Virus record (IMG/VR): IMGVR_UViG_3300033153_006571
Span: 1 to 50,718 of that record
DNA: 50,718 nucleotides
From: a virus
Strand: one strand, 5' to 3'
Part shown: piece after piece, positions 1 through 50,718 of the stretch
Layout of the letters: the number at the start of each line of letters is the position of its first letter
How positions within the stretch are numbered: the stretch's first letter is position 1
Notes under the pieces: model-generated
What the model was told of the DNA's origin: nothing
Seen by the model: the letters and a program-made list of their open reading frames with translations, nothing else
Database searches by the model: none
Made by a program: the position numbers and the translations under genes

Positions 1-36
1 AGTTAGTGAAGAAATGGCTTCAAGAGGAATATTGAG
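1..36. repeat. Terminal direct repeat, left copy (circular overlap)
   Basis: The first 36 bases are identical to the last 36 bases of the window (50683-50718). The reading frame of one gene continues unbroken when the two ends are joined. The simplest reading is an assembly overlap of a circular or circularly permuted molecule of about 50,682 bp, not a biological terminal repeat. Confidence 0.95.
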
Positions 37-958
37 CAGTACTATAACGGCAGATAGGGCAGCTCAGGAAGCTGCTATACTTATACCTCAGTATAGGCAG
101 ATTGCTTTCAATGAATATATGAGTGAAACTGACAGACTAATGGACTATGGCAAGTTTTTGCAGGGTCTAGACCAACAATCATATAACAGAATAGCAGACC
201 AATGGGCTAGGGATTGGAAGCAAAAAGAATTCCAATATCAGCAGGCGCTTAATGAAATTGAAATATCACAGCAAAACATTGATAGAGCATGGGACAGAGT
301 AAATGAATTAGGATATGTGGACAATGAAGCTTCTCAGATACTTGGCGTACCTGCAGGAACACCATCGAGAAGAGCAAGAGAATTCATGGAACAGATAGAA
401 GCAGAAAACAGAGCTGCAGAAAGAGATTTGCAGGATAGAATCGCTCTTGAGAGGGAGCGTTTTCAAAATGAGCTTGATTTGTTCAGGGAAAAGCAGGAGA
501 TTTCGGGAGCTGCAGGAGAAGGTATTGCCGGCTATACTCAAGAAGATGTCAACAGATACAATCAATTACTTGATGCGTACTTGAATCCTCAATTTAGTGC
601 AGTTCAAAGAAGTCCAGAAGAAACATTAAGATACGCATTAAGTCCACAAGGTAGACTAAATGCTTTGAATTACCTCAATGGCAATGAAACGCTATACAAT
701 GAATTGATTAATGAATTGCAACGGAGAATGCCACAGGAGCAAGAAATTACTCCAGAACAAAAACTGAGTGCCATTACAAAAGATTTAGATGAATTAAGTG
801 CAGAAGAAGCGCTTGATGAACTTATACAGCATATTAATGACTATATAACAGAGATAGGTTCAGTTGAATACAACAGACTTGTAAATGCTTATGAGCGCAA
901 ACGTAATAATCCTCCGCTTGAAAAAGAAGAAAAGAAAAAAGAAGAAAAGGAGGAATAA
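2..958 (+). CDS. Virion/ejection-associated protein, 3' part of a junction-spanning gene
   Basis: This is the C-terminal two thirds of a 480-residue protein whose start lies at 50198. The frame entering at base 2 is the one leaving the right end of the window. This part is hydrophilic, largely alpha-helical and rich in Glu, Gln and Arg, and it ends in a Lys/Glu-rich tail. The missing N-terminus carries a peptidoglycan-binding domain and a Gln/Pro linker. It is followed after three bases by the large ejection-type protein at 962, with the AGGAGG of that gene inside its last codons. Position and composition suggest an internal virion protein released with the DNA that touches the cell wall. An apparent start at base 14 is only an internal methionine. 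The role is inferred and the fold was not recognised beyond the N-terminal domain. Confidence 0.8.
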   Translation, partial: VSEEMASRGILSSTITADRAAQEAAILIPQYRQIAFNEYMSETDRLMDYGKFLQGLDQQSYNRIADQWARDWKQKEFQYQQALNEIEISQQNIDRAWDRVNELGYVDNEASQILGVPAGTPSRRAREFMEQIEAENRAAERDLQDRIALERERFQNELDLFREKQEISGAAGEGIAGYTQEDVNRYNQLLDAYLNPQFSAVQRSPEETLRYALSPQGRLNALNYLNGNETLYNELINELQRRMPQEQEITPEQKLSAITKDLDELSAEEALDELIQHINDYITEIGSVEYNRLVNAYERKRNNPPLEKEEKKKEEKEE

Positions 959-961
959 TGT

Positions 962-3900
962 ATGGCTGAATATTTAACGCCTTTAGAGCGCAGGCGTAGT
1001 AAAAAAATAGAGGTCAAAGAAGAAAAAACCACAATCGAATATTTAACACCATTGGAAAGAAGAAGATTGCAAGAAGAGCAAGAGCCATCTCCTGAACAAG
1101 AGATAACGATTGAGCCAACAAGAGACAGAAGCACATTGCAAAAATTAATAACACCTTTTGAATTCCCTAAAACTATATTTTCATATTTTCAAAGGGAGGC
1201 CGAAAAGCCTATAGAGCAAAAGCAAGAGGAAATGAAAGAATTCGCCAGAACGCCAACAGGAGCTTTCGGTTACGGTTTGACCGGTGGTGTTTCAAAGTTT
1301 TTACTCCCAGGAGAAAGAGGAAGAGAATTATTTGACATAGCAAGGGAGTCACGCCCGGGAGCTTATACCGCTGGCAATATTGCTGGTACCGTAAGTAAAT
1401 ATGCGACCTTATATAATTTGGCAGGTCCAGCAATAGAAAAAGCTGTCTCTCCTATTACAGGGAAGATAGGAAGCGGTTTTTTAAAAGAATTGGCTGTTGA
1501 AGGTGCAAAAGACATTGCTATTGGCGGGCCTTTAGGTATAGCAGATGCATTGTCAGAAGGATTACCTGCAAAAGATATCCCAAAAGAAGCGGCAAAGAAC
1601 TTACTTTTTGATACTGCTGCTAATGCGGCATTTTATGGATTAGGAAAAGGATTAAAGGCATTATCTGAAAATATGAGAAGTCCTAATGCAATAAAGAATA
1701 TGACACAATTAAATGAAGTTTCAAAACCACAATCATTAACGCAAAGAATAAATAATGCTATAAAACAACAAGAAAATGTAATTGATGATTTGACATATCG
1801 AAAATATGAATATGGACTTAATTTTGATGATAGTATTAAAATAGCTAATGATTATTTGGAAATGTTACAGGATTATAAAAAAAGTGCAGATGCATTACCT
1901 TTTGCAAAAAAACATCTTGATACATTAGAAAAAAAACAAATGGATTTGTTTAATAGCGGAAAGTCCCTTACCCCTGAATTTGCAAACATAAGTCAAAATA
2001 TTAGTAAATTAAAAAATAGAATCAATGAATTGGAACTAATAGAAAAGACTATACCAAGCCAATTGACGGGTATAGAACAAATTAATAAAACTGTAATTAA
2101 CGCAGCAGAACAAACAAATAAAAACACTGAATCTTTTATGAAAAAGATTAACTATGACCCGAAAAAGCCTAAAGCAAGCTTTAGGGAAAAGTGGACTAAA
2201 GCACGTGAGCAGTTTATTGACAGATTTGCCGAATTAGAAGAACTTGAAAAAAGAGTCAAAGGCAAAATACCTTCAGCAGAAAAAAGTTTATATAAGCAAG
2301 CCAGGCTTTTTCAAGGTGTTCCTGAAAGGGCAAACAGAATTGTTGATGCTGATTTACGTCCGATTATAAAAAGTGTTGAGGATGCAGGATATAATTACAG
2401 GCAATTGGGAGCATATGCAGAAGCCGTACATGCAAAAGACGTAAACGCAGCAGGACTTCAAAGTGGGTTTACTGATGCAGAAATAGATGATGTTATAAAG
2501 AGTTTTGGTTCGCCTGAAATGGAAGAAGCAAGGAAACAATTAGTAAACTACAATAACAACCTATTGGCAAAACTGGTTGAAACACAAGTGATAAACCCTA
2601 CAGAAGCCACAGCAATGATGAGGAAATGGCCCAATTACATGCCTCTTAGCAGGAGTTTTGATGATGCTAAGGTGGAATTAGGCAAGGGATTAAGACAGTC
2701 ATTCGCAAATATAGGAAAACCGATTAAAAAACTTAAAGGAAGCGAACGTGAAATCGTTGATCCTATCGAGTCTATGGTAAGAAATACTTTTCAGATTGAA
2801 AATGTTGCCGGCAGAAGCAGAGTAGGGCTTGAACTGGGTGAAATTGCAAAGGCAGACGTTGAACATCAATTTGTACGCAGGCTTGAACCGGGAGAAGCAG
2901 TCGGCCGTAAAAATGTAGTAAATATATATGAGTTTGGCGAAAAAGTGCAATATGAAGTTGAGCCCGGCGTATATAAAGCTATGCTTAGCTTAAATTCTGA
3001 AATGTCGCCATTATGGATAAAAGCTTTATCTAAACCTGCAAGCCTCTTGAGAGCAGGAGCTACATTGACAGCCGAATTCGCTATAAGAAACCCTATACGT
3101 GATGTGCTTAATGCTTTTATCGTCAGCAGTTCAGGGTTTACGCCTTTAGATTTTGTGGCCGGACTTGCCAGTTATATAAAAAAAGGAGAGTTATACGATA
3201 AGTTTTTAAGGGCTAATGCTGGGTACGGAAACATTATATCAATGGATAGGACCTTGCATAGAGAGACCCTTGAAAAGATAGTAAAGCAGCCACCTTCAAA
3301 AAAGTTTATAAATGTTTTAAACCCTAAGTCATGGCTTGCGGTAATGAGAAACATAGCAGATGCTACAGAATCAGCTACAAAAATTGGGGAATTCGGAGCA
3401 GCTTTAAGAAAGGGAGCAACAGTTGAAGAAGCTGCATACAGAGCAAGAGACTTGATGGACTTTGCGAGAGCAGGAAGTTCAGTTAAAGAACTTAACAAAG
3501 TTGTGGCTTTCCTCAATGCAAATATTCAAGGCAAAAGCAAATTGATACGTGCCATAAAAGAAGATCCTATAAAGGTTTCAGCTAAACTGTTTAGCACGAT
3601 GACGGCTTCTTCGCTGGGCGCATATGCAGCATATCATTATTTGGCTAACGAAAATCAAAAGGCCACAATTGATGATGCGCCAGATTGGTTAAGAGATACA
3701 TTTTGGTTAATACCTGTGCCTGATACTGATATTGTGGCAAGAATACCTAAACCTTTTGATGTGGCTTTTGTTTCAAACGTAATGGAAAGATTTTTAAGAT
3801 TTGCTTTGAAGGAGGATAAGGACGCATTTGACGGTTTTATAAAGGCTACAGTTAAGGAGCAGTCAATACCTACTATGTTTACAGGGATATTGCCTATTAT

Positions 3901-4507
3901 TGAAGGTCTTACAAATTATTCCTTCTTTAGAGAAACACAAATAATCCCTCAAAGAGAGCAATATTACCCTAGGCGTTTTCAGGCAGATGTATACACATCA
4001 GAAGCAGCAAAAGCAGCAGCCGGATTGGTAGAAAAAACTTTTGGAGAAGAAACGCCGTTCTCATCACCGAGAATAATGGAAAACACAATACTTGGTTTGA
4101 CAGGAGGCTTGGGTAGATATGGGCTAAATGCGATAGATATTATTCTTGGGGATATGGATAAACCTTCTCTTAATGTATCGCAGTACCCTCTTTTACGTGC
4201 ATTTACCGTTAACGAGACTGCGACTGGTAGGTCAATGGACTTTGTTTATAGTGAAATGGATAGACTAAGAAGGTTAAAAAATGAAGCGAAGCTAACAAAA
4301 AGCAGATTTCTAGAGACAGCCCAGTATAATTACTTGAACAATATAACAAACAAAGTGGGAGAGTTGTCAAAGAGAATACGGCAAATTCAAGAAAGTAAAA
4401 TTTATTCAAAGGATGCCAAAAGGGATAAAATCAATAAGTTGAAAGCCGAAAGAAATGAACTAGTAAGAAAGGCTGAAAAGACATATAAGGATAAATGGAT
4501 TGATTAA
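962..4507 (+). CDS. Large ejection-type internal virion protein (LPD38-like region)
   Basis: This 1181-residue protein starts at an ATG nine bases after an AGGAGG. The N-terminus has two copies of a short motif around EYLTPLERRR (near residues 3-12 and 26-35), which may be a targeting or docking tag. Next come a Gly-rich, partly hydrophobic stretch near residues 100-230, long coiled-coil segments around 260-420, and a region from about 680 to 1000 that resembles the LPD38 polyvalent-protein domain of phage and plasmid polyproteins (motifs FAIRNPIRDVLNAF and VVAFLNANIQGKSK). The C-terminus is again coiled coil. Proteins of this size and place in podoviruses are usually ejected with the DNA to form a channel across the envelope. 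It lies between a peptidoglycan-binding protein and a structural protein. The exact domain boundaries are my estimate. Confidence 0.7.
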   Translation: MAEYLTPLERRRSKKIEVKEEKTTIEYLTPLERRRLQEEQEPSPEQEITIEPTRDRSTLQKLITPFEFPKTIFSYFQREAEKPIEQKQEEMKEFARTPTGAFGYGLTGGVSKFLLPGERGRELFDIARESRPGAYTAGNIAGTVSKYATLYNLAGPAIEKAVSPITGKIGSGFLKELAVEGAKDIAIGGPLGIADALSEGLPAKDIPKEAAKNLLFDTAANAAFYGLGKGLKALSENMRSPNAIKNMTQLNEVSKPQSLTQRINNAIKQQENVIDDLTYRKYEYGLNFDDSIKIANDYLEMLQDYKKSADALPFAKKHLDTLEKKQMDLFNSGKSLTPEFANISQNISKLKNRINELELIEKTIPSQLTGIEQINKTVINAAEQTNKNTESFMKKINYDPKKPKASFREKWTKAREQFIDRFAELEELEKRVKGKIPSAEKSLYKQARLFQGVPERANRIVDADLRPIIKSVEDAGYNYRQLGAYAEAVHAKDVNAAGLQSGFTDAEIDDVIKSFGSPEMEEARKQLVNYNNNLLAKLVETQVINPTEATAMMRKWPNYMPLSRSFDDAKVELGKGLRQSFANIGKPIKKLKGSEREIVDPIESMVRNTFQIENVAGRSRVGLELGEIAKADVEHQFVRRLEPGEAVGRKNVVNIYEFGEKVQYEVEPGVYKAMLSLNSEMSPLWIKALSKPASLLRAGATLTAEFAIRNPIRDVLNAFIVSSSGFTPLDFVAGLASYIKKGELYDKFLRANAGYGNIISMDRTLHRETLEKIVKQPPSKKFINVLNPKSWLAVMRNIADATESATKIGEFGAALRKGATVEEAAYRARDLMDFARAGSSVKELNKVVAFLNANIQGKSKLIRAIKEDPIKVSAKLFSTMTASSLGAYAAYHYLANENQKATIDDAPDWLRDTFWLIPVPDTDIVARIPKPFDVAFVSNVMERFLRFALKEDKDAFDGFIKATVKEQSIPTMFTGILPIIEGLTNYSFFRETQIIPQREQYYPRRFQADVYTSEAAKAAAGLVEKTFGEETPFSSPRIMENTILGLTGGLGRYGLNAIDIILGDMDKPSLNVSQYPLLRAFTVNETATGRSMDFVYSEMDRLRRLKNEAKLTKSRFLETAQYNYLNNITNKVGELSKRIRQIQESKIYSKDAKRDKINKLKAERNELVRKAEKTYKDKWID

Positions 4508-4528
4508 TTTTGTATAGGCGGTGATTAA

Positions 4529-5245
4529 ATGAGCACTGTTTTTGTCGACAGGATAATAAGTGAGTTGGAGGATAAAAATTATAGAAGTGCCATAAATCGT
4601 AACGTAAGGAATTTAGTCGCTAAAGGTACAGTCGGAACAACAGAAATAACAATATGGGAAAGAGCCGAAAATTATACGTATTTATCGAGTGCTGCAACCA
4701 TAAGCATTCAATCTGATGATGAAAATGATACAATTGAAGGAACGGGAGCTAGGACTCTGACTGTGTTCGGTCTAAACGGAAGCTATGCAGAATTCGCAAC
4801 GACCATTAACATGGACGGCACTAATGCAGTTGAAATACCCAATGTATTAAGAATTTTCAATATGCGAGTAAGGACAGCGGGAACTGGCTGCAAAAACGCT
4901 GGTGTAATAACTGCCACATATGGCGGTACAATATATGCACAAATGAATGCCGGGAGAAACAGAACCTACATGGGTATTTATACTATACCTGCAGGAAGGA
5001 CGGGTTATTCACAGTTTTTCTATGTTAGTACTGCAGCGGGAAAAGACTGCACAGTTTGTGTCAATACTAGACGGTTTGGTGAAGTTTTTGTTTGCGACAT
5101 AGATATGCCGTCTTATGAGGATTTAAGGATATTTCACACGCCTGCACCTACCCCAATTGGGGAAAGAACAGACATAAAACTTTCGGCAGCAAGTTCTTTG
5201 TCAAGTGTTGATATAACAGCCGGTATGCAAATAATATTAAAATGA
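4529..5245 (+). CDS. Phage structural protein, beta-rich, function unknown
   Basis: This 238-residue protein starts with ATG after GGCGGTGAT. After a short helical N-terminus it is rich in Thr, Gly and Ser and predicted beta strands. Phrases such as GTGARTLTVFGLNGSY and AGTGCKNAGVITATYGG resemble a recurrent type of podovirus and cyanophage virion protein, so a decoration, spike or tail-associated role is plausible. It sits between the ejection protein and the lysis genes in the same plus-strand operon. No catalytic motif is visible. Assignment to the virion is inferred from position and composition. Confidence 0.55.
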   Translation: MSTVFVDRIISELEDKNYRSAINRNVRNLVAKGTVGTTEITIWERAENYTYLSSAATISIQSDDENDTIEGTGARTLTVFGLNGSYAEFATTINMDGTNAVEIPNVLRIFNMRVRTAGTGCKNAGVITATYGGTIYAQMNAGRNRTYMGIYTIPAGRTGYSQFFYVSTAAGKDCTVCVNTRRFGEVFVCDIDMPSYEDLRIFHTPAPTPIGERTDIKLSAASSLSSVDITAGMQIILK

Positions 5246-5258
5246 AAGGAGTAAAATT

Positions 5259-5465
5259 ATGCAGCTATCAACAGAGTTTTGGATTCAGATTGTAGTCTAT
5301 AGTATCAGTATGGGGAGTCTGGCAGGTGCATTGCTCACCAAGCTGAGGTACCTTGAGAAAAAGCAGGACAAACACAATAACCTGATTGAAAGAATGGTTA
5401 TTGTAGAACAGTCAACTAAGTCAGCGCATCACAGGCTTGACGAGATAAGAGGAGGATTGAAATGA
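5259..5465 (+). CDS. XhlA-like haemolysin/holin accessory protein
   Basis: This 68-residue protein has one hydrophobic segment near the N-terminus (about residues 8-27) followed by a charged helix with a heptad pattern. That is the XhlA-type topology, although XhlA proteins more often place the membrane segment at the C-terminus. XhlA-like proteins act with holins to open the membrane for the endolysin. Its stop codon overlaps the amidase start (ATGA), and a holin follows the amidase, so the three form a lysis cassette. RBS AAAGGAG lies 8 bases before the ATG. Confidence 0.6.
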   Translation: MQLSTEFWIQIVVYSISMGSLAGALLTKLRYLEKKQDKHNNLIERMVIVEQSTKSAHHRLDEIRGGLK

Positions 5466-6100
5466 AAAAAATATTTATAGATATTGGACATGGCGGCAAG
5501 GAACCGGGAGCTTTAGCAGTTGATGGAACAGAAGAAAAATGGATAAATTTAAAGGTTGGCAAATATTTAATTCCTTTTTTGCGCCAGTTTTTTGAAGTAA
5601 AGGCTTCACGGGAAACTGATAAATACTTGTCTTTAAGAGAACGTGCGGACATGGCTAATGAATGGGGCGCAGATGTATTTATATCAATTCATCATAATGC
5701 ATCTTTAAGTCAGGCAAAAGGGGCGGAATTAATTCATACCATATGGACAGACAAAAGCCAGGGTGATGAAATTGCTGAAATGATAGCAGAGGAATTTAAA
5801 GCTATCGGGCAAAACATAAGAAGAATATTTTCTAAAGAAAACAGCACAGGTGAAGATTGGTATGGGGTTGTGAGGTACACAAAAATGCCAGCCATAATAA
5901 CTGAATTTGCTTTTATTGACAATCCGGAAGACTACAAAAAAATTGATGAACCTGCAGATTGCGAAGCTGAGGCAAAAGCCATATATAAAGCTTTATGCAA
6001 ATATTATGATATTAAAATTCCTTTGACGGACTGGGAATTGGAATATAAAAATCTATTAAAAAATTTAAAGGAGCTGATTAGTTATGCAGAACAGGCTTAA
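5462..6100 (+). CDS. Endolysin: N-acetylmuramoyl-L-alanine amidase (Amidase_3)
   Basis: This 212-residue enzyme should cleave the bond between N-acetylmuramic acid and L-alanine in peptidoglycan at the end of infection. It matches the zinc amidase_3 fold: the N-terminal IFIDIGHGGKEPGA supplies the first His and the following acidic residue (E at 'EEKWINL'), SIHHNA supplies the second His near residue 78, and the late TEFAFIDNPED carries the catalytic Glu near residue 143. A short C-terminal helical extension (about 180-212) may bind the wall or regulate the enzyme. There is no signal peptide, so release depends on the neighbouring holin. The gene overlaps both neighbours, the XhlA-like gene before it and the holin after it. 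Confidence 0.92.
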   Translation: MKKIFIDIGHGGKEPGALAVDGTEEKWINLKVGKYLIPFLRQFFEVKASRETDKYLSLRERADMANEWGADVFISIHHNASLSQAKGAELIHTIWTDKSQGDEIAEMIAEEFKAIGQNIRRIFSKENSTGEDWYGVVRYTKMPAIITEFAFIDNPEDYKKIDEPADCEAEAKAIYKALCKYYDIKIPLTDWELEYKNLLKNLKELISYAEQA

Positions 6101-6263
6101 AAGCAAAGTGGTGTGGATGTCAGTGTTGGCGCAAATCTTATTGATTATCGGCTTATGCTTGCCCGACATTGCCAATGAGGTTAAGGTAATTGCAACTGCT
6201 GTCATAGAAATTTTGACACTGTTTGGGATTTTAAACAATCCTACTAACCCGACAAAGTTTTAA
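6084..6263 (+). CDS. Holin, phi-LC3-like small membrane protein
   Basis: This 59-residue ORF starts with an ATG inside the end of the amidase gene, 10 bases after an AAGGAG. It begins with Arg/Lys-rich residues, has a hydrophobic segment (about residues 11-25), a short polar turn and a second hydrophobic segment (about 34-50). It ends with an NNPTNPTKF tail typical of the phi-LC3 type of holin in Gram-positive phages. It would form pores that let the amidase reach the wall. A strong terminator follows at 6280. Confidence 0.85.
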   Translation: MQNRLKSKVVWMSVLAQILLIIGLCLPDIANEVKVIATAVIEILTLFGILNNPTNPTKF

Positions 6264-6279
6264 GATAGCTTTACAGCAA

Positions 6280-6309
6280 AAAGCCCCGACTATATATCGG
6301 GGCCTTTTT
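6280..6309. terminator. Bidirectional rho-independent terminator
   Basis: A perfect 7-bp stem GCCCCGA / TCGGGGC (6283-6289 and 6297-6303) is followed by CTTTTT on the plus strand and preceded by AAAAAG, which gives a T run on the minus strand. It closes the late/lysis operon from the left and the integrase transcript from the right. Confidence 0.9.
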
Positions 6310-6369
6310 ATTTATATATTCAGCATTCCAAATTAATTAATAGCAAGGACTATTGTTATTTTAGGTATG
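6310..6369. other. Candidate attP region next to the integrase
   Basis: This A+T-rich 60-bp gap lies between the shared terminator and the integrase stop codon. Serine-integrase attP sites usually lie next to the int gene, and the only other candidate gap (7768-7813) is mostly taken up by the int ribosome binding site. A weak dyad AATAG...CTATT is visible near 6340-6355. The crossover dinucleotide cannot be read without the host junctions. Confidence 0.25.
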
Positions 6370-7767
6370 CTATACGTAAAACACAATATCTGTGTGCGTT
6401 TCAAAGACTGTAATTTTTTCAACCACTTCCATTAAAGCCTCTTTTTTTTGCTTCGGAGTGTTTGCCGCTTGGTATTGTTCCCACATATTTTTTATTTTGT
6501 TTTTTAACTTTTCTCGGTTCAACTTGCTTTTATTTTTGTCGTCCTTTACTTCTTCAAACTCTATGATTTTAAGATCAGTTTCAAGTTTTTCTTTAACTTT
6601 TTTGTACTCATCAAGACTAAAAACTTCTGCTAAATAGGCTTGTTTTGCACGTTCAAGTTCGGATAGTATCTTGTTTTTTCTATCAGAAAGATAGTCATTG
6701 ATGTTTACAGGCTTTAATTCGTTAATATTAATATGAGTCGGCATTTCCTTAAGTATGCCCTTGAGTTCGTTTATTACCTGTTTTTCAATGAGCTTGTATT
6801 GATACAGTTTTGAAAATCTACATTCTTTTTTATTATATCTAGCAAGCCTGCAAGTATAATAAAAATACTCTTTGCTTCCCTTCCCTCCGTTAGAACGCAT
6901 TTTTGATATACGCATAGGCGACCCGCAGTTGCCGCAATAAAGCAAACCCAATAAAAGAAATTGATTATAGTATATATGCCTTCTCGGACGTGGGCCAGCA
7001 CTTTGCCATTGTGTTTGTGCCTTTATGAATAATTCTTTGTCTATTATTGCAGGGAACACGTCAGGATAAATTTTTTTGCCCCATTTTAAATTTCCTATAT
7101 ATGTCGAATTTCTTAAAATATAAGTAATTTGACTGCTGTTCCATATCCCTATGCCTGTATATGTTGGCACATTATTATCATTCAGCCAGTTTGCTATCTT
7201 GGTAGTACCTTCTCCGCAAATGTACATGTTATAAATTTTCTGCACAATTGCAGCTTGACTTTTAACAACTTCTACTTTGCCACCTTTATTCTTATACCCA
7301 TACGCAACACGATTTAAAGCATAGCCCTGAGAAGCTTTTTCTTTTTGACCTTTTTTAACTTCTGCGGATAAATTTCTTATATAATACTCTCCTAAAAGTT
7401 CCAGCATTCCTTCCTGAAAAAATCCTATAGGAGAATCTTCTATCGGCTCAGTTATGCTTATAACATTAATATTTGCCTTTCTGAGCTGGTTTTTTATTCT
7501 CTGAGACAATTCTACCTTCCTTGCGAATCTATCGAATTTATGCACAAGAATGGCGTTAAAAGAACTCCTTTTTGCGTCGGATAACATTCTTTGAAATTCG
7601 GGCCTATCCTCTTTGGCTCCCGAAATTCCTTCGTCAATGTATTCATCATATATGGCTATTCTGTTTTGTTTACAATATTGTCGTAAAGCTTTAAGCTGCG
7701 CCGGAATGGAAAAACCTTCCCTGCTCTGCTCTTCGGTTGATACTCTTATATATATAGCCGCTTTCAT
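6370..7767 (-). CDS. Large serine recombinase (phage integrase)
   Basis: This 465-residue site-specific recombinase probably integrates and, with a directionality factor, excises the genome. The N-terminal resolvase domain has the catalytic Ser at residue 10 (YIRVSTEEQS) and the DEGISG and DRFAR motifs. A recombinase domain follows (AYGYKNKGG, then IANWLNDNNVPT). Next is a zinc ribbon with CGNCGSPM and a later Cys pair (TCRLARYNKKEC), and a coiled coil before the C-terminus. This is the usual large serine integrase order, at the typical length. The start has a GGAGG 12 bases upstream. It is transcribed away from the repressor gene's promoter and may share its transcript, since only 46 bp separate them. 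Confidence 0.95.
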   Translation of the reverse strand: MKAAIYIRVSTEEQSREGFSIPAQLKALRQYCKQNRIAIYDEYIDEGISGAKEDRPEFQRMLSDAKRSSFNAILVHKFDRFARKVELSQRIKNQLRKANINVISITEPIEDSPIGFFQEGMLELLGEYYIRNLSAEVKKGQKEKASQGYALNRVAYGYKNKGGKVEVVKSQAAIVQKIYNMYICGEGTTKIANWLNDNNVPTYTGIGIWNSSQITYILRNSTYIGNLKWGKKIYPDVFPAIIDKELFIKAQTQWQSAGPRPRRHIYYNQFLLLGLLYCGNCGSPMRISKMRSNGGKGSKEYFYYTCRLARYNKKECRFSKLYQYKLIEKQVINELKGILKEMPTHININELKPVNINDYLSDRKNKILSELERAKQAYLAEVFSLDEYKKVKEKLETDLKIIEFEEVKDDKNKSKLNREKLKNKIKNMWEQYQAANTPKQKKEALMEVVEKITVFETHTDIVFYV

Positions 7768-7813
7768 TTTGCCTCATGCCTCCGTATTCCTAAAATTCAA
7801 ATATATAACATTG

Positions 7814-8188
7814 TTAAGCATTTTTTAAAATTCTTCTCGTAGCAGTTACTTCATTGTAAGCTTTATCCTTTAAAACAAGTGCGTTAGCCATGTCAATAAG
7901 TATGTCTACGTTTGCATTAGATAAATTCATTGCTATATCCGCAAGTCGCTTTACTTTACTTGTATACTTTTCTTCTGTTTCTCCTATAAGTTCAGACACT
8001 GTCATGTTGAGCGCTTTGGCTACTTTGATAACAAAGTCTAATGCAGGGCTTTTGGATTTGCCTTTTTTAACATCATTTATTGTGTTTTGAGGTATGCCTG
8101 TAATTTTTGCCAACTTATATCCTGAAACACCTTTAGCTTCGAGCACTTCTTTAAGTCTGTCACCAAATAACCTATTTTCATTAAACAA
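7814..8188 (-). CDS. CI-like repressor, XRE-family HTH protein
   Basis: This 124-residue protein has an N-terminal helix-turn-helix (about residues 9-65: FGDRLKEVLEAKGVSGYKLAKI, then NTINDVKKGKSKSP and IKVAKALNMTVSELIG). The short C-terminal helical region probably dimerises. It lacks the LexA/CI self-cleavage protease domain. It is transcribed divergently from the Rha-type regulator across a 190-bp region with two promoters and dyads, the classic arrangement of a lysogeny repressor. RBS GGAGGTGG precedes the ATG. Confidence 0.88.
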   Translation of the reverse strand: MFNENRLFGDRLKEVLEAKGVSGYKLAKITGIPQNTINDVKKGKSKSPALDFVIKVAKALNMTVSELIGETEEKYTSKVKRLADIAMNLSNANVDILIDMANALVLKDKAYNEVTATRRILKNA

Positions 8189-8226
8189 AATTCCACCTCC
8201 GTGTAATATAACGAAATACCGTATAT

Positions 8227-8255
8227 ATGATAATGGAGATACTACGTAATGTCAA
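8227..8255 (-). promoter_or_regulatory. Minus-strand promoter for repressor and integrase
   Basis: Read on the minus strand there is TTGACA (8255-8250), a 17-bp spacer and TATCAT (8232-8227). It points at the repressor gene. Just downstream is TATAACGAAATACC on the plus strand (8207-8220), a motif that recurs in similar form at 9232. Confidence 0.75.
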
Positions 8256-8324
8256 GATAATTAAAGAAAAAACAATGATAAATGAGATAATTTATTACAA
8301 TGCACCGAAATAACAGTTTAAAAA

Positions 8325-8360
8325 TTTTACATTAAACTGGAATTCCGGTATAATGTAAAA
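8325..8360 (+). promoter_or_regulatory. Plus-strand early promoter embedded in a 36-bp palindromic operator
   Basis: TTTACA (8326-8331), a 17-bp spacer and TATAAT (8349-8354) form a near-consensus promoter 25 bp before the Rha-like gene. The same segment is a palindrome: TTTTACATTA (8325-8334) and TAATGTAAAA (8351-8360) are perfect inverted repeats around a central GGAATTCC (8339-8346). A protein bound here would cover both promoter boxes, so it is probably the main repressor operator. Confidence 0.8.
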
Positions 8361-8378
8361 CAAGGGAGGAGATAAACT

Positions 8379-9029
8379 ATGGAAAAGCTAGTATTCTTAG
8401 AGCCTGATGACGTTCAGGAGGTACCATTTACCACATCAGAAGTTATTGCGGAGCATGGAAAGGTTGCTCATGATACTGTACAAAGATTGATAAGAAATTA
8501 TCGAAAGGACATTGAGGAATTTGGAATAATCGGATTTGAAATCCGTAAAACAAAATCTGGAAGAGGAAGACCTGAAAAAATATATCGTCTGAATGAAGAA
8601 CAGGCAACACTACTCATAACTTATATGCAAAATACATTACCTGTCCGCAAGTTTAAAAAGGCACTTGTCAAACAATTCTATATCATGCAAAAGGAATTAA
8701 CATCAAGGAAAGTTACCCGGGAAATAGGAAAGGAAGCACGGGAAGCCTTGACAAATGCAATTCAAGCATTACCCGAAAGTCCTCACAAGTCTATGAAATA
8801 TAAGCATTATACTGACTTGGCGTATAAAGTAGTGTTCGGCAAGAACGCAAAACAGCTTAGAGAGGAATACGGGCTTGGAAAGAATGACAACTTACGTAAT
8901 AGATTTTCCGCTTCTGAACTTGATAAGGTGCTGAAAGTTGAAAGACAGATAAGCGTACTCATTGAACTTGGGTACAGCTATCATGATATAAAGGCAGAGA
9001 TAAGCAGGAAGTATTTAATTTCTGCATAA
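8379..9029 (+). CDS. Rha-family phage regulatory protein
   Basis: This 216-residue protein has an N-terminal Rha domain (about residues 14-105). The tell-tale segments are VAHDTVQRLIRNYRKDIEEF, GFEIRKTKSGRGRPEK and LNEEQATLLITYMQNTLPVRKFK. The C-terminal half is helical and may bind DNA or other proteins. Rha proteins are phage regulators that influence the lysis/lysogeny choice. It is the first gene from the early rightward promoter, opposite the CI-like repressor, so it is likely shut off in the prophage. RBS GGGAGGAG. Confidence 0.88.
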   Translation: MEKLVFLEPDDVQEVPFTTSEVIAEHGKVAHDTVQRLIRNYRKDIEEFGIIGFEIRKTKSGRGRPEKIYRLNEEQATLLITYMQNTLPVRKFKKALVKQFYIMQKELTSRKVTREIGKEAREALTNAIQALPESPHKSMKYKHYTDLAYKVVFGKNAKQLREEYGLGKNDNLRNRFSASELDKVLKVERQISVLIELGYSYHDIKAEISRKYLISA

Positions 9030-9062
9030 GACGGAGGGCACTGTTAAAAGTACCCTCCCGTC
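9030..9062. terminator. Hairpin between convergent genes
   Basis: GACGGAGGG and CCCTCCCGTC pair with a one-base bulge around a loop rich in A and T, starting right after the Rha stop codon and touching the stop of the 39-residue minus-strand gene. There is no good T run on the plus side, so it may act as a weak terminator or an mRNA end structure for both converging transcripts. Confidence 0.45.
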
Positions 9063-9180
9063 ATTCAGGTGTCGAACGTCTGTGGCGCCGAACTTTTTTG
9101 CCATTGGCTTTACGGTAGCCTTTGACAACAACGATTTTTTTACGTTGCTTGCCGCTCACAGATGTTTTAGTTTTAGCCAT
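9061..9180 (-). CDS. Small basic protein, 39 residues
   Basis: An ATG at 9180 with GGAGGTGAT seven bases upstream opens a 39-residue ORF. The product is strongly basic (more than a third Lys or Arg, ending KKVRRHRRSTPE) with a KIVVVKGYRKANGKKV core, so nucleic-acid binding is likely. It has its own consensus promoter at 9230-9258 and points against the surrounding early genes. This resembles a regulatory or leader peptide of the immunity region. I do not recognise a family. Confidence 0.6.
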   Translation of the reverse strand: MAKTKTSVSGKQRKKIVVVKGYRKANGKKVRRHRRSTPE

Positions 9181-9229
9181 GTTATCACCTCCGTGCCATC
9201 AGGAGACACATGGCGCTGCACCTGACAAT

Positions 9230-9258
9230 AGTATAACGGAAATACAATAATATGTCAA
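9230..9258 (-). promoter_or_regulatory. Minus-strand promoter for the 39-residue basic protein
   Basis: On the minus strand TTGACA (9258-9253), a 17-bp spacer and TATACT (9235-9230) make a near-consensus promoter. The spacer contains TATAACGGAAATACA (9232-9246, plus strand), which resembles TATAACGAAATACC beside the repressor promoter, so one regulator may control both. Confidence 0.75.
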
Positions 9259-9272
9259 GGAGGCATGAAAAT

Positions 9273-9467
9273 ATGTTGGTCGGAGAGAAAATCAAGAAAT
9301 TAAGAGAGCTAAAGGAAATATCAAGATATAGGCTAAGCAAAGACACCGGAATCCCATATACAACATTAACGGATATCGAAAGTGGGAAAGTCAAGACTAT
9401 CAATAATGTTAATTTAAAGCTTGTATCGAATGCTTTGGGCATACCTGTATCAGAATTATTAGATTAG
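9273..9467 (+). CDS. Cro-like XRE-family HTH protein
   Basis: This 64-residue protein is almost entirely one helix-turn-helix domain: GEKIKKLRELKEISRYRLS, then GIPYTTLTDIESGK and VSNALGIPVSELLD. The start at 9273 is chosen because AAGGAGG (9257-9263) lies nine bases upstream. An in-frame ATG at 9252 has no ribosome binding site and lies in the minus-strand promoter. Its size and position after the Rha gene fit a Cro or second immunity regulator. It may bind the TATAACG-type site just upstream. Confidence 0.88.
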   Translation: MLVGEKIKKLRELKEISRYRLSKDTGIPYTTLTDIESGKVKTINNVNLKLVSNALGIPVSELLD

Positions 9468-9532
9468 GCAAGATGGGATTGGCATGTTTGTAAAGAAGTT
9501 TCATTAGATGAAGTTGATTGGAGGTGAATGCC

Positions 9533-9643
9533 ATGAACAAACTACCACCATTCAGATTCAAGATTAAGGGACAGGAAGGTTACAAAACAAAAGAGGAAAT
9601 TATTGCAGCTATAAAGGCCAAAAGGGAGCGTGATAAAAAGTAA
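9533..9643 (+). CDS. Small hypothetical protein, 36 residues
   Basis: An ATG preceded by GGAGGTGAATGCC opens a 36-residue hydrophilic ORF with a Lys/Glu-rich second half (KTKEEIIAAIKAKRERDKK) that should be helical. It lies between the Cro-like gene and the first repeat array. No family is recognised. The good ribosome binding site is the main support. Confidence 0.5.
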   Translation: MNKLPPFRFKIKGQEGYKTKEEIIAAIKAKRERDKK

Positions 9644-9682
9644 ATTGTTATGACGCTTGGGCATATAAGCTATATTCGTGAA

Positions 9683-9880
9683 GGTCTTGAAAGCTAACCA
9701 AAAGTCATGAGAGTACCATGATTTGAGAGTGAGCCATTGTATTAGAACGTAACAAAGAGTTGGAGTGAGCCATCGTTCTTGAGAGTACCACGCAAGCTGA
9801 GTGAATCATTGCACCCGAGAGTGCCAAGTGTCTAGAGTGAACCATATAACAAAGGAATACCATATGCCAGAAGCCAAATA
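9683..9880 (+). repeat. TIGR-like tandem interspaced repeat array A (upstream of the Tas-like gene)
   Basis: Eleven consecutive 18-bp units run without a phase break up to the ribosome binding site of the next gene; the last (9863-9880) is degenerate. Each unit is a variable 8-9 bases followed by a conserved 9-10. Two repeat types alternate. Units 3, 5, 7 and 9 end GAGTGAGCCA, GAGTGAGCCA, GAGTGAATCA and GAGTGAACCA. Units 2, 6 and 8 end GAGAGTACCA, GAGAGTACCA and GAGAGTGCCA. Units 4 and 10 are decayed versions (AACGTAACA, GGAATACCA). The true period is therefore 36 bp with two short spacers. The variable first 8 bases of units 1-10 are GGTCTTGA, AAAGTCAT, TGATTTGA, TTGTATTA, AAGAGTTG, TCGTTCTT, CGCAAGCT, TTGCACCC, AGTGTCTA and TATAACAA. 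This equals the published TIGR layout (36-nt RNAs with two 9-nt spacers and alternating edge and loop repeats). Because 18 is a multiple of 3, spurious periodic ORFs appear on both strands. Confidence 0.85.
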
Positions 9881-9899
9881 AAAAAACAGGAGGTATATC

Positions 9900-10781
9900 A
9901 TGGAAAAGCAAATTTTAAACAATCTTATCAAGGATTTAAAGAAAGCGCGGACCGAATTAACAGACAAGGAAGCAAGATACTTTGTAGACTTGTATTATCA
10001 GGTGCAGGAATTTAGAAAGGCAATAGACAACCAGATACGCAGTATTGTTGAGCCTGTGTACTATGACGAGGACGGCAAAAAGCGTAAGCCCACAGAAGAA
10101 GAAAAAGAGAGTTATGTACCCGAGCCACACGATAACCTAAATGTATTATCGGACATCATACATACTTTTGAAACACGGATAAAGGTAATGCTTGATGTTT
10201 ACACAAACAATCATATAGTAGGAAGATGGGCTAAGTCCATATGTGGGATAGGTCCTGTAATAGCAGCTGGCTTGTTGGCACACATTGACATTGAGAAAGC
10301 ACCGACAGCAGGGCATATATGGAGCTACGCAGGGCTGAACCCACAGCAGAAGTGGGCGAAGGGGCAAAAAAGACCATGGAATGCTTCATTGAAAGTCCTT
10401 TGCTGGAAAATAGGAGATTCCTTTAAGAAGCAAAAGTCAAGAGAAAACGATATATACGGGAAAATCCTTGATGAAAGAAAAACATATGAACAGCAGAGGA
10501 ATGAGAACGGCGAATATGCGGAACAGGCAAAAAGCATATTGCAGAAAAAAAATATAGGTAAAAGCACAGACGCCTATAAATGGTATTCACAAGGCATGTT
10601 GCCACCTGCGCACATACAGCAGAGAGCAGAAAGATATGCAACTAAGATATTTCTTTCTCATCTTCATACTTTTTGGTATACATATCATTATCAAACAAGA
10701 CCACCGAAGCCTTTTGCAATCAGTATATTAGGCCATGCACATGAAATTGAGCCGCCAAATATGCACATGCTTGCAGAATGA
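9900..10781 (+). CDS. Tas-like (TasA-type) Nop/IS110-domain protein, nuclease-less
   Basis: This 293-residue protein has a helical N-terminal half (about 1-110). A helix-hairpin-helix core follows at about 112-178, with SICGIGPVIAAGLLAHIDIE and HIWSYAGLNP. That is the signature of the C-terminal domain of IS110/IS116 transposases, which is related to the Nop domain of box C/D proteins. The tail carries HIQQRAERYATKIFLSHLHTFWY and PKPFAISILGHAHEIEPP. There is no N-terminal DEDD/RuvC transposase domain and no HNH motif, so it is not a complete transposase. It lies between two arrays of alternating 18-bp units, and array B begins at its stop codon. Established knowledge: Tas proteins of TIGR-Tas systems, found in phages, use such a domain to bind 36-nt guide RNAs, and TasA forms lack a nuclease. 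I infer an RNA-guided DNA-binding protein that could silence genes or block rival DNA. Automatic annotation would probably call it a transposase. RBS AGGAGG. Confidence 0.85.
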   Translation: MEKQILNNLIKDLKKARTELTDKEARYFVDLYYQVQEFRKAIDNQIRSIVEPVYYDEDGKKRKPTEEEKESYVPEPHDNLNVLSDIIHTFETRIKVMLDVYTNNHIVGRWAKSICGIGPVIAAGLLAHIDIEKAPTAGHIWSYAGLNPQQKWAKGQKRPWNASLKVLCWKIGDSFKKQKSRENDIYGKILDERKTYEQQRNENGEYAEQAKSILQKKNIGKSTDAYKWYSQGMLPPAHIQQRAERYATKIFLSHLHTFWYTYHYQTRPPKPFAISILGHAHEIEPPNMHMLAE

Positions 10782-10906
10782 TAGTTTTGAGTGAGCCACG
10801 GGGAATGAGAGTACCACAACTCGAGAGTGAACCATGTTACCAGATGGTTTCATCGAAAGCGAGTGAACCAATATTTGAGGAAGTTTCATAAGTGCCGAGC
10901 TAAAAA
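10781..10906 (+). repeat. TIGR-like tandem interspaced repeat array B (downstream of the Tas-like gene)
   Basis: Seven 18-bp units start at the stop codon of the Tas-like gene. Units 1, 3 and 5 end GAGTGAGCCA, GAGTGAACCA and GAGTGAACCA. Unit 2 ends GAGAGTACCA. Units 4 and 6 end in a variant, GATGGTTTCA and GGAAGTTTCA. Unit 7 (GAGCTAAAAA) is decayed. The alternation matches array A. The variable first 8 bases are ATAGTTTT, CGGGGAAT, CAACTCGA, TGTTACCA, TCGAAAGC, ATATTTGA and TAAGTGCC. Array and gene appear to be on one transcript, so guide RNAs would be cut from the mRNA. Confidence 0.82.
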
Positions 10907-10986
10907 TCAAAAAAAAGGGGGGATATCATGCGCAATTACATAAGTACAGCAAAAACATAACGGAAGTAAAAGAAAGGAGAATAGAT

Positions 10987-11328
10987 ATGAGAAACAAAAA
11001 TCACTTTAGACAAGGAGATGTAGGCATCACTAAGACGAACAAAAAATTCGATAGCAAAAAGATGAAAAAAGTAAAGCCTGTAAACAATAGAGTGATATTA
11101 GCTTACGGTGAAGCAACTGGACATCATCATAGTATAGCATTAGCTGATTATCCCGAAACAGAATTATTTGAAATCGTAGGTGAGGCAGAAAAATTATTGA
11201 AAGTGGCTGAACCTGGTACTAAAATAACACATCAAGAACATGGAGCAATTTGGTTGTCGCCAGGCTGGTACGAAATTCATCATCAGGTTGAGTATGACCC
11301 GGAAGGCGAAAGGAGGGTAATGGATTGA
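10987..11328 (+). CDS. Conserved hypothetical protein with GEATGHHH motif
   Basis: This 113-residue protein has a conserved-looking core GEATGHHHSIA near residue 40, a later HQEHGAIWLSPGWYEIHHQVEY, and no membrane segment. The His cluster and the later His residues could bind metal. I recall proteins with this motif next to DUF6745 genes in other bacteria and phages, and here the DUF6745-like gene follows directly, overlapping by four bases. The function is unknown. RBS AAAGGAG. The 5' flank (10942-10980) resembles the N-terminus of the broken gene at 12803 (KYSKNIT versus KYNKNIT), hinting at an old duplication. Confidence 0.7.
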   Translation: MRNKNHFRQGDVGITKTNKKFDSKKMKKVKPVNNRVILAYGEATGHHHSIALADYPETELFEIVGEAEKLLKVAEPGTKITHQEHGAIWLSPGWYEIHHQVEYDPEGERRVMD

Positions 11329-12611
11329 TCACACATCTAACCGCAGAACAGGAAGCAAAATTTCCTGAATATGTGAAAAAGTGGACTGAGATAGGTGGAT
11401 GCACAAAGCCTGCTGATAGAGTTAATGCAGAAAAAGCTATTAATGTAATGTATAAAATAGCGGGCCTATATCCGCCTAAAATAATCTGGTGTGGAAGTCC
11501 TTTAGGAAACGCTTTGACAAGAGCGATTGTAATCAAAATAGCTTCGGTCGGGGATTCGGTATGGGCTTCGGTCAGAGATTCGGTCGTGGCTTCGGTCAGA
11601 GATTCGGTCGTGGCTTCGGTCGTAGCTTCGGTCGTAGCTTCGGTCGTGGATTCGGTCTGGGCTTCGGTCAGGGCTTCGGTCGGGGATTCGGTCTGGGCTT
11701 CGGTCGGGGATTCGGTCGGGGATTCGGTCGGGGCTTCGGTCGGGGATTCGGTATGGGCTTCGGTCAGAGATTCGGTCGTGGCTTCGGTCAGAGATTCGGT
11801 CGTGGCTTCGGCCTATGAATCGGTCGGGGCTTCGGTCATGGCTTCGGTCGTGGATTCGGTCTGGGCTTCGGTCAGGGCTTCGGTCGGGGATTCGGTCAGG
11901 GCTTCGGTCGGGGATTCGGTCTGGGCTTCGGTCGGGGATTCGGTCGGGGATTCGGTCTGGGCTTCGGTCAGAGATTCGGTCGGGATGTCAGTATATGGGC
12001 AACATGATGCGAATTGGTTAAGTTTTTTCGATTATTTTAGCAATGAACTTAGTATCAACCTTTCTCAACTTAGGGGATTATGGTTATTGTGCAAATCTGC
12101 AGGATGGGCACTGCCGCACAAAAATATTTGTTGGGTATCCGAGCGGCATAATATTTTAAGAAAAGACGAACAAGGGAGATTACATTGTGAAAATGGTGTA
12201 GCCTTACAATACCCTGATGGATGGAGTCTATATTATTATCATGGGGTAAAGGTGCCTGAATGGGTAATAGAAAAGCCTCATACTATAACACCTAATACAA
12301 TTTTTACGGAAAAAAATGCAGAAATAAGACGTGTTATGATTGAGAAGTTTGGACGGGAAAAGTTTTTGTCTTTACCTACTTGCAAAAAGATTCATACAGA
12401 CGAATGGGGCACGTTATACAGGAACGAGGCAATACGAGACATTAATAGCGAACCATACTGTTTCGTAAAAGTTGTAAATAGTACTCCGGAACCGGATGGA
12501 ACATTTAGGGATTATATCCTGCGCGTCAGTCCGCGTTGTAAAACTGCGCAAGAAGCTGTACAAAGCACTTTCCCTCGTATAGAAAATTTTATGCCTATAG
12601 TTGAAAAATAG
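11325..12611 (+). CDS. DUF6745-like protein with internal tetrapeptide repeats
   Basis: This 428-residue protein starts at a TTG nine bases after AAGGAGGG, overlapping the previous stop. The N-terminus (LTAEQEAKFPEYVKKWTEIG, KPADRVNAEKAINVMY) and the C-terminal half (LHCENGVALQYPDGWSLYYYHG, VPEWVI, EIRRVMIEKFGREKFL, VKVVNSTPEPDGT) match the DUF6745 family as I remember it. Between them, about residues 73-220 are uninterrupted four-residue repeats of the form A/D-S-V-x, encoded by a 12-bp tandem repeat. Such repeats may form a solenoid. The function of the family is unknown. It sits in the early region with the GEATGHHH gene as its partner. Confidence 0.75.
   Translation: MITHLTAEQEAKFPEYVKKWTEIGGCTKPADRVNAEKAINVMYKIAGLYPPKIIWCGSPLGNALTRAIVIKIASVGDSVWASVRDSVVASVRDSVVASVVASVVASVVDSVWASVRASVGDSVWASVGDSVGDSVGASVGDSVWASVRDSVVASVRDSVVASAYESVGASVMASVVDSVWASVRASVGDSVRASVGDSVWASVGDSVGDSVWASVRDSVGMSVYGQHDANWLSFFDYFSNELSINLSQLRGLWLLCKSAGWALPHKNICWVSERHNILRKDEQGRLHCENGVALQYPDGWSLYYYHGVKVPEWVIEKPHTITPNTIFTEKNAEIRRVMIEKFGREKFLSLPTCKKIHTDEWGTLYRNEAIRDINSEPYCFVKVVNSTPEPDGTFRDYILRVSPRCKTAQEAVQSTFPRIENFMPIVEK
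11541..11984 (+). repeat. 12-bp coding tandem repeat
   Basis: About 37 units of the pattern (G/A)(C/A)TTCGGTCnnG encode A/D-S-V-x in the DUF6745-like protein. Units differ mainly at the fourth codon. The repeat leaves other frames open too: the same DNA would read as GFGR-type and SGIR-type repeats. Composition is much more G+C-rich than the flanks. Confidence 0.9.
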
Positions 12612-12642
12612 ATAATATAGAATTGGGGAAAGGAGGGGGTAA

Positions 12643-12825
12643 ATGATGGCATCAGAATTACAGAGGGCAATCTTAATATTGGCTTGCGTTATTACGCTCA
12701 TGGCTGTCGGATGGGGGATGCACGACATGTGGCTAGAGTGGAAAAAGCTTATAAGCGAGTCCAGAAACGTAAGATTAAATATTTTAAACTCAACGGCTTC
12801 AAATGATGATGAAAATTTCAGATAA
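12643..12825 (+). CDS. Small single-pass membrane protein
   Basis: This 60-residue ORF starts with ATG after AAAGGAGGGGG. One hydrophobic segment (about residues 9-27) is followed by Trp and basic residues and a polar tail, so it should insert in the membrane with the tail in the cytoplasm. No family is recognised. It lies between the DUF6745-like gene and a broken small gene that overlaps its end. Confidence 0.6.
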   Translation: MMASELQRAILILACVITLMAVGWGMHDMWLEWKKLISESRNVRLNILNSTASNDDENFR

Positions 12826-12987
12826 GTACAACAAAAACATTACGTCTGTGACTGATTATGAATGGAATAGCTGCATTAATTTTGCTTTTAATAATTTTAT
12901 GAACTTTTAACTAGCTTTGAAAGAGTTGACATTGACACATTTGTCGAAGAAGTCGTAAAGGCTATATATTTTTTGAAGGAGGTGTAG
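12803..12987 (+). pseudogene. Small ORF broken by a probable frameshift
   Basis: The frame from ATG at 12803 gives 35 residues (MMMKISDKYNKNITSV...) and stops at 12908-12910. The next frame back continues with a protein-like stretch (YELLTSFERVDIDTFVEEVV, KAIYFLKEV) to a stop at 12985-12987 and has no start of its own. One extra T in the TTTT run at 12895-12898 would join them into about 61 residues. I see no convincing slippery heptamer, so a small deletion or a sequencing error is more likely than programmed frameshifting. Confidence 0.4.
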
Positions 12988-12990
12988 AGG

Positions 12991-13467
12991 GTGGATAGAC
13001 AGAAACTTGATAAAATATTGCGGGAGCATAAGAAATGGGTAAACAATGAAGGCGGGAGGAAAGCAGACCTGAGAGGGGCAGACCTGAGAGGAGCAGGCCT
13101 GAGAGGAGCAGACCTGAGAAAAGCAGACCTGAGAAAAGCAGACCTGAGAGAAGCAGACCTGAGAGAAGCAGACCTGAGAGAAGCAGACCTGAGAATGGCA
13201 GTCCTGAGAATGGCAGTCCTGAGAGAAGCAGACCTGAGAGAAGCAGACCTGAGAAAAGCAGACCTGAGAGAAGCAGACATTGATTTTTCAGCTTGGCCTT
13301 TATGGTGCTGCAGTTTCGATGTGGTAGTTGACAAAAGGATAGCTGCGCAGTTAGCATATCATTTTTGCAGGCTTGTCTGTGATGATGATGAAGTCAAGAA
13401 CGCCCAGAAAGCACTTAAGAAAATTGCAAACCAGTTTCACAGAGTCGATGAATGCGGGGAGGTTTAG
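12991..13467 (+). CDS. Pentapeptide-repeat protein
   Basis: This 158-residue protein starts with GTG after GAAGGAGGTG. After 24 residues it enters about 15 pentapeptides of the A-D/V-L-R-x type (about residues 25-97), which fold as a right-handed quadrilateral beta-helix. A C-terminal region of about 60 residues follows ([20 protein letters not shown] and beyond). The C-terminal part resembles that of other phage pentapeptide proteins of unknown role. Some pentapeptide proteins mimic DNA and block gyrase; that is only a possibility here because the core residues are uniform Leu with basic or acidic flanks. It overlaps nothing and is followed at once by the sigma-factor gene. Confidence 0.85.
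13063..13281 (+). repeat. 15-bp coding tandem repeat (pentapeptide)
   Basis: About 15 copies of GCAGACCTGAGAnnn encode A-D-L-R-x. Neighbouring units are nearly identical in DNA, which suggests recent expansion by slippage or recombination. Confidence 0.9.
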
Positions 13468-13980
13468 ATGAACAGAGCAAAAATATCTGAAATGTGCGAA
13501 AAGAATCAGGGGCTTGTAAGGTATTTTGCAAATAAATACCTTCGCTTTGTGCCTCAAAAGTGGCACGACGACATAATTTCAGAAGCTCAATTCGCACTTT
13601 ACAGGTCCTGTGTGCATTTCGATAAAAACAAAGACATTAAGTTTTCTACATATGCAGGGTTCAGCATATCGAGGGATCTTCAAAAGTTATATAACAGGAA
13701 AATTAAGAAATATTATTCAAATGAAATTTCTATGCAGGAAACAGCTTATGCCGATGATGAAGGAGTGGAACTTGAACTTGGTGAAAGAATAGGATACGAG
13801 CAGGATTTTGACAGCATGGACATTTTGAGGGAAGCAAAGGAAAACAAGTACCTGAGAGGCGTAATGTTAGGCTATACGCAGAAAGAAATCGCAAAAATGG
13901 ACAACGTGTCGCAGGCACATGTTAGCAGGAAGGTAAGAAAGGCATGTAAAGAGCTTAAAAAAGAGTTCTCAATTAATTAG
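13468..13980 (+). CDS. Sigma-70-family RNA polymerase sigma factor
   Basis: This 170-residue protein has a region-2-like N-terminus (NQGLVRYFANKYLRFVPQ, then DIISEAQFALYRSCVHFD and KFSTYAGFSISRDLQKLYNR). A linker follows, and then a region-4-like helix-turn-helix at the C-terminus (MLGYTQKEIAKMDNVSQAHV, SRKVRKACKEL). Size and order fit a small phage or sporulation-type sigma factor. It should redirect host RNA polymerase to a set of phage promoters, probably in the middle or late phase. The ATG directly follows the previous stop, so translation may be coupled. Confidence 0.85.
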   Translation: MNRAKISEMCEKNQGLVRYFANKYLRFVPQKWHDDIISEAQFALYRSCVHFDKNKDIKFSTYAGFSISRDLQKLYNRKIKKYYSNEISMQETAYADDEGVELELGERIGYEQDFDSMDILREAKENKYLRGVMLGYTQKEIAKMDNVSQAHVSRKVRKACKELKKEFSIN

Positions 13981-13996
13981 AGAGGGGAAATGTGAA

Positions 13997-14293
13997 ATGC
14001 CATCAGTTTTAGAGGCATATATTAGGGAAAAGGCAAAGAAGGAAATACAGTCTGCCCAAAAGGATCTTCTTGATATTTTGTATGCAAAAGTGGAGAGATG
14101 CGGCAAGGAAAAGGCTTTAATGGTAGGTTCTGCCAAGAGTGCTTTAATGTTAATCGAGGCTATTCATAATCACGGGCTTTATAATCTTGACATGGAGTAT
14201 TTCAAGGACACAGGGTACGGTTTAGGATCTATTGTAAAAGTTATTGAAACCAGAGAAGAGAACGAAAGGAGAAAAGCTAATGAAGCTAAATAG
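13997..14293 (+). CDS. Hypothetical helical protein, 98 residues
   Basis: An ATG after AGAGGGG opens an ORF rich in Ala, Lys and Glu, predicted helical throughout (SVLEAYIREKAKKEIQSAQK at the start). Its end overlaps the start of the SbcC-like ATPase by 14 bases. No family is recognised. Its place immediately before the recombination genes suggests a role in DNA metabolism. Confidence 0.6.
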   Translation: MPSVLEAYIREKAKKEIQSAQKDLLDILYAKVERCGKEKALMVGSAKSALMLIEAIHNHGLYNLDMEYFKDTGYGLGSIVKVIETREENERRKANEAK

Positions 14294-16226
14294 CTTATCT
14301 ATAAAAAATTTCAAGGGTATTAAGTCGTTTGAATTTATTGCAAATGGGAAGTACACAACAATTTACGGAAACAACGGCACAGGTAAGACCACAGTGTTTG
14401 ACGCCTTTACATGGCTTTTGTTCGACAAAGACAGCATGAACAAAAGCAACTTTGAGATAAAGCCTTTGGCCGAGAATAACGAGCCTATTCATGGGCTTGA
14501 AAGCGAGGTTGAGGCCGTGTTAGATATAGACGGCATGGAGCTCATTTTAAAGAAGGTGTTTAAAGAAAAATGGACAAAGGCGAGAGGCGCGGCAAAACAG
14601 GTCTTTTCAGGACATACAACAGATTATTATATAGATGAAGTCCCCGTAAAGAAAAAAGACTTCACGGACAAAATCTCTGAACTTGCTGATGAATCAGTGT
14701 TTAAGCTGCTCACAAATCCTTTCTACTTTAACGAACACCTCCACTGGAAAGAGCAGAGGGACATTCTTGTTAAGGTATGCGGCGACATATCGGACAATGA
14801 AGTTGTAAGCAAAAATGACAAACTTGCAAAGTTGGCTGACGTAATCGGCAAAAGAACGATTGAACAGCACAAGGCGGTAATCAAGGAAAAGCAGAAAAAA
14901 ATCAATGGCAGGCTTGAATCTATTCCCGACAGGATAGATGAAGTCAATCGGGGGAAACCAGACATTTCAGGGATGGACTTTGAGGATTTGAGAATACGCA
15001 TACAAGGCTACACGGAAGGGATAGAGCAATCAAGACAGCAATTGAGCGACATCAAGAATAATATCGACGTGGCAAAAAAACAGAGAGAAATCGTACAAAT
15101 TGAAACAGAGCTTATCAAGCTTGAGAATGAACACGGGAAAAAGTTAAAGAAAGAACTTGCGGAGTTGGGGAAAAAGAAGGGGAATATCGAGGATGACATT
15201 TGCAAGAAAGACAGAGCCATTGCACGAATACAGGAGGACATTGACGAGCTGGAAGCAAGTATCAAAACCATAGAAAAAGACAAGAAAGAGCTTCTTGAAA
15301 AATATCACGAGCTTGATAAAAGTGAATTTGTGTCTCCCGAAGCTAAAACCATTTGTTCTTCATGCGGGCAGGAGTTACCAGAGGAACAAATTGAGGAAGC
15401 CAGACGTAAATCCCTTGAAAACTTCAATCTTGAGAAGTCTGAAAAGATTAAAAAAATCAAGACCGAGGGTTTAGACAAAAAGACTAAGCTTGAAAACAAA
15501 AAAGCCGAACTCGATAAACTTAAAACAAAAAAGACAGACTTGTCAACAGAAGTAAGCCAGCTCAACTCAAAACTGGATGGCATTATTGCGGAAATCGAAG
15601 AACTGAGCGAATCTATAGGCGACGTGAAGGAATCAAAAACTTATAAGGAAAAGCTTGCGGCAAAAGAAAAGCTTAAGTCAGAGATAGTGTTCATAAGAGA
15701 AAGCAGAGCAAATGAAACTAAGGCACTTGAAGAATCAATCGAAGCTGTTGAAAAGGAGATTGAAAAGCTTCAGATTGAGGTTGCAAAAGAACAACAATTC
15801 AAGGACGCAAACAGTCGAATTAAAGAACTTAGAGAAGAAGAACGCAAGCTAGCGGCTGAGATTGAAAAGCTTGAGGAAGAATTATACCTTTGTGAAGAAT
15901 TTGAAAGAACTCAGGCTGAAATGCTAGAGTCAAAAGTCAACAACAGGTTTCAAATAGCAAACTTCAAACTTTTTAAAAATTTTGTAAACGGCGGTAATGA
16001 TCTGTGTTGCGAAATGACAATCAATGGCGTTCCTTACAACAGCTTAAACCATGGGTCCAAGGTTAACGGGGGATTGGACATTATTAATGTGCTATCGGAA
16101 TTTTATAGTTTTGAGGCTCCAATATTCATTGATTTTGCCGAGTCGGTCACAAGCTTATTACCGACAAAGGCACAGACCATAAAGCTTGTTGTGTCAGAAA
16201 AAGACAAGAAATTAAGGGTTGAGTAA
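14280..16226 (+). CDS. SbcC/Rad50-like AAA ATPase with zinc hook
   Basis: This 648-residue protein has Walker A GNNGTGKT at residues 30-37. Long coiled coils (about 190-345 and 385-560) surround a CSSCGQ zinc-hook motif near residue 359. The C-terminal half-domain carries NSLNHGSKVNGGLDI (signature-like) and IFIDFAESV (Walker B-like). This is the SMC/Rad50 plan in a compact phage form. Such ATPases work with a nuclease on DNA ends. No Mre11-type nuclease gene is next to it, but RecT, an MBL-fold enzyme and a RecU-like nuclease follow in the operon. I chose ATG 14280 because AAAGGAG lies upstream and the protein then begins MKLNSLSIKNFKGI as is typical; an in-frame ATG at 14244 adds 12 unlikely residues. 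Confidence 0.88.
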   Translation: MKLNSLSIKNFKGIKSFEFIANGKYTTIYGNNGTGKTTVFDAFTWLLFDKDSMNKSNFEIKPLAENNEPIHGLESEVEAVLDIDGMELILKKVFKEKWTKARGAAKQVFSGHTTDYYIDEVPVKKKDFTDKISELADESVFKLLTNPFYFNEHLHWKEQRDILVKVCGDISDNEVVSKNDKLAKLADVIGKRTIEQHKAVIKEKQKKINGRLESIPDRIDEVNRGKPDISGMDFEDLRIRIQGYTEGIEQSRQQLSDIKNNIDVAKKQREIVQIETELIKLENEHGKKLKKELAELGKKKGNIEDDICKKDRAIARIQEDIDELEASIKTIEKDKKELLEKYHELDKSEFVSPEAKTICSSCGQELPEEQIEEARRKSLENFNLEKSEKIKKIKTEGLDKKTKLENKKAELDKLKTKKTDLSTEVSQLNSKLDGIIAEIEELSESIGDVKESKTYKEKLAAKEKLKSEIVFIRESRANETKALEESIEAVEKEIEKLQIEVAKEQQFKDANSRIKELREEERKLAAEIEKLEEELYLCEEFERTQAEMLESKVNNRFQIANFKLFKNFVNGGNDLCCEMTINGVPYNSLNHGSKVNGGLDIINVLSEFYSFEAPIFIDFAESVTSLLPTKAQTIKLVVSEKDKKLRVE

Positions 16227-16269
16227 TTTAATGCGTGCTGTCTAAAAAAATAAACAGGAGGTAATTGTT

Positions 16270-17163
16270 ATGGCAAATCAATTAGCATTAATTAAGCGTG
16301 ACACCGTTGATGTGGTGGCCGCAAAGGTAAGAGAGTTTCAGGAGAAGGGAGAGCTTCATTTTCCCCCGAACTATTCACCTGAAAATGCAATGAAATCAGC
16401 ATGGTTGACATTACAGGAAACAGTTGACAGGAACAAAAAGCCCGCACTGGAAGTTTGCACAAAAGACAGTATTGCAAATGCATTACTGGACATGGTTATT
16501 CAAGGCCTTTCCCCTGCAAAGAAACAATGTTACTTCATTGTGTACGGAAACAAACTACAGCTTCAACGGTCATATTTCGGCACAGAGTCAGCAGTCAAAA
16601 GGATTCTAAAAGATTGCGAAATCTTTTCTCAGGTAGTTTATAAGGGGGATGTGTTTGAGTATGAGATAAGAGGGGCTAACAAGTTTATAACCAAGCACGG
16701 TCAGAAACTCGAGAATGTAAATGGGAAAAACATTCTAGCTGCGTATTGTGTAATTATGTATGACAGTGGCAATAAGCAGTATACAGAGATTATGACATTT
16801 GATGAGATTAAGCAAGCCTGGAAACAAAGCAAGGTGGCGCCTATTGATGCAAGTGGGAACGTTAAGGCAGACAGCACTCATGGGAAATTCACTCAGGAAA
16901 TGGCAAAGAAAACCGTCATAAACAGGGCTTGCAAGAACTTCATCAACACTTCTGATGATAGCGACCTTGTTATATCTACTTTCAATAGAACTACAGAGAA
17001 CGAGTACATTGAGGAAGAAGATGTACAGGCTGAGATTGAAGAAAATGCGAATAGTGAAGTTATTGACGTTACGTCTGAGCCTGAGCCTGAGCCAGAGACA
17101 GATACAGCATATGAAGCACCGAGCCCAACTGATACTGCGACTAAATCAGGTGATCCGTTCTAA
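16270..17163 (+). CDS. recT: RecT-family single-strand annealing recombinase
   Basis: This 297-residue protein anneals complementary single strands during phage recombination and replication. Family motifs include NCTNxSL-like ALLDMVIQGLSPAKKQCYFI, the conserved LQRSYFGT and AVKRILKDCEI, and GKFTQEMAKKTVINRACKNF. The tail (about 250-297) is acidic and Pro-rich (EPEPEPE), as is common, and may bind SSB or the nuclease partner. RBS AGGAGG. It is downstream of the SbcC-like ATPase. Confidence 0.95.
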   Translation: MANQLALIKRDTVDVVAAKVREFQEKGELHFPPNYSPENAMKSAWLTLQETVDRNKKPALEVCTKDSIANALLDMVIQGLSPAKKQCYFIVYGNKLQLQRSYFGTESAVKRILKDCEIFSQVVYKGDVFEYEIRGANKFITKHGQKLENVNGKNILAAYCVIMYDSGNKQYTEIMTFDEIKQAWKQSKVAPIDASGNVKADSTHGKFTQEMAKKTVINRACKNFINTSDDSDLVISTFNRTTENEYIEEEDVQAEIEENANSEVIDVTSEPEPEPETDTAYEAPSPTDTATKSGDPF

Positions 17164-17185
17164 TAATTTGAGGAGGTTTGCTTAA

Positions 17186-17926
17186 ATGAAAATAACAAAG
17201 GAATTACTTCAAAAAAAAGGTGCTTGCAAGAGAGGTATAGAGTGGTTTAAGGAACGCTTTCCGAATGGCACTACTATTGAAGAAGCAGTAAAAGAACTGG
17301 CGGAAGGAAATATTGATACTGATTTTGTGTGGTGGTTTTATGAACATGTGCAACAAGACGCTAGATTGTATGTTCTATGTGGCGTAATTAATTCATTCGG
17401 CGTGAATGGGTCTTATGGCGTGAATGGGTCTTATGGCGTGAGTTGGTCTAATGGCGTGAATGTGTCTTATGGCGTGAATAGGTCTGATGGCGTGAATGGG
17501 TCTTATGGCGTGAGTTGGTCTAATGGCGTGAGTTGGTCTAATGGCGTGAATGGGTCTGATGGCGTGAGTTGGTCTTATGGCGTGAATGGGTCTTATGGGG
17601 TAATTAACAGCTATGGAGTCGACGCCGCTTTATTTTTGGCGAATAAGCCACGCACTTACAGCATATTTGGCAATGAAGTGTCGGAAGAAAGGTTTATTGA
17701 GGTTAGAAAGAGTTTTTTTGAAAAACTTAATAACTGGAAGCCGACATTTAACAATATTAAGACGAAACATGGTTCAGACTGGAAAGAAGCGCCCATAAAA
17801 AACGCAAAAGCACTATCAAAAGATGAGGCATGGAAGGATATGCCGAAAGAAGCCATAGAATACCTTAAGTCATTGCCCGAATTTGATTCTGACATATTCT
17901 ATGAAGTGACAGGGATAAGAGCGTAA
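17186..17926 (+). CDS. Hexapeptide-repeat protein (YGVNGS repeats)
   Basis: This 246-residue protein has a short folded N-terminus (LLQKKGACKRGIEWFKERFP, then WWFYEHVQQDARLYV). About 12 six-residue repeats follow (Y/N/D-G-V-N/S-x-S, about residues 67-146). The C-terminal domain is distinct (VDAALFLANKPRTYSIFGNE, DMPKEAIEYLKSLPEFD). The repeats could form a solenoid. I do not recognise a named function; similar proteins with this N-terminus and repeat type occur in other phages. It lies between recT and the MBL-fold gene and shares its last base with the next ATG (TAATG). Confidence 0.7.
   Translation: MKITKELLQKKGACKRGIEWFKERFPNGTTIEEAVKELAEGNIDTDFVWWFYEHVQQDARLYVLCGVINSFGVNGSYGVNGSYGVSWSNGVNVSYGVNRSDGVNGSYGVSWSNGVSWSNGVNGSDGVSWSYGVNGSYGVINSYGVDAALFLANKPRTYSIFGNEVSEERFIEVRKSFFEKLNNWKPTFNNIKTKHGSDWKEAPIKNAKALSKDEAWKDMPKEAIEYLKSLPEFDSDIFYEVTGIRA
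17383..17621 (+). repeat. 18-bp coding tandem repeat
   Basis: About 12 units close to GGCGTGAATGGGTCTTAT encode the six-residue repeat. Variation is concentrated in two codons of each unit. The 18-bp period equals that of the TIGR-like arrays, but here the frame is coding and the sequence is unrelated. Confidence 0.88.
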
Positions 17927-18627
17927 TGGACATTCAGGTAATCGCTTCTGGCAGCAGAGGAAATTGCTATCGAGTATCAGACGGCAAGACTTCCCTGCTG
18001 CTGGAAGCAGGCATAAATATAGCGAGAATTAAAAGAGCCTTGAATTTTAGACTGTCAGACATAGCCGGTGTGCTTGTAAGCCATGAGCACAAAGACCACT
18101 CAAAGGCTTGCGGCGACTTGATAAGGGCAGGAATTGACATATACACAAGCAGAGGTACAGCAGATGTCATGGAACTTGCAGGGCACAGGGTACACGCAAT
18201 TGAAAGCAAGAAACAATTTGTTATTAGGACATTCACAGTGTTACCTTTTGACACGCGGCATGACGCAGCAGAGCCATTGGGGTTTTTGCTGTACAGCAAG
18301 ACCACAGGCGAAAAACTCCTGTTTGCTACAGACACTTACTATGTCAAGTACAAGTTTAAGGGTTTGACTCATGTTATGGTTGAGTGCAATTATTCGGCTG
18401 ATATTTTGGATTTAAATATTGCAGAAGGTAATATATCTCCTGCGCTCAAAAAACGCTTAATACAGTCACATTTTTCGCTAGAGAACGTGAAGGAATTTTT
18501 GAGGGCAAATGACTTGTCAAAGGTGAAGGAAATATACTTGCTTCACCATTCGGCACAGAACATTGACATAGAGCAGGCAAAGAAAGAGATTCAAGGCATT
18601 ACGGGTAAGGTGGTAATTATAGCATAA
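17926..18627 (+). CDS. Metallo-beta-lactamase-fold hydrolase (YycJ-like), possible exonuclease
   Basis: This 233-residue enzyme has the MBL metal motif HEHKDH at residues 53-58, preceded by DIAGVLVS. Other metal-ligand candidates are DTRHDAAEP near residue 107, the Asp of FATDTYYV near 138, and HH late in the protein. The start IQVIASGSRGNCY resembles YycJ-type proteins, some of which act on nucleic acids. Its place directly after recT suggests that it may supply the 5'-3' exonuclease that is otherwise missing beside RecT. That role is inferred from context. Confidence 0.82.
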   Translation: MDIQVIASGSRGNCYRVSDGKTSLLLEAGINIARIKRALNFRLSDIAGVLVSHEHKDHSKACGDLIRAGIDIYTSRGTADVMELAGHRVHAIESKKQFVIRTFTVLPFDTRHDAAEPLGFLLYSKTTGEKLLFATDTYYVKYKFKGLTHVMVECNYSADILDLNIAEGNISPALKKRLIQSHFSLENVKEFLRANDLSKVKEIYLLHHSAQNIDIEQAKKEIQGITGKVVIIA

Positions 18628-18640
18628 AGGACGTGGGTTA

Positions 18641-19366
18641 ATGCAAGGCTGGGTAAAGTTGCACAGACAGATAATAGAAAATCCTATATTTAGAAAACCC
18701 CATATGCTACAGCTTTTTGTTTATTGTGTTTTAAAAGCTAACCATGAACAAGGAAAAGCATTTTGGGGAAAGGATGAAATCACTGTTGAGAGAGGGCAGT
18801 TTGTTGCCGGTAGATTTGAAATTGCACTGGCTTTAAACCAAAATCCAAACACGACATATGCGAGATTAAAACGTCTTGAAAGTGGCGGATTTCTCAACAT
18901 CAAAAGCAACAACAAATATTCTCTTATAAATGTTGTAAATTATGAATTGTACCAATCTGATGAACAAAAAAGTAACAGCAAAATGAATAAGAAAATAACA
19001 ACAAATGAACAACAAAATAACACAAACAAGAATGTAAGAATGAAAGAATGTAAGAAAAAAGATAGTAGGGGGAAAAAATTCATTCCCCCCTCTCTTGAAG
19101 AAGTTAAATCTTATTGCAAGGAACGAGGAAACAAGGTTGATCCTGCAAAGTGGCATGATTTTTACACAGCAAAAAACTGGATGATAGGCAAAAACAAAAT
19201 GAAAGACTGGAAAGCTGCGGTAAGGACATGGGAGAAAAGAGGGAACGACAACAGCAAAATTCCGCAGGCCGGCAATTTTGAGCAGAGGAACTATGACGAC
19301 GATTTTTTTGACAATCTCTACAAGAGGAAGGGAGCGAAGTCAAATGAAGAAAAAAAAGGACATTGA
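18641..19366 (+). CDS. Winged-helix replication protein (replisome organiser-like)
   Basis: This 241-residue protein begins with a winged-helix region typical of phage replication initiators (GWVKLHRQIIENPIFRKPHM, RGQFVAGRFEIALALNQNPN, RLESGGFLNIKSNNK). A low-complexity Asn/Lys linker follows (about 110-145). The conserved C-terminal segment (FIPPSLEEVKSYCKERGNK, KWHDFYTAKNWMIGKNKMKD) looks like the tail of DnaD- and O-like proteins. It would open the phage origin and recruit host helicase. No phage helicase or loader is seen nearby. RBS AAAGGACG. Confidence 0.75.
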   Translation: MQGWVKLHRQIIENPIFRKPHMLQLFVYCVLKANHEQGKAFWGKDEITVERGQFVAGRFEIALALNQNPNTTYARLKRLESGGFLNIKSNNKYSLINVVNYELYQSDEQKSNSKMNKKITTNEQQNNTNKNVRMKECKKKDSRGKKFIPPSLEEVKSYCKERGNKVDPAKWHDFYTAKNWMIGKNKMKDWKAAVRTWEKRGNDNSKIPQAGNFEQRNYDDDFFDNLYKRKGAKSNEEKKGH

Positions 19367-19463
19367 TGGGAACTTGTTTTTATTCGGTCACATATTGTTT
19401 TTGATATTTGTAATCATAGCTGAGTACTGGATGAGAGGGAAGCGGAGTTTAGTGAGAGTTTGA
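19344..19463 (+). CDS. Small single-pass membrane protein, 39 residues
   Basis: An ATG with GGAAGGGAG upstream opens a 39-residue ORF overlapping the end of the replication gene in another frame. Lys-rich residues precede one hydrophobic segment (about 11-28) and a basic tail, which gives a clear membrane topology. No family is recognised. Confidence 0.5.
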   Translation: MKKKKDIDGNLFLFGHILFLIFVIIAEYWMRGKRSLVRV

Positions 19464-19481
19464 AGGGAGGCGGCGAATAAG

Positions 19482-20201
19482 GTGGTACATGTAGTAAGTT
19501 TTTCAGGAGGGAAGGATTCAACAGCTATGTTGCTGATGATGATAGAAAAAGGTATGCGAGTTGATGAAATAGTGTTCTGTGATACAGGGATGGAATTCCC
19601 TGACATGTACACTCATATTGACAAAGTAGAAAAGCATATTGGCAGGGAAGCAACGAGGCTGAAATCAGACAAAACATTTGAGTATTACATGTTTGAGCAC
19701 AAGAAGAAGAATGGACAGCAAGGGTACGCATGGCCAGATTTTCGCAACAGGTGGTGTACACAGATATTCAAAAAACAGCAGATAAGCAAGCATTTGAAAC
19801 AATTTGATGATGTGATTGAGTATCACGGTATAGCAGCAGACGAACTACGTAGAGCAGAAAAGAACAATGAAAAGAAGGTCATGTACCCGCTTATAGAATG
19901 GGGAATAGTAGAAAGCCAGGCATTAAAGTATTGCTATGACAAAGGGTTTGACTGGAACGGCTTATACGAAAGATTTGACAGGGTGAGTTGTTGGTGTTGC
20001 CCGTTGAAGAATTTGAAAGAACTGAAAAGCCTATACAGGTATTACCCTGAATTATGGAAAAAAAAAAAAAAAATGGATGAAAAAAGCAGGAATAGATTCA
20101 GGCTAGATTACAAATTCGAACAACTTGAAAAAAGATTTGAGAGTGAAATATGGTGGGCCGGACACCAAATAAGCATTTGGGAGGCACGAACTAATGCCTA
20201 A
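19482..20201 (+). CDS. PAPS reductase-family PP-loop protein
   Basis: This 239-residue protein starts with GTG after GGGAGGCGG. It has the PP-loop motif SFSGGKDST at about residues 6-14, EIVFCDTGMEFP, a NRWCTQIFKK Cys motif and a SCWCCPLKN cluster. This is the phosphoadenosine-phosphosulfate reductase/sulfotransferase-like family common in phages and related to DndC. The Cys cluster could hold an Fe-S centre. Its role in phages is uncertain; options are sulfur modification of nucleic acid or a metabolic function. Near the C-terminus a run of 16 A bases (20058-20073) encodes five lysines and is a likely slippage site. The gene overlaps the following RecU-like gene by eight bases. Confidence 0.85.
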   Translation: MVHVVSFSGGKDSTAMLLMMIEKGMRVDEIVFCDTGMEFPDMYTHIDKVEKHIGREATRLKSDKTFEYYMFEHKKKNGQQGYAWPDFRNRWCTQIFKKQQISKHLKQFDDVIEYHGIAADELRRAEKNNEKKVMYPLIEWGIVESQALKYCYDKGFDWNGLYERFDRVSCWCCPLKNLKELKSLYRYYPELWKKKKKMDEKSRNRFRLDYKFEQLEKRFESEIWWAGHQISIWEARTNA

Positions 20202-20679
20202 GAACGAAGGAAAGAAGTTCGAGGACGACTGGAAAAATTCAGTACCGGAATGGGTTTACTACTACAGATTTAGGGATGGGACAGCTAACTTTGCAGGAGA
20301 AAAGAATGAGAACGTGAGATTCCAGGCAAGGAATATGTGCGACTGTATGCTATTTTATGACGGCAAACTGTTTCTGTTAGAACTTAAGAGCTATAGGGGC
20401 AAAAGTATTCCATTTTCAGCTATAACAGGCGGGAAAAAGCTTGAGGAAATGTCGAAGGCAGGAACGTACAGACGGATAATTTCAGGGTACGTATTTAATT
20501 TTCGGGATATAGTGAAGACGTTTTTCGTCAAGGCCAACGACGTTGAGCATTATATCTATCACGCAGACAGAAAGAGTATACCTATTGACTGGACCGAGTC
20601 AAAGGGTGTTGAAATTGAAAGCAGAAAACTAATTTCGAGATACAGGTATGACATCAAAAAGTTTTTGGAGGGGATATAA
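20194..20679 (+). CDS. RecU-like Holliday junction resolvase/nuclease
   Basis: This 161-residue protein has the RecU-type core: NEGKKFEDDWKNSVP at the N-terminus, an Asp in ARNMCDCMLFYDG, and LFLLELKSYRGKSIPFSAI with the catalytic Glu and Lys. It should cut branched DNA made by RecT-mediated recombination and replication before packaging. It is slightly shorter than cellular RecU. RBS GGGAGGC. Confidence 0.8.
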   Translation: MPKNEGKKFEDDWKNSVPEWVYYYRFRDGTANFAGEKNENVRFQARNMCDCMLFYDGKLFLLELKSYRGKSIPFSAITGGKKLEEMSKAGTYRRIISGYVFNFRDIVKTFFVKANDVEHYIYHADRKSIPIDWTESKGVEIESRKLISRYRYDIKKFLEGI

Positions 20680-20680
20680 T

Positions 20681-20875
20681 GTGCAGGATTCAAAAAATTT
20701 GCGGTGTTCTTTGTGTTTTCGGCAAGCAGTAAGGTCAATTTATTATGCGGATAAGAAAACGAAAATTAGGGCACTTTTTTGCCCTTCCTGTGGGCAATTA
20801 GAAACAGAACAGGGAATAAGAATTTGGAGAGGGAGAGTGAAGAGAAATGAAAAAAGAGAACGGATATTGGGTTGA
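20681..20875 (+). CDS. Small zinc-ribbon protein, 64 residues
   Basis: A GTG start at 20681 is chosen because GGAGGGG lies 8-9 bases upstream; the open frame extends further 5' without a better start. Two Cys pairs, CSLCF near residue 8 and CPSCG near residue 38, form a zinc ribbon. The C-terminus is basic. A nucleic-acid or protein adaptor role is likely but unproven. Its end overlaps the following Cys-repeat gene. Confidence 0.65.
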   Translation: MQDSKNLRCSLCFRQAVRSIYYADKKTKIRALFCPSCGQLETEQGIRIWRGRVKRNEKRERILG

Positions 20876-21359
20876 CGGAAATGATAATAGATGGAATATA
20901 AATAAATACACTAAGCACAGAGCAGAAGAATTAAGCAAATCATTAATTAATTGTACTAACTGCAGTGATTGCAGTGATTGCAGGGGATGCAGGGGTTGCA
21001 TTGGTTGCATTGATTGCATTGGTTGCAATGATTGCAGGGGTTGCAGTGATTGCAGGAGTTGCAGTGATTGTCTTGATTGCAGGAGTTGCAGTGATTGCCT
21101 TGATTGCATTGGTTGCAGGGGATATACTGGATTTTCACATATGGCATACGGAACACAACCAATCGGCCCTCGGTCTGACGTTGCGCATTTTTATTACTAC
21201 AACAAAAAAATATATGCGAAGTGCGGATGCTTTTGGGGAACTATAGATGAATTTGAAGAAAAAGTTAATAGTACACATGGCACAAATCAATATGCCAAAC
21301 AATATTTTGCAGAAATTGAAAAGGTAAGAGAATTATTTAAGGAGAGTGTAGGGGAATGA
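20847..21359 (+). CDS. Cysteine-rich tandem-repeat protein
   Basis: This 170-residue protein has an N-terminus DGNDNRWNINKYTKHRAEEL. About 20 three-residue repeats of the form C-x-D/G/S follow (about residues 35-92). The folded C-terminal domain (HMAYGTQPIGPRSDVAHFYY, YAKCGCFWGTIDEFEEKV, TNQYAKQYFAEIEKVREL) looks like a domain shared with other phage repeat proteins. The dense regular Cys ladder could form a solenoid with a metal or disulfide spine. The function is unknown. RBS GGAGAG. Confidence 0.7.
   Translation: MKKENGYWVDGNDNRWNINKYTKHRAEELSKSLINCTNCSDCSDCRGCRGCIGCIDCIGCNDCRGCSDCRSCSDCLDCRSCSDCLDCIGCRGYTGFSHMAYGTQPIGPRSDVAHFYYYNKKIYAKCGCFWGTIDEFEEKVNSTHGTNQYAKQYFAEIEKVRELFKESVGE
20950..21122 (+). 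repeat. 9-bp coding tandem repeat (C-x-x)
   Basis: About 19 units near TGCAGTGAT or TGCAGGGGT encode the Cys ladder. Higher-order repeats of two to three units are visible. Copy number is probably unstable. Confidence 0.88.
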
Positions 21360-21544
21360 AGCGTAAAGTAGCCAAAGGGTATGACGTAAAACGTAAAAGG
21401 ATAATAAACATTGAAAAAATGAAAGGGGATGCTATAGTGATATATAGCTTGCCTGAAAAGCCTGGAATATGGTTCTACCCACTCATAGTAGACGGGAAAA
21501 ATGTTGAGCCATATGAACTACTAGAAACAGACGCAATTGACTAA
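21356..21544 (+). CDS. Hypothetical protein, 62 residues
   Basis: The ATG overlaps the previous stop (ATGA-type overlap), and TAGGGGA precedes it. The product is soluble with a basic N-terminus and a beta-rich middle (GDAIVIYSLPEKPGIWFYPL). No family is recognised. Tight packing in the operon supports it as a real gene. Confidence 0.6.
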   Translation: MKRKVAKGYDVKRKRIINIEKMKGDAIVIYSLPEKPGIWFYPLIVDGKNVEPYELLETDAID

Positions 21545-21572
21545 TGTTTTATCGAAAGGGAGAGTGAATAGG

Positions 21573-22022
21573 ATGGACTATAAGAAAGAAGCGGAGATGT
21601 ACTTGAAAAATTACAACCTGCTGAAAAAAGCAGTCGAAAACCTGGACTATGAAATTAATGCAATTGTCGCCGCCTCAGCCCCAAACGAAATAAAACCTGC
21701 GAGTATAAGCGAAACAGGCATAAAGGGTAGCAGGATAGAGGACGATACACTTAACAAGCTTTACAGGCTTACGGAGCTCAAGAGGAAAAAAGCAAAAACA
21801 GAGGATAAAATAAGGCATATTGACTATAATCTTAAGATAATCAGTCTTGATGAAGGCTGCGAAAATTACGGAGAACTGCTAATACGGTTTTATCTGAGAA
21901 AAGATAAGATAGTCGATATATCAGAGGACATGCATATATCAGTACCAAGAGTGTACCAAGTCCGAGACATGGCATTACAGAAATTTGCAGTAGCGCTGTT
22001 CGGGCTGGACGCACTTGTGTAA
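21573..22022 (+). CDS. ArpU/RinA-like late transcription regulator
   Basis: This 149-residue protein is predicted helical with a coiled coil in the first half. The C-terminal sigma-region-4-like helix-turn-helix reads IRFYLRKDKIVDISEDMHIS and VPRVYQVRDMALQKFAVALF. Proteins of this type at the end of the early region activate late operons in Gram-positive phages. The start at 21573 has GGGAGAG upstream; the frame is open to 21537 without a better site. The terminase region with candidate operators lies about 3 kb downstream, past the minus-strand block. Confidence 0.72.
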   Translation: MDYKKEAEMYLKNYNLLKKAVENLDYEINAIVAASAPNEIKPASISETGIKGSRIEDDTLNKLYRLTELKRKKAKTEDKIRHIDYNLKIISLDEGCENYGELLIRFYLRKDKIVDISEDMHISVPRVYQVRDMALQKFAVALFGLDALV

Positions 22023-22081
22023 GCAAAAAGCGGGACTCATGAGTTGTTTGGAAGATGTGTGGATGAGGAGAGTGAAGAGAA

Positions 22082-22267
22082 ATGATTGCTAAAGAATACG
22101 GCAGGTACAATTTAATATGTGATATATGCGGGATGTATGCAGAAGATGGTTTTGATACATTCCAAAATGCAGTTGATTATGGGAAAGAAAATGAATGGGA
22201 AAGAAATTTAATAATAACGGGAACAGAAAAAGTATGGCAAAATATATGTCCTGAATGCAAGGATTAA
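22082..22267 (+). CDS. Small zinc-ribbon protein, 61 residues
   Basis: ATG after GGAGAGTGAAGAGAA, the same leader as at 20832, which suggests a copied ribosome binding site. CDICG near residue 12 and CPEC near the end could bind zinc. The middle is acidic and helical. No function is known. It is the last plus-strand gene before a bidirectional terminator. Confidence 0.6.
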   Translation: MIAKEYGRYNLICDICGMYAEDGFDTFQNAVDYGKENEWERNLIITGTEKVWQNICPECKD

Positions 22268-22275
22268 GAACACAG

Positions 22276-22300
22276 AAAAGCCCTGTTTAAAGGGCTTTTT
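22276..22300. terminator. Bidirectional rho-independent terminator
   Basis: AAAGCCCT (22277-22284) and AGGGCTTT (22291-22298) form a perfect 8-bp stem with a six-base loop, with T runs on both strands. It separates the rightward early operon from the leftward small-gene block. Confidence 0.92.
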
Positions 22301-22577
22301 CTCTTGATACCAGCCTTTGGAAGTATTCCTTATACGACTGGCACCCTGTTACCTTTGACCTTGTGCATACAAGCCTTTTGAAGCTTTCATTGCAGTCAAA
22401 GTTGACCCTGGCGGTTCTGCCGGATTCAAATAAGTCCGGTCCGAGAGTCAGAAGACCTTTAGCTTCCGACTGTGCCAGATGGACCAAGTAGTCTTTGTAT
22501 GAGGAAAACCCGAGAAGCCGGGTTCTTTCGAGCACGGTCTCACGGAATTCCTGCGAGCAGTCTATTATTATTCTCAT
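22287..22577 (-). CDS. Small protein with an internal duplication, 96 residues
   Basis: The ATG at 22577 is preceded by AGGAGG. Two halves look alike: CSQEFRETVLERTRLLGFSS followed by YKDYL, and CNESFKRLVCTRSKVTGCQS followed by YKEYF. This indicates an ancient tandem duplication of a beta-helix-helix unit, possibly ribbon-helix-helix-like. It is the last gene of the minus-strand block and ends in the shared terminator. The function is unknown. Confidence 0.65.
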   Translation of the reverse strand: MRIIIDCSQEFRETVLERTRLLGFSSYKDYLVHLAQSEAKGLLTLGPDLFESGRTARVNFDCNESFKRLVCTRSKVTGCQSYKEYFQRLVSREKAL

Positions 22578-22660
22578 AATCAAGCCTCCTCTAACAAATC
22601 TTTGTTGGATGCCTTAGCTTAAAATCTACATCATCCCAGTATTTCTTATAATATTCTTTG

Positions 22661-22720
22661 CTAGCGGTAGGTCGCCACCCTATTTTTGGGCCGGACTCAT
22701 AGCTCCGGCGGGCTGTTGTC
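22661..22720 (-). repeat. Intergenic hairpin repeat, copy 1
   Basis: Minus-strand parts: GCCCGCCGGAGC, then GAGTCCGGCCC, then AGGGTGGCGACCTACCGCT. It overlaps the end of the 66-residue gene. In one frame it runs on into a short protein-like stretch (KEYYKKYWDDVDFKLRHPTK) that has no start codon, a possible gene remnant. Confidence 0.8.
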
Positions 22721-22897
22721 TGCAACTATAGAAAAATATACACTATACTCAGAGTAATGTTTAGTGAATATTTGCGTGCCGTCCTCATTTGTGAAATACT
22801 CACTCCATCCCTCCGCTTTTGCCTCTCGTACTGTTTTAAAAACAGCCTTAATGTTTAAGTTTCCCCTAGGCGTTTTTAAGGTTTTTATAGTTTCCAT
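22697..22897 (-). CDS. Small hypothetical protein, 66 residues
   Basis: ATG at 22897 with AAGGAGG upstream. The product is soluble (KAVFKTVREAKAEGWSEYFT, then TKHYSEYSVYFSIVADNS) with a compact alpha/beta pattern. It ends PPEL inside the hairpin repeat, so the repeat supplies its last codons. No family is recognised. Confidence 0.65.
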   Translation of the reverse strand: METIKTLKTPRGNLNIKAVFKTVREAKAEGWSEYFTNEDGTQIFTKHYSEYSVYFSIVADNSPPEL

Positions 22898-22956
22898 AAC
22901 GACCTCCTTCTTTTTACCTGCCTACTTATATTCGCCGGCAGAGGCGATAATGTTGG

Positions 22957-22986
22957 GGCGCATTTAAGCCTGCGCCGGGGCTTTAT
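22957..22986 (-). repeat. Intergenic hairpin, divergent copy
   Basis: GGCGCA...TGCGCC forms a stem around ATTTAAGCC between two small genes, at the place where other junctions carry the conserved hairpin. Its flanks differ from the other copies. Confidence 0.5.
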
Positions 22987-22998
22987 TGCAACATTGGC

Positions 22999-23154
22999 TC
23001 AATATTGCATTTCAAATTTTTCGGGGTCCCAAACAGGGATTCCGCCTTCTTCTTCCTCAATGTCTATCCCCAGAAGCTCAAAGCACTCTTCTAGGTGCAT
23101 GCTTCTATTTGTCATGATTTCTCCTACAACTTCTCCTTCGTATAATAGTTTCAT
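22999..23154 (-). CDS. Small acidic protein, 51 residues
   Basis: ATG at 23154 with AAAGGAGG upstream. The product is acidic (IDIEEEEGGIPVWDPEKFEM at the end) with a beta-rich start (MKLLYEGEVVGEI). No family is recognised. Its acidity and that of its neighbour fit small inhibitor-type phage proteins, but this is only an impression. Confidence 0.6.
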   Translation of the reverse strand: MKLLYEGEVVGEIMTNRSMHLEECFELLGIDIEEEEGGIPVWDPEKFEMQY

Positions 23155-23208
23155 GATTACCTCCTTTTATTGCACCGTATTTCTATTCCCCCGGTGCGGG
23201 GATAATTT

Positions 23209-23250
23209 TGGCGCGGGACTCGCAGCTCCCGCGGGCTGGGGGGATTTTAG
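23209..23250 (-). repeat. Intergenic hairpin repeat, divergent copy
   Basis: CCCCCCAGCCCGCGGGAGC and GAGTCCCGCGCC keep the stem and the CCCCCCAGCCCGC lead of the conserved element, with compensatory change of CCGGA/TCCGG to CGGGA/TCCCG. This supports selection on RNA structure. Confidence 0.7.
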
Positions 23251-23252
23251 TG

Positions 23253-23402
23253 CTATTCTTCCACCTCCCCAAATTCCATTACCTCCTGGTAGTCGTCAGA
23301 ATCCATTCCTACCAAATCTGACTCCGTATAGACGTATCCGTCCGGAGTCTTAATCCTATTGGGATTACATCCATATTTTTTCAAAAATTCTAAGCCTGTC
23401 AT
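23253..23402 (-). CDS. Small acidic protein, 49 residues
   Basis: ATG at 23402 with GGAGG upstream. The product reads MTGLEFLKKYGCNPNRIKTP and then an acidic half ending EVMEFGEVEE. No family is recognised. It sits between radC and the 51-residue gene, with a hairpin element on each side. Confidence 0.6.
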   Translation of the reverse strand: MTGLEFLKKYGCNPNRIKTPDGYVYTESDLVGMDSDDYQEVMEFGEVEE

Positions 23403-23419
23403 AATTACCTCCATTAATT

Positions 23420-23478
23420 CAGCGGTAGGTCGCCACCCTATTTTTGGGCCGGACTCTCAGCTCCGGCGGGCTGTTGTC
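23420..23478 (-). repeat. Intergenic hairpin repeat, copy 2
   Basis: Nearly identical to copies 1 and 3: the GCCGGA/TCCGGC stem around GCTGAGAG, then AGGGTGGCGACCTACCGCTG, ending at the ribosome binding site of the 49-residue gene. Confidence 0.88.
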
Positions 23479-23516
23479 TTATTATGCTACAAGTGGTTAC
23501 CGCTTGTCAACCGGGG

Positions 23517-24110
23517 CTATAAAAGCCCCTTTTCGGCAAGACTTGTTGACTCCTTAGTGCCAGCGCCAACTATGATATGGTCCATTACCTGTATGCCGAC
23601 AGCTTCAAGGGCTTGTTTAACCCTCCTGGTAGAGCGCACGTCAGCATCAGACGGCCTGGAGATGCCTCCGGGGTGGTTATGCGCCAAAATAACGCTTTTT
23701 GAGTCGTGGTCAAGCGCTGTCTTAACAAGTTCCCGGACGTATACTGGGGCTTCGTTAAGCGTTCCTTCAGCAATTACGACAGTCGCAATTAGCCTGTTTT
23801 GCATGTTCAGCAAGGCCACTTCGTAGCATTCTTTGTCAAACTTGTTATTTAGGCGATTTACAAAATATTCAGCTGCTTTTGAGCTGCTATTCAAAACCGT
23901 TTCCTCCTGCACAAACACAAGCTCATTGAGCTGTGATACAAAGGATTTTAGCACTTCTAATTTCCTAACTTGCATCGGGCTAATTCCTATTGCCTTTGGA
24001 TGCTCCAAAGAAAACTTGATTCCCTTCTCTCTAATTTTTTTGCTGCTTACGCCGATAAGCTCCTCGATTTTATCGGCTAAATCGCTTTTTAATACCTGCT
24101 CGTACTTCAT
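23517..24110 (-). CDS. radC: RadC-family JAMM-domain protein
   Basis: This 197-residue protein has the JAB/JAMM metalloprotease-like motif HNHPGG with Ser and Asp at the expected spacing (AHNHPGGISRPSDAD, about residues 143-157). It lacks the N-terminal helix-hairpin-helix region of full RadC but has a helical N-terminus. RadC-type proteins are frequent in prophages and mobile elements, and their biochemical role is still unclear. I chose ATG 24110 over a TTG six bases upstream because AAGGGGGG lies at good distance. It is the only large gene of the minus-strand block. Confidence 0.88.
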   Translation of the reverse strand: MKYEQVLKSDLADKIEELIGVSSKKIREKGIKFSLEHPKAIGISPMQVRKLEVLKSFVSQLNELVFVQEETVLNSSSKAAEYFVNRLNNKFDKECYEVALLNMQNRLIATVVIAEGTLNEAPVYVRELVKTALDHDSKSVILAHNHPGGISRPSDADVRSTRRVKQALEAVGIQVMDHIIVGAGTKESTSLAEKGLL

Positions 24111-24227
24111 GTCCAACCCCCCTTGATTTTTGAGGCCGCTACATGTATAATGTATTTACAGCGACCTGTGCTGTGCTTACAGTCCCGGCGTTACTTTGGC
24201 GAGTGCTCCGGGACTATCCTATTCTCT

Positions 24228-24407
24228 TTAATATCCATATCTGCTTACATCTTCGATGTAAGTATTGCAGATATCTGCGATATCCTTCTCTCTACGTTGC
24301 ATCTCTTCGTAGAGAGTGTCGCAATGGGAGTCTTCCCACTGTTCCAGGATGTCGATGTATTCGTCGACTTCCTGTTTTATTTTTTTAATTACATTTATTC
24401 TGTTCAT
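24228..24407 (-). CDS. Small helical protein, 59 residues
   Basis: ATG at 24407 with AAAGGAG upstream. The product is charged and helical throughout (INVIKKIKQEVDEYIDILEQ, then RREKDIADICNTYIEDVS). No family is recognised. A stem AGTCCCGG...CCGGGACT (24175-24216) follows it, before radC. Confidence 0.6.
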   Translation of the reverse strand: MNRINVIKKIKQEVDEYIDILEQWEDSHCDTLYEEMQRREKDIADICNTYIEDVSRYGY

Positions 24408-24426
24408 AATTTAATCTCCTTTAATT

Positions 24427-24486
24427 CAGCGATAGGTCGCCACCCTATTTTTGGGCCGGACTCTCAGCTCCGGCGGGCTTGGGGGG
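24427..24486 (-). repeat. Intergenic hairpin repeat, copy 3
   Basis: Nearly identical to copy 2, with one base change (ACCTATCGCTG). It begins eight bases after the stop of the 62-residue gene with CCCCCCAAGCCCGCC and ends at the next ribosome binding site. Confidence 0.88.
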
Positions 24487-24493
24487 ACAACGG

Positions 24494-24682
24494 CTAAAAG
24501 TTCCTGTCTTGCCTCCATAAGTAGGAGGCCGGTACCTTAACCTCCCTTACAATATCTGCATGGTGTGTCATGCAGGCGGGACAGTATATCCGTCCCTTGA
24601 TATATCTAACAATAGCGTTGCCTTTGTGGTCAAAGGCAACCTCTCGGCTGATTCCGTACTTTTCCAATTTCAATAATTTCAT
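24494..24682 (-). CDS. Small CPAC-motif protein, 62 residues
   Basis: ATG at 24682 with AGGAGG upstream. After a basic start it has a beta-rich core and IYCPACMTHHADIV, a Cys pair with two His that may bind zinc. It is the first gene of the minus-strand block, 76 bp after the candidate promoter's -10 box. The function is unknown. Confidence 0.65.
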   Translation of the reverse strand: MKLLKLEKYGISREVAFDHKGNAIVRYIKGRIYCPACMTHHADIVREVKVPASYLWRQDRNF

Positions 24683-24699
24683 AATTACCTCCTCATATC

Positions 24700-24748
24700 T
24701 CAGCGGTAGGTCGCCACCCTATTTTTTTGTGTCGGCGTCCCCGCCGTC
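24700..24748 (-). repeat. Intergenic hairpin repeat, partial copy 4
   Basis: The AGGGTGGCGACCTACCGCTG part is kept just before the first gene. The upstream stem is replaced by a different G+C-rich hairpin (ACGGCGGGGACGCCG). It lies in the untranslated leader. Confidence 0.75.
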
Positions 24749-24757
24749 CACACTAAC

Positions 24758-24787
24758 ATTATAGCACGGGTGGCAACCGTATGTCTA
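24758..24787 (-). promoter_or_regulatory. Promoter of the minus-strand small-gene block
   Basis: On the minus strand TAGACA (24787-24782), an 18-bp spacer and TATAAT (24763-24758) point to the 62-residue gene. Its -35 box abuts the AGGACTATGGTCCT dyad. Confidence 0.6.
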
Positions 24788-24788
24788 T

Positions 24789-24811
24789 AGGACTATGGTC
24801 CTATTTTTTCT
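24789..24811 (+). terminator. AGGAC...GTCCT hairpin with T run
   Basis: AGGACTATGGTCCT followed by ATTTTTTC could end plus-strand transcripts. A related hairpin with the same outer sequence occurs at 49594-49636. Two more AGTCCTAT motifs lie at 24880-24896. The region 24812-24950 otherwise shows no gene. Confidence 0.5.
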
Positions 24812-24952
24812 AAATACCACCAAATCCGCTTGGCTGTAAGAAAAATTTGTGATTTAGTGGTGTGAGTCATGGGACCAAAGTCCTATTAAGTCCTATGTCG
24901 ATTATAAAAAGACTATAAGATTTTTTGGGTTATGAGTGGTATATTTGTTATA

Positions 24953-24983
24953 TAGCGATTGCAACAGCAATTGCTATTTTTTT
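24953..24983 (+). terminator. Rho-independent terminator before the terminase operon
   Basis: TAGCGATTGC and GCAATTGCTA pair with one G-T wobble around AACA and are followed by seven T. It should insulate the terminase genes from transcription entering from the left, or act as an attenuator. Confidence 0.75.
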
Positions 24984-25012
24984 ATGATTTCTTTTGGGTG
25001 GGAGGTGAGACT

Positions 25013-25441
25013 GTGGCAAGAGGCAAACGTACATCAGAGGCAACACGGGAGCAGATAAGAGCGCTCAAGGAGACAAATCCAGAGATGTCTAATAGGGATA
25101 TAGCAAAAATTGTAAATTTGCCTCCGTCGACAGTAGATACACTTATGCCTCAGCTCTTGGATGACGATACTTTTCTGCGACTTCGGGCAGCCAAAAAACA
25201 GGAGCACATTATACAAGCTCACAACATAGCATCTCAATATATGCAACACTTGCAAGAGCCGGACGTCATCGGCAAGGCCTCTGCCCGTGACAGTGCAATA
25301 GTCGCAGGTACCATGATTGACAAGGCGCAACTGTTGGCCGGTGAGCCAACTCAGATACAGGAGAGGCAGGACAGTCTGCCGGAGCTACTACACCAGTACG
25401 CAAGGGCATTGGCAAAATACAAGTCTATGGTGACGGGGTAG
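25013..25441 (+). CDS. Terminase small subunit
   Basis: This 142-residue protein starts with GTG after GGGAGGTGAG; the frame is open upstream but passes through the terminator hairpin. The N-terminal helix-turn-helix (EQIRALKETNPEMSNRDIAK, IVNLPPSTVDTLM) fits pac-site binding, and the C-terminal helices fit oligomerisation. It is less than 1 kb from the large subunit, the usual context. The family assignment rests on this context and the HTH. Confidence 0.65.
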   Translation: MARGKRTSEATREQIRALKETNPEMSNRDIAKIVNLPPSTVDTLMPQLLDDDTFLRLRAAKKQEHIIQAHNIASQYMQHLQEPDVIGKASARDSAIVAGTMIDKAQLLAGEPTQIQERQDSLPELLHQYARALAKYKSMVTG

Positions 25442-25510
25442 GGTTTTTTCATCATATTAATGTAGGGTTTTTTCATCATATGATTAGACAAAATCATCAT
25501 TTTGTATAAT
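25439..25510 (+). promoter_or_regulatory. Direct repeats and dyad ahead of a TATAAT: candidate late control region
   Basis: TAGGGTTTTTTCATCATAT occurs twice (25439-25457 and 25463-25481), 24 bp apart. A perfect dyad ACAAAAT-CATC-ATTTTGT (25488-25505) follows and abuts TATAAT (25505-25510). No good -35 box is seen at 17 bp, which suggests an activator-dependent promoter, or a pac-type binding region beside the terminase genes. Confidence 0.45.
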
Positions 25511-25641
25511 GTTGAGTCCCCGCGTGTTTAATTTGAGGACTCTCCATATCCCCCCCTGTTATATTTCCTCCCTCTTCCACAGCAGGGGTAGGTAAAAGGA
25601 ATCCATTAAGGAATCTATTATCTGCCAGGAGGTAATTTTAT

Positions 25642-25797
25642 ATGAGGCGGGTTCAACAAAAAGAGCTAAGTTTGCCCGAATTAAGAATAAGAGGGGCCAA
25701 ATGGGCAAAAACAAGCTTTAAAAGCTCTTATATCAACAGGTATAGGGATTTTTTATATGTAGTAAATTCTACCACAAAAACCCCTATTTTTGAGTAA
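25642..25797 (+). CDS. Small basic protein, 51 residues
   Basis: ATG after CCAGGAGG opens a 51-residue ORF, basic in the middle (RIRGAKWAKTSFKSSYINRY). Its 3' end overlaps the direct repeats at 25761-25810. No family is recognised. The ribosome binding site is good, but the codons overlap apparent regulatory repeats, so I keep the confidence low. Confidence 0.4.
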   Translation: MRRVQQKELSLPELRIRGAKWAKTSFKSSYINRYRDFLYVVNSTTKTPIFE

Positions 25798-25810
25798 ATT
25801 TTACCACAAA
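25761..25810 (+). repeat. Two iteron-like 18-bp direct repeats
   Basis: AGTAAATTCTACCACAAA (25761-25778) and AGTAAATTTTACCACAAA (25793-25810) differ at one base and are 32 bp apart, directly before the RepL-like gene. Each contains a small dyad (GTAAATTTTAC in the second). They could be an operator or an origin-type binding site for that protein. Confidence 0.6.
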
Positions 25811-25843
25811 TGAGACTTATACAGACAAAAAAGAGGTGCGGTT

Positions 25844-26386
25844 TTGAGTGAAAAGAGAAAAAAAGATTATGTTGTTTGTTCTGAGACCGGAGAAATTGTA
25901 ACTGAAATAAATTCCGGTGATAGGATTTTAAGAAAAAAAAGCATAGATTCTTACAACGAAACTACCGTATGGAAGATGGAGAACTTTTATAAAGGGCATA
26001 CAGGAGAAATTGCAAAATGGAACATAGACCTCTCGCAAACAGAAAAGGCTTTTTTATTTTCTGTTGCTCCGTATATATCTTATGACGATTGTCATCTGCA
26101 GTTTAAAAACAACAGCCGCGATATTGGGACTGAGGATTTTGTTGAAATAACAAACATGAGTCGCAAAACGGTTTATGCGACTATCAAGAGTCTTATTGCC
26201 AAAGATATTCTGTACAAGGGAAGGAACAGCAAATCAAGGCAATATTTTGTAAATCCGTGGTTATTTGCAAAAGGTAGCAGAGTCAACAAGGTATTAAAGA
26301 CAATGTTTAAGAACTATAAAATCCGTGTGCTAAACGATGTAAAATGGGGGGACATAGATTCATCATGCATACTGAAACCGAAATAA
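25844..26386 (+). CDS. RepL-like winged-helix protein
   Basis: This 180-residue protein starts with TTG after AGAGGTG. The C-terminal half is a winged helix (AKWNIDLSQTEKAFLFSVAP, FVEITNMSRKTVYATIKSLI, RQYFVNPWLFAKGSRVNKVL) similar to RepL plasmid/phage replication proteins and related phage regulators. The first 35 residues carry a charged segment with a CSETGEIV motif seen in other RepL-like proteins. Its position between the terminase subunits, with two direct repeats in front, would fit autoregulation, a lytic origin or late regulation. I cannot decide between replication and transcription control. Confidence 0.55.
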   Translation: MSEKRKKDYVVCSETGEIVTEINSGDRILRKKSIDSYNETTVWKMENFYKGHTGEIAKWNIDLSQTEKAFLFSVAPYISYDDCHLQFKNNSRDIGTEDFVEITNMSRKTVYATIKSLIAKDILYKGRNSKSRQYFVNPWLFAKGSRVNKVLKTMFKNYKIRVLNDVKWGDIDSSCILKPK

Positions 26387-27921
26387 AAAAACTTGCGAAA
26401 CACATAGAATCTTTAAAAAAGCAAATAGACCGGCAAATTAACGAAAACCGGATAGAGATATATAATTACGACCAGCCTATCCTTGGAAAAACTCCTAAAA
26501 TACATAAAAAACAAGTAGAGTTTCACAGGGATGCACACAGGATAAAAGCTTTGTTTGGCGGGAATAGGACCGGCAAAACGGTGGGTGGAGCGACAGAAGC
26601 AGTCTTTCATGCAACGGGAAATTGCAGATTCAGAGAACTAGAACCTTCTTCCGGGTGGGTTGTATCACTGTCTAATGAGGTACAGCGTGATGTAGCACAG
26701 AAAGAAATCCTGCACTGGCTGCCAAAGAAGGAAATCAGGGACATAATTATCCGGCATGGGAGGAAGGACGACCCGGAAAATTCGATACTTGACAAAATTA
26801 TACTAAAAAACGGAGAAACAATCGGTTTTAAGAGTTGCGAGCAGGGAAGGGAAAGCTTTCAGGGAACATCAAAGGGCTGGATATGGTTTGACGAGGAACC
26901 TCCGGAAGATATTTACCGAGAATGCAGAATGAGAGTTTTAGACACACAGGGCGATATATGGTTTACCATGACACCGCTCAAGGGCTTGACGTGGATATAC
27001 GATAATATATATCTAAACAAGTCAGATGACCCAAATATAAAATACTGGACAATGGCGTGGGATGATAACCCATGGCTAAGCAAAAATGAAATAAAAGTCC
27101 TTGAAAGTACTATGACAGAAGAAGAAAGGGAAGCAAGACAGTACGGACATTTTGTTGCACTATCAGGGCTTGTGTATAAAGAATTCAGGGACGACATTCA
27201 TGTAATAGAACCTTTTAAAGTGCCTGTAGATTGGTACGACAACATAAGCATAGACCCGGGTTACACAAACCCTTTAAGCTGCCATTTCTATGCAGTAGAC
27301 AATGACGGCAATATATTAGTGATAGCAGAGCATTATGAGGCTGAGAGAACGATAGAATATCATTCAAAAGAAATTAAGAAAATAGCCGATAGCTTGAATT
27401 GGCCTAGAAATGCAAATGGAAAGTTAAGAGCATTAATAGACAGTGCAGCAAACCAAAGGACGGCTGCATCTGAAAAATCTGTTGTTCAGTTATTACATGA
27501 ACATGGAATAGTGTGCAACTCAAAGGTAAACAAGGACGTATGGACAGGTATACAAAGAGTTAAGCAGTATTTAAGGCTGAGAGAGCATCCGGATAAAGAG
27601 GCGTGGCCGAGGGGCAAACCGAAATTATTTATTTTTGCAAACTGTACAAACATGATTAGAGAAATCAAGTCTTACAGATGGATGGAGCCCAAAGAGGGAG
27701 TAAACCCGGAGGAAAGGCCAAAGAAAACTAACGACCATAGTATGGACGAACTGAGGTATTACGCCATGACGAAACCGGACCCATACGAAGGGGCTGAAAC
27801 AGACGGTAGATACAAAGTAGGAGGAAACTATTTTATGTCTGAACTTCTTATGAGAGGACTTAATAAAAGAGAAATATTGTTACTTGAGAAGAAGGGTAAA
27901 ATCAAAATAATAGGAGGATAA
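26365..27921 (+). CDS. terL: Terminase large subunit
   Basis: This 518-residue motor packages DNA into the prohead and cuts it. The ATPase domain has Walker A GGNRTGKT (residues 65-72), Walker B WIWFDEE (172-178) and the coupling motif TMTP (about 201). The nuclease domain has SIDPGYTNP (Asp near 297), RALIDSAANQR (Asp near 359) and DHSMDELRYY (Asp near 478). It resembles the large subunits of headful-packaging podoviruses and siphoviruses. I prefer ATG 26365 to ATG 26344 because only the former has a G-rich site upstream (GGGGGG, about 13 bases). It overlaps the RepL-like gene end by 22 bases. Confidence 0.95.
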   Translation: MHTETEIKKLAKHIESLKKQIDRQINENRIEIYNYDQPILGKTPKIHKKQVEFHRDAHRIKALFGGNRTGKTVGGATEAVFHATGNCRFRELEPSSGWVVSLSNEVQRDVAQKEILHWLPKKEIRDIIIRHGRKDDPENSILDKIILKNGETIGFKSCEQGRESFQGTSKGWIWFDEEPPEDIYRECRMRVLDTQGDIWFTMTPLKGLTWIYDNIYLNKSDDPNIKYWTMAWDDNPWLSKNEIKVLESTMTEEEREARQYGHFVALSGLVYKEFRDDIHVIEPFKVPVDWYDNISIDPGYTNPLSCHFYAVDNDGNILVIAEHYEAERTIEYHSKEIKKIADSLNWPRNANGKLRALIDSAANQRTAASEKSVVQLLHEHGIVCNSKVNKDVWTGIQRVKQYLRLREHPDKEAWPRGKPKLFIFANCTNMIREIKSYRWMEPKEGVNPEERPKKTNDHSMDELRYYAMTKPDPYEGAETDGRYKVGGNYFMSELLMRGLNKREILLLEKKGKIKIIGG

Positions 27922-27922
27922 T

Positions 27923-28093
27923 ATGCCGATAGTATCAAGTTGGTTTGAGGTATTAGACATAACTTTATCTATAACAGCTTTTGCCATATCCATATGGGCG
28001 TTAAGGGTAGGTATTAGTGATAGACAAATCGACATAGACGACTTCAATCAGGATAACCCGAAAAGCAAGGGCAAATATGATAAATTGAGGTGA
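27923..28093 (+). CDS. Small single-pass membrane protein, 56 residues
   Basis: ATG one base after the terL stop, with AGGAGG inside terL. A hydrophobic segment (about residues 10-31) is followed by an acidic then basic tail (DRQIDIDDFNQDNPKSKG). Small membrane proteins after terL occur in several phages; the function is unknown. Confidence 0.6.
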   Translation: MPIVSSWFEVLDITLSITAFAISIWALRVGISDRQIDIDDFNQDNPKSKGKYDKLR

Positions 28094-28097
28094 TTGT

Positions 28098-28229
28098 ATG
28101 CCAAAGAAACTGGAAAAGAAACTGGAAAAGCAGGCAAGAAAAAAAGGATTGAAGGGTAAGCGAAAGAACGCATATATCTATGGAACTATGCGAAAAAAAG
28201 GGTGGAAGCCTAAAAAACGCAAAAAATAA
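28098..28229 (+). CDS. Small Lys-rich protein, 43 residues
   Basis: ATG with GAGGTGATT upstream, four bases after the previous stop. It is extremely basic and contains a KNAYIYGTMRKKGWKPKK core that I have seen in small proteins near phage terminases. It may bind DNA or RNA. Two LEKK copies at the start come from a 12-bp repeat. Confidence 0.6.
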   Translation: MPKKLEKKLEKQARKKGLKGKRKNAYIYGTMRKKGWKPKKRKK

Positions 28230-28245
28230 AAGGAGAATGAGTCCA

Positions 28246-29025
28246 ATGAGACCAAGAATACTATTGCTTGACGAGCCACATTTGAAAGCACGAAATATAA
28301 TGGAGAGTGCGGCGTATTGTGATACTTCATGGCGCGGATACAATGAATGTTGTGGATATGATTATGTTTATACTCAATTCACACCAATTAAAATTGATGT
28401 TCCAGTATTCTGTCCATGCACAGGAGTTGATCACATAAAAGCCCCTAAAGTCATCTACCTTGATGCAGAATGGAAACGCACAGAAGGCCAAAAGGTTACA
28501 TCAACAGCAGAGCATACAATGTGGCTAATGCAAAGCCTAATAAAAAAAATACCTGCTCAACTATACAAAAAACGGCTTGGAATTATAGGATATGGAAGAA
28601 TAGGGATAATGGTAGCAGAAAGAGCAAAAGCTTACGGAATGGATATTTATACGTATGACACTAAAAATGACCCTGTTAAAGATAAACTTTATTATTTACT
28701 TAAAACAAGTGACATAATAAGTATTCATATACCACTTGACGATAATAAAAATTTCATAGGCAAAAAAGAACTTGAAATTATAAAGCCAAATACATTGATT
28801 ATTAACACATCAAGACAACAAGTTCTTGATATAAAAGCATTAATACCATATTTGAAAGATAAAATATTATATTATGCAGATGATTTTAAAAATGAAATTG
28901 ACATTACTCAGTACGGAGCTGCGCAAACCAACCATATTTCCGGAAACTGCAAAGAAGCAAGGGAAGCAACAGACATTTATATTGCAAACAAAATTGTTGA
29001 ATATATAAGAGCCCGAGGAGGCTGA
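28246..29025 (+). CDS. D-2-hydroxyacid dehydrogenase-like NAD-binding protein
   Basis: This 259-residue protein has the NAD-binding Rossmann motif LGIIGYGRIG (residues 111-120) followed by YTYDTKN. Further motifs are SDIISIHIPLDDNKNFIG and LIINTSRQQVLD, all typical of D-isomer-specific 2-hydroxyacid dehydrogenases. It is shorter than usual (about 310-330), because the N-terminal catalytic half is reduced and the C-terminal His region is altered (TNHISGNCKEAREAT). It is the first gene of the sugar cassette and could oxidise or reduce a sugar-acid intermediate. The start at 28246 has AAGGAGA 9-10 bases upstream. Confidence 0.82.
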   Translation: MRPRILLLDEPHLKARNIMESAAYCDTSWRGYNECCGYDYVYTQFTPIKIDVPVFCPCTGVDHIKAPKVIYLDAEWKRTEGQKVTSTAEHTMWLMQSLIKKIPAQLYKKRLGIIGYGRIGIMVAERAKAYGMDIYTYDTKNDPVKDKLYYLLKTSDIISIHIPLDDNKNFIGKKELEIIKPNTLIINTSRQQVLDIKALIPYLKDKILYYADDFKNEIDITQYGAAQTNHISGNCKEAREATDIYIANKIVEYIRARGG

Positions 29026-29030
29026 TGTTA

Positions 29031-29168
29031 ATGAGAAAATGCATAAAGTGCGGGTCTATAAATAATTTAACAACGATAGAAACGGGACCAGGCACATTTG
29101 ATTATGCTTATATATGTAAATCATGCAACGAAAATATTGACAAAGAATTTTATAAAAAAGTTTTTTAA
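29031..29168 (+). CDS. Small zinc-ribbon protein, 45 residues
   Basis: The ATG at 29031 lies nine bases after AGGAGG; an ATG at 29025 overlaps the previous stop but is too close to that site. CIKCG near residue 4 and CKSC near residue 29 form a Cys4 zinc site. Partner and role are unknown. Confidence 0.6.
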   Translation: MRKCIKCGSINNLTTIETGPGTFDYAYICKSCNENIDKEFYKKVF

Positions 29169-29257
29169 TAAATTGCATACCTATATGCATTATATTATTA
29201 ATTTTATTAATAATGCTTTTTAATAAGAGTTAATTAAGAACCCAAGGAGGCCGATAA

Positions 29258-29659
29258 ATGGAAATTAAAGAGGATTTTCTCAAAGAACGTACAAAAAAGC
29301 GAAAAGAGTTTAAAAAATATTTAGGCGAAGCATTGCAAAAACGTAAAGCTATAAGAAAATGTAAAGGCATAAAAATTATATGTGAAGGGCACGCGTATGG
29401 ATGCGGACTTTACGCATGGTATCAATGTAAGCATCTCGATAGCAACTTAAGATGTAAAATAGACAAGAATAATAATTTGTGCGACAAAAACCATAAGTGG
29501 TTTTTGTTTTTCCCTTATTGTCCTTATAAAAGATATATAAAAATAAGGGATCCTATATATGGACGTTATGAAAAGTATTGCAAGGATTCTATATATGGAC
29601 GTTATGAAAAGTATTGCAAAGATAGAGATAAATATAAAAAACTATTAAGGGATATATAA
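29258..29659 (+). CDS. Cys-rich hypothetical protein with a duplicated motif
   Basis: This 133-residue protein has a basic N-terminus, then CEGHAYGCGLYAWYQCKHLD and later CDKNHKW and FPYCPYK, which could bind metal. Near the C-terminus IYGRYEKYCKD occurs twice, encoded by a recent 36-bp tandem duplication (about 29551-29622). No family is recognised. RBS AAGGAGG. Confidence 0.6.
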   Translation: MEIKEDFLKERTKKRKEFKKYLGEALQKRKAIRKCKGIKIICEGHAYGCGLYAWYQCKHLDSNLRCKIDKNNNLCDKNHKWFLFFPYCPYKRYIKIRDPIYGRYEKYCKDSIYGRYEKYCKDRDKYKKLLRDI

Positions 29660-29678
29660 GAACCCAAGGAGGTCAATC

Positions 29679-30554
29679 ATGAAATGTGAATTGTGCGGGA
29701 ATACAGACTATACAGAAATATGGAACAAGACGGAGCGTGATAAAGAAAATAAATTATATAGCAAGGTGATAAGAGATGAAAATAACAGTATTATTAATGG
29801 GGGCAACGTTATTTGTAATAATTGCGGCCTCGTATATATTATTCCTAAGATGGATAGAGAAGGACTAAAAGATTTTTATGGAAAGCATTACAGGGAAACA
29901 TACAAATTAAACCCGAAAGCTGAAATGAATCATGCTAAAAATGCATTGGACTTTTTAATAGCGACAAAGACATTAGTTACTCCGTTCCTTGACATAGGAG
30001 CCAGCACAGGAAAGTTGGTTGACGCAGTAAAAGATATTGCAAAAATCAATAAAGTAGTAGCTCCTGTTATTGGCATAGATGCAGCTCAGGAAGCAAAAAA
30101 CGTTCAGAAAGTCGACATATTAGACTATGAAACTGACATAAAGTTTAGATGTATAACCATGCTGAATACATTAGAGCACATGCATTCTCCTGTTAAAGTA
30201 TTGAAAAAAATACACTCAATAATGGATGAAAAAGCTGCATTAATGGTAAGTGTTCCTGATTTGCTTAATACCAATATACAAATAACCATGGATGCATATT
30301 TAAGTAATGCACATTTATATAATTTTACAGAAAAAACATTGGCAGCCATGCTTGTGAAAACAGGTTTTAGACCGATATTTTCTAATTATATACCAGAAGA
30401 AATCGGAAACAAGCTGTATATTATTGCTTTGAGAGCAAAGCCACAGGAACCAGAGTATAAAAAGCCTGACATTGAAAAGCTCAAGGCATTTTTGAGTTGC
30501 GCAAACGATTTATGCATATTAAAAGCTATGATGACAGTCGGTGCCATGAGATGA
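29679..30554 (+). CDS. SAM-dependent methyltransferase with zinc-binding N-terminus
   Basis: This 291-residue protein begins with CELCG and a second pair CNNCGL, a Zn-binding domain typical of sugar C-methyltransferase-like proteins. The SAM-binding motif I reads FLDIGASTGKLVDAV near residue 105, followed by VIGIDAAQEA and the post-motif TMLNTLEHMHSPVKVL. It probably methylates a nucleotide sugar or a sugar-acid made by the cassette. RBS AAGGAGG; the upstream context copies that of the previous gene (AACCCAAGGAGG). Confidence 0.82.
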   Translation: MKCELCGNTDYTEIWNKTERDKENKLYSKVIRDENNSIINGGNVICNNCGLVYIIPKMDREGLKDFYGKHYRETYKLNPKAEMNHAKNALDFLIATKTLVTPFLDIGASTGKLVDAVKDIAKINKVVAPVIGIDAAQEAKNVQKVDILDYETDIKFRCITMLNTLEHMHSPVKVLKKIHSIMDEKAALMVSVPDLLNTNIQITMDAYLSNAHLYNFTEKTLAAMLVKTGFRPIFSNYIPEEIGNKLYIIALRAKPQEPEYKKPDIEKLKAFLSCANDLCILKAMMTVGAMR

Positions 30555-30653
30555 GTACACAGAAACACGTTAATTTAAAGCCTATTGAGTGGACGGATTA
30601 AGCCGAAGTTATATTTCTCAAATTAAAAATCACCGAACATGGAGGTGGTTAAC

Positions 30654-30770
30654 ATGACACGCGTAGTGGCTGACGCTTGCTGCAACCATAATGGTGAGCG
30701 TTTTTTAATGCAGAAATACATTGAAAAAGCTGCTGAAATAGGATGCATAAACATGTGTAATATGATATAA
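30654..30770 (+). pseudogene. Truncated NeuB-like 5' fragment
   Basis: A 38-residue ORF after GGAGGTGG reads VVADACCNHNGERFLMQKYI and EKAAEIGC, then stops. It aligns with the first residues of the complete NeuB-like protein at 31443 (IICDACCNHGGKRFLMEKFI), at roughly half identity. The endonuclease gene follows 32 bp later. It looks like the stump of a duplicated synthase gene cut by insertion of the endonuclease. A 16-residue ORF at 30551-30601 lies just before it and is too short to judge. Confidence 0.7.
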
Positions 30771-30802
30771 TAACGCTTAAATAGTATATTAGAGGTGTTA
30801 TT

Positions 30803-31438
30803 ATGGGAAAACATAAAAATTTAACTGGTTTAAAATTTAACCGTCTATTAGTATTAAAACAAGCAAAAAGCAAAAACAATAAAAGGAGATGGTTATGTAA
30901 ATGCGATTGTGGAAAATTGGTTGAAGTTATAACTTATGACTTAACAAGAGGGCATACAAAAAGTTGTGGATGTTTAAATAAAGAAAAAATCCGCAAAGTG
31001 GGCAAAAGCAACACAACTCATAATATGAAAAAGACAAGGCAATACAATACTTGGTCTCATATGAAAAGTAGGTGCACAAACTTGAAAAACAAGAATTATT
31101 CAAAATATGGAGGCAGAGGAATTACCATATCAAAAAAATGGCTCACATTTGAAGGCTTTTGGGATGATATGAAAAAAGGTTATAATGACAACTTAACACT
31201 TGAAAGAATTGACAACAATAAAGGATATTGCAAAGAAAATTGCAAATGGGCAACAATGAAAATACAACAAAACAATAAAAGAAATAACAGAAAAATAACA
31301 TATAAAGGGCAAACAAGAGGTGTATATGAATGGGCAGAAATTATTAATATAAGCCCGCAGTTATTACACTGGAGATTAAAAAATAAATGGCCGTTAGAAA
31401 AAGCATTAAATAAAAGCAGTGGATATAAAAAGGAGTAA
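30803..31438 (+). CDS. HNH/AP2-type homing endonuclease
   Basis: This 211-residue protein has the N-terminal Cys motif WLCKCDCGKLVEV with HTKSCGCL, as in phage AP2/HNH endonucleases. The HNH-like core reads YNTWSHMKSRCTN, YSKYGGRGITI and LTLERIDNNKGY, then ENCKWATMKIQQNNKR. The C-terminal helix-turn-helix (GVYEWAEIINISPQLLHWRL) would bind the target. It lies between a NeuB-like fragment and a complete NeuB-like gene, in the same strand, so it probably invaded that locus. It is a selfish gene that copies itself into an uncut allele. Confidence 0.88.
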   Translation: MGKHKNLTGLKFNRLLVLKQAKSKNNKRRWLCKCDCGKLVEVITYDLTRGHTKSCGCLNKEKIRKVGKSNTTHNMKKTRQYNTWSHMKSRCTNLKNKNYSKYGGRGITISKKWLTFEGFWDDMKKGYNDNLTLERIDNNKGYCKENCKWATMKIQQNNKRNNRKITYKGQTRGVYEWAEIINISPQLLHWRLKNKWPLEKALNKSSGYKKE

Positions 31439-31442
31439 AAAA

Positions 31443-32222
31443 ATGCAAACTCAAATTATTTGTGACGCTTGCTGTAATCATGGAGGCAAGCGTTTTTTGA
31501 TGGAAAAATTTATAAAAAAAGCAAGTAGAATAGGGGCAAGTTACATCAAATTTCAGCTTTTTGACGCAGAAAAGCTGAACAAAGACTGGCCTGACTATGA
31601 GAACGCATACAAGCATTACAAGCAATGCCAGTTAAGCGAAGAAGATTTATCATTCATAATTGATACTGCAAAGGGAAAAAGCATAATACCACTTGCTACT
31701 GCATTTGACATTCAAAGCGCGAAAATATGGCACAAATTTTCAGGTGGCAGTTCTGTGAAAATAGCTTCTCCTGACTGCAACAACTGGGAGCTACTTTACT
31801 ATTGCTTGACTAATTTTAGCAAAGTATTTATTTCACTGGGAATGCACCACGGGTATGAAGTAAAAAGATTATTGTTAGTGCCTATTGAGAAAGCGACAAA
31901 TGTAATACCGATGTATTGCAGGTCACTATACCCTGTAAAACAATACACAGTAGACGATTTCAGAGCAATGGAATATCTGAAAGAAAACTTTAAGGAGTGG
32001 GGGCTAAGTGACCATTCAGAGGATAGCACAAACGCCTTAACGATAATGAAGGGGCTTAAGCCTGGCTATATCGAACGTCACTTTACCCTTGAAAAAACAG
32101 GGAAAAAAGATGACATAGTAAGCAGTACGCCAGAGGACATGGCACGTTTAACAAGTTATCCATTCCCGACATTGTCGGATGAAGAGATAAAAAATAGAAA
32201 ATATATTAACAGATGGAGGTAG
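31443..32222 (+). CDS. neuB: N-acetylneuraminate synthase-like protein (NeuB family)
   Basis: This 259-residue protein matches the TIM-barrel domain that condenses phosphoenolpyruvate with a hexosamine to give a sialic-type nonulosonic acid. Motifs: CNHGGKRFLMEKFIKKASRI, YIKFQLFDAEKL, LATAFDIQSAKIW, VKIASPDCNN, the HxxS-like YCRSLYPV, GLSDHSED, and IERHFTLEKTGKKDDIVSST. It lacks the C-terminal antifreeze-like SAF domain of cellular NeuB, leaving only the barrel. The ATG at 31443 has AAAAGGAG upstream, inside the end of the endonuclease gene. NeuC and NeuA homologues are nearby. Confidence 0.9.
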   Translation: MQTQIICDACCNHGGKRFLMEKFIKKASRIGASYIKFQLFDAEKLNKDWPDYENAYKHYKQCQLSEEDLSFIIDTAKGKSIIPLATAFDIQSAKIWHKFSGGSSVKIASPDCNNWELLYYCLTNFSKVFISLGMHHGYEVKRLLLVPIEKATNVIPMYCRSLYPVKQYTVDDFRAMEYLKENFKEWGLSDHSEDSTNALTIMKGLKPGYIERHFTLEKTGKKDDIVSSTPEDMARLTSYPFPTLSDEEIKNRKYINRWR

Positions 32223-32225
32223 GCG

Positions 32226-33392
32226 ATGAGTACAAAGATGCCAGAGAACAGCAAGAAGTTAACAGAAACAAAAAAGCTTTCAAAGACTGAAGAAGCAGAA
32301 ATCAAGAACAAAATCGATCAATTGAAAAGCAAAGAAAAAAACGAGGACATATTCGTTCCGCCAGAAGATGTTGTACGCATGTATAATGAGTTAATGGCAA
32401 GCCCTGAGGGCAGGAAGTATGCAGCAACTTCTAATGCTGATGCAGATAAAGACATTGATATTAACGACTTGATATCAGCAAACGAAGGAGAAAAACTGAC
32501 TAAAGAAAAAATGAAACAAATTGACGCATTCAAAAAAAGAGCGCTTAGCAACGAGGAATTTCAAAGAGCTTTAGCAATATGCAAACCTCAAACTAAGCCT
32601 GCAAAAAAAGTAAAGATAATGGGATTTGCACCAGGATGGATAGAGGCTTTCAAAGACAAAGACGGTAAATGGATTGATAACAGCGATTGTGAAATATGGT
32701 GTCTAAATGAATTTTACAAGTTTTTAGCTCAGTTGCCGCCTCAATACGCAAAGGCCACAAGGTGGTTTGAAATTCATTCTAGGTATAGCCCGACTAAAAA
32801 TATACCCGAGCATATAACATGGCTGCAGAGGGCTAAGATACCTGTGTATATGTGGGAGCATTACGATGACATGCCAACCAGTATTCCATTTCCTAAAGAT
32901 GAATTGTGTAAGCATTTTGGTTGGACCGATGGGAAAGGCGAAACTGTTCCGTTCAAGTATTTCTCTTGTCAGCCTGCGTGGATGTTGGCAATGGCAATAT
33001 ATGCAGGATTTGAACAGATTGAAATGTATGGTGTGAACATGGCAACTGATGGGGAATTCAACAAGCAGAGGCCATCATGTGAATACTGGCTTGGTGTGAT
33101 ATACGGTATTTATTATGCCAATAAATATAAGAACAGGAAAATGGAATGTCCTGTATTACCCGAACATTGTGACTTACTGACACCACCTGGAGGAAAGCTG
33201 TATGGGTTTGACACTGACAACAAGGCAAGGCTGCTTTGCAAGTCAAGAATTAATTCCGTGGATAGCAAGTTTAAGAAAAGCAATAGCCAATACAGCCAAG
33301 CCGTGCAAATAATGAACAAGAGTCAATTGGCAATGGCTGAAATGAGAGGAGCAAAATCAGCATATGTAGATATGCTGAATCACATACTATGA
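32226..33392 (+). CDS. Unknown cassette protein, possible glycosyltransferase or Rossmann-like enzyme
   Basis: This 388-residue protein has a charged helical N-terminus (about 1-125), then a folded domain. That domain starts KVKIMGFAPGWIEAFKDKDG and contains DCEIWCLNEFYKFL, KATRWFEIHSRYSP, YMWEHYDDMPTSIPFP and FEQIEMYGVNMATDGEF. The last of these suggests a Rossmann-like domain seen in phage proteins of unknown function. The C-terminus is helical. The gene overlaps neuC by four bases and follows neuB, so a role in making or transferring the sugar is likely. The exact activity is not recognised. Confidence 0.55.
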   Translation: MSTKMPENSKKLTETKKLSKTEEAEIKNKIDQLKSKEKNEDIFVPPEDVVRMYNELMASPEGRKYAATSNADADKDIDINDLISANEGEKLTKEKMKQIDAFKKRALSNEEFQRALAICKPQTKPAKKVKIMGFAPGWIEAFKDKDGKWIDNSDCEIWCLNEFYKFLAQLPPQYAKATRWFEIHSRYSPTKNIPEHITWLQRAKIPVYMWEHYDDMPTSIPFPKDELCKHFGWTDGKGETVPFKYFSCQPAWMLAMAIYAGFEQIEMYGVNMATDGEFNKQRPSCEYWLGVIYGIYYANKYKNRKMECPVLPEHCDLLTPPGGKLYGFDTDNKARLLCKSRINSVDSKFKKSNSQYSQAVQIMNKSQLAMAEMRGAKSAYVDMLNHIL

Positions 33393-34411
33393 GACTATGC
33401 GTATTTGTAGGTTCAAGAGCTAATTATGGTAGGCTTAAGTCTGTAATAAAGATAGCTCACGAGCACAAAGACATTGACCTGAAACTAATAATTGGAGCTT
33501 CAGGACTATGGACAAAAATAGATTACCCACATGAAACAGTAGAATGTCTTGTGAATGCAGATACAACAAGCGGAATGTGTTTAACTGCTGGATTACTTTT
33601 AACTCAAATAACAGGTATTTTAAAACGGATCCAGCCTGACTGTGTATTAATTCATGGCGACAGATACGAAGTGCTATCTGTCGCTATTGCTTCAAGTTAT
33701 CAGAATATAACTTTAGCTCATACAGAAGGTGGAGATGTTACCGGGACTATTGATGATAAAGTACGGGATGCTATAACGGCATTGGCTGACATACATTTTC
33801 CTGTTACAGATTATTCGGCAGACAGAATATATGACATTGTTTATGGTGAGTGTAATAAAGAGGTAATGCGAACAGCAAAATGCGGTTATATATATACGGT
33901 TGGCAGTACAGCACTTGATGGCTTAAACCCAATGAATAAGCCAGGTGACTACGTTGTAATACTTCATCATCCAAACACTACGGACCCGGAAGATATAAAT
34001 CCGCTTATTGAAGCCGTTAAGTCTATGCCGTATAAAAAAGTATGGGTAAATCCGAATGTGGACGCAGGGGCCAAGGCAATGTTGAAGCGTATACATTATG
34101 CTCCTGCAGAGTTTGTGAAAGACTTATCGCCTGATGAATATATTGACTTGATATACAATGCCAGATGTTGCATAGGGAATAGCTCAAGCTTCATAAAAGA
34201 AGGTGCATATTTAGGCATTCCGGCTGTTCTTGTTGGAAATCGGCAGGAGGGCAGGGAAACAGGAAATAATGTAATACAGGTTGACATGAACGAGTCAAAC
34301 ATACTAAGAGCTGCTTATTCGCAAATTGGACATGGCAGATATAAGCCTGATTACAGATTTGGAGATGGAACGGCAAGCGAAAAGATAATTAAAATATTAG
34401 CGGAGGGATAA
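33389..34411 (+). CDS. neuC: UDP-N-acetylglucosamine 2-epimerase-like protein (NeuC/WecB family)
   Basis: This 340-residue protein has the family hallmarks: FVGSRANYGRLKSVI at the start, IHGDRYEVLSVAIASSYQNI near residue 90, AHTEGGDVTGTIDDKVRDAI, then ILHHPNTT and CIGNSSSFIKEGAYLGIPAV with NRQEGRE. The hydrolysing NeuC form makes N-acetylmannosamine for NeuB. Upstream and downstream cassette genes complete that route. The ATG overlaps the previous stop (ATGA). Confidence 0.92.
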   Translation: MRLCVFVGSRANYGRLKSVIKIAHEHKDIDLKLIIGASGLWTKIDYPHETVECLVNADTTSGMCLTAGLLLTQITGILKRIQPDCVLIHGDRYEVLSVAIASSYQNITLAHTEGGDVTGTIDDKVRDAITALADIHFPVTDYSADRIYDIVYGECNKEVMRTAKCGYIYTVGSTALDGLNPMNKPGDYVVILHHPNTTDPEDINPLIEAVKSMPYKKVWVNPNVDAGAKAMLKRIHYAPAEFVKDLSPDEYIDLIYNARCCIGNSSSFIKEGAYLGIPAVLVGNRQEGRETGNNVIQVDMNESNILRAAYSQIGHGRYKPDYRFGDGTASEKIIKILAEG

Positions 34412-34414
34412 TAT

Positions 34415-34891
34415 ATGTTAAATAGAATCAAAAGAATAGTAAAGGCACATGGGAATGACTTAATAGACAGACTGGAAGAACCTAAGAAAATGTTAAGGCA
34501 GGCAGTAAGGGATATGGAGAAACAAAAGCTTGCATTAGGCGAAAAGATTGTACAGCTTGACACGAATATAAGAGGACTCAAACGGAAAGACATCGCGGAC
34601 GAAGTGTCAAAGGCTTACCTTGAACAGAACATAGAGAAGCTTGAGCAGGCACTTAAGAAGCTTGGCGACAAGTACGACTATGTAAGCGACAAAATCGAGC
34701 AGAGCAAGAGTAAAATAGCCGTACTGGAAGCAAGGGCGACTGTGGTAGAGGCTACAGAGGAAGCTATGGAACTGTTGAAGGATTTGGATATTGATATAGA
34801 CACTTCGACCTTTGCACGTATGGAAGAAAAGATTGCGGCCATGGAAGATAAGATGATGGCAAAGCAGGATTTCTATGGGATAGGGGAGTAA
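34415..34891 (+). CDS. PspA/IM30-like coiled-coil protein
   Basis: This 158-residue protein is helical and heptad-rich throughout. Its first part (RIKRIVKAHGNDLIDRLEEP, KKMLRQAVRDMEKQKLALGE) closely follows the start of phage-shock protein A, and the length is about two thirds of PspA. PspA-type proteins coat and stabilise stressed membranes. Here it is followed by a two-helix membrane protein, so the pair may protect the envelope or organise sugar export. It is encoded inside the nonulosonic-acid cassette. Confidence 0.75.
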   Translation: MLNRIKRIVKAHGNDLIDRLEEPKKMLRQAVRDMEKQKLALGEKIVQLDTNIRGLKRKDIADEVSKAYLEQNIEKLEQALKKLGDKYDYVSDKIEQSKSKIAVLEARATVVEATEEAMELLKDLDIDIDTSTFARMEEKIAAMEDKMMAKQDFYGIGE

Positions 34892-34915
34892 TCCCCTTCC
34901 TGCAAGGAGGGTATA

Positions 34916-35503
34916 ATGGATATATGTGAAGTACAAGAATATATAGATGGCAACAAGAAAAGCAAGTTTAAGCTAGACTTAAATCAGCGCAAATACGCCT
35001 TGTATGTATGTATAGCCATAACGATTGCGCTATGCTGTATATGTTTAACAGCTGGAATAATTGCAGGGGCTTTAATCATAACATGCGGAACGTTGTTCTC
35101 GATGAACGAAGATAGTAGTTTCGATGCAATAGATTATTTCTTGATTTGCATAGGTGCGTCTATTGTGGCGACTCATGTGGTATTACTGGCAGCTGCGATT
35201 ATTTCAAGTACTGCCCTGTCAAATATGACGGAATCAAAAACTCAAATAATAGACATAAGGCGGGCAGACAATTGTGTTTACTATTTCACAGAAGAACAAG
35301 AAAACTATAGCGGAGAAAAGCATGTGCAAAGTTCTTTTGTCAATGCTGTGTCAATAAGCAAAACAGGGGAAAATTATATTATTGAGCTTAAGGGCTATGA
35401 ATACAAAAACAAATTTTTGAATAGGCATTTTATTTACATGCCACAGATAAAATATAATCTCATATTAAGCAAAGAATATTATGGTAAGTATATAGGGGGA
35501 TAA
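34916..35503 (+). CDS. Membrane protein with two transmembrane segments
   Basis: This 195-residue protein has hydrophobic segments at about residues 24-55 and 72-100, joined by a short loop (MNEDSSFDAIDYF). The soluble C-terminal domain is beta-rich (RRADNCVYYFTEEQENYSGE, FVNAVSISKTGENYIIELKG). No family is recognised. It is directly downstream of the PspA-like gene. RBS AAGGAGGG. Confidence 0.65.
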   Translation: MDICEVQEYIDGNKKSKFKLDLNQRKYALYVCIAITIALCCICLTAGIIAGALIITCGTLFSMNEDSSFDAIDYFLICIGASIVATHVVLLAAAIISSTALSNMTESKTQIIDIRRADNCVYYFTEEQENYSGEKHVQSSFVNAVSISKTGENYIIELKGYEYKNKFLNRHFIYMPQIKYNLILSKEYYGKYIGG

Positions 35504-35504
35504 T

Positions 35505-36125
35505 ATGTTTATACTTGGAATCATACCGGCCAGAGGGGATTCAAGGGGAATTCCGAATAAAAATATATATCCTTTATGTGGCAAGCCTATGATTGAATAT
35601 ACGATAGAAGCAGCAGAGGAAAGCATGCTTGACGACTGGCTTGTGTTCACTGACAAGTATTTTCAGTATAAAAATTATGGCATAACAGAGCCGAAAGAAT
35701 TTGCGTATAGCAGTTCATGGAAAATAGAATTTAGCCAATATTGTGTAAATGAATATGAAAAAAAATACAACAAAGTCGATGCTGTTATGCTTTTGCAGCC
35801 TACTTCACCGCTAAGGACTGCGGAGGATATTAACAAGGCCATAGCTTATTTCAAAAAATATCAATATTCTGGCTGGAATAGCTTGTATAGTGGTTATAAC
35901 ATGAGAATAAAGCATAAAGAAAAGTTAGACAGCAAAGAAAATGGAGATTTTCATTTTCAAAGAAACGGAGCTATTTTCATAACAAAGATTGACTTGCTAA
36001 ATAAAGGCAAGTTATGGGACAAAGTTATAGAATATCAGATGCCAAAAAGCAGAAGCATTGACGTGGACGATATGGACGATTTTTACATCGTGGAAAGCAT
36101 ATTAAAGAATCCCAGGAGGTCATAA
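35505..36125 (+). CDS. neuA: Acylneuraminate cytidylyltransferase-like protein (NeuA family)
   Basis: This 206-residue protein activates a nonulosonic acid with CTP. The N-terminal nucleotide-binding loop is LGIIPARGDSRGIPNKNIYP (residues 3-22), followed by GKPMIEYTIEAAEES, the family motif LLQPTSPLRTAEDINKAI near 97, and FQRNGAIFITK near 157. SRSIDVDDMDDFYIVES supplies the metal-binding Asp residues at the C-terminus. It completes NeuC-NeuB-NeuA. RBS TAGGGGG. Confidence 0.93.
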   Translation: MFILGIIPARGDSRGIPNKNIYPLCGKPMIEYTIEAAEESMLDDWLVFTDKYFQYKNYGITEPKEFAYSSSWKIEFSQYCVNEYEKKYNKVDAVMLLQPTSPLRTAEDINKAIAYFKKYQYSGWNSLYSGYNMRIKHKEKLDSKENGDFHFQRNGAIFITKIDLLNKGKLWDKVIEYQMPKSRSIDVDDMDDFYIVESILKNPRRS

Positions 36126-36127
36126 AA

Positions 36128-36841
36128 ATGAATGCGATATTGATAGGTTATGGTGAAGTTGGAAAAGGAATATATGGAGTTTTTGCACCGCATCACAATA
36201 TAGATTTATATGATGTGAATGGTTATATTAATAAAAAGCATTGTAAAATATATGATGTAATGCTTATATGTATTCCGTATTCCAAGGATTTTATTAAGAT
36301 TGTAAAGGATTATCAGAAACAATTTAATCCCAAAGCGACTGTTATTTTTAGTACTGTGGCAATAGGAACAACATCGCAAATAGAAAATGCCGTACATTCA
36401 CCGATTGAAGGGAAACACAATGATAAAACCATTCATATGGCAGATTATTTAAAGGAATGGAAATTCCTTATGGGAGGTTATAACGAAACCGTAAATGAGT
36501 TTTCCAAGGAAGCCGGTAACTTTGCATATATAGTAAAAAAGCCTGAACATACGGAAGCATTGAAGTTGTTGTCAACTACTTTTTATGGTGTAATGATTGA
36601 ATATACAAGATACGCAAAACAAGTATGTGATGACATTGATATGAATTTTAATGATTATAAGGGGTACAATCTTTGCTATAATGCATTGTATAAGGCTTTG
36701 GGAGGCGGAAAATACACAAGGCCGATACTTGACCCGCCAGAAGGTAAAATTGGCGGGCATTGTGTTGTGCCAAACGCAAAGATACTTAACGAACAATATC
36801 CAAATGAATTAGTAGAGCAGGTGATAAAATGGAACTCATAA
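36128..36841 (+). CDS. NAD-dependent sugar dehydrogenase-like protein (UDP-glucose/ManNAc dehydrogenase type)
   Basis: This 237-residue protein begins with a Rossmann motif (NAILIGYGEVGKGIY, LYDVNG). The C-terminal half has MIEYTRYAKQVCDDIDMNFN followed by a Gly-rich loop and GKIGGHCVVPNAKIL, which resembles the GGxCxPxD active-site Cys loop of nucleotide-sugar 6-dehydrogenases. It is about half the usual length, so it is a reduced form or a relative with another substrate. It lies directly after neuA, with AGGAGGTC upstream. Confidence 0.72.
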   Translation: MNAILIGYGEVGKGIYGVFAPHHNIDLYDVNGYINKKHCKIYDVMLICIPYSKDFIKIVKDYQKQFNPKATVIFSTVAIGTTSQIENAVHSPIEGKHNDKTIHMADYLKEWKFLMGGYNETVNEFSKEAGNFAYIVKKPEHTEALKLLSTTFYGVMIEYTRYAKQVCDDIDMNFNDYKGYNLCYNALYKALGGGKYTRPILDPPEGKIGGHCVVPNAKILNEQYPNELVEQVIKWNS

Positions 36842-36981
36842 TATCTACAATATCCATATGCTTGTCTGTATTTAATCTTTTAGTGGTTACAGGCGTTATT
36901 ATAGTTAAGAAGCCTGCTAAAGACAAATACAAAGAATTTAGAGACCCAGTAACAGGGTTGCTTGGGAGGAAAAGAAAATAA
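36829..36981 (+). CDS. Small membrane protein, 50 residues
   Basis: The ATG lies inside the end of the dehydrogenase gene, with GAGCAGGTG upstream. One hydrophobic segment (about residues 3-27) is followed by a basic tail ending GLLGRKRK. No family is recognised. The stop codon overlaps the next ATG (TAATG). Confidence 0.55.
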   Translation: MELIISTISICLSVFNLLVVTGVIIVKKPAKDKYKEFRDPVTGLLGRKRK

Positions 36982-37178
36982 TGGACATAAGATGTTTTAC
37001 ATGCAGCAAAATGTTCGGAGAGCTGAAAAATGGTTCAGTATTAATAACTCCGAGTACTGAGATTGATTTTAATGACAGGCGATTAAACATCGAAATAAAA
37101 TGCCCGAGATGCAAAAAAAAGACTTCAATACTTCTTGATTCCGCAGATTCTACAGGAATTGATGATGATATAATTTAA
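36981..37178 (+). CDS. Com-like zinc-ribbon protein, 65 residues
   Basis: CFTCS near residue 5 and CPRCKKKT near residue 41 with IEIKCPRCK are typical of Mu Com-like zinc-ribbon proteins. Com is a translational activator in phage Mu; here the role is unproven. The tail is acidic. RBS GGGAGG. It is the last gene before a terminator that separates the sugar cassette from the portal. Confidence 0.65.
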   Translation: MDIRCFTCSKMFGELKNGSVLITPSTEIDFNDRRLNIEIKCPRCKKKTSILLDSADSTGIDDDII

Positions 37179-37187
37179 GAGCCCAAC

Positions 37188-37230
37188 AGAGGCCTATCCA
37201 CATTAACAATGGATGGGCCTCTATTTTTTT
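37188..37230 (+). terminator. Rho-independent terminator before the portal gene
   Basis: AGAGGCCTATCCA (37188-37200) pairs with TGGATGGGCCTCT (37210-37222) with one mismatch, and seven T follow. It should lower read-through into the portal gene or define the 3' end of the sugar-cassette mRNA. Confidence 0.88.
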
Positions 37231-37260
37231 GTGCCAATAAGAAGTAAAGGATGTGATTAT

Positions 37261-39165
37261 ATGCCTTATTCAAAGGCTGAGATTCAGGAACGAGCCTTAA
37301 TGCGCAAAGATTTTATGACGCAAGAAGAGGAGATACGAATAAAAGACTATATTTCAAAACTTAGAAATAATCAAGGCAGTTTGTCATCAATATATGATGA
37401 ATACTCAGAGATAGAGAAATATTACGAGAATGAGCAAGATGAAGTTGTGAACATGCCTAACACTAAAGTAAATATACTTAATGCTAACATAGAAGGACAA
37501 GTATCGATGATGGCAGAGCAGGAAATGGCTATTATGACAAGCGGAGAATCTTCCGAAGACCAAGAATATGCTGAGGACGCAAGAATCGGCCTTGAATGGA
37601 CATTCAAGAAAAATTACTTTAAAAGGCCATTTAAACAATTTGCCAGAAGGTTCATAAAGTTCGGTGTGGGAGATTTTACCGTCCAGTTCAATCCGGATGC
37701 ATTGAATAAATTTGGACTTGTTGAAATATATTCCTTGCCGCTCACTCAGATATTTATAGACGGAAAAATAAAAGACCCTATAAGATATCAAGATGGCGAG
37801 TATGTGGCATTTGCACAATGGATGTCAAAAACTCAATTTAAGGATATTTATGGAGAAGAAAAGGCTAATGCCATTATTTACGGTGACAAAAATTTTCTTG
37901 ACAGTAATAGCATATTCACGCTTGATTCTTCAAGTGAAGATGACGAAGCGGCAACGCTTGTAAAGTTTTGGTCTAGGCACGAAGGGAAATTAAGGTTGGA
38001 GGAATTTTCAGGATGCGGAATGTTGCTATACGATTCACACAAGGGAGATAGCAGAAAAAGCAACCAGAAGGAGTCGGAATACAATCACAAGCCGTATTAC
38101 AAATATGTCGATAATAAATATCCGCTATTTTTAGCTTCTCTTTACGAAAGGGAGGGAAACTTCTGGAGCTTTGGAGATGGCAAGTTGATTCTACCTCTTC
38201 AAAAACTTATAAATGAGCTGTATGACAAAATAAGAATATGCGCAAGGCCAAACCTGATTTTGTATGACATAAATGCTGAAATAGATTTAAGCGACTATGA
38301 CGATAATTCTCTTGAGCCGAGACCATACGACGGGACTACGGGGGATAAGCCTGTTTATGTTGTGGAATGGGGGAGGATAAATGAGTCTTGGTGGCGTTTA
38401 CTAGGTTCTATACAGTCCGAAGTACAGAACATAACAAGGTTTTATAATATTATGACAGGTGGTGGAGGCGACGCAGATTCGGCAACTGAGTCTGCCCTGC
38501 AGCATCAACAAGGAAGCTTGTCTACTGATGACAAGAAAAGCATAATACAAGATACTTTGATAGAAATGTCAACTTATATACTTGGGATTATGATTGAGAA
38601 ATACACCGAAGGAAAATCATTCAGAGTCGGCAAAAATGATAACGATTATAGGTGGATAGATTTCAGGGAAATGAGGGATATCCCAGTAAGGAAGCCCGCT
38701 ACTCAAAACTATATAGACAATTTCAAAAGCAAAAACTCTGACAAGAAAGCACCTAAGTGGGAAATCCTGACCGGAGACGACGGCAAAGCATTAACCAAAA
38801 ACATTGACCTTGACATAGAGATAACGATTGGAGCAGGACTACCGAAAAACAAGGCATTTATAACACGGTTTATGCAGGACATATCTCAACTAGCACTTAT
38901 AGATAAAGACGGCCAACCTAAGCCTGCAGTATTTTGGGATGAATTCAGGAGATTTCTTAAAAAGTTTGTCGGGCTTCCCATAAGCGACAATGAGCTCGAC
39001 AATATAATGAAGCGGCCAATGCCTCAAAACCCTCCAAATATTCCAATGTCTCAGCCTACAGGCGAAATGCAACCATTACAGAGCGCACAAGGGCAGGGGT
39101 TAACTTCAAACAGTAGGCCTACAATGTCTAATTTAGCTAAGATAAGGAGTGGCGCCGGTGGCTGA
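37261..39165 (+). CDS. Portal protein (P22-like)
   Basis: This 634-residue protein forms the dodecameric ring at the capsid vertex through which DNA enters and leaves. Its length and N-terminal pattern fit podoviral portals: a helical start, then NMPNTKVNILNANIEGQVSM, KFGVGDFTVQFNPDALNKFG, YSLPLTQIFIDGKIKDPIRY and ESALQHQQGSL late on. The C-terminal 50 residues are Pro/Gln-rich. The start at 37261 follows AAAGGATGTGATT; the longer frame from 37213 runs through the terminator stem and is unlikely. Confidence 0.88.
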   Translation: MPYSKAEIQERALMRKDFMTQEEEIRIKDYISKLRNNQGSLSSIYDEYSEIEKYYENEQDEVVNMPNTKVNILNANIEGQVSMMAEQEMAIMTSGESSEDQEYAEDARIGLEWTFKKNYFKRPFKQFARRFIKFGVGDFTVQFNPDALNKFGLVEIYSLPLTQIFIDGKIKDPIRYQDGEYVAFAQWMSKTQFKDIYGEEKANAIIYGDKNFLDSNSIFTLDSSSEDDEAATLVKFWSRHEGKLRLEEFSGCGMLLYDSHKGDSRKSNQKESEYNHKPYYKYVDNKYPLFLASLYEREGNFWSFGDGKLILPLQKLINELYDKIRICARPNLILYDINAEIDLSDYDDNSLEPRPYDGTTGDKPVYVVEWGRINESWWRLLGSIQSEVQNITRFYNIMTGGGGDADSATESALQHQQGSLSTDDKKSIIQDTLIEMSTYILGIMIEKYTEGKSFRVGKNDNDYRWIDFREMRDIPVRKPATQNYIDNFKSKNSDKKAPKWEILTGDDGKALTKNIDLDIEITIGAGLPKNKAFITRFMQDISQLALIDKDGQPKPAVFWDEFRRFLKKFVGLPISDNELDNIMKRPMPQNPPNIPMSQPTGEMQPLQSAQGQGLTSNSRPTMSNLAKIRSGAGG

Positions 39166-39499
39166 CATTAAAACACATAATAACCTGATAAAAGTTGTAT
39201 TTGATGGCAATAAGCACTTAAAGCATGTAATGAGTTCTAAACAGATAAAAAAGATTACCGTATACGAAAACAGCTATCCATTAACAAGATTGCCAGTATG
39301 CGGTCACTGTGAAAAGCTGGCCTACTGGAATAAAGGCGGGACAGCATATTGCCCTACATGCGGGACGTATACAAAGAAACCAATAACATATGCAACATAT
39401 CTGGCAAGCGGCTATGATATAGACGAAACGACTTGCAGATGGATGTTGCAGCAAGAAAAAGAAAAACGGAAAAAAGCATTGCCAGCATATGGCGAATAG
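39158..39499 (+). CDS. Zinc-ribbon phage protein, 113 residues
   Basis: The GTG at 39158 has AAGGAG eight bases upstream and overlaps the portal end. CGHCEKLAYW and YCPTCGTYTKK form a Cys4 zinc ribbon in the middle, followed by a helical tail. It lies between portal and scaffold genes, so an assembly or regulatory role is possible. No family is named. Confidence 0.65.
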   Translation: MADIKTHNNLIKVVFDGNKHLKHVMSSKQIKKITVYENSYPLTRLPVCGHCEKLAYWNKGGTAYCPTCGTYTKKPITYATYLASGYDIDETTCRWMLQQEKEKRKKALPAYGE

Positions 39500-39510
39500 G
39501 AGGGAAAAGG

Positions 39511-39867
39511 ATGTTTATACTTAATACAAAAATAGTTGACAATGACTATTCTCGGCTAAATGTAGCTATTCAGCTTATTCCTATTGAAAAATATGAGGGA
39601 TATAATCTCAATGACAATTTCTATGGCGGGAGAGTTCAGTGCATAGGCAAGATGAAAGATTCACCAGTTTTACTTTTGATAAACAATCAAATTGACGGAT
39701 TGCAGGTTGTTGATACTGCAATTAATGAGCTTGAAGATTTAAGCCTAACTGTTCTAAAGAAAATTGCCAAGGGTAGAAAGCTTAAATTAGATTATAGACA
39801 TGCAACAAAGATAGATGTTGTAAAAGCTTTAAAAGAATCATTGCACGAAGTAAAAAAAGCTGCATAG
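39511..39867 (+). CDS. Hypothetical protein, 118 residues
   Basis: The ATG at 39511 has AGGAGGG upstream; an upstream frame from 39433 overlaps the previous gene and lacks a site. The protein has a beta-rich first half (TKIVDNDYSRLNVAIQLIPI) and a helical second half (TVLKKIAKGRKLKL, then VVKALKESLHEVKKAA). The function is unknown. Confidence 0.6.
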   Translation: MFILNTKIVDNDYSRLNVAIQLIPIEKYEGYNLNDNFYGGRVQCIGKMKDSPVLLLINNQIDGLQVVDTAINELEDLSLTVLKKIAKGRKLKLDYRHATKIDVVKALKESLHEVKKAA

Positions 39868-39978
39868 AGCTAATCTATGTAATTTCGGGAAGGATACCCG
39901 TAAAAACCTTTTTCGAGTGTTTATGACTAAACGCTTTTTATTATGCCTGAGAAGGTTAAATCGAAAGGAGAAATAACT

Positions 39979-40767
39979 ATGTTGTCAAACATTGATTTGC
40001 AATTATTTGGCGAAGTAGAAAACGAAGAGGTTAATGAAAACACAGACGCAAATAAGGCTGCTGAAAATACAGAAGTAACAGAAGCGAACAAAGATTCAAA
40101 GGAAGTCAATGAATCGAAAGTTTCAGATGCGGAAGTAGACAAGGACAAATATATTCCTAAAGAAGTAGCCTTAAAGTGGAAAAGAAATTCAAGAGAATTG
40201 CAAAGGGAATTACGAAGATTGAAAGAAAGCGAATTTGAGCGTGAGAATAAAAGCCGGCTTGAAAAGATACGTTCTCGTGCCAAAGAAAGAGGCCTTGACG
40301 ATGATGTCGCCGAGATATTCGGCGAAATTGCAGGAGAGCTTATTTCACTTATCCCTAAGCAAGACGCGGAAGAAACTGAAATACTTGAGGATTTTAATGA
40401 TTTTTTGGAAGAGTATCCAGAAGCAAAGAGCTACAAAAAAGAAATAATTGAAAAGGTTAAGCTTTATCGTAAAGCTGACCCTGATTTCACAATCGAGGAT
40501 GCTTACAGGTTAATGTCCCCGAGTAAAAGTACAAGAGAAATGCAGCTTGAAGCAGAACAAAGAGCTGCCATAGCCAGAAGGTCAGGAGATAAGGAGCCGA
40601 CTCCTTCAGTGTCCTCTCAGTCTGGCAGCAAATACCCTTTGACAGATGACGAGAAGCGAATAGTTAAACTGCTTCAGCAAGCACATCCCGAAAAAGGGTG
40701 GACGAATAAAAAGTATTACGAAACAGTAGTAAAACCTAAGAGAGATATTGAAACAAAAATAAGATAA
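39979..40767 (+). CDS. Scaffolding protein
   Basis: This 262-residue protein starts MLSNIDLQLFGE, the common start of scaffold and capsid-assembly genes in Gram-positive phages. It is highly charged, acidic in the first 60 residues and helical or coiled coil from about 65 to 190, with a C-terminal basic region (GWTNKKYYETVVKPKRDIET) that could bind the shell. The gene lies two before the major capsid gene. The start at 39979 is chosen for its AAAGGAG; an ATG at 39943 has none. Confidence 0.75.
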   Translation: MLSNIDLQLFGEVENEEVNENTDANKAAENTEVTEANKDSKEVNESKVSDAEVDKDKYIPKEVALKWKRNSRELQRELRRLKESEFERENKSRLEKIRSRAKERGLDDDVAEIFGEIAGELISLIPKQDAEETEILEDFNDFLEEYPEAKSYKKEIIEKVKLYRKADPDFTIEDAYRLMSPSKSTREMQLEAEQRAAIARRSGDKEPTPSVSSQSGSKYPLTDDEKRIVKLLQQAHPEKGWTNKKYYETVVKPKRDIETKIR

Positions 40768-40780
40768 GGAGTTGATTTAA

Positions 40781-41344
40781 ATGGCATTTAGACTATTAAA
40801 CGGAGCATTGCAGGGCAAATATTGCCCGTATATACCTTCAAACGCAAGCAGTGATTATCTGCCGGTGTCATCTGATGCAGGCAAGCTGGTAATGGCGTCG
40901 TCAAACACTGTACATGCAATGAGCTCAACGACAATAAGTTTTTTATCAACGGATGGTTCAGTGGTACTGGCTGGAATATTTGTTAAGCCGGAGTATGAGC
41001 TTGACGAATCCAGCTGTTCAACATTCGGTTCTACTTCATGCAAATTGTGGGTACAGCCTATTTTACCAGGGGACATACTGGAAGTCGACTATACGACTGC
41101 AACTTACACAAGCGGCAGTTCCGGGGACTTGCATACAACGAATATCGGTATGTTTTATAGGCCCGGGTTCAGTTCAGATTCGACAAATGTTACTCAGCAG
41201 GCAGTAGGACGTTCATACTTGAATGTATCTACAGGGACAAACGTTTCTGATTGGAGCACAGGAAATGTGTTCAGACTGAATTCGTACTCAACTGTCCATA
41301 AAACCGCAGAAGTAGTGTATGATCCTGGTGTAATAACCAGCTAA
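40781..41344 (+). CDS. Capsid-associated structural protein (decoration-like)
   Basis: This 187-residue protein is rich in Ser, Thr and Gly and predicted beta (YCPYIPSNASSDYLPVSSDA, LWVQPILPGDILEVDYTTAT, FRLNSYSTVHKTAEVVYDPG). It lies between scaffold and major capsid genes in the same operon, so a head decoration or fibre-like role is likely. Similar short beta proteins follow the capsid gene. RBS AAGGAG. Confidence 0.55.
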   Translation: MAFRLLNGALQGKYCPYIPSNASSDYLPVSSDAGKLVMASSNTVHAMSSTTISFLSTDGSVVLAGIFVKPEYELDESSCSTFGSTSCKLWVQPILPGDILEVDYTTATYTSGSSGDLHTTNIGMFYRPGFSSDSTNVTQQAVGRSYLNVSTGTNVSDWSTGNVFRLNSYSTVHKTAEVVYDPGVITS

Positions 41345-41372
41345 ATTTAAATAATGGAGGGAGTTGATTTAT

Positions 41373-42275
41373 ATGGCAGTAACATTAACAAGTGATATAT
41401 CAAGAATGTTAGAAGCAGGAATAACCGAAGTTTTCACCGAAAACTTTGAAGCGTATCCTATTGAATGGCCGGGGTACTGCAAAAAGAAAACTGCTGACAA
41501 AGAAGTCATGAAATATGATAGCATGGGTAATATTTCAGGGGCAAGTATAAAAACAGAAGGAGATAAAATAACCTACAGGGAAATAACCCAAGCATACCAA
41601 ACCACTGTTACCATGAAAACAATCACAAATGGTATTTCTTTTAGCATCGAGGCTAAGTCATATGATTTGTACAAGGGTACTTCCGAGGCCCAGGCTTTGG
41701 AATTGGCAAGGACTATGAGGGAATTTGAGGAAAACAGGGCAATAAGATGGTTTGATAATGCAGAAAGCACAGCTTACAATCTTGCAGACGGCGTTCCATT
41801 GGCATCAAATTCACATCCGCTAATAAATTCAGGATTGCTCAATGAAACATTGGCAACTGCGAGTTCATTAACGGACCCGGAAAATCATAAGACAATGATT
41901 AAGATGTTTGCAGATTTTAAAAACCATGCCGGCGGTCCTATGAAGTTTTATCCGACCGATGGGTTGACACACAGGTATAACATGGCAGATATTGAGGAAA
42001 TTTATTTTTCCGATAAGAAAGCTAATGAGTTCTCTAACACGAAGAATGTACTTCCCACAATTAAGTGGAACTATTCAACTTATTGTTCATCTACTACAGC
42101 ATGGATGATGTGGGATAGAAGGTACGACCATATAAGGCTTGATATGTTCAGGGATGTTTATCACAATGCTTACGAAGATATAAAGGATACATTGAATTTC
42201 TATTACAATACTGTAAGTATGTATGAAACGTATTGCTTGCCGAACGCGGGAATAATTTACAATGCAGGCGCATAG
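41373..42275 (+). CDS. Major capsid protein
   Basis: This 300-residue protein starts with ATG after GGAGGGAG. It has the order expected of an HK97-fold capsid subunit: a helical start (SDISRMLEAGITEVFTENFE), an E-loop-like region (KTEGDKITYREITQAYQTTV), a spine helix (AQALELARTMREFEENRAIR), and a P/A-domain half with DGVPLASNSHPL, then MWDRRYDHIRLDMFRDVYHN. It follows scaffold and precedes the tail adaptors. The fold was not verified, but position, size and pattern agree. Confidence 0.85.
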   Translation: MAVTLTSDISRMLEAGITEVFTENFEAYPIEWPGYCKKKTADKEVMKYDSMGNISGASIKTEGDKITYREITQAYQTTVTMKTITNGISFSIEAKSYDLYKGTSEAQALELARTMREFEENRAIRWFDNAESTAYNLADGVPLASNSHPLINSGLLNETLATASSLTDPENHKTMIKMFADFKNHAGGPMKFYPTDGLTHRYNMADIEEIYFSDKKANEFSNTKNVLPTIKWNYSTYCSSTTAWMMWDRRYDHIRLDMFRDVYHNAYEDIKDTLNFYYNTVSMYETYCLPNAGIIYNAGA

Positions 42276-42379
42276 CGCATTATAAGCATTTGCCTGTTGG
42301 CAATTATTGATATATGTTATGTAATATTTATATATAATGCAAAGGTGTATTAGAGGAATATATCAATAAGCAAACAAAT

Positions 42380-42421
42380 AAACAAAAGTAATAGAACCGA
42401 AAAACTCTTTTACTTTTGTTT
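42380..42421 (+). terminator. Long perfect hairpin after the capsid gene
   Basis: AAACAAAAGTAA (42380-42391) and TTACTTTTGTTT (42410-42421) are a perfect 12-bp inverted repeat with an 18-base loop. It is A+T-rich and ends in T-rich DNA, so it may be a partial terminator or an mRNA stabiliser that keeps capsid message high. Confidence 0.65.
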
Positions 42422-42436
42422 AATAACCTAGCCATG

Positions 42437-42456
42437 GGCGGGGTTAAAATCCCGCC
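42437..42456 (+). other. G+C-rich hairpin in the capsid downstream gap
   Basis: GGCGGG and CCCGCC form a 6-bp stem around GTTAAAAT, 30 bp before the next gene's start. There is no T run, so this is more likely an RNA processing or stability element than a terminator. The rest of the gap 42276-42485 shows no gene. Confidence 0.55.
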
Positions 42457-42485
42457 TATAGCTTAAATGAGAGGAGTGATAACAC

Positions 42486-43046
42486 ATGGCTAAAAAATAT
42501 GTACTGGCTAATGGTGCGGATTTTTACGCACAAAATGGCTCAACTGAATTCAAAGTAATAACTTCTACCGGAGATGTTATAGCAGGCAGGGTTATGTATG
42601 GAAATTCTAGTGACAATGTGATTGTAAACAGCTCAGGCGAAATTCTGTATAGGGGATACGATATGAGGGCGGTTCAAACATTGACAAGTGGCTCGGACAG
42701 TACTGATACAGCTATAACAGGGTATGGAATAACTGTATTTCATGGTGACACTGGTTGTAGCCTTTCAATGTCTGCCCCCGTTTATGCAGGAGTCAGAAAA
42801 CAGATAATCTTTACACAGGGGAGCTCCGTTGCAAGGTCTATCAATTCATCTGAAACAACAGGCTCGACGGATAATGATTTAGGCTTTTCGTTTTGGAGCA
42901 CAGCAGCGACAAATAGTTCTGCAATTACACTTTCCACAGGCTCGACACTTGCATGCACAATAAATTTGCTTGGAATATCCACGCAGCAATGGCTATTACT
43001 GCATGAGGATTCTACATTGTCAAACGTGACAATCGCAACAACGTAA
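42486..43046 (+). CDS. Structural protein, beta-rich (decoration or head fibre)
   Basis: This 186-residue protein is rich in Ser, Thr, Gly and Val (KKYVLANGADFYAQNGSTEF, SGDSTDTAITGYG-like runs, STAATNSSAITLSTGSTLAC) and lacks charged helices. It has the look of a secreted-like beta sandwich of phage heads or fibres. It is expressed directly after the capsid hairpins. The function is inferred from position. Confidence 0.5.
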   Translation: MAKKYVLANGADFYAQNGSTEFKVITSTGDVIAGRVMYGNSSDNVIVNSSGEILYRGYDMRAVQTLTSGSDSTDTAITGYGITVFHGDTGCSLSMSAPVYAGVRKQIIFTQGSSVARSINSSETTGSTDNDLGFSFWSTAATNSSAITLSTGSTLACTINLLGISTQQWLLLHEDSTLSNVTIATT

Positions 43047-43093
43047 ATAAAGGGGCAGCAATGCCTCTTATCCTTTATTAAGAAGGTGATTTT

Positions 43094-43540
43094 ATGAGAT
43101 TAATAAATTATGCATTAGGAAATTATATATCAACAAGTGGAGACAGGGGTTCTACAATGATTTATGGAACTGTCAGGGCTTCTTCAAATTCAAGCGGAGC
43201 ATGCGCATCTTCTGATGAAGTTTATGTCGATTTTGCCGCACCGGATAACCCAAAGCTTGTTTATCAGGCCTTGCTTTATAATCCTTCAACCTATACTGTT
43301 GACGTACGGTATTATACTTATGAGCCGAGTCTGTCTACTATTGCCACTGACGCATATATGCTTTTAGGCAGCACAAGCATACCTCCTTCAACAGAACAGT
43401 ATACTCCTGGGCTTACTTATGACGAAATGAGCGGGGTGTTCAATCGCACTAATCTTAGGATTGGCTTTAATGCAAATACTACAGGGACAAGCAATTCAAC
43501 TGATGTATTGTATAGAGTTGCGATAAAAGAATGGTATTGA
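43094..43540 (+). CDS. Structural protein, beta-rich, 148 residues
   Basis: Soluble, Ser/Thr/Tyr-rich beta protein (YALGNYISTSGDRGSTMIYG, VYVDFAAPDNPKLVYQALLY, RTNLRIGFNANTTGTSNSTD). It sits between the beta-rich head protein and the tail adaptor gene. It may be a head-to-tail or decoration component; no known motif was found. RBS AAGGTGA. Confidence 0.5.
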   Translation: MRLINYALGNYISTSGDRGSTMIYGTVRASSNSSGACASSDEVYVDFAAPDNPKLVYQALLYNPSTYTVDVRYYTYEPSLSTIATDAYMLLGSTSIPPSTEQYTPGLTYDEMSGVFNRTNLRIGFNANTTGTSNSTDVLYRVAIKEWY

Positions 43541-43549
43541 GGTGATATT

Positions 43550-44212
43550 ATGGCAACAGTGATACAATTATTAAATGATATAGATGCAAGATTACCAAAT
43601 TCTTTTACTGAAGAAACCAAACTTGCATGGATGAATGATGTTCAAAGAAAATTAACTAAATATTTTGATGATATAGAAACGGTATATGAATTTGTGGCAT
43701 CATCTTCTATGGCGTATACTTTGTCTACCTCTATACGTATGGACAGGATTACTCATGTATATACAGGAGATTCCACAGCTATAGAGGATATAACTTCAAC
43801 TACTGTTTGGACAGAACATGATTATTTAGGTGCTGATGATGTGCTTGAGGGATATAAATACTATACTCCCACAATAGAACATTACAATACTACCGGGTTT
43901 AATACGGATTTAGGATTATACCCTGAATCAACAGAAGTTAGAGTAGCGAGGGTATTTTACAAAACAAAACTCACGGATTTAACTACGGAGACGTCGGGAT
44001 GTACTCCTCTGTTTGATTCTGAGTATCATGACATATTAAAATATGGAACGCTTGAAATCATAGCAAAGAGTGGCAATGACCCTGACGTAGAGTTAGCCAA
44101 CAACTACTATTCGGACTATTTGGAAATTTTAAAAGAAATTAAAAAAGACGTGGCGCAAAAGAAAATGAAAACACCTAAATTTAAGCTGAGTTATAAAGAA
44201 TGGACGTGGTAA
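43550..44212 (+). CDS. Head-tail adaptor (P22 gp4-like tail accessory factor)
   Basis: This 220-residue protein starts with helices (IQLLNDIDARLPNSFTEETK, AWMNDVQRKLTKYFDDIETV) that match the gp4/gp6 adaptor plan in which helices dock to the portal ring. A beta-rich middle and a helical end (PDVELANNYYSDYLEILKEI, Lys-rich tail) follow. It would extend the portal and hold the tail hub. The ATG is nine bases after the previous stop, with GAGGTGA. Confidence 0.72.
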   Translation: MATVIQLLNDIDARLPNSFTEETKLAWMNDVQRKLTKYFDDIETVYEFVASSSMAYTLSTSIRMDRITHVYTGDSTAIEDITSTTVWTEHDYLGADDVLEGYKYYTPTIEHYNTTGFNTDLGLYPESTEVRVARVFYKTKLTDLTTETSGCTPLFDSEYHDILKYGTLEIIAKSGNDPDVELANNYYSDYLEILKEIKKDVAQKKMKTPKFKLSYKEWTW

Positions 44213-44213
44213 T

Positions 44214-45614
44214 ATGTATTGGAAGCCTTTAAAATTCAAAACAAGTGTGTATACGAATACTTTTGGCTCAGGCATAAACACATTCTTAACTTCTTTCGAG
44301 ATTCAAGACGGGGAATTGACTGACTGTTTAAATATGTGTTCGGATGATTTACCCGCAATCAGGACAAGAAATGATAGAGTACCTTTATCATCTGGGTTGG
44401 TAACTACAGAAATGAATGGGCTTGGAGAGTATAACAATACTTATATCCACGCGCTGGACGGGAAATATTGGAAATATTTTGATGATTCAAGTAATTGGGT
44501 AAATTTATCATCTTCGTTAAATAGTACAGAAGGATTTTTTGATGAATTTGTTCGCGGAACTGACCGTAGAGTAATTATGATGAATGGCACACAACAAAAA
44601 TACTGGATGAGTTCAGATTCTTCAGCTTTGGATTTTTCTGATACAAACATGCCCTTTACTAAATTGTTTTGTATTCATAAGTCAAGGATGTATGCTTTAG
44701 ATGATAATGATTTATGGTTTTCAGGATTAAATGATCCTACAGATTGGTCTTCTACTGGGGCAGGATATATTAGCATAGTTAATTCTGTAGGGTTGGGAAC
44801 AGCAATAAAGGCATATAATGATCATGTAATTGTATGGAGCGGTAATTCTATGCATGAATTATATGGAACAAATCCGGACAATTATGAATTAAAAGACATA
44901 ACTAATGATGTTGGGTGTGTTGGGCAAAAAACAGTAGCAGAAGTCAAAGGTAGATTGTTTTGGCTTGATTATACAGGAATTTATCTTTATACAGGGGGAC
45001 TTCCTCGTAAAGTATCAGATAAAGTTAAAAAATATATTGATGGCATAAATTGGGCATATGTAAATTTATGTGCAGCAGGTGTAAAAGATAATAAATATTT
45101 TTTATCAATTCCATATAATTCAACAGAATTAAACAGAATTTTGGTATATGACACATATGCAGAAACATGGACAGTACAAAGTGGAAATTTTAATCATTAT
45201 ATCAATATTCAAGATGTTTTATATGGCATGGAAACTACGACTTATAGAGTATGGAATATGGAAAGTACTTTACAAACAGGACAAGATAATAGCACAGATA
45301 TTTCATGGGAATTTGTAACTAAGGCATATAATGATAGAACAATATCTGGGAAAAAGACTTTATCGGATATGTATATGATAACCGAAGGTTCAAGTGGTGC
45401 AACAATAAAAATAGATTATTCCACTAATATAAATTCTACAAATGTAAATGCCTTGTATCCTTCGACAAATGTATCAACGGAAATAAGCTCAACTCAATTA
45501 AATATACCAACTACTGATTTACAAAATATTAATTGGTATAAATTGCAGTTTTCCGGTACTCGACATGTTAAGATACATTCTATTGAAAAAAAATTCAGAG
45601 TAAAAATGAGGTGA
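44214..45614 (+). CDS. Tail hub/stabilisation protein (P22 gp10-like)
   Basis: This 466-residue protein is mostly beta, with recurring Trp/Tyr/Asp motifs (FNGLNDPTDWSS-like segments, YLSIVNSV, RLFWLDYTGIYLYTGGLPRK) as in the propeller-like hub of short tails. The start TNTFGSGINTFLTSFEIQDG and NMCSDDLPAIRTRN resembles P22-type gp10 relatives. It lies after the gp4-like adaptor and before the fibre gene, the P22 gene order. The ATG is one base after the previous stop. Confidence 0.7.
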   Translation: MYWKPLKFKTSVYTNTFGSGINTFLTSFEIQDGELTDCLNMCSDDLPAIRTRNDRVPLSSGLVTTEMNGLGEYNNTYIHALDGKYWKYFDDSSNWVNLSSSLNSTEGFFDEFVRGTDRRVIMMNGTQQKYWMSSDSSALDFSDTNMPFTKLFCIHKSRMYALDDNDLWFSGLNDPTDWSSTGAGYISIVNSVGLGTAIKAYNDHVIVWSGNSMHELYGTNPDNYELKDITNDVGCVGQKTVAEVKGRLFWLDYTGIYLYTGGLPRKVSDKVKKYIDGINWAYVNLCAAGVKDNKYFLSIPYNSTELNRILVYDTYAETWTVQSGNFNHYINIQDVLYGMETTTYRVWNMESTLQTGQDNSTDISWEFVTKAYNDRTISGKKTLSDMYMITEGSSGATIKIDYSTNINSTNVNALYPSTNVSTEISSTQLNIPTTDLQNINWYKLQFSGTRHVKIHSIEKKFRVKMR

Positions 45615-45618
45615 TATT

Positions 45619-46176
45619 ATGCCGATAATTAATACACCTTTACCACACTTAAGTGGGGATGCAAAGAAAGACATAATTGAATTGTATGATAATAATATTA
45701 TGCTTCGCAAAGAACTGACTTATTTGTTATCTCATTTGAATCAAGATAATATATACCAAATAATAGGCAATAACGCAGCCGAAATGTGGGACAGGAACGG
45801 TATTAATCCTGCCTTTATCAAATGGTTTAAGAATATGTGCTATAATTCGTCATTTGAGGTATTCGACAGCAGCAGTGTGCCTGAAAGTTGGAGCGGGGGG
45901 GTAAGTAGTCCTGATAGCAATTTTTACGGTTCCTACAGTCTAAAATTAGTACCGACTGAAACATCAACAAGTGGGGCTAATCTAATCAATCCACAATGGT
46001 ATAATGATGTTGCGGTAAAAACAAGGGTGAGTTTCCACAAAAAAGGCGGTGCGGTGAAGATTTCCGTATTGGACGGGGATAATGCAGACACAGCTTACAC
46101 CCTGACGGATGAGAATGGAAATACGGGTACGTATATTGAGTACGCCTATAACGCAAATTGGGAGTCTGCCTCTTAG
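45619..46176 (+). CDS. Tail fibre, N-terminal part ending at an in-frame TAG
   Basis: A 185-residue product ends at TAG (46174-46176), but the same frame continues open for another 920 codons. The N-terminus (DAKKDIIELYDNNIMLRKEL, helical) should attach to the tail hub. From about residue 85 a carbohydrate-binding-like beta domain begins (NSSFEVFDSSSVPESWSGGV, YGSYSLKLVP, YTLTDENGNTGTYIEYAYNA), and the stop cuts it before its last strands, which are encoded just downstream. The truncated product would therefore have an incomplete domain. RBS GAGGTGA. Confidence 0.8.
   Translation: MPIINTPLPHLSGDAKKDIIELYDNNIMLRKELTYLLSHLNQDNIYQIIGNNAAEMWDRNGINPAFIKWFKNMCYNSSFEVFDSSSVPESWSGGVSSPDSNFYGSYSLKLVPTETSTSGANLINPQWYNDVAVKTRVSFHKKGGAVKISVLDGDNADTAYTLTDENGNTGTYIEYAYNANWESAS
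46174..46176 (+). other. In-frame amber codon in the tail fibre gene
   Basis: TCT-TAG-GAT-GCT occurs at codon 186 of an otherwise continuous 1106-codon frame (45619-48939). TAG is used as a normal stop elsewhere in this genome (integrase, radC, sigma factor), so the code is not globally reassigned. It is either read through, suppressed in some hosts, a nonsense mutation or a sequencing error. Confidence 0.9.
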
Positions 46177-48939
46177 GATGCTTATATTGACGGTGTAATA
46201 ATAGAGCCGGATTATACAGAGAAATATCCTTCTTCATATACGGATGGCCCGAGAAGTGTTGGTAATGGCTATGGTGAAGCAATAGAAGAATCTTCAAATG
46301 ACTATTATTATCAGACATCACACACATCAGCTCAAGGGAAGCTTATTTTAACAACAACAGGTGATAATGATTATGCGACTATTCCGTCTATAGTAGGAGA
46401 TTTTTCAGAAAACTTTCAATTGGATTTTGCTTTTGAAACAAGCGATGGAATAAATACCTCAGATATAATATTTCAAAAAACATCAGGCGGTAATGGATGG
46501 GCAATTCGATGGTCTAGTCCATCATGGCCTAATGATGACGGACCAAGATTGTATACTTATTCAGATTCAGGCAATGAAACATTTTGGTTTCATAAAAATA
46601 TGAGTAAGGACACAAAATATTGGTTGAGATTGGTAAGAGAAGGGAATACAGTTACAGGATATTATTCTACAAATGGGCAAAATTACACACAAGCATTTCA
46701 AACTTCAAGCTCAAATGTTCTTGAAGCTTTTGACGATTCCGCAGACGGTGAATATTTGCGGATGGAAACGGATTATGGCACGAAAACAATATATAACCTG
46801 AAAATTGTAAAAGGGATTACGACATATGAATATCTTTTTAATAATAATTTCGGTGTTGACAAGGAAATAATCGCAAATCAGGGCGGTGAGGATGGGCAAT
46901 GTTATAATGGTGCCGAACAAGCCTCAGATGGTACGGATATTTATTTATATACAGCTTTAACGCAAAGAGCTTTTAATTTTACGGATGGTGAAGTATTAAG
47001 AATAATACCAAGCGCAACTCAAACAGCAGGATTAACAGCATATGTCAGAGTTAATAGCTGGGGAACATATTATCCTGTTAGTAATATAGAATTAACGGCT
47101 GACGAATATTATGAATTAATATGGGACAATGCAAATGAGGAATGGAATGCTTTTAGAAACCTTGAGGCAAGTGATTTTACAGATTTAACGGATAGTGGAG
47201 ACTCAACATTACATTATCATGCATCCGATAGAGCAAGAAGTAATCATACAGGTACACAAGCGGCAAGTACAATAAGCGATTTTGATACTGAGGTAAGTAA
47301 CAATACAGATGTTGCAGCAAATACAACAGCAAGACATTCAAGGAAGCATGACATAAACGGTACCGATGACCATAACGGAGTAGGGGGAGCAACAGAAGAT
47401 AACTTTGTATCTTTTGATGCTAATGGGCTGCCGAAAGATTCAGGGCATAATGACACTGATTATGAGGACGCAGGAGCGGTTGCTACTCATGCGACACTAA
47501 CTGAAACACACGGAGCTACAGGGGCAATCATGGGCACAACTAATACACAAGAGGTATCAAACAAAACCTTGACGCCAAAAGCAACAGTCAAAGGTAACGC
47601 GGCTTCGGATGCCGCAACTTTAGGTAGTGAACTTGTCACAAACGGTACATTTGACAGTGACTTATCAGGTTGGACAATATCAGATACAGGCACAAAATGG
47701 ACATGGGATGCTACAGGTGCAGCTATCCATAATGGTGATGGTAACACTGAAACAATAAGTCAGAATGTAAATGTCACATTAGATGAGTATTATGTCTTAG
47801 CTTTTACTATATCAGGAAGAACAGCAGGAACATTGACACCTTCTCTGAATGGGGTAAATGGATATGCGCAAAGTACAGATAATACTTATTATTTCAGTTG
47901 GAAAGCTACTGCCACAGCAGCACATTCTCTGATGTTCACACCTTCGGGAACATTTAATGGTAAATTGGATGATATTTCATTCAAACAAGTTACGGCTGAT
48001 TTGGCAGCATTGATTGAATTAAAGGATTCTGGTGGGGCTGTAAGTGCAGAAATGCGGAGTGGAACTAATACTTTGTATAATTTCTTTATCGGTTATAATA
48101 GTGGGAAAAATAATTATAATGGACATTATAATGCGGCAATAGGCTATGCGACAATGCAGAATAATACAATAGGACATTATAATGCAGCAATAGGCTATGC
48201 GGCAATGCAGAATAACATAACTGGTTATGCTAATGCAGCAATAGGCTATGCGGCAATGCGCAGTAACATAACTGGTTCTGCTAATGTGGCTATAGGATAT
48301 ACAACAATGCATTATAACACAACTGGTTCTACTAACGCAGCTATAGGCTATGCGGCAATGTATCACAACACAACTGGTTCTACTAACGCAGCAATAGGCT
48401 TTACTGCAATGCGCAGTAACACAACTGGTTCTGCTAATGCGGCTATAGGTTCTTATGCAATGCGTCATTCACAGACTGGAAATAACAATATTAGCATAGG
48501 TGGTTATTCTTGTGGATATGGTACAGGTGCAGTCTTTACCGCAGCCTCAAACCACGTAGTTATCGGGCATCAGGCTGGATACAACATAGGCACTTCTGAT
48601 TCAGCAAATGTAATGATAGGCTATCAAGCAGGGTACAATGAAACTGGTAGTAATAAGCTCTACATTTCAAACACAAATACTGCAACACCGCTTATATATG
48701 GAGAGTTTGATAATGGTATATTGGGATTTACGGCACAAGTAGGCATAGGCACAAAAACACCTAACGCAAATGCCGCATTGGATATAGCAAGCACAACAAA
48801 GGCATTTATGCCACCAAGAATGACAACAGTACAAAAAAATGCAATAGGAACGCCTGCGGCAGGTATGGTTGTATATGATACAGATTTATCAAAACTATGT
48901 GTATATACAAACGCATGGGAAACTATAACAAGTTCATAA
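46177..48939 (+). CDS. Tail fibre, C-terminal part (read-through or disrupted)
   Basis: This 920-codon open frame is in phase with the 45619 gene. It first finishes the beta domain (DAYIDGVIIEPDYTEKYPSS). It then holds a concanavalin-like domain (FQLDFAFETSDGINTSDIIF), a segment rich in HNDTDH-type fibre motifs, a second binding domain (SELVTNGTFDSDLSGWTISD), seven 17-residue head-like repeats, and a tail fibre end (ALDIASTTKAFMPPRMTTVQ, AGMVVYDTDLSKLCVYTNAW). It is the likely receptor-binding part. No good ribosome binding site lies at its start (a TTG at 46420 is weak), so it probably needs read-through, suppression or repair of the TAG. Confidence 0.8.
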   Translation, partial: DAYIDGVIIEPDYTEKYPSSYTDGPRSVGNGYGEAIEESSNDYYYQTSHTSAQGKLILTTTGDNDYATIPSIVGDFSENFQLDFAFETSDGINTSDIIFQKTSGGNGWAIRWSSPSWPNDDGPRLYTYSDSGNETFWFHKNMSKDTKYWLRLVREGNTVTGYYSTNGQNYTQAFQTSSSNVLEAFDDSADGEYLRMETDYGTKTIYNLKIVKGITTYEYLFNNNFGVDKEIIANQGGEDGQCYNGAEQASDGTDIYLYTALTQRAFNFTDGEVLRIIPSATQTAGLTAYVRVNSWGTYYPVSNIELTADEYYELIWDNANEEWNAFRNLEASDFTDLTDSGDSTLHYHASDRARSNHTGTQAASTISDFDTEVSNNTDVAANTTARHSRKHDINGTDDHNGVGGATEDNFVSFDANGLPKDSGHNDTDYEDAGAVATHATLTETHGATGAIMGTTNTQEVSNKTLTPKATVKGNAASDAATLGSELVTNGTFDSDLSGWTISDTGTKWTWDATGAAIHNGDGNTETISQNVNVTLDEYYVLAFTISGRTAGTLTPSLNGVNGYAQSTDNTYYFSWKATATAAHSLMFTPSGTFNGKLDDISFKQVTADLAALIELKDSGGAVSAEMRSGTNTLYNFFIGYNSGKNNYNGHYNAAIGYATMQNNTIGHYNAAIGYAAMQNNITGYANAAIGYAAMRSNITGSANVAIGYTTMHYNTTGSTNAAIGYAAMYHNTTGSTNAAIGFTAMRSNTTGSANAAIGSYAMRHSQTGNNNISIGGYSCGYGTGAVFTAASNHVVIGHQAGYNIGTSDSANVMIGYQAGYNETGSNKLYISNTNTATPLIYGEFDNGILGFTAQVGIGTKTPNANAALDIASTTKAFMPPRMTTVQKNAIGTPAAGMVVYDTDLSKLCVYTNAWETITSS
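48121..48477 (+). repeat. 51-bp coding tandem repeat in the tail fibre
   Basis: Seven 17-residue units of the form G-x-x-N-A-A-I-G-Y-x-x-M-x-x-N-x-T resemble the left-handed beta-roll repeats of trimeric adhesin heads. The DNA units are alike enough for recombination to change their number, which could alter fibre length or receptor range. Confidence 0.9.
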
Positions 48940-48959
48940 AAATAAAGGAGAGTGATTAT

Positions 48960-49232
48960 ATGGCATTGCAAAAAGATAAGGAAATGAGTAGTGGATTTAT
49001 TGCAACATATCATAATATAGGCGTAATAGCATACGACTATAAAAGGAACAACGCAGAAGTTCAAATGCTTCAATACAAAGACGAATCTGCAAGGCGTGCA
49101 AATAAGCAGCATGTTGGTGTTATGCCTTTTCAATTTGAGAATGTAGAGATAGACCATACAAAAGATTTGAGAGCACAATTCTATGAATTAGTAAAACAGA
49201 AGGATGAATTTAAGGATTCGTTAGACTGTTGA
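48960..49232 (+). CDS. Hypothetical protein, 90 residues
   Basis: ATG after AAAGGAGAG. The product is soluble with a beta start (GFIATYHNIGVIAYDYKRNN) and a charged C-terminal helix (TKDLRAQFYELVKQKDEFKD). It directly follows the tail fibre, so a fibre chaperone or assembly role is possible; no family is recognised. Confidence 0.6.
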   Translation: MALQKDKEMSSGFIATYHNIGVIAYDYKRNNAEVQMLQYKDESARRANKQHVGVMPFQFENVEIDHTKDLRAQFYELVKQKDEFKDSLDC

Positions 49233-49273
49233 CGAAATTTTCAATATGGTATATATTTGTATAGGGGGATATT

Positions 49274-49603
49274 TTGAAAAACAAATGGTTATATATTCTC
49301 ATAATAATCCTTACTATATTTGACATATGTTTTACAACATGGGGATTGAAAGTAGGTCTTATTGAAGAAGCTAATCCACTATTTGCTTTTATCTATAACT
49401 ATTCTTATTTATTGGCTATAGTATTGGTTGCACTTATGACAGGTGGAGGATTATACATTATATTTAAGCTACAGAACAAGTCTAAGATTGCAAAAAGTGG
49501 GCTTATATTTGTATTAGGAATAAAGATTTATGTAATGATTATGCATTTGAACTGGTTTATTCCTTTAGTGCCTTTACTTGTTCGTAGATATGTAGGACTA
49601 TAG
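49274..49603 (+). CDS. DUF5658-like membrane protein
   Basis: This 109-residue protein starts with TTG after AGGGGG. It has three hydrophobic segments (about 5-24, 41-62, 72-92). The first contains TIFDICFTTWGLKVGLIEEA followed by NPLF, the typical DUF5658 pattern. The function is unknown. It sits just before the pilin-like gene, and its stop lies in a terminator stem. Confidence 0.7.
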   Translation: MKNKWLYILIIILTIFDICFTTWGLKVGLIEEANPLFAFIYNYSYLLAIVLVALMTGGGLYIIFKLQNKSKIAKSGLIFVLGIKIYVMIMHLNWFIPLVPLLVRRYVGL

Positions 49604-49636
49604 TACTATTTTTATAGTAATTTAGTCCTATTTTTT
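49594..49636 (+). terminator. AGGACTA...TAGTCCT terminator
   Basis: AGGACTA (49594-49600) and TAGTCCT (49623-49629) form the outer stem, an inner TATAGTA/TACTATT pairing is possible, and six T follow. The same outer sequence appears at 24789. It should end the long late transcript. A weak TATAAT (49661-49666) follows before the pilin-like gene. Confidence 0.7.
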
Positions 49637-49691
49637 AGAAAAACCTTCAAAAAATCATTTATAATGTAAGAAAAAAAAAGGGGGCTTGTTT

Positions 49692-50126
49692 ATGTTAAAC
49701 AAAGTATTAAAAAAAGCAAAGAGTAAGAAGGGATTTACGCTTATTGAATTGATTGTAGTAATTTCTATTTTGGCGATATTGGCACTTTTGATTGTGCCAA
49801 GAATTATGGGATTTATAGGAACTGCGAGACAAAATGCAACAAATTCTAATGCAAGATTACTTTATAACGCAGCAATATTAGCTATATCGGCTGATGAAAT
49901 TACTTTGCCTACGGAAACAAATGCTGAATGTACAACCTTAGCAGACGTAGATGCATTAGCAACAGGAGAGGACCAAGATGGATTATCGGGATTTTTGGAT
50001 GAATGGCCGAAGGATGGAGATGGAAAACCTTTAAGATTAGTTATCAGTCCAGATGGTGAAGTTGATGTGGAAGATTCAGAGGTTGCAACTGGAGAAGGTA
50101 ACAATTTAGCTGGTAAAGATTTATAA
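49692..50126 (+). CDS. Type IV pilin-like protein
   Basis: This 144-residue protein has a textbook class III signal: a basic leader ending KKG, then FTLIELIVVISILAILALLI with Phe at +1 and Glu at +5, for cleavage and methylation by a host prepilin peptidase. The hydrophobic helix continues to about residue 40. The rest (SNARLLYNAAILAISADEIT, then an acidic region with DGDGKPLRLVISPDGEVD) looks like a small clostridial major pilin head. Pilins are cell-surface proteins and are rare in phage genomes. It may be a lysogenic-conversion gene that alters the host surface or phage adsorption. I chose ATG 49692, with AAGGGGG upstream. It lies between two terminators, so it can be expressed on its own. 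Confidence 0.9.
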   Translation: MLNKVLKKAKSKKGFTLIELIVVISILAILALLIVPRIMGFIGTARQNATNSNARLLYNAAILAISADEITLPTETNAECTTLADVDALATGEDQDGLSGFLDEWPKDGDGKPLRLVISPDGEVDVEDSEVATGEGNNLAGKDL

Positions 50127-50150
50127 ACAAAGCAAAATTTAAATTATTCA

Positions 50151-50174
50151 AAGCATCCTACGGGATGCTTTTTT
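50151..50174 (+). terminator. Rho-independent terminator after the pilin-like gene
   Basis: AAGCATCC and GGATGCTT form a perfect 8-bp stem with a TACG loop, followed by a T run. It closes the pilin-like unit before the next virion gene. Confidence 0.92.
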
Positions 50175-50197
50175 AATGCTCAAAACGAGGTGATAAT

Positions 50198-50718
50198 ATG
50201 GCTACAGTTCCCGGTTATGATACTTATTTAAGGGAAGGTATGACGGATAAAAGAGTAGGGCAGCTTCAAGGTGCATTGTCCGACTTAGGTTATGACGTTG
50301 GTCCTATAGACAATATATTTGGCCCAAAAACAGCCGGAGCATTAAGACAATTTCAAACAGAGCAAGATATACAGGCGGATGCTATATATGGGCCTGAAAC
50401 AGCTGGAGCATTGCAACAAGCACTCGCAGGAGTTCAACCGGCAACACAACCAACACAACAGCCTGTAACTCAACCTACGGCACAGCCTTTACAGCAAATT
50501 CAACAGCCGGTACAGCAGACACCGCAACAACCTGTGTTGCCACAAATGCCACAATTCAACTATCAGTCACCATATACCGGGCAAATACAGGACATAATAC
50601 AGCAGCTTCAAGGTAGGCAGTTCCAATATGACCCGGCCAAAGACATTGCATTGCAGCAGGCACAACAGCAGGCGATAAATAAAGTTAGTGAAGAAATGGC
50701 TTCAAGAGGAATATTGAG
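50198..50718 (+). CDS. Peptidoglycan-binding virion protein, 5' part of a junction-spanning gene
   Basis: ATG after ACGAGGTGATAAT opens a frame that runs off the end and continues at base 2 (480 residues in all). Residues about 8-72 are a PG_binding_1 domain (KRVGQLQGALSDLGYDVGPI, FGPKTAGALRQFQTEQDI, YGPETAGALQQAL). A Gln/Pro/Thr-rich linker (about 75-130) and the start of the helical region follow. The protein probably travels in the virion or tail and grips the cell wall during DNA entry. It is cotranscribed with the large ejection protein. Confidence 0.85.
   Translation, partial: MATVPGYDTYLREGMTDKRVGQLQGALSDLGYDVGPIDNIFGPKTAGALRQFQTEQDIQADAIYGPETAGALQQALAGVQPATQPTQQPVTQPTAQPLQQIQQPVQQTPQQPVLPQMPQFNYQSPYTGQIQDIIQQLQGRQFQYDPAKDIALQQAQQQAINKVSEEMASRGIL
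50683..50718. repeat. Terminal direct repeat, right copy (circular overlap)
   Basis: Identical to bases 1-36. See the left copy for the interpretation. Confidence 0.95.

What the first reader, a model, noticed from the sequence alone, without database searches (positions are those of the whole stretch)
9683..10906. TIGR-Tas-like RNA-guided system in a phage immunity region
Seen: an orphan 293-residue protein with an IS110/Nop-type helix-hairpin-helix core and no nuclease domain is flanked on both sides by tandem 18-bp units. Within each array two conserved cores alternate (GAGTGARCCA and GAGAGTACCA), each preceded by 8-9 variable bases, so the true period is 36 bp with two short spacers. Known: TIGR-Tas systems, described in phages, use arrays processed into 36-nt RNAs with two 9-nt spacers and a Tas protein whose Nop domain is related to IS110 transposases and box C/D proteins; TasA forms lack a nuclease. 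Inference: this is a TasA-type system, so the likely outcome is guided DNA binding (silencing or interference) and not cutting. It lies next to the lysis/lysogeny genes.
Basis: partly seen in the sequence, partly recalled or inferred. Interest (0 to 1): 0.95.

Follow-up and report, generated by a model that had tools for sequence, protein, structure and literature searches.

The report
TIGR-TasA guide-RNA system in temperate phage
A phage that can lie dormant in bacteria carries a small, CRISPR-like but unrelated system (a TasA protein flanked by two short guide-RNA arrays) that most likely binds chosen DNA sites without cutting them; it belongs to the TIGR-Tas family described in 2025, and what it targets is unknown.

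Summary
Two arrays (9691-9880 and 10789-10898) flank a 293-aa ORF (9900-10781). Both run in exact 18-bp register with alternating repeats GAGTGARCCA (edge) and GAGAGTACCA (loop) and 8-nt spacers; the phased score is 75/80 against at most 44 in 100 shuffles. The protein passes NCBI's TIGR-Tas model (205 bits, cut-off 100). Its AlphaFold model (pLDDT 92.7) has TasR and TasH as its ten best PDB matches, then IS110 recombinases, and it has no nuclease domain, so it is TasA.

Of 93 related loci, 85 carry the same 36-bp units, against 0 of 117 control loci. Edge-repeat positions 3-8 and 4-7 covary, as expected for the ends of a 36-nt tigRNA. In near-identical relatives whole 36-bp units and spacers turn over while tas and the flanks do not.

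Most likely mechanism: guided, non-cutting DNA binding at 16-bp split targets. No target was found: the phage's own genome, the Tas loci and the host-genome tests gave nothing above chance.

Verdict: a new member of a known kind, well supported, with function and targets open.

The parts
9691..9880 (+). TIGR array 1: 5'-truncated edge (AACCA kept), then five 36-bp units (spacer A, loop, spacer B, edge). The fifth unit is degenerate.
   Evidence: Register listing; phased score 75/80 vs at most 44 in 100 shuffles, lag-36 peak
9900..10781 (+). tasA: 293-aa Nop/IS110-type guide-RNA-binding protein without a nuclease domain
   Evidence: NCBIfam NF052498 205 bits; Pfam Transposase_20; PDB sequence hits to TasR/TasH; AlphaFold pLDDT 92.7; Foldseek ten best = TasR/TasH
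10789..10900 (+). TIGR array 2: begins with a complete edge 8 bp after the tasA stop; three units, the last one with a degenerate loop; 3'-truncated edge GAGC (10897-10900) ends the array
   Evidence: Register listing; lag-36 peak
9696..9839 (+). Predicted mature 36-nt tigRNAs 1-4 (9696-9731, 9732-9767, 9768-9803, 9804-9839). Cut site inferred as mid-edge GAGYG|ARCCA.
   Evidence: Inference from the published mid-edge cut (PMC12045711) and the edge 3-8/4-7 covariation. Not measured.
10794..10865 (+). Predicted mature 36-nt tigRNAs 6-7 (10794-10829, 10830-10865)
   Evidence: As above. Not measured.
9886..9896 (+). Ribosome-binding site (AGGAGGT region) of tasA, just after array 1, so array 1 lies in the tasA leader
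   Evidence: Sequence

Best explanation
This is a dual-repeat TIGR-TasA system carried by a temperate tailed phage. Arrays and tasA are all on the + strand, and a single transcript (array 1, tasA, array 2) is likely. A host RNase, with TasA bound, should cut in the middle of each edge repeat to give 36-nt tigRNAs (ARCCA, spacer A, loop, spacer B, GAGYG). A TasA dimer would hold one tigRNA: edge halves on one protomer, loop on the other. The two 8-nt spacers would pair with opposite strands of one roughly 16-bp DNA site, laid out 5'-[spacer A][0-2 bp][reverse complement of spacer B]-3'. Without a nuclease the outcome is stable binding, unwinding and bending of the site, hence blocked transcription or replication. 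The target is most likely DNA of other mobile elements rather than the phage itself. Shown here: family membership, array anatomy, no nuclease, no self-target, spacer turnover in relatives. Inferred from TasR/TasH work: processing, pairing geometry, DNA binding. Speculative: the identity and purpose of the targets.
For: NF052498 205 bits. AlphaFold pLDDT 92.7 with ten best PDB hits TasR/TasH; profile search 9mty TasR 5.6e-24, TasH 2.1e-14, IS621 3.7e-5. Array score 75/80 vs at most 44. 85 of 93 relatives carry the unit; 0 of 117 control loci do. The experimentally studied Salicola phage TasH locus has near-identical repeats (AAGCGAGCCA / AAGACAACCA, 8-nt spacers). Edge pairs C8-G3 in 655/679 units (468 expected if independent) and R7-Y4 in 672/679 (583 expected); loop positions 4-7 are unpaired in 47 of 52 loci. 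Spacers show 47% identity where tas shows 96%, repeats 88% and downstream DNA 98%, with gaps of about 36 and 72 bp. No self-target above chance.
Against: No RNA data and no binding data. No target found for any guide. Two terminal units and two other loops are degenerate, so part of the array may be decaying. No intrinsic terminator was found after array 2, whereas published arrays usually have one. Foldseek TM-scores are moderate (0.49-0.57), as expected for 17-21% identity and different domain poses.
Confidence: 0.85

Rival explanations
1. TasA is an RNA-guided regulator of the phage's own or its host's genes, for example a lysogeny switch or an aid to integration. The guides would match phage or host sites.
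For: It sits between the Rha/Cro-like regulators and the early genes. The authors of the family suggest regulation or integrase help as possible roles (PMC12045711).
Against: No window guide matches the phage at 0-1 mismatch; the 19 sites with up to 3 mismatches equal the 17.9 expected from permuted spacer pairs. Across 864 guides there is no excess in their own loci. One twin guide of a Propionivibrio prophage has no exact site in its host genome or in 80 genomes searched around it. Fast spacer turnover does not fit a fixed self-site. The window phage's own host is unknown, so its host genome was not tested.
Confidence: 0.15
2. The system cuts DNA through a nuclease supplied in trans by the phage or host.
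For: NCBI names the family model an endonuclease. Replication and recombination genes lie downstream: SbcC-like ATPase and RecT.
Against: Clustering of neighbours within 5 kb over 70 dereplicated groups finds no constant partner; the commonest, a helicase family, is in 13 groups. The name reflects TasR/TasH members; this protein has no nuclease domain.
Confidence: 0.08
3. The locus is a decaying or inactive remnant: tasA is intact but the arrays no longer yield working guides.
For: Four of eight loop repeats are degenerate and array 2 is short.
Against: tasA is a full-length ORF keeping the family-invariant residues. Edge repeats are nearly perfect, and at least six units keep the invariant box bases.
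Confidence: 0.1
4. It is an IS110-type transposase with incidental flanking repeats.
For: Pfam Transposase_20 and PHROG 'transposase' labels.
Against: NCBIfam IS110 model scores 32 bits against a 140 cut-off. No DEDD/RuvC catalytic domain; IS110s rank below TasR/TasH by fold. Arrays of variable guides recur with the protein.
Confidence: 0.01

Closest known systems
TIGR-TasA (Flavonifractor plautii type, dual-repeat arrays; Faure et al. 2025, PMC12045711)
   Same: Solo Nop-domain protein, arrays beside the gene, alternating edge/loop repeats, 36-bp unit
   Different: 8-nt rather than 9-nt spacers; a short array on each side of the gene; several degenerate loops. FpTasA sequence was not compared here.
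TIGR-TasH of Salicola phage CGphi29 (PDB 21kl, 9w04 series)
   Same: Near-identical repeat motifs (AAGCGAGCCA/AAGACAACCA), 8-nt spacers, same Nop fold
   Different: TasH has an N-terminal HNH nuclease; the window protein has none
TIGR-TasR (PDB 9mty)
   Same: Nop/coiled-coil fold and best profile match
   Different: TasR has a RuvC nuclease and 9-nt spacers with UG/CCA boxes; here the boxes read GA/CCA
IS110/IS621 bridge-RNA recombinases (PDB 8wt6, 9t56)
   Same: Shared RNA-binding Nop-like core
   Different: No DEDD catalytic domain here, arrays instead of one bridge RNA

Membership tests
TIGR-Tas | Tas protein with a Nop/IS110-type RNA-binding domain | tested here: met
   NF052498 205 bits vs cut-off 100; Foldseek ten best = TasR/TasH
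TIGR-Tas | Array next to the gene of two alternating short repeats separated by 8-12 nt spacers, about 36 bp per unit | tested here: met
   same in 85 of 93 relatives, 0 of 117 controls
[quoted passage not shown]
   AACCA at 9696-9700 opens array 1; GAGC at 10897-10900 ends array 2. The end of array 1 is unclear and array 2 opens with a complete edge.
TIGR-Tas | Edge-repeat halves can pair (box C/D pair plus a covarying pair) | tested here: met
   Pairs 1-9, 3-8 and 4-7 over 52 loci; 3-8 and 4-7 covary
TIGR-Tas | Rho-independent terminator after the array (typical, not obligatory) | tested here: not met
   No terminator-like site after 10898 in a simple consensus scan
TIGR-Tas | Processing into 36-nt tigRNAs bound by Tas | not testable with these tools
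   Needs small-RNA sequencing
TIGR-Tas | Tandem-spacer DNA targeting of both strands | not testable with these tools
   Needs a binding assay; no natural target found
TasA subtype | No RuvC or HNH domain | tested here: met
   Only Transposase_20 in Pfam; model starts directly with coiled-coil helices
IS110 transposase | N-terminal DEDD/RuvC catalytic domain and family score | tested here: not met
   32 bits vs cut-off 140, no catalytic domain
CRISPR-Cas | Single repeat type of about 25-36 nt with cas genes | tested here: not met
   Repeats are 10 nt and of two kinds; no Rfam match in the window; no PADLOC match for the Tas protein or the two genes after it

The most novel reading that the evidence does not exclude
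TasA arrays of this clade diversify rapidly by gaining, losing and replacing whole 36-bp dual-spacer units, with no adaptation gene beside them, to keep a non-cutting, guide-directed silencing system aimed at changing rival mobile elements. That would be a new route of guide acquisition by an RNA-guided immune-like system.
Probability: 0.3. Interest if true: 0.8.

Novelty: new member of a known kind. Interest (0 to 1): 0.42.

Why it matters
The biological role and natural targets of nuclease-free TasA systems are stated open questions (PMC12045711). This locus is compact (about 1.2 kb), complete, and sits in a temperate phage beside an integrase and repressor, so lysogens would make the question testable. 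The relatives gathered here add one lead: near-identical phages exchange whole 36-bp units while the rest of the locus stays put, so spacers look like the fast-evolving, selected part.

Tried and rejected
Target search by the published geometry (spacer A, 0-2 bp, reverse complement of spacer B) for 864 guides over all Tas loci: 3 exact and 126 one-mismatch sites, against 0-4 and 102-134 in five permuted controls. Gaps of 0-40 bp and three other orientations gave no peak. Viral-collection scans: two window guides gave 8 and 7 hits and a mispaired control 12. A third guide (TCGTTCTT/CGCAAGCT) gave 86 hits, but most fall in unrelated proteins that share the codon word for RKLKN(D/E), so it was rejected as a target.

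Ten phages sharing the Rha gene lack a Tas match; most of those records are fragments. No recurrent neighbour gene was found. RNA folding of the arrays shows no structure beyond shuffles. No Rfam or tRNA hits. The host could not be identified: the integrase and terminase matches are all below 60% identity. A family search by accession and the genome-file request were not available.

Full report
WHAT IS THERE. The window is itself a 50,718-base virus record. Reading 9665-10910 in 18-bp steps shows two arrays in perfect register, on the same strand as the ORF between them. The repeats alternate: GAGTGARCCA (edge) and GAGAGTACCA (loop), with 8-nt spacers. A search for eight phased, alternating motifs scores 75 of 80 at 9709; 100 first-order Markov shuffles of the window reach 44 at most. 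Self-matching peaks at lag 36 in both arrays, so the true unit is 36 bp. Array 1 opens with a 5'-truncated edge and array 2 closes with a 3'-truncated one (GAGC), as described for TIGR arrays (PMC12045711). Two internal loops (GAACGTAACA, GATGGTTTCA) and the loops of the last unit of each array (AGGAATACCA, GGAAGTTTCA) are degenerate. The internal two keep the bases that are nearly invariant in the family; the terminal two do not.

THE PROTEIN. The 293-aa product of 9900-10781 matches NCBIfam NF052498 (TIGR-Tas) with 205 bits against a cut-off of 100, and the IS110 model with only 32 against 140. In Pfam it has only Transposase_20. By sequence its significant relatives in the PDB are TasR (9mty, 4.5e-13) and TasH (5.4e-10); a profile of 44 relatives raises these to 5.6e-24 and 2.1e-14 and adds IS621 at 3.7e-5. 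AlphaFold with 44 aligned sequences gives pLDDT 92.7. Its ten best Foldseek matches are all TasR or TasH chains (E 2.3e-7 to 5.8e-6, TM 0.49-0.57), followed by IS110-family recombinases. The model starts directly with the coiled-coil helices, so there is no RuvC or HNH domain. It is TasA. NCBI's family name 'endonuclease' would mislead here.

THE FAMILY. Searches of viral and genome contigs gave 93 relatives. With one simple rule (edge motif at 36-bp spacing with a loop between), 85 of 93 carry at least two units on the tas strand, two on the other strand, and none of 117 viral loci without Tas on either strand. The loci carry 2 to 63 units, median 10; arrays lie downstream (49), upstream (14) or on both sides (19) of tas. 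The experimentally studied Salicola phage TasH locus has nearly the same repeats, AAGCGAGCCA and AAGACAACCA, and 8-nt spacers. Within edge repeats, positions 3-8 and 4-7 covary (G-C, A-T, T-A; C-G, T-A). Between successive edges C8-G3 pairs in 655 of 679 units against 468 expected if independent, and R7-Y4 in 672 against 583; loop positions 4-7 mostly do not pair. The edge rule used to collect units allowed two mismatches and did not link C with G or T with A. This fits a mature 36-nt RNA cut mid-edge (GAGYG|ARCCA) whose two ends pair, as seen in the TasR structure (PMC12045711).

SPACER TURNOVER. Loci L013 and L016 share 96% of tas, 98% of downstream DNA and 88% of repeat positions, but only 47% of aligned spacer positions, and differ by gaps of 38, 72, 36 and 72. 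L035 against L022 and L032 shows 89% and 73% spacer identity, with many gaps of 36, 72 and 108. The 36-bp unit is therefore the unit of change, and spacers are the fast-evolving part. This was seen in relatives, not in the window, which has no near-identical relative here. It rests on a small number of pairs, and alignment of repeats can distort percentages.

TARGETS. By the published rules the expected target is 5'-[spacer A][0-2 bp][reverse complement of spacer B]-3'; I worked out the order of the two halves from the published 8-nt 3' overhang and C-5 rule. The window's guides have no site in the phage at 0-1 mismatch, and 19 sites at up to 3 mismatches against 17.9 for permuted pairs. Over 864 distinct guides, hits in all Tas loci equal permuted controls. 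A twin guide of a Propionivibrio prophage has no exact site in its host genome or in 80 genomes searched around it. One window guide gave 86 viral hits, but most read RKLKN(D/E) in unrelated proteins: a coding word, not a target. So self-targeting is not supported, and the real targets are unknown.

CONTEXT. Upstream lie an amidase endolysin, a serine integrase, a CI-like repressor, a Rha protein and a Cro-like HTH; downstream a DUF6745 protein, a pentapeptide-repeat protein, a sigma factor, an SbcC-like ATPase and RecT. Ten other phage records with a related Rha gene have no Tas match, so the module looks accessory, although most of those records are fragments. No neighbour recurs with Tas across 70 dereplicated groups except a helicase family in 13.

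MECHANISM. Shown: membership, anatomy, absence of a nuclease, no self-target. Inferred from TasR/TasH: processing by a host RNase with Tas bound, one tigRNA per dimer, both strands read, DNA unwound and bent. Inferred without direct support: the outcome is silencing or replication block of rival mobile elements.

VERDICT. This is a well-supported new member of a published family. Interest is moderate: it lies in the open question of what TasA does and in the unit turnover, not in the existence of the locus.

Noticed in passing
L013 10894-11800 vs L016 2978-3740; L035, L022, L032 arrays: Near-identical phages differ in TIGR arrays by gaps in multiples of about 36 bp and by replaced spacers while tas and flanks are conserved.
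   Followed up: partly
L057, L059, L043, L041, L050: Very long TIGR arrays (40-63 clean units), far above the 5-15 described as usual.
   Followed up: no
L088 9795-9902: Two units with identical spacer B (CACTGGTA) and spacer A differing by one base (GAAATAAC/GAAGTAAC), as if one guide was duplicated and mutated; no exact site in the host genome.
   Followed up: partly
11541-11984: 12-bp tandem repeat (37 copies) coding (DSV/ASV)n in the N-terminal half of a DUF6745 protein.
   Followed up: no
13061-13278: 15-bp tandem repeat coding a pentapeptide-repeat protein, 12991-13467.
   Followed up: no
17399-17598 and 20961-21118: Two further 18-bp tandem repeat arrays, without the TIGR edge/loop motifs.
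   Followed up: no
29548-29623: Two near-perfect copies of a 36-bp direct repeat beginning GGATCCTATATATGG.
   Followed up: no
48129-48484: 51/153-bp repeats in a tail-spike-like virion protein.
   Followed up: no
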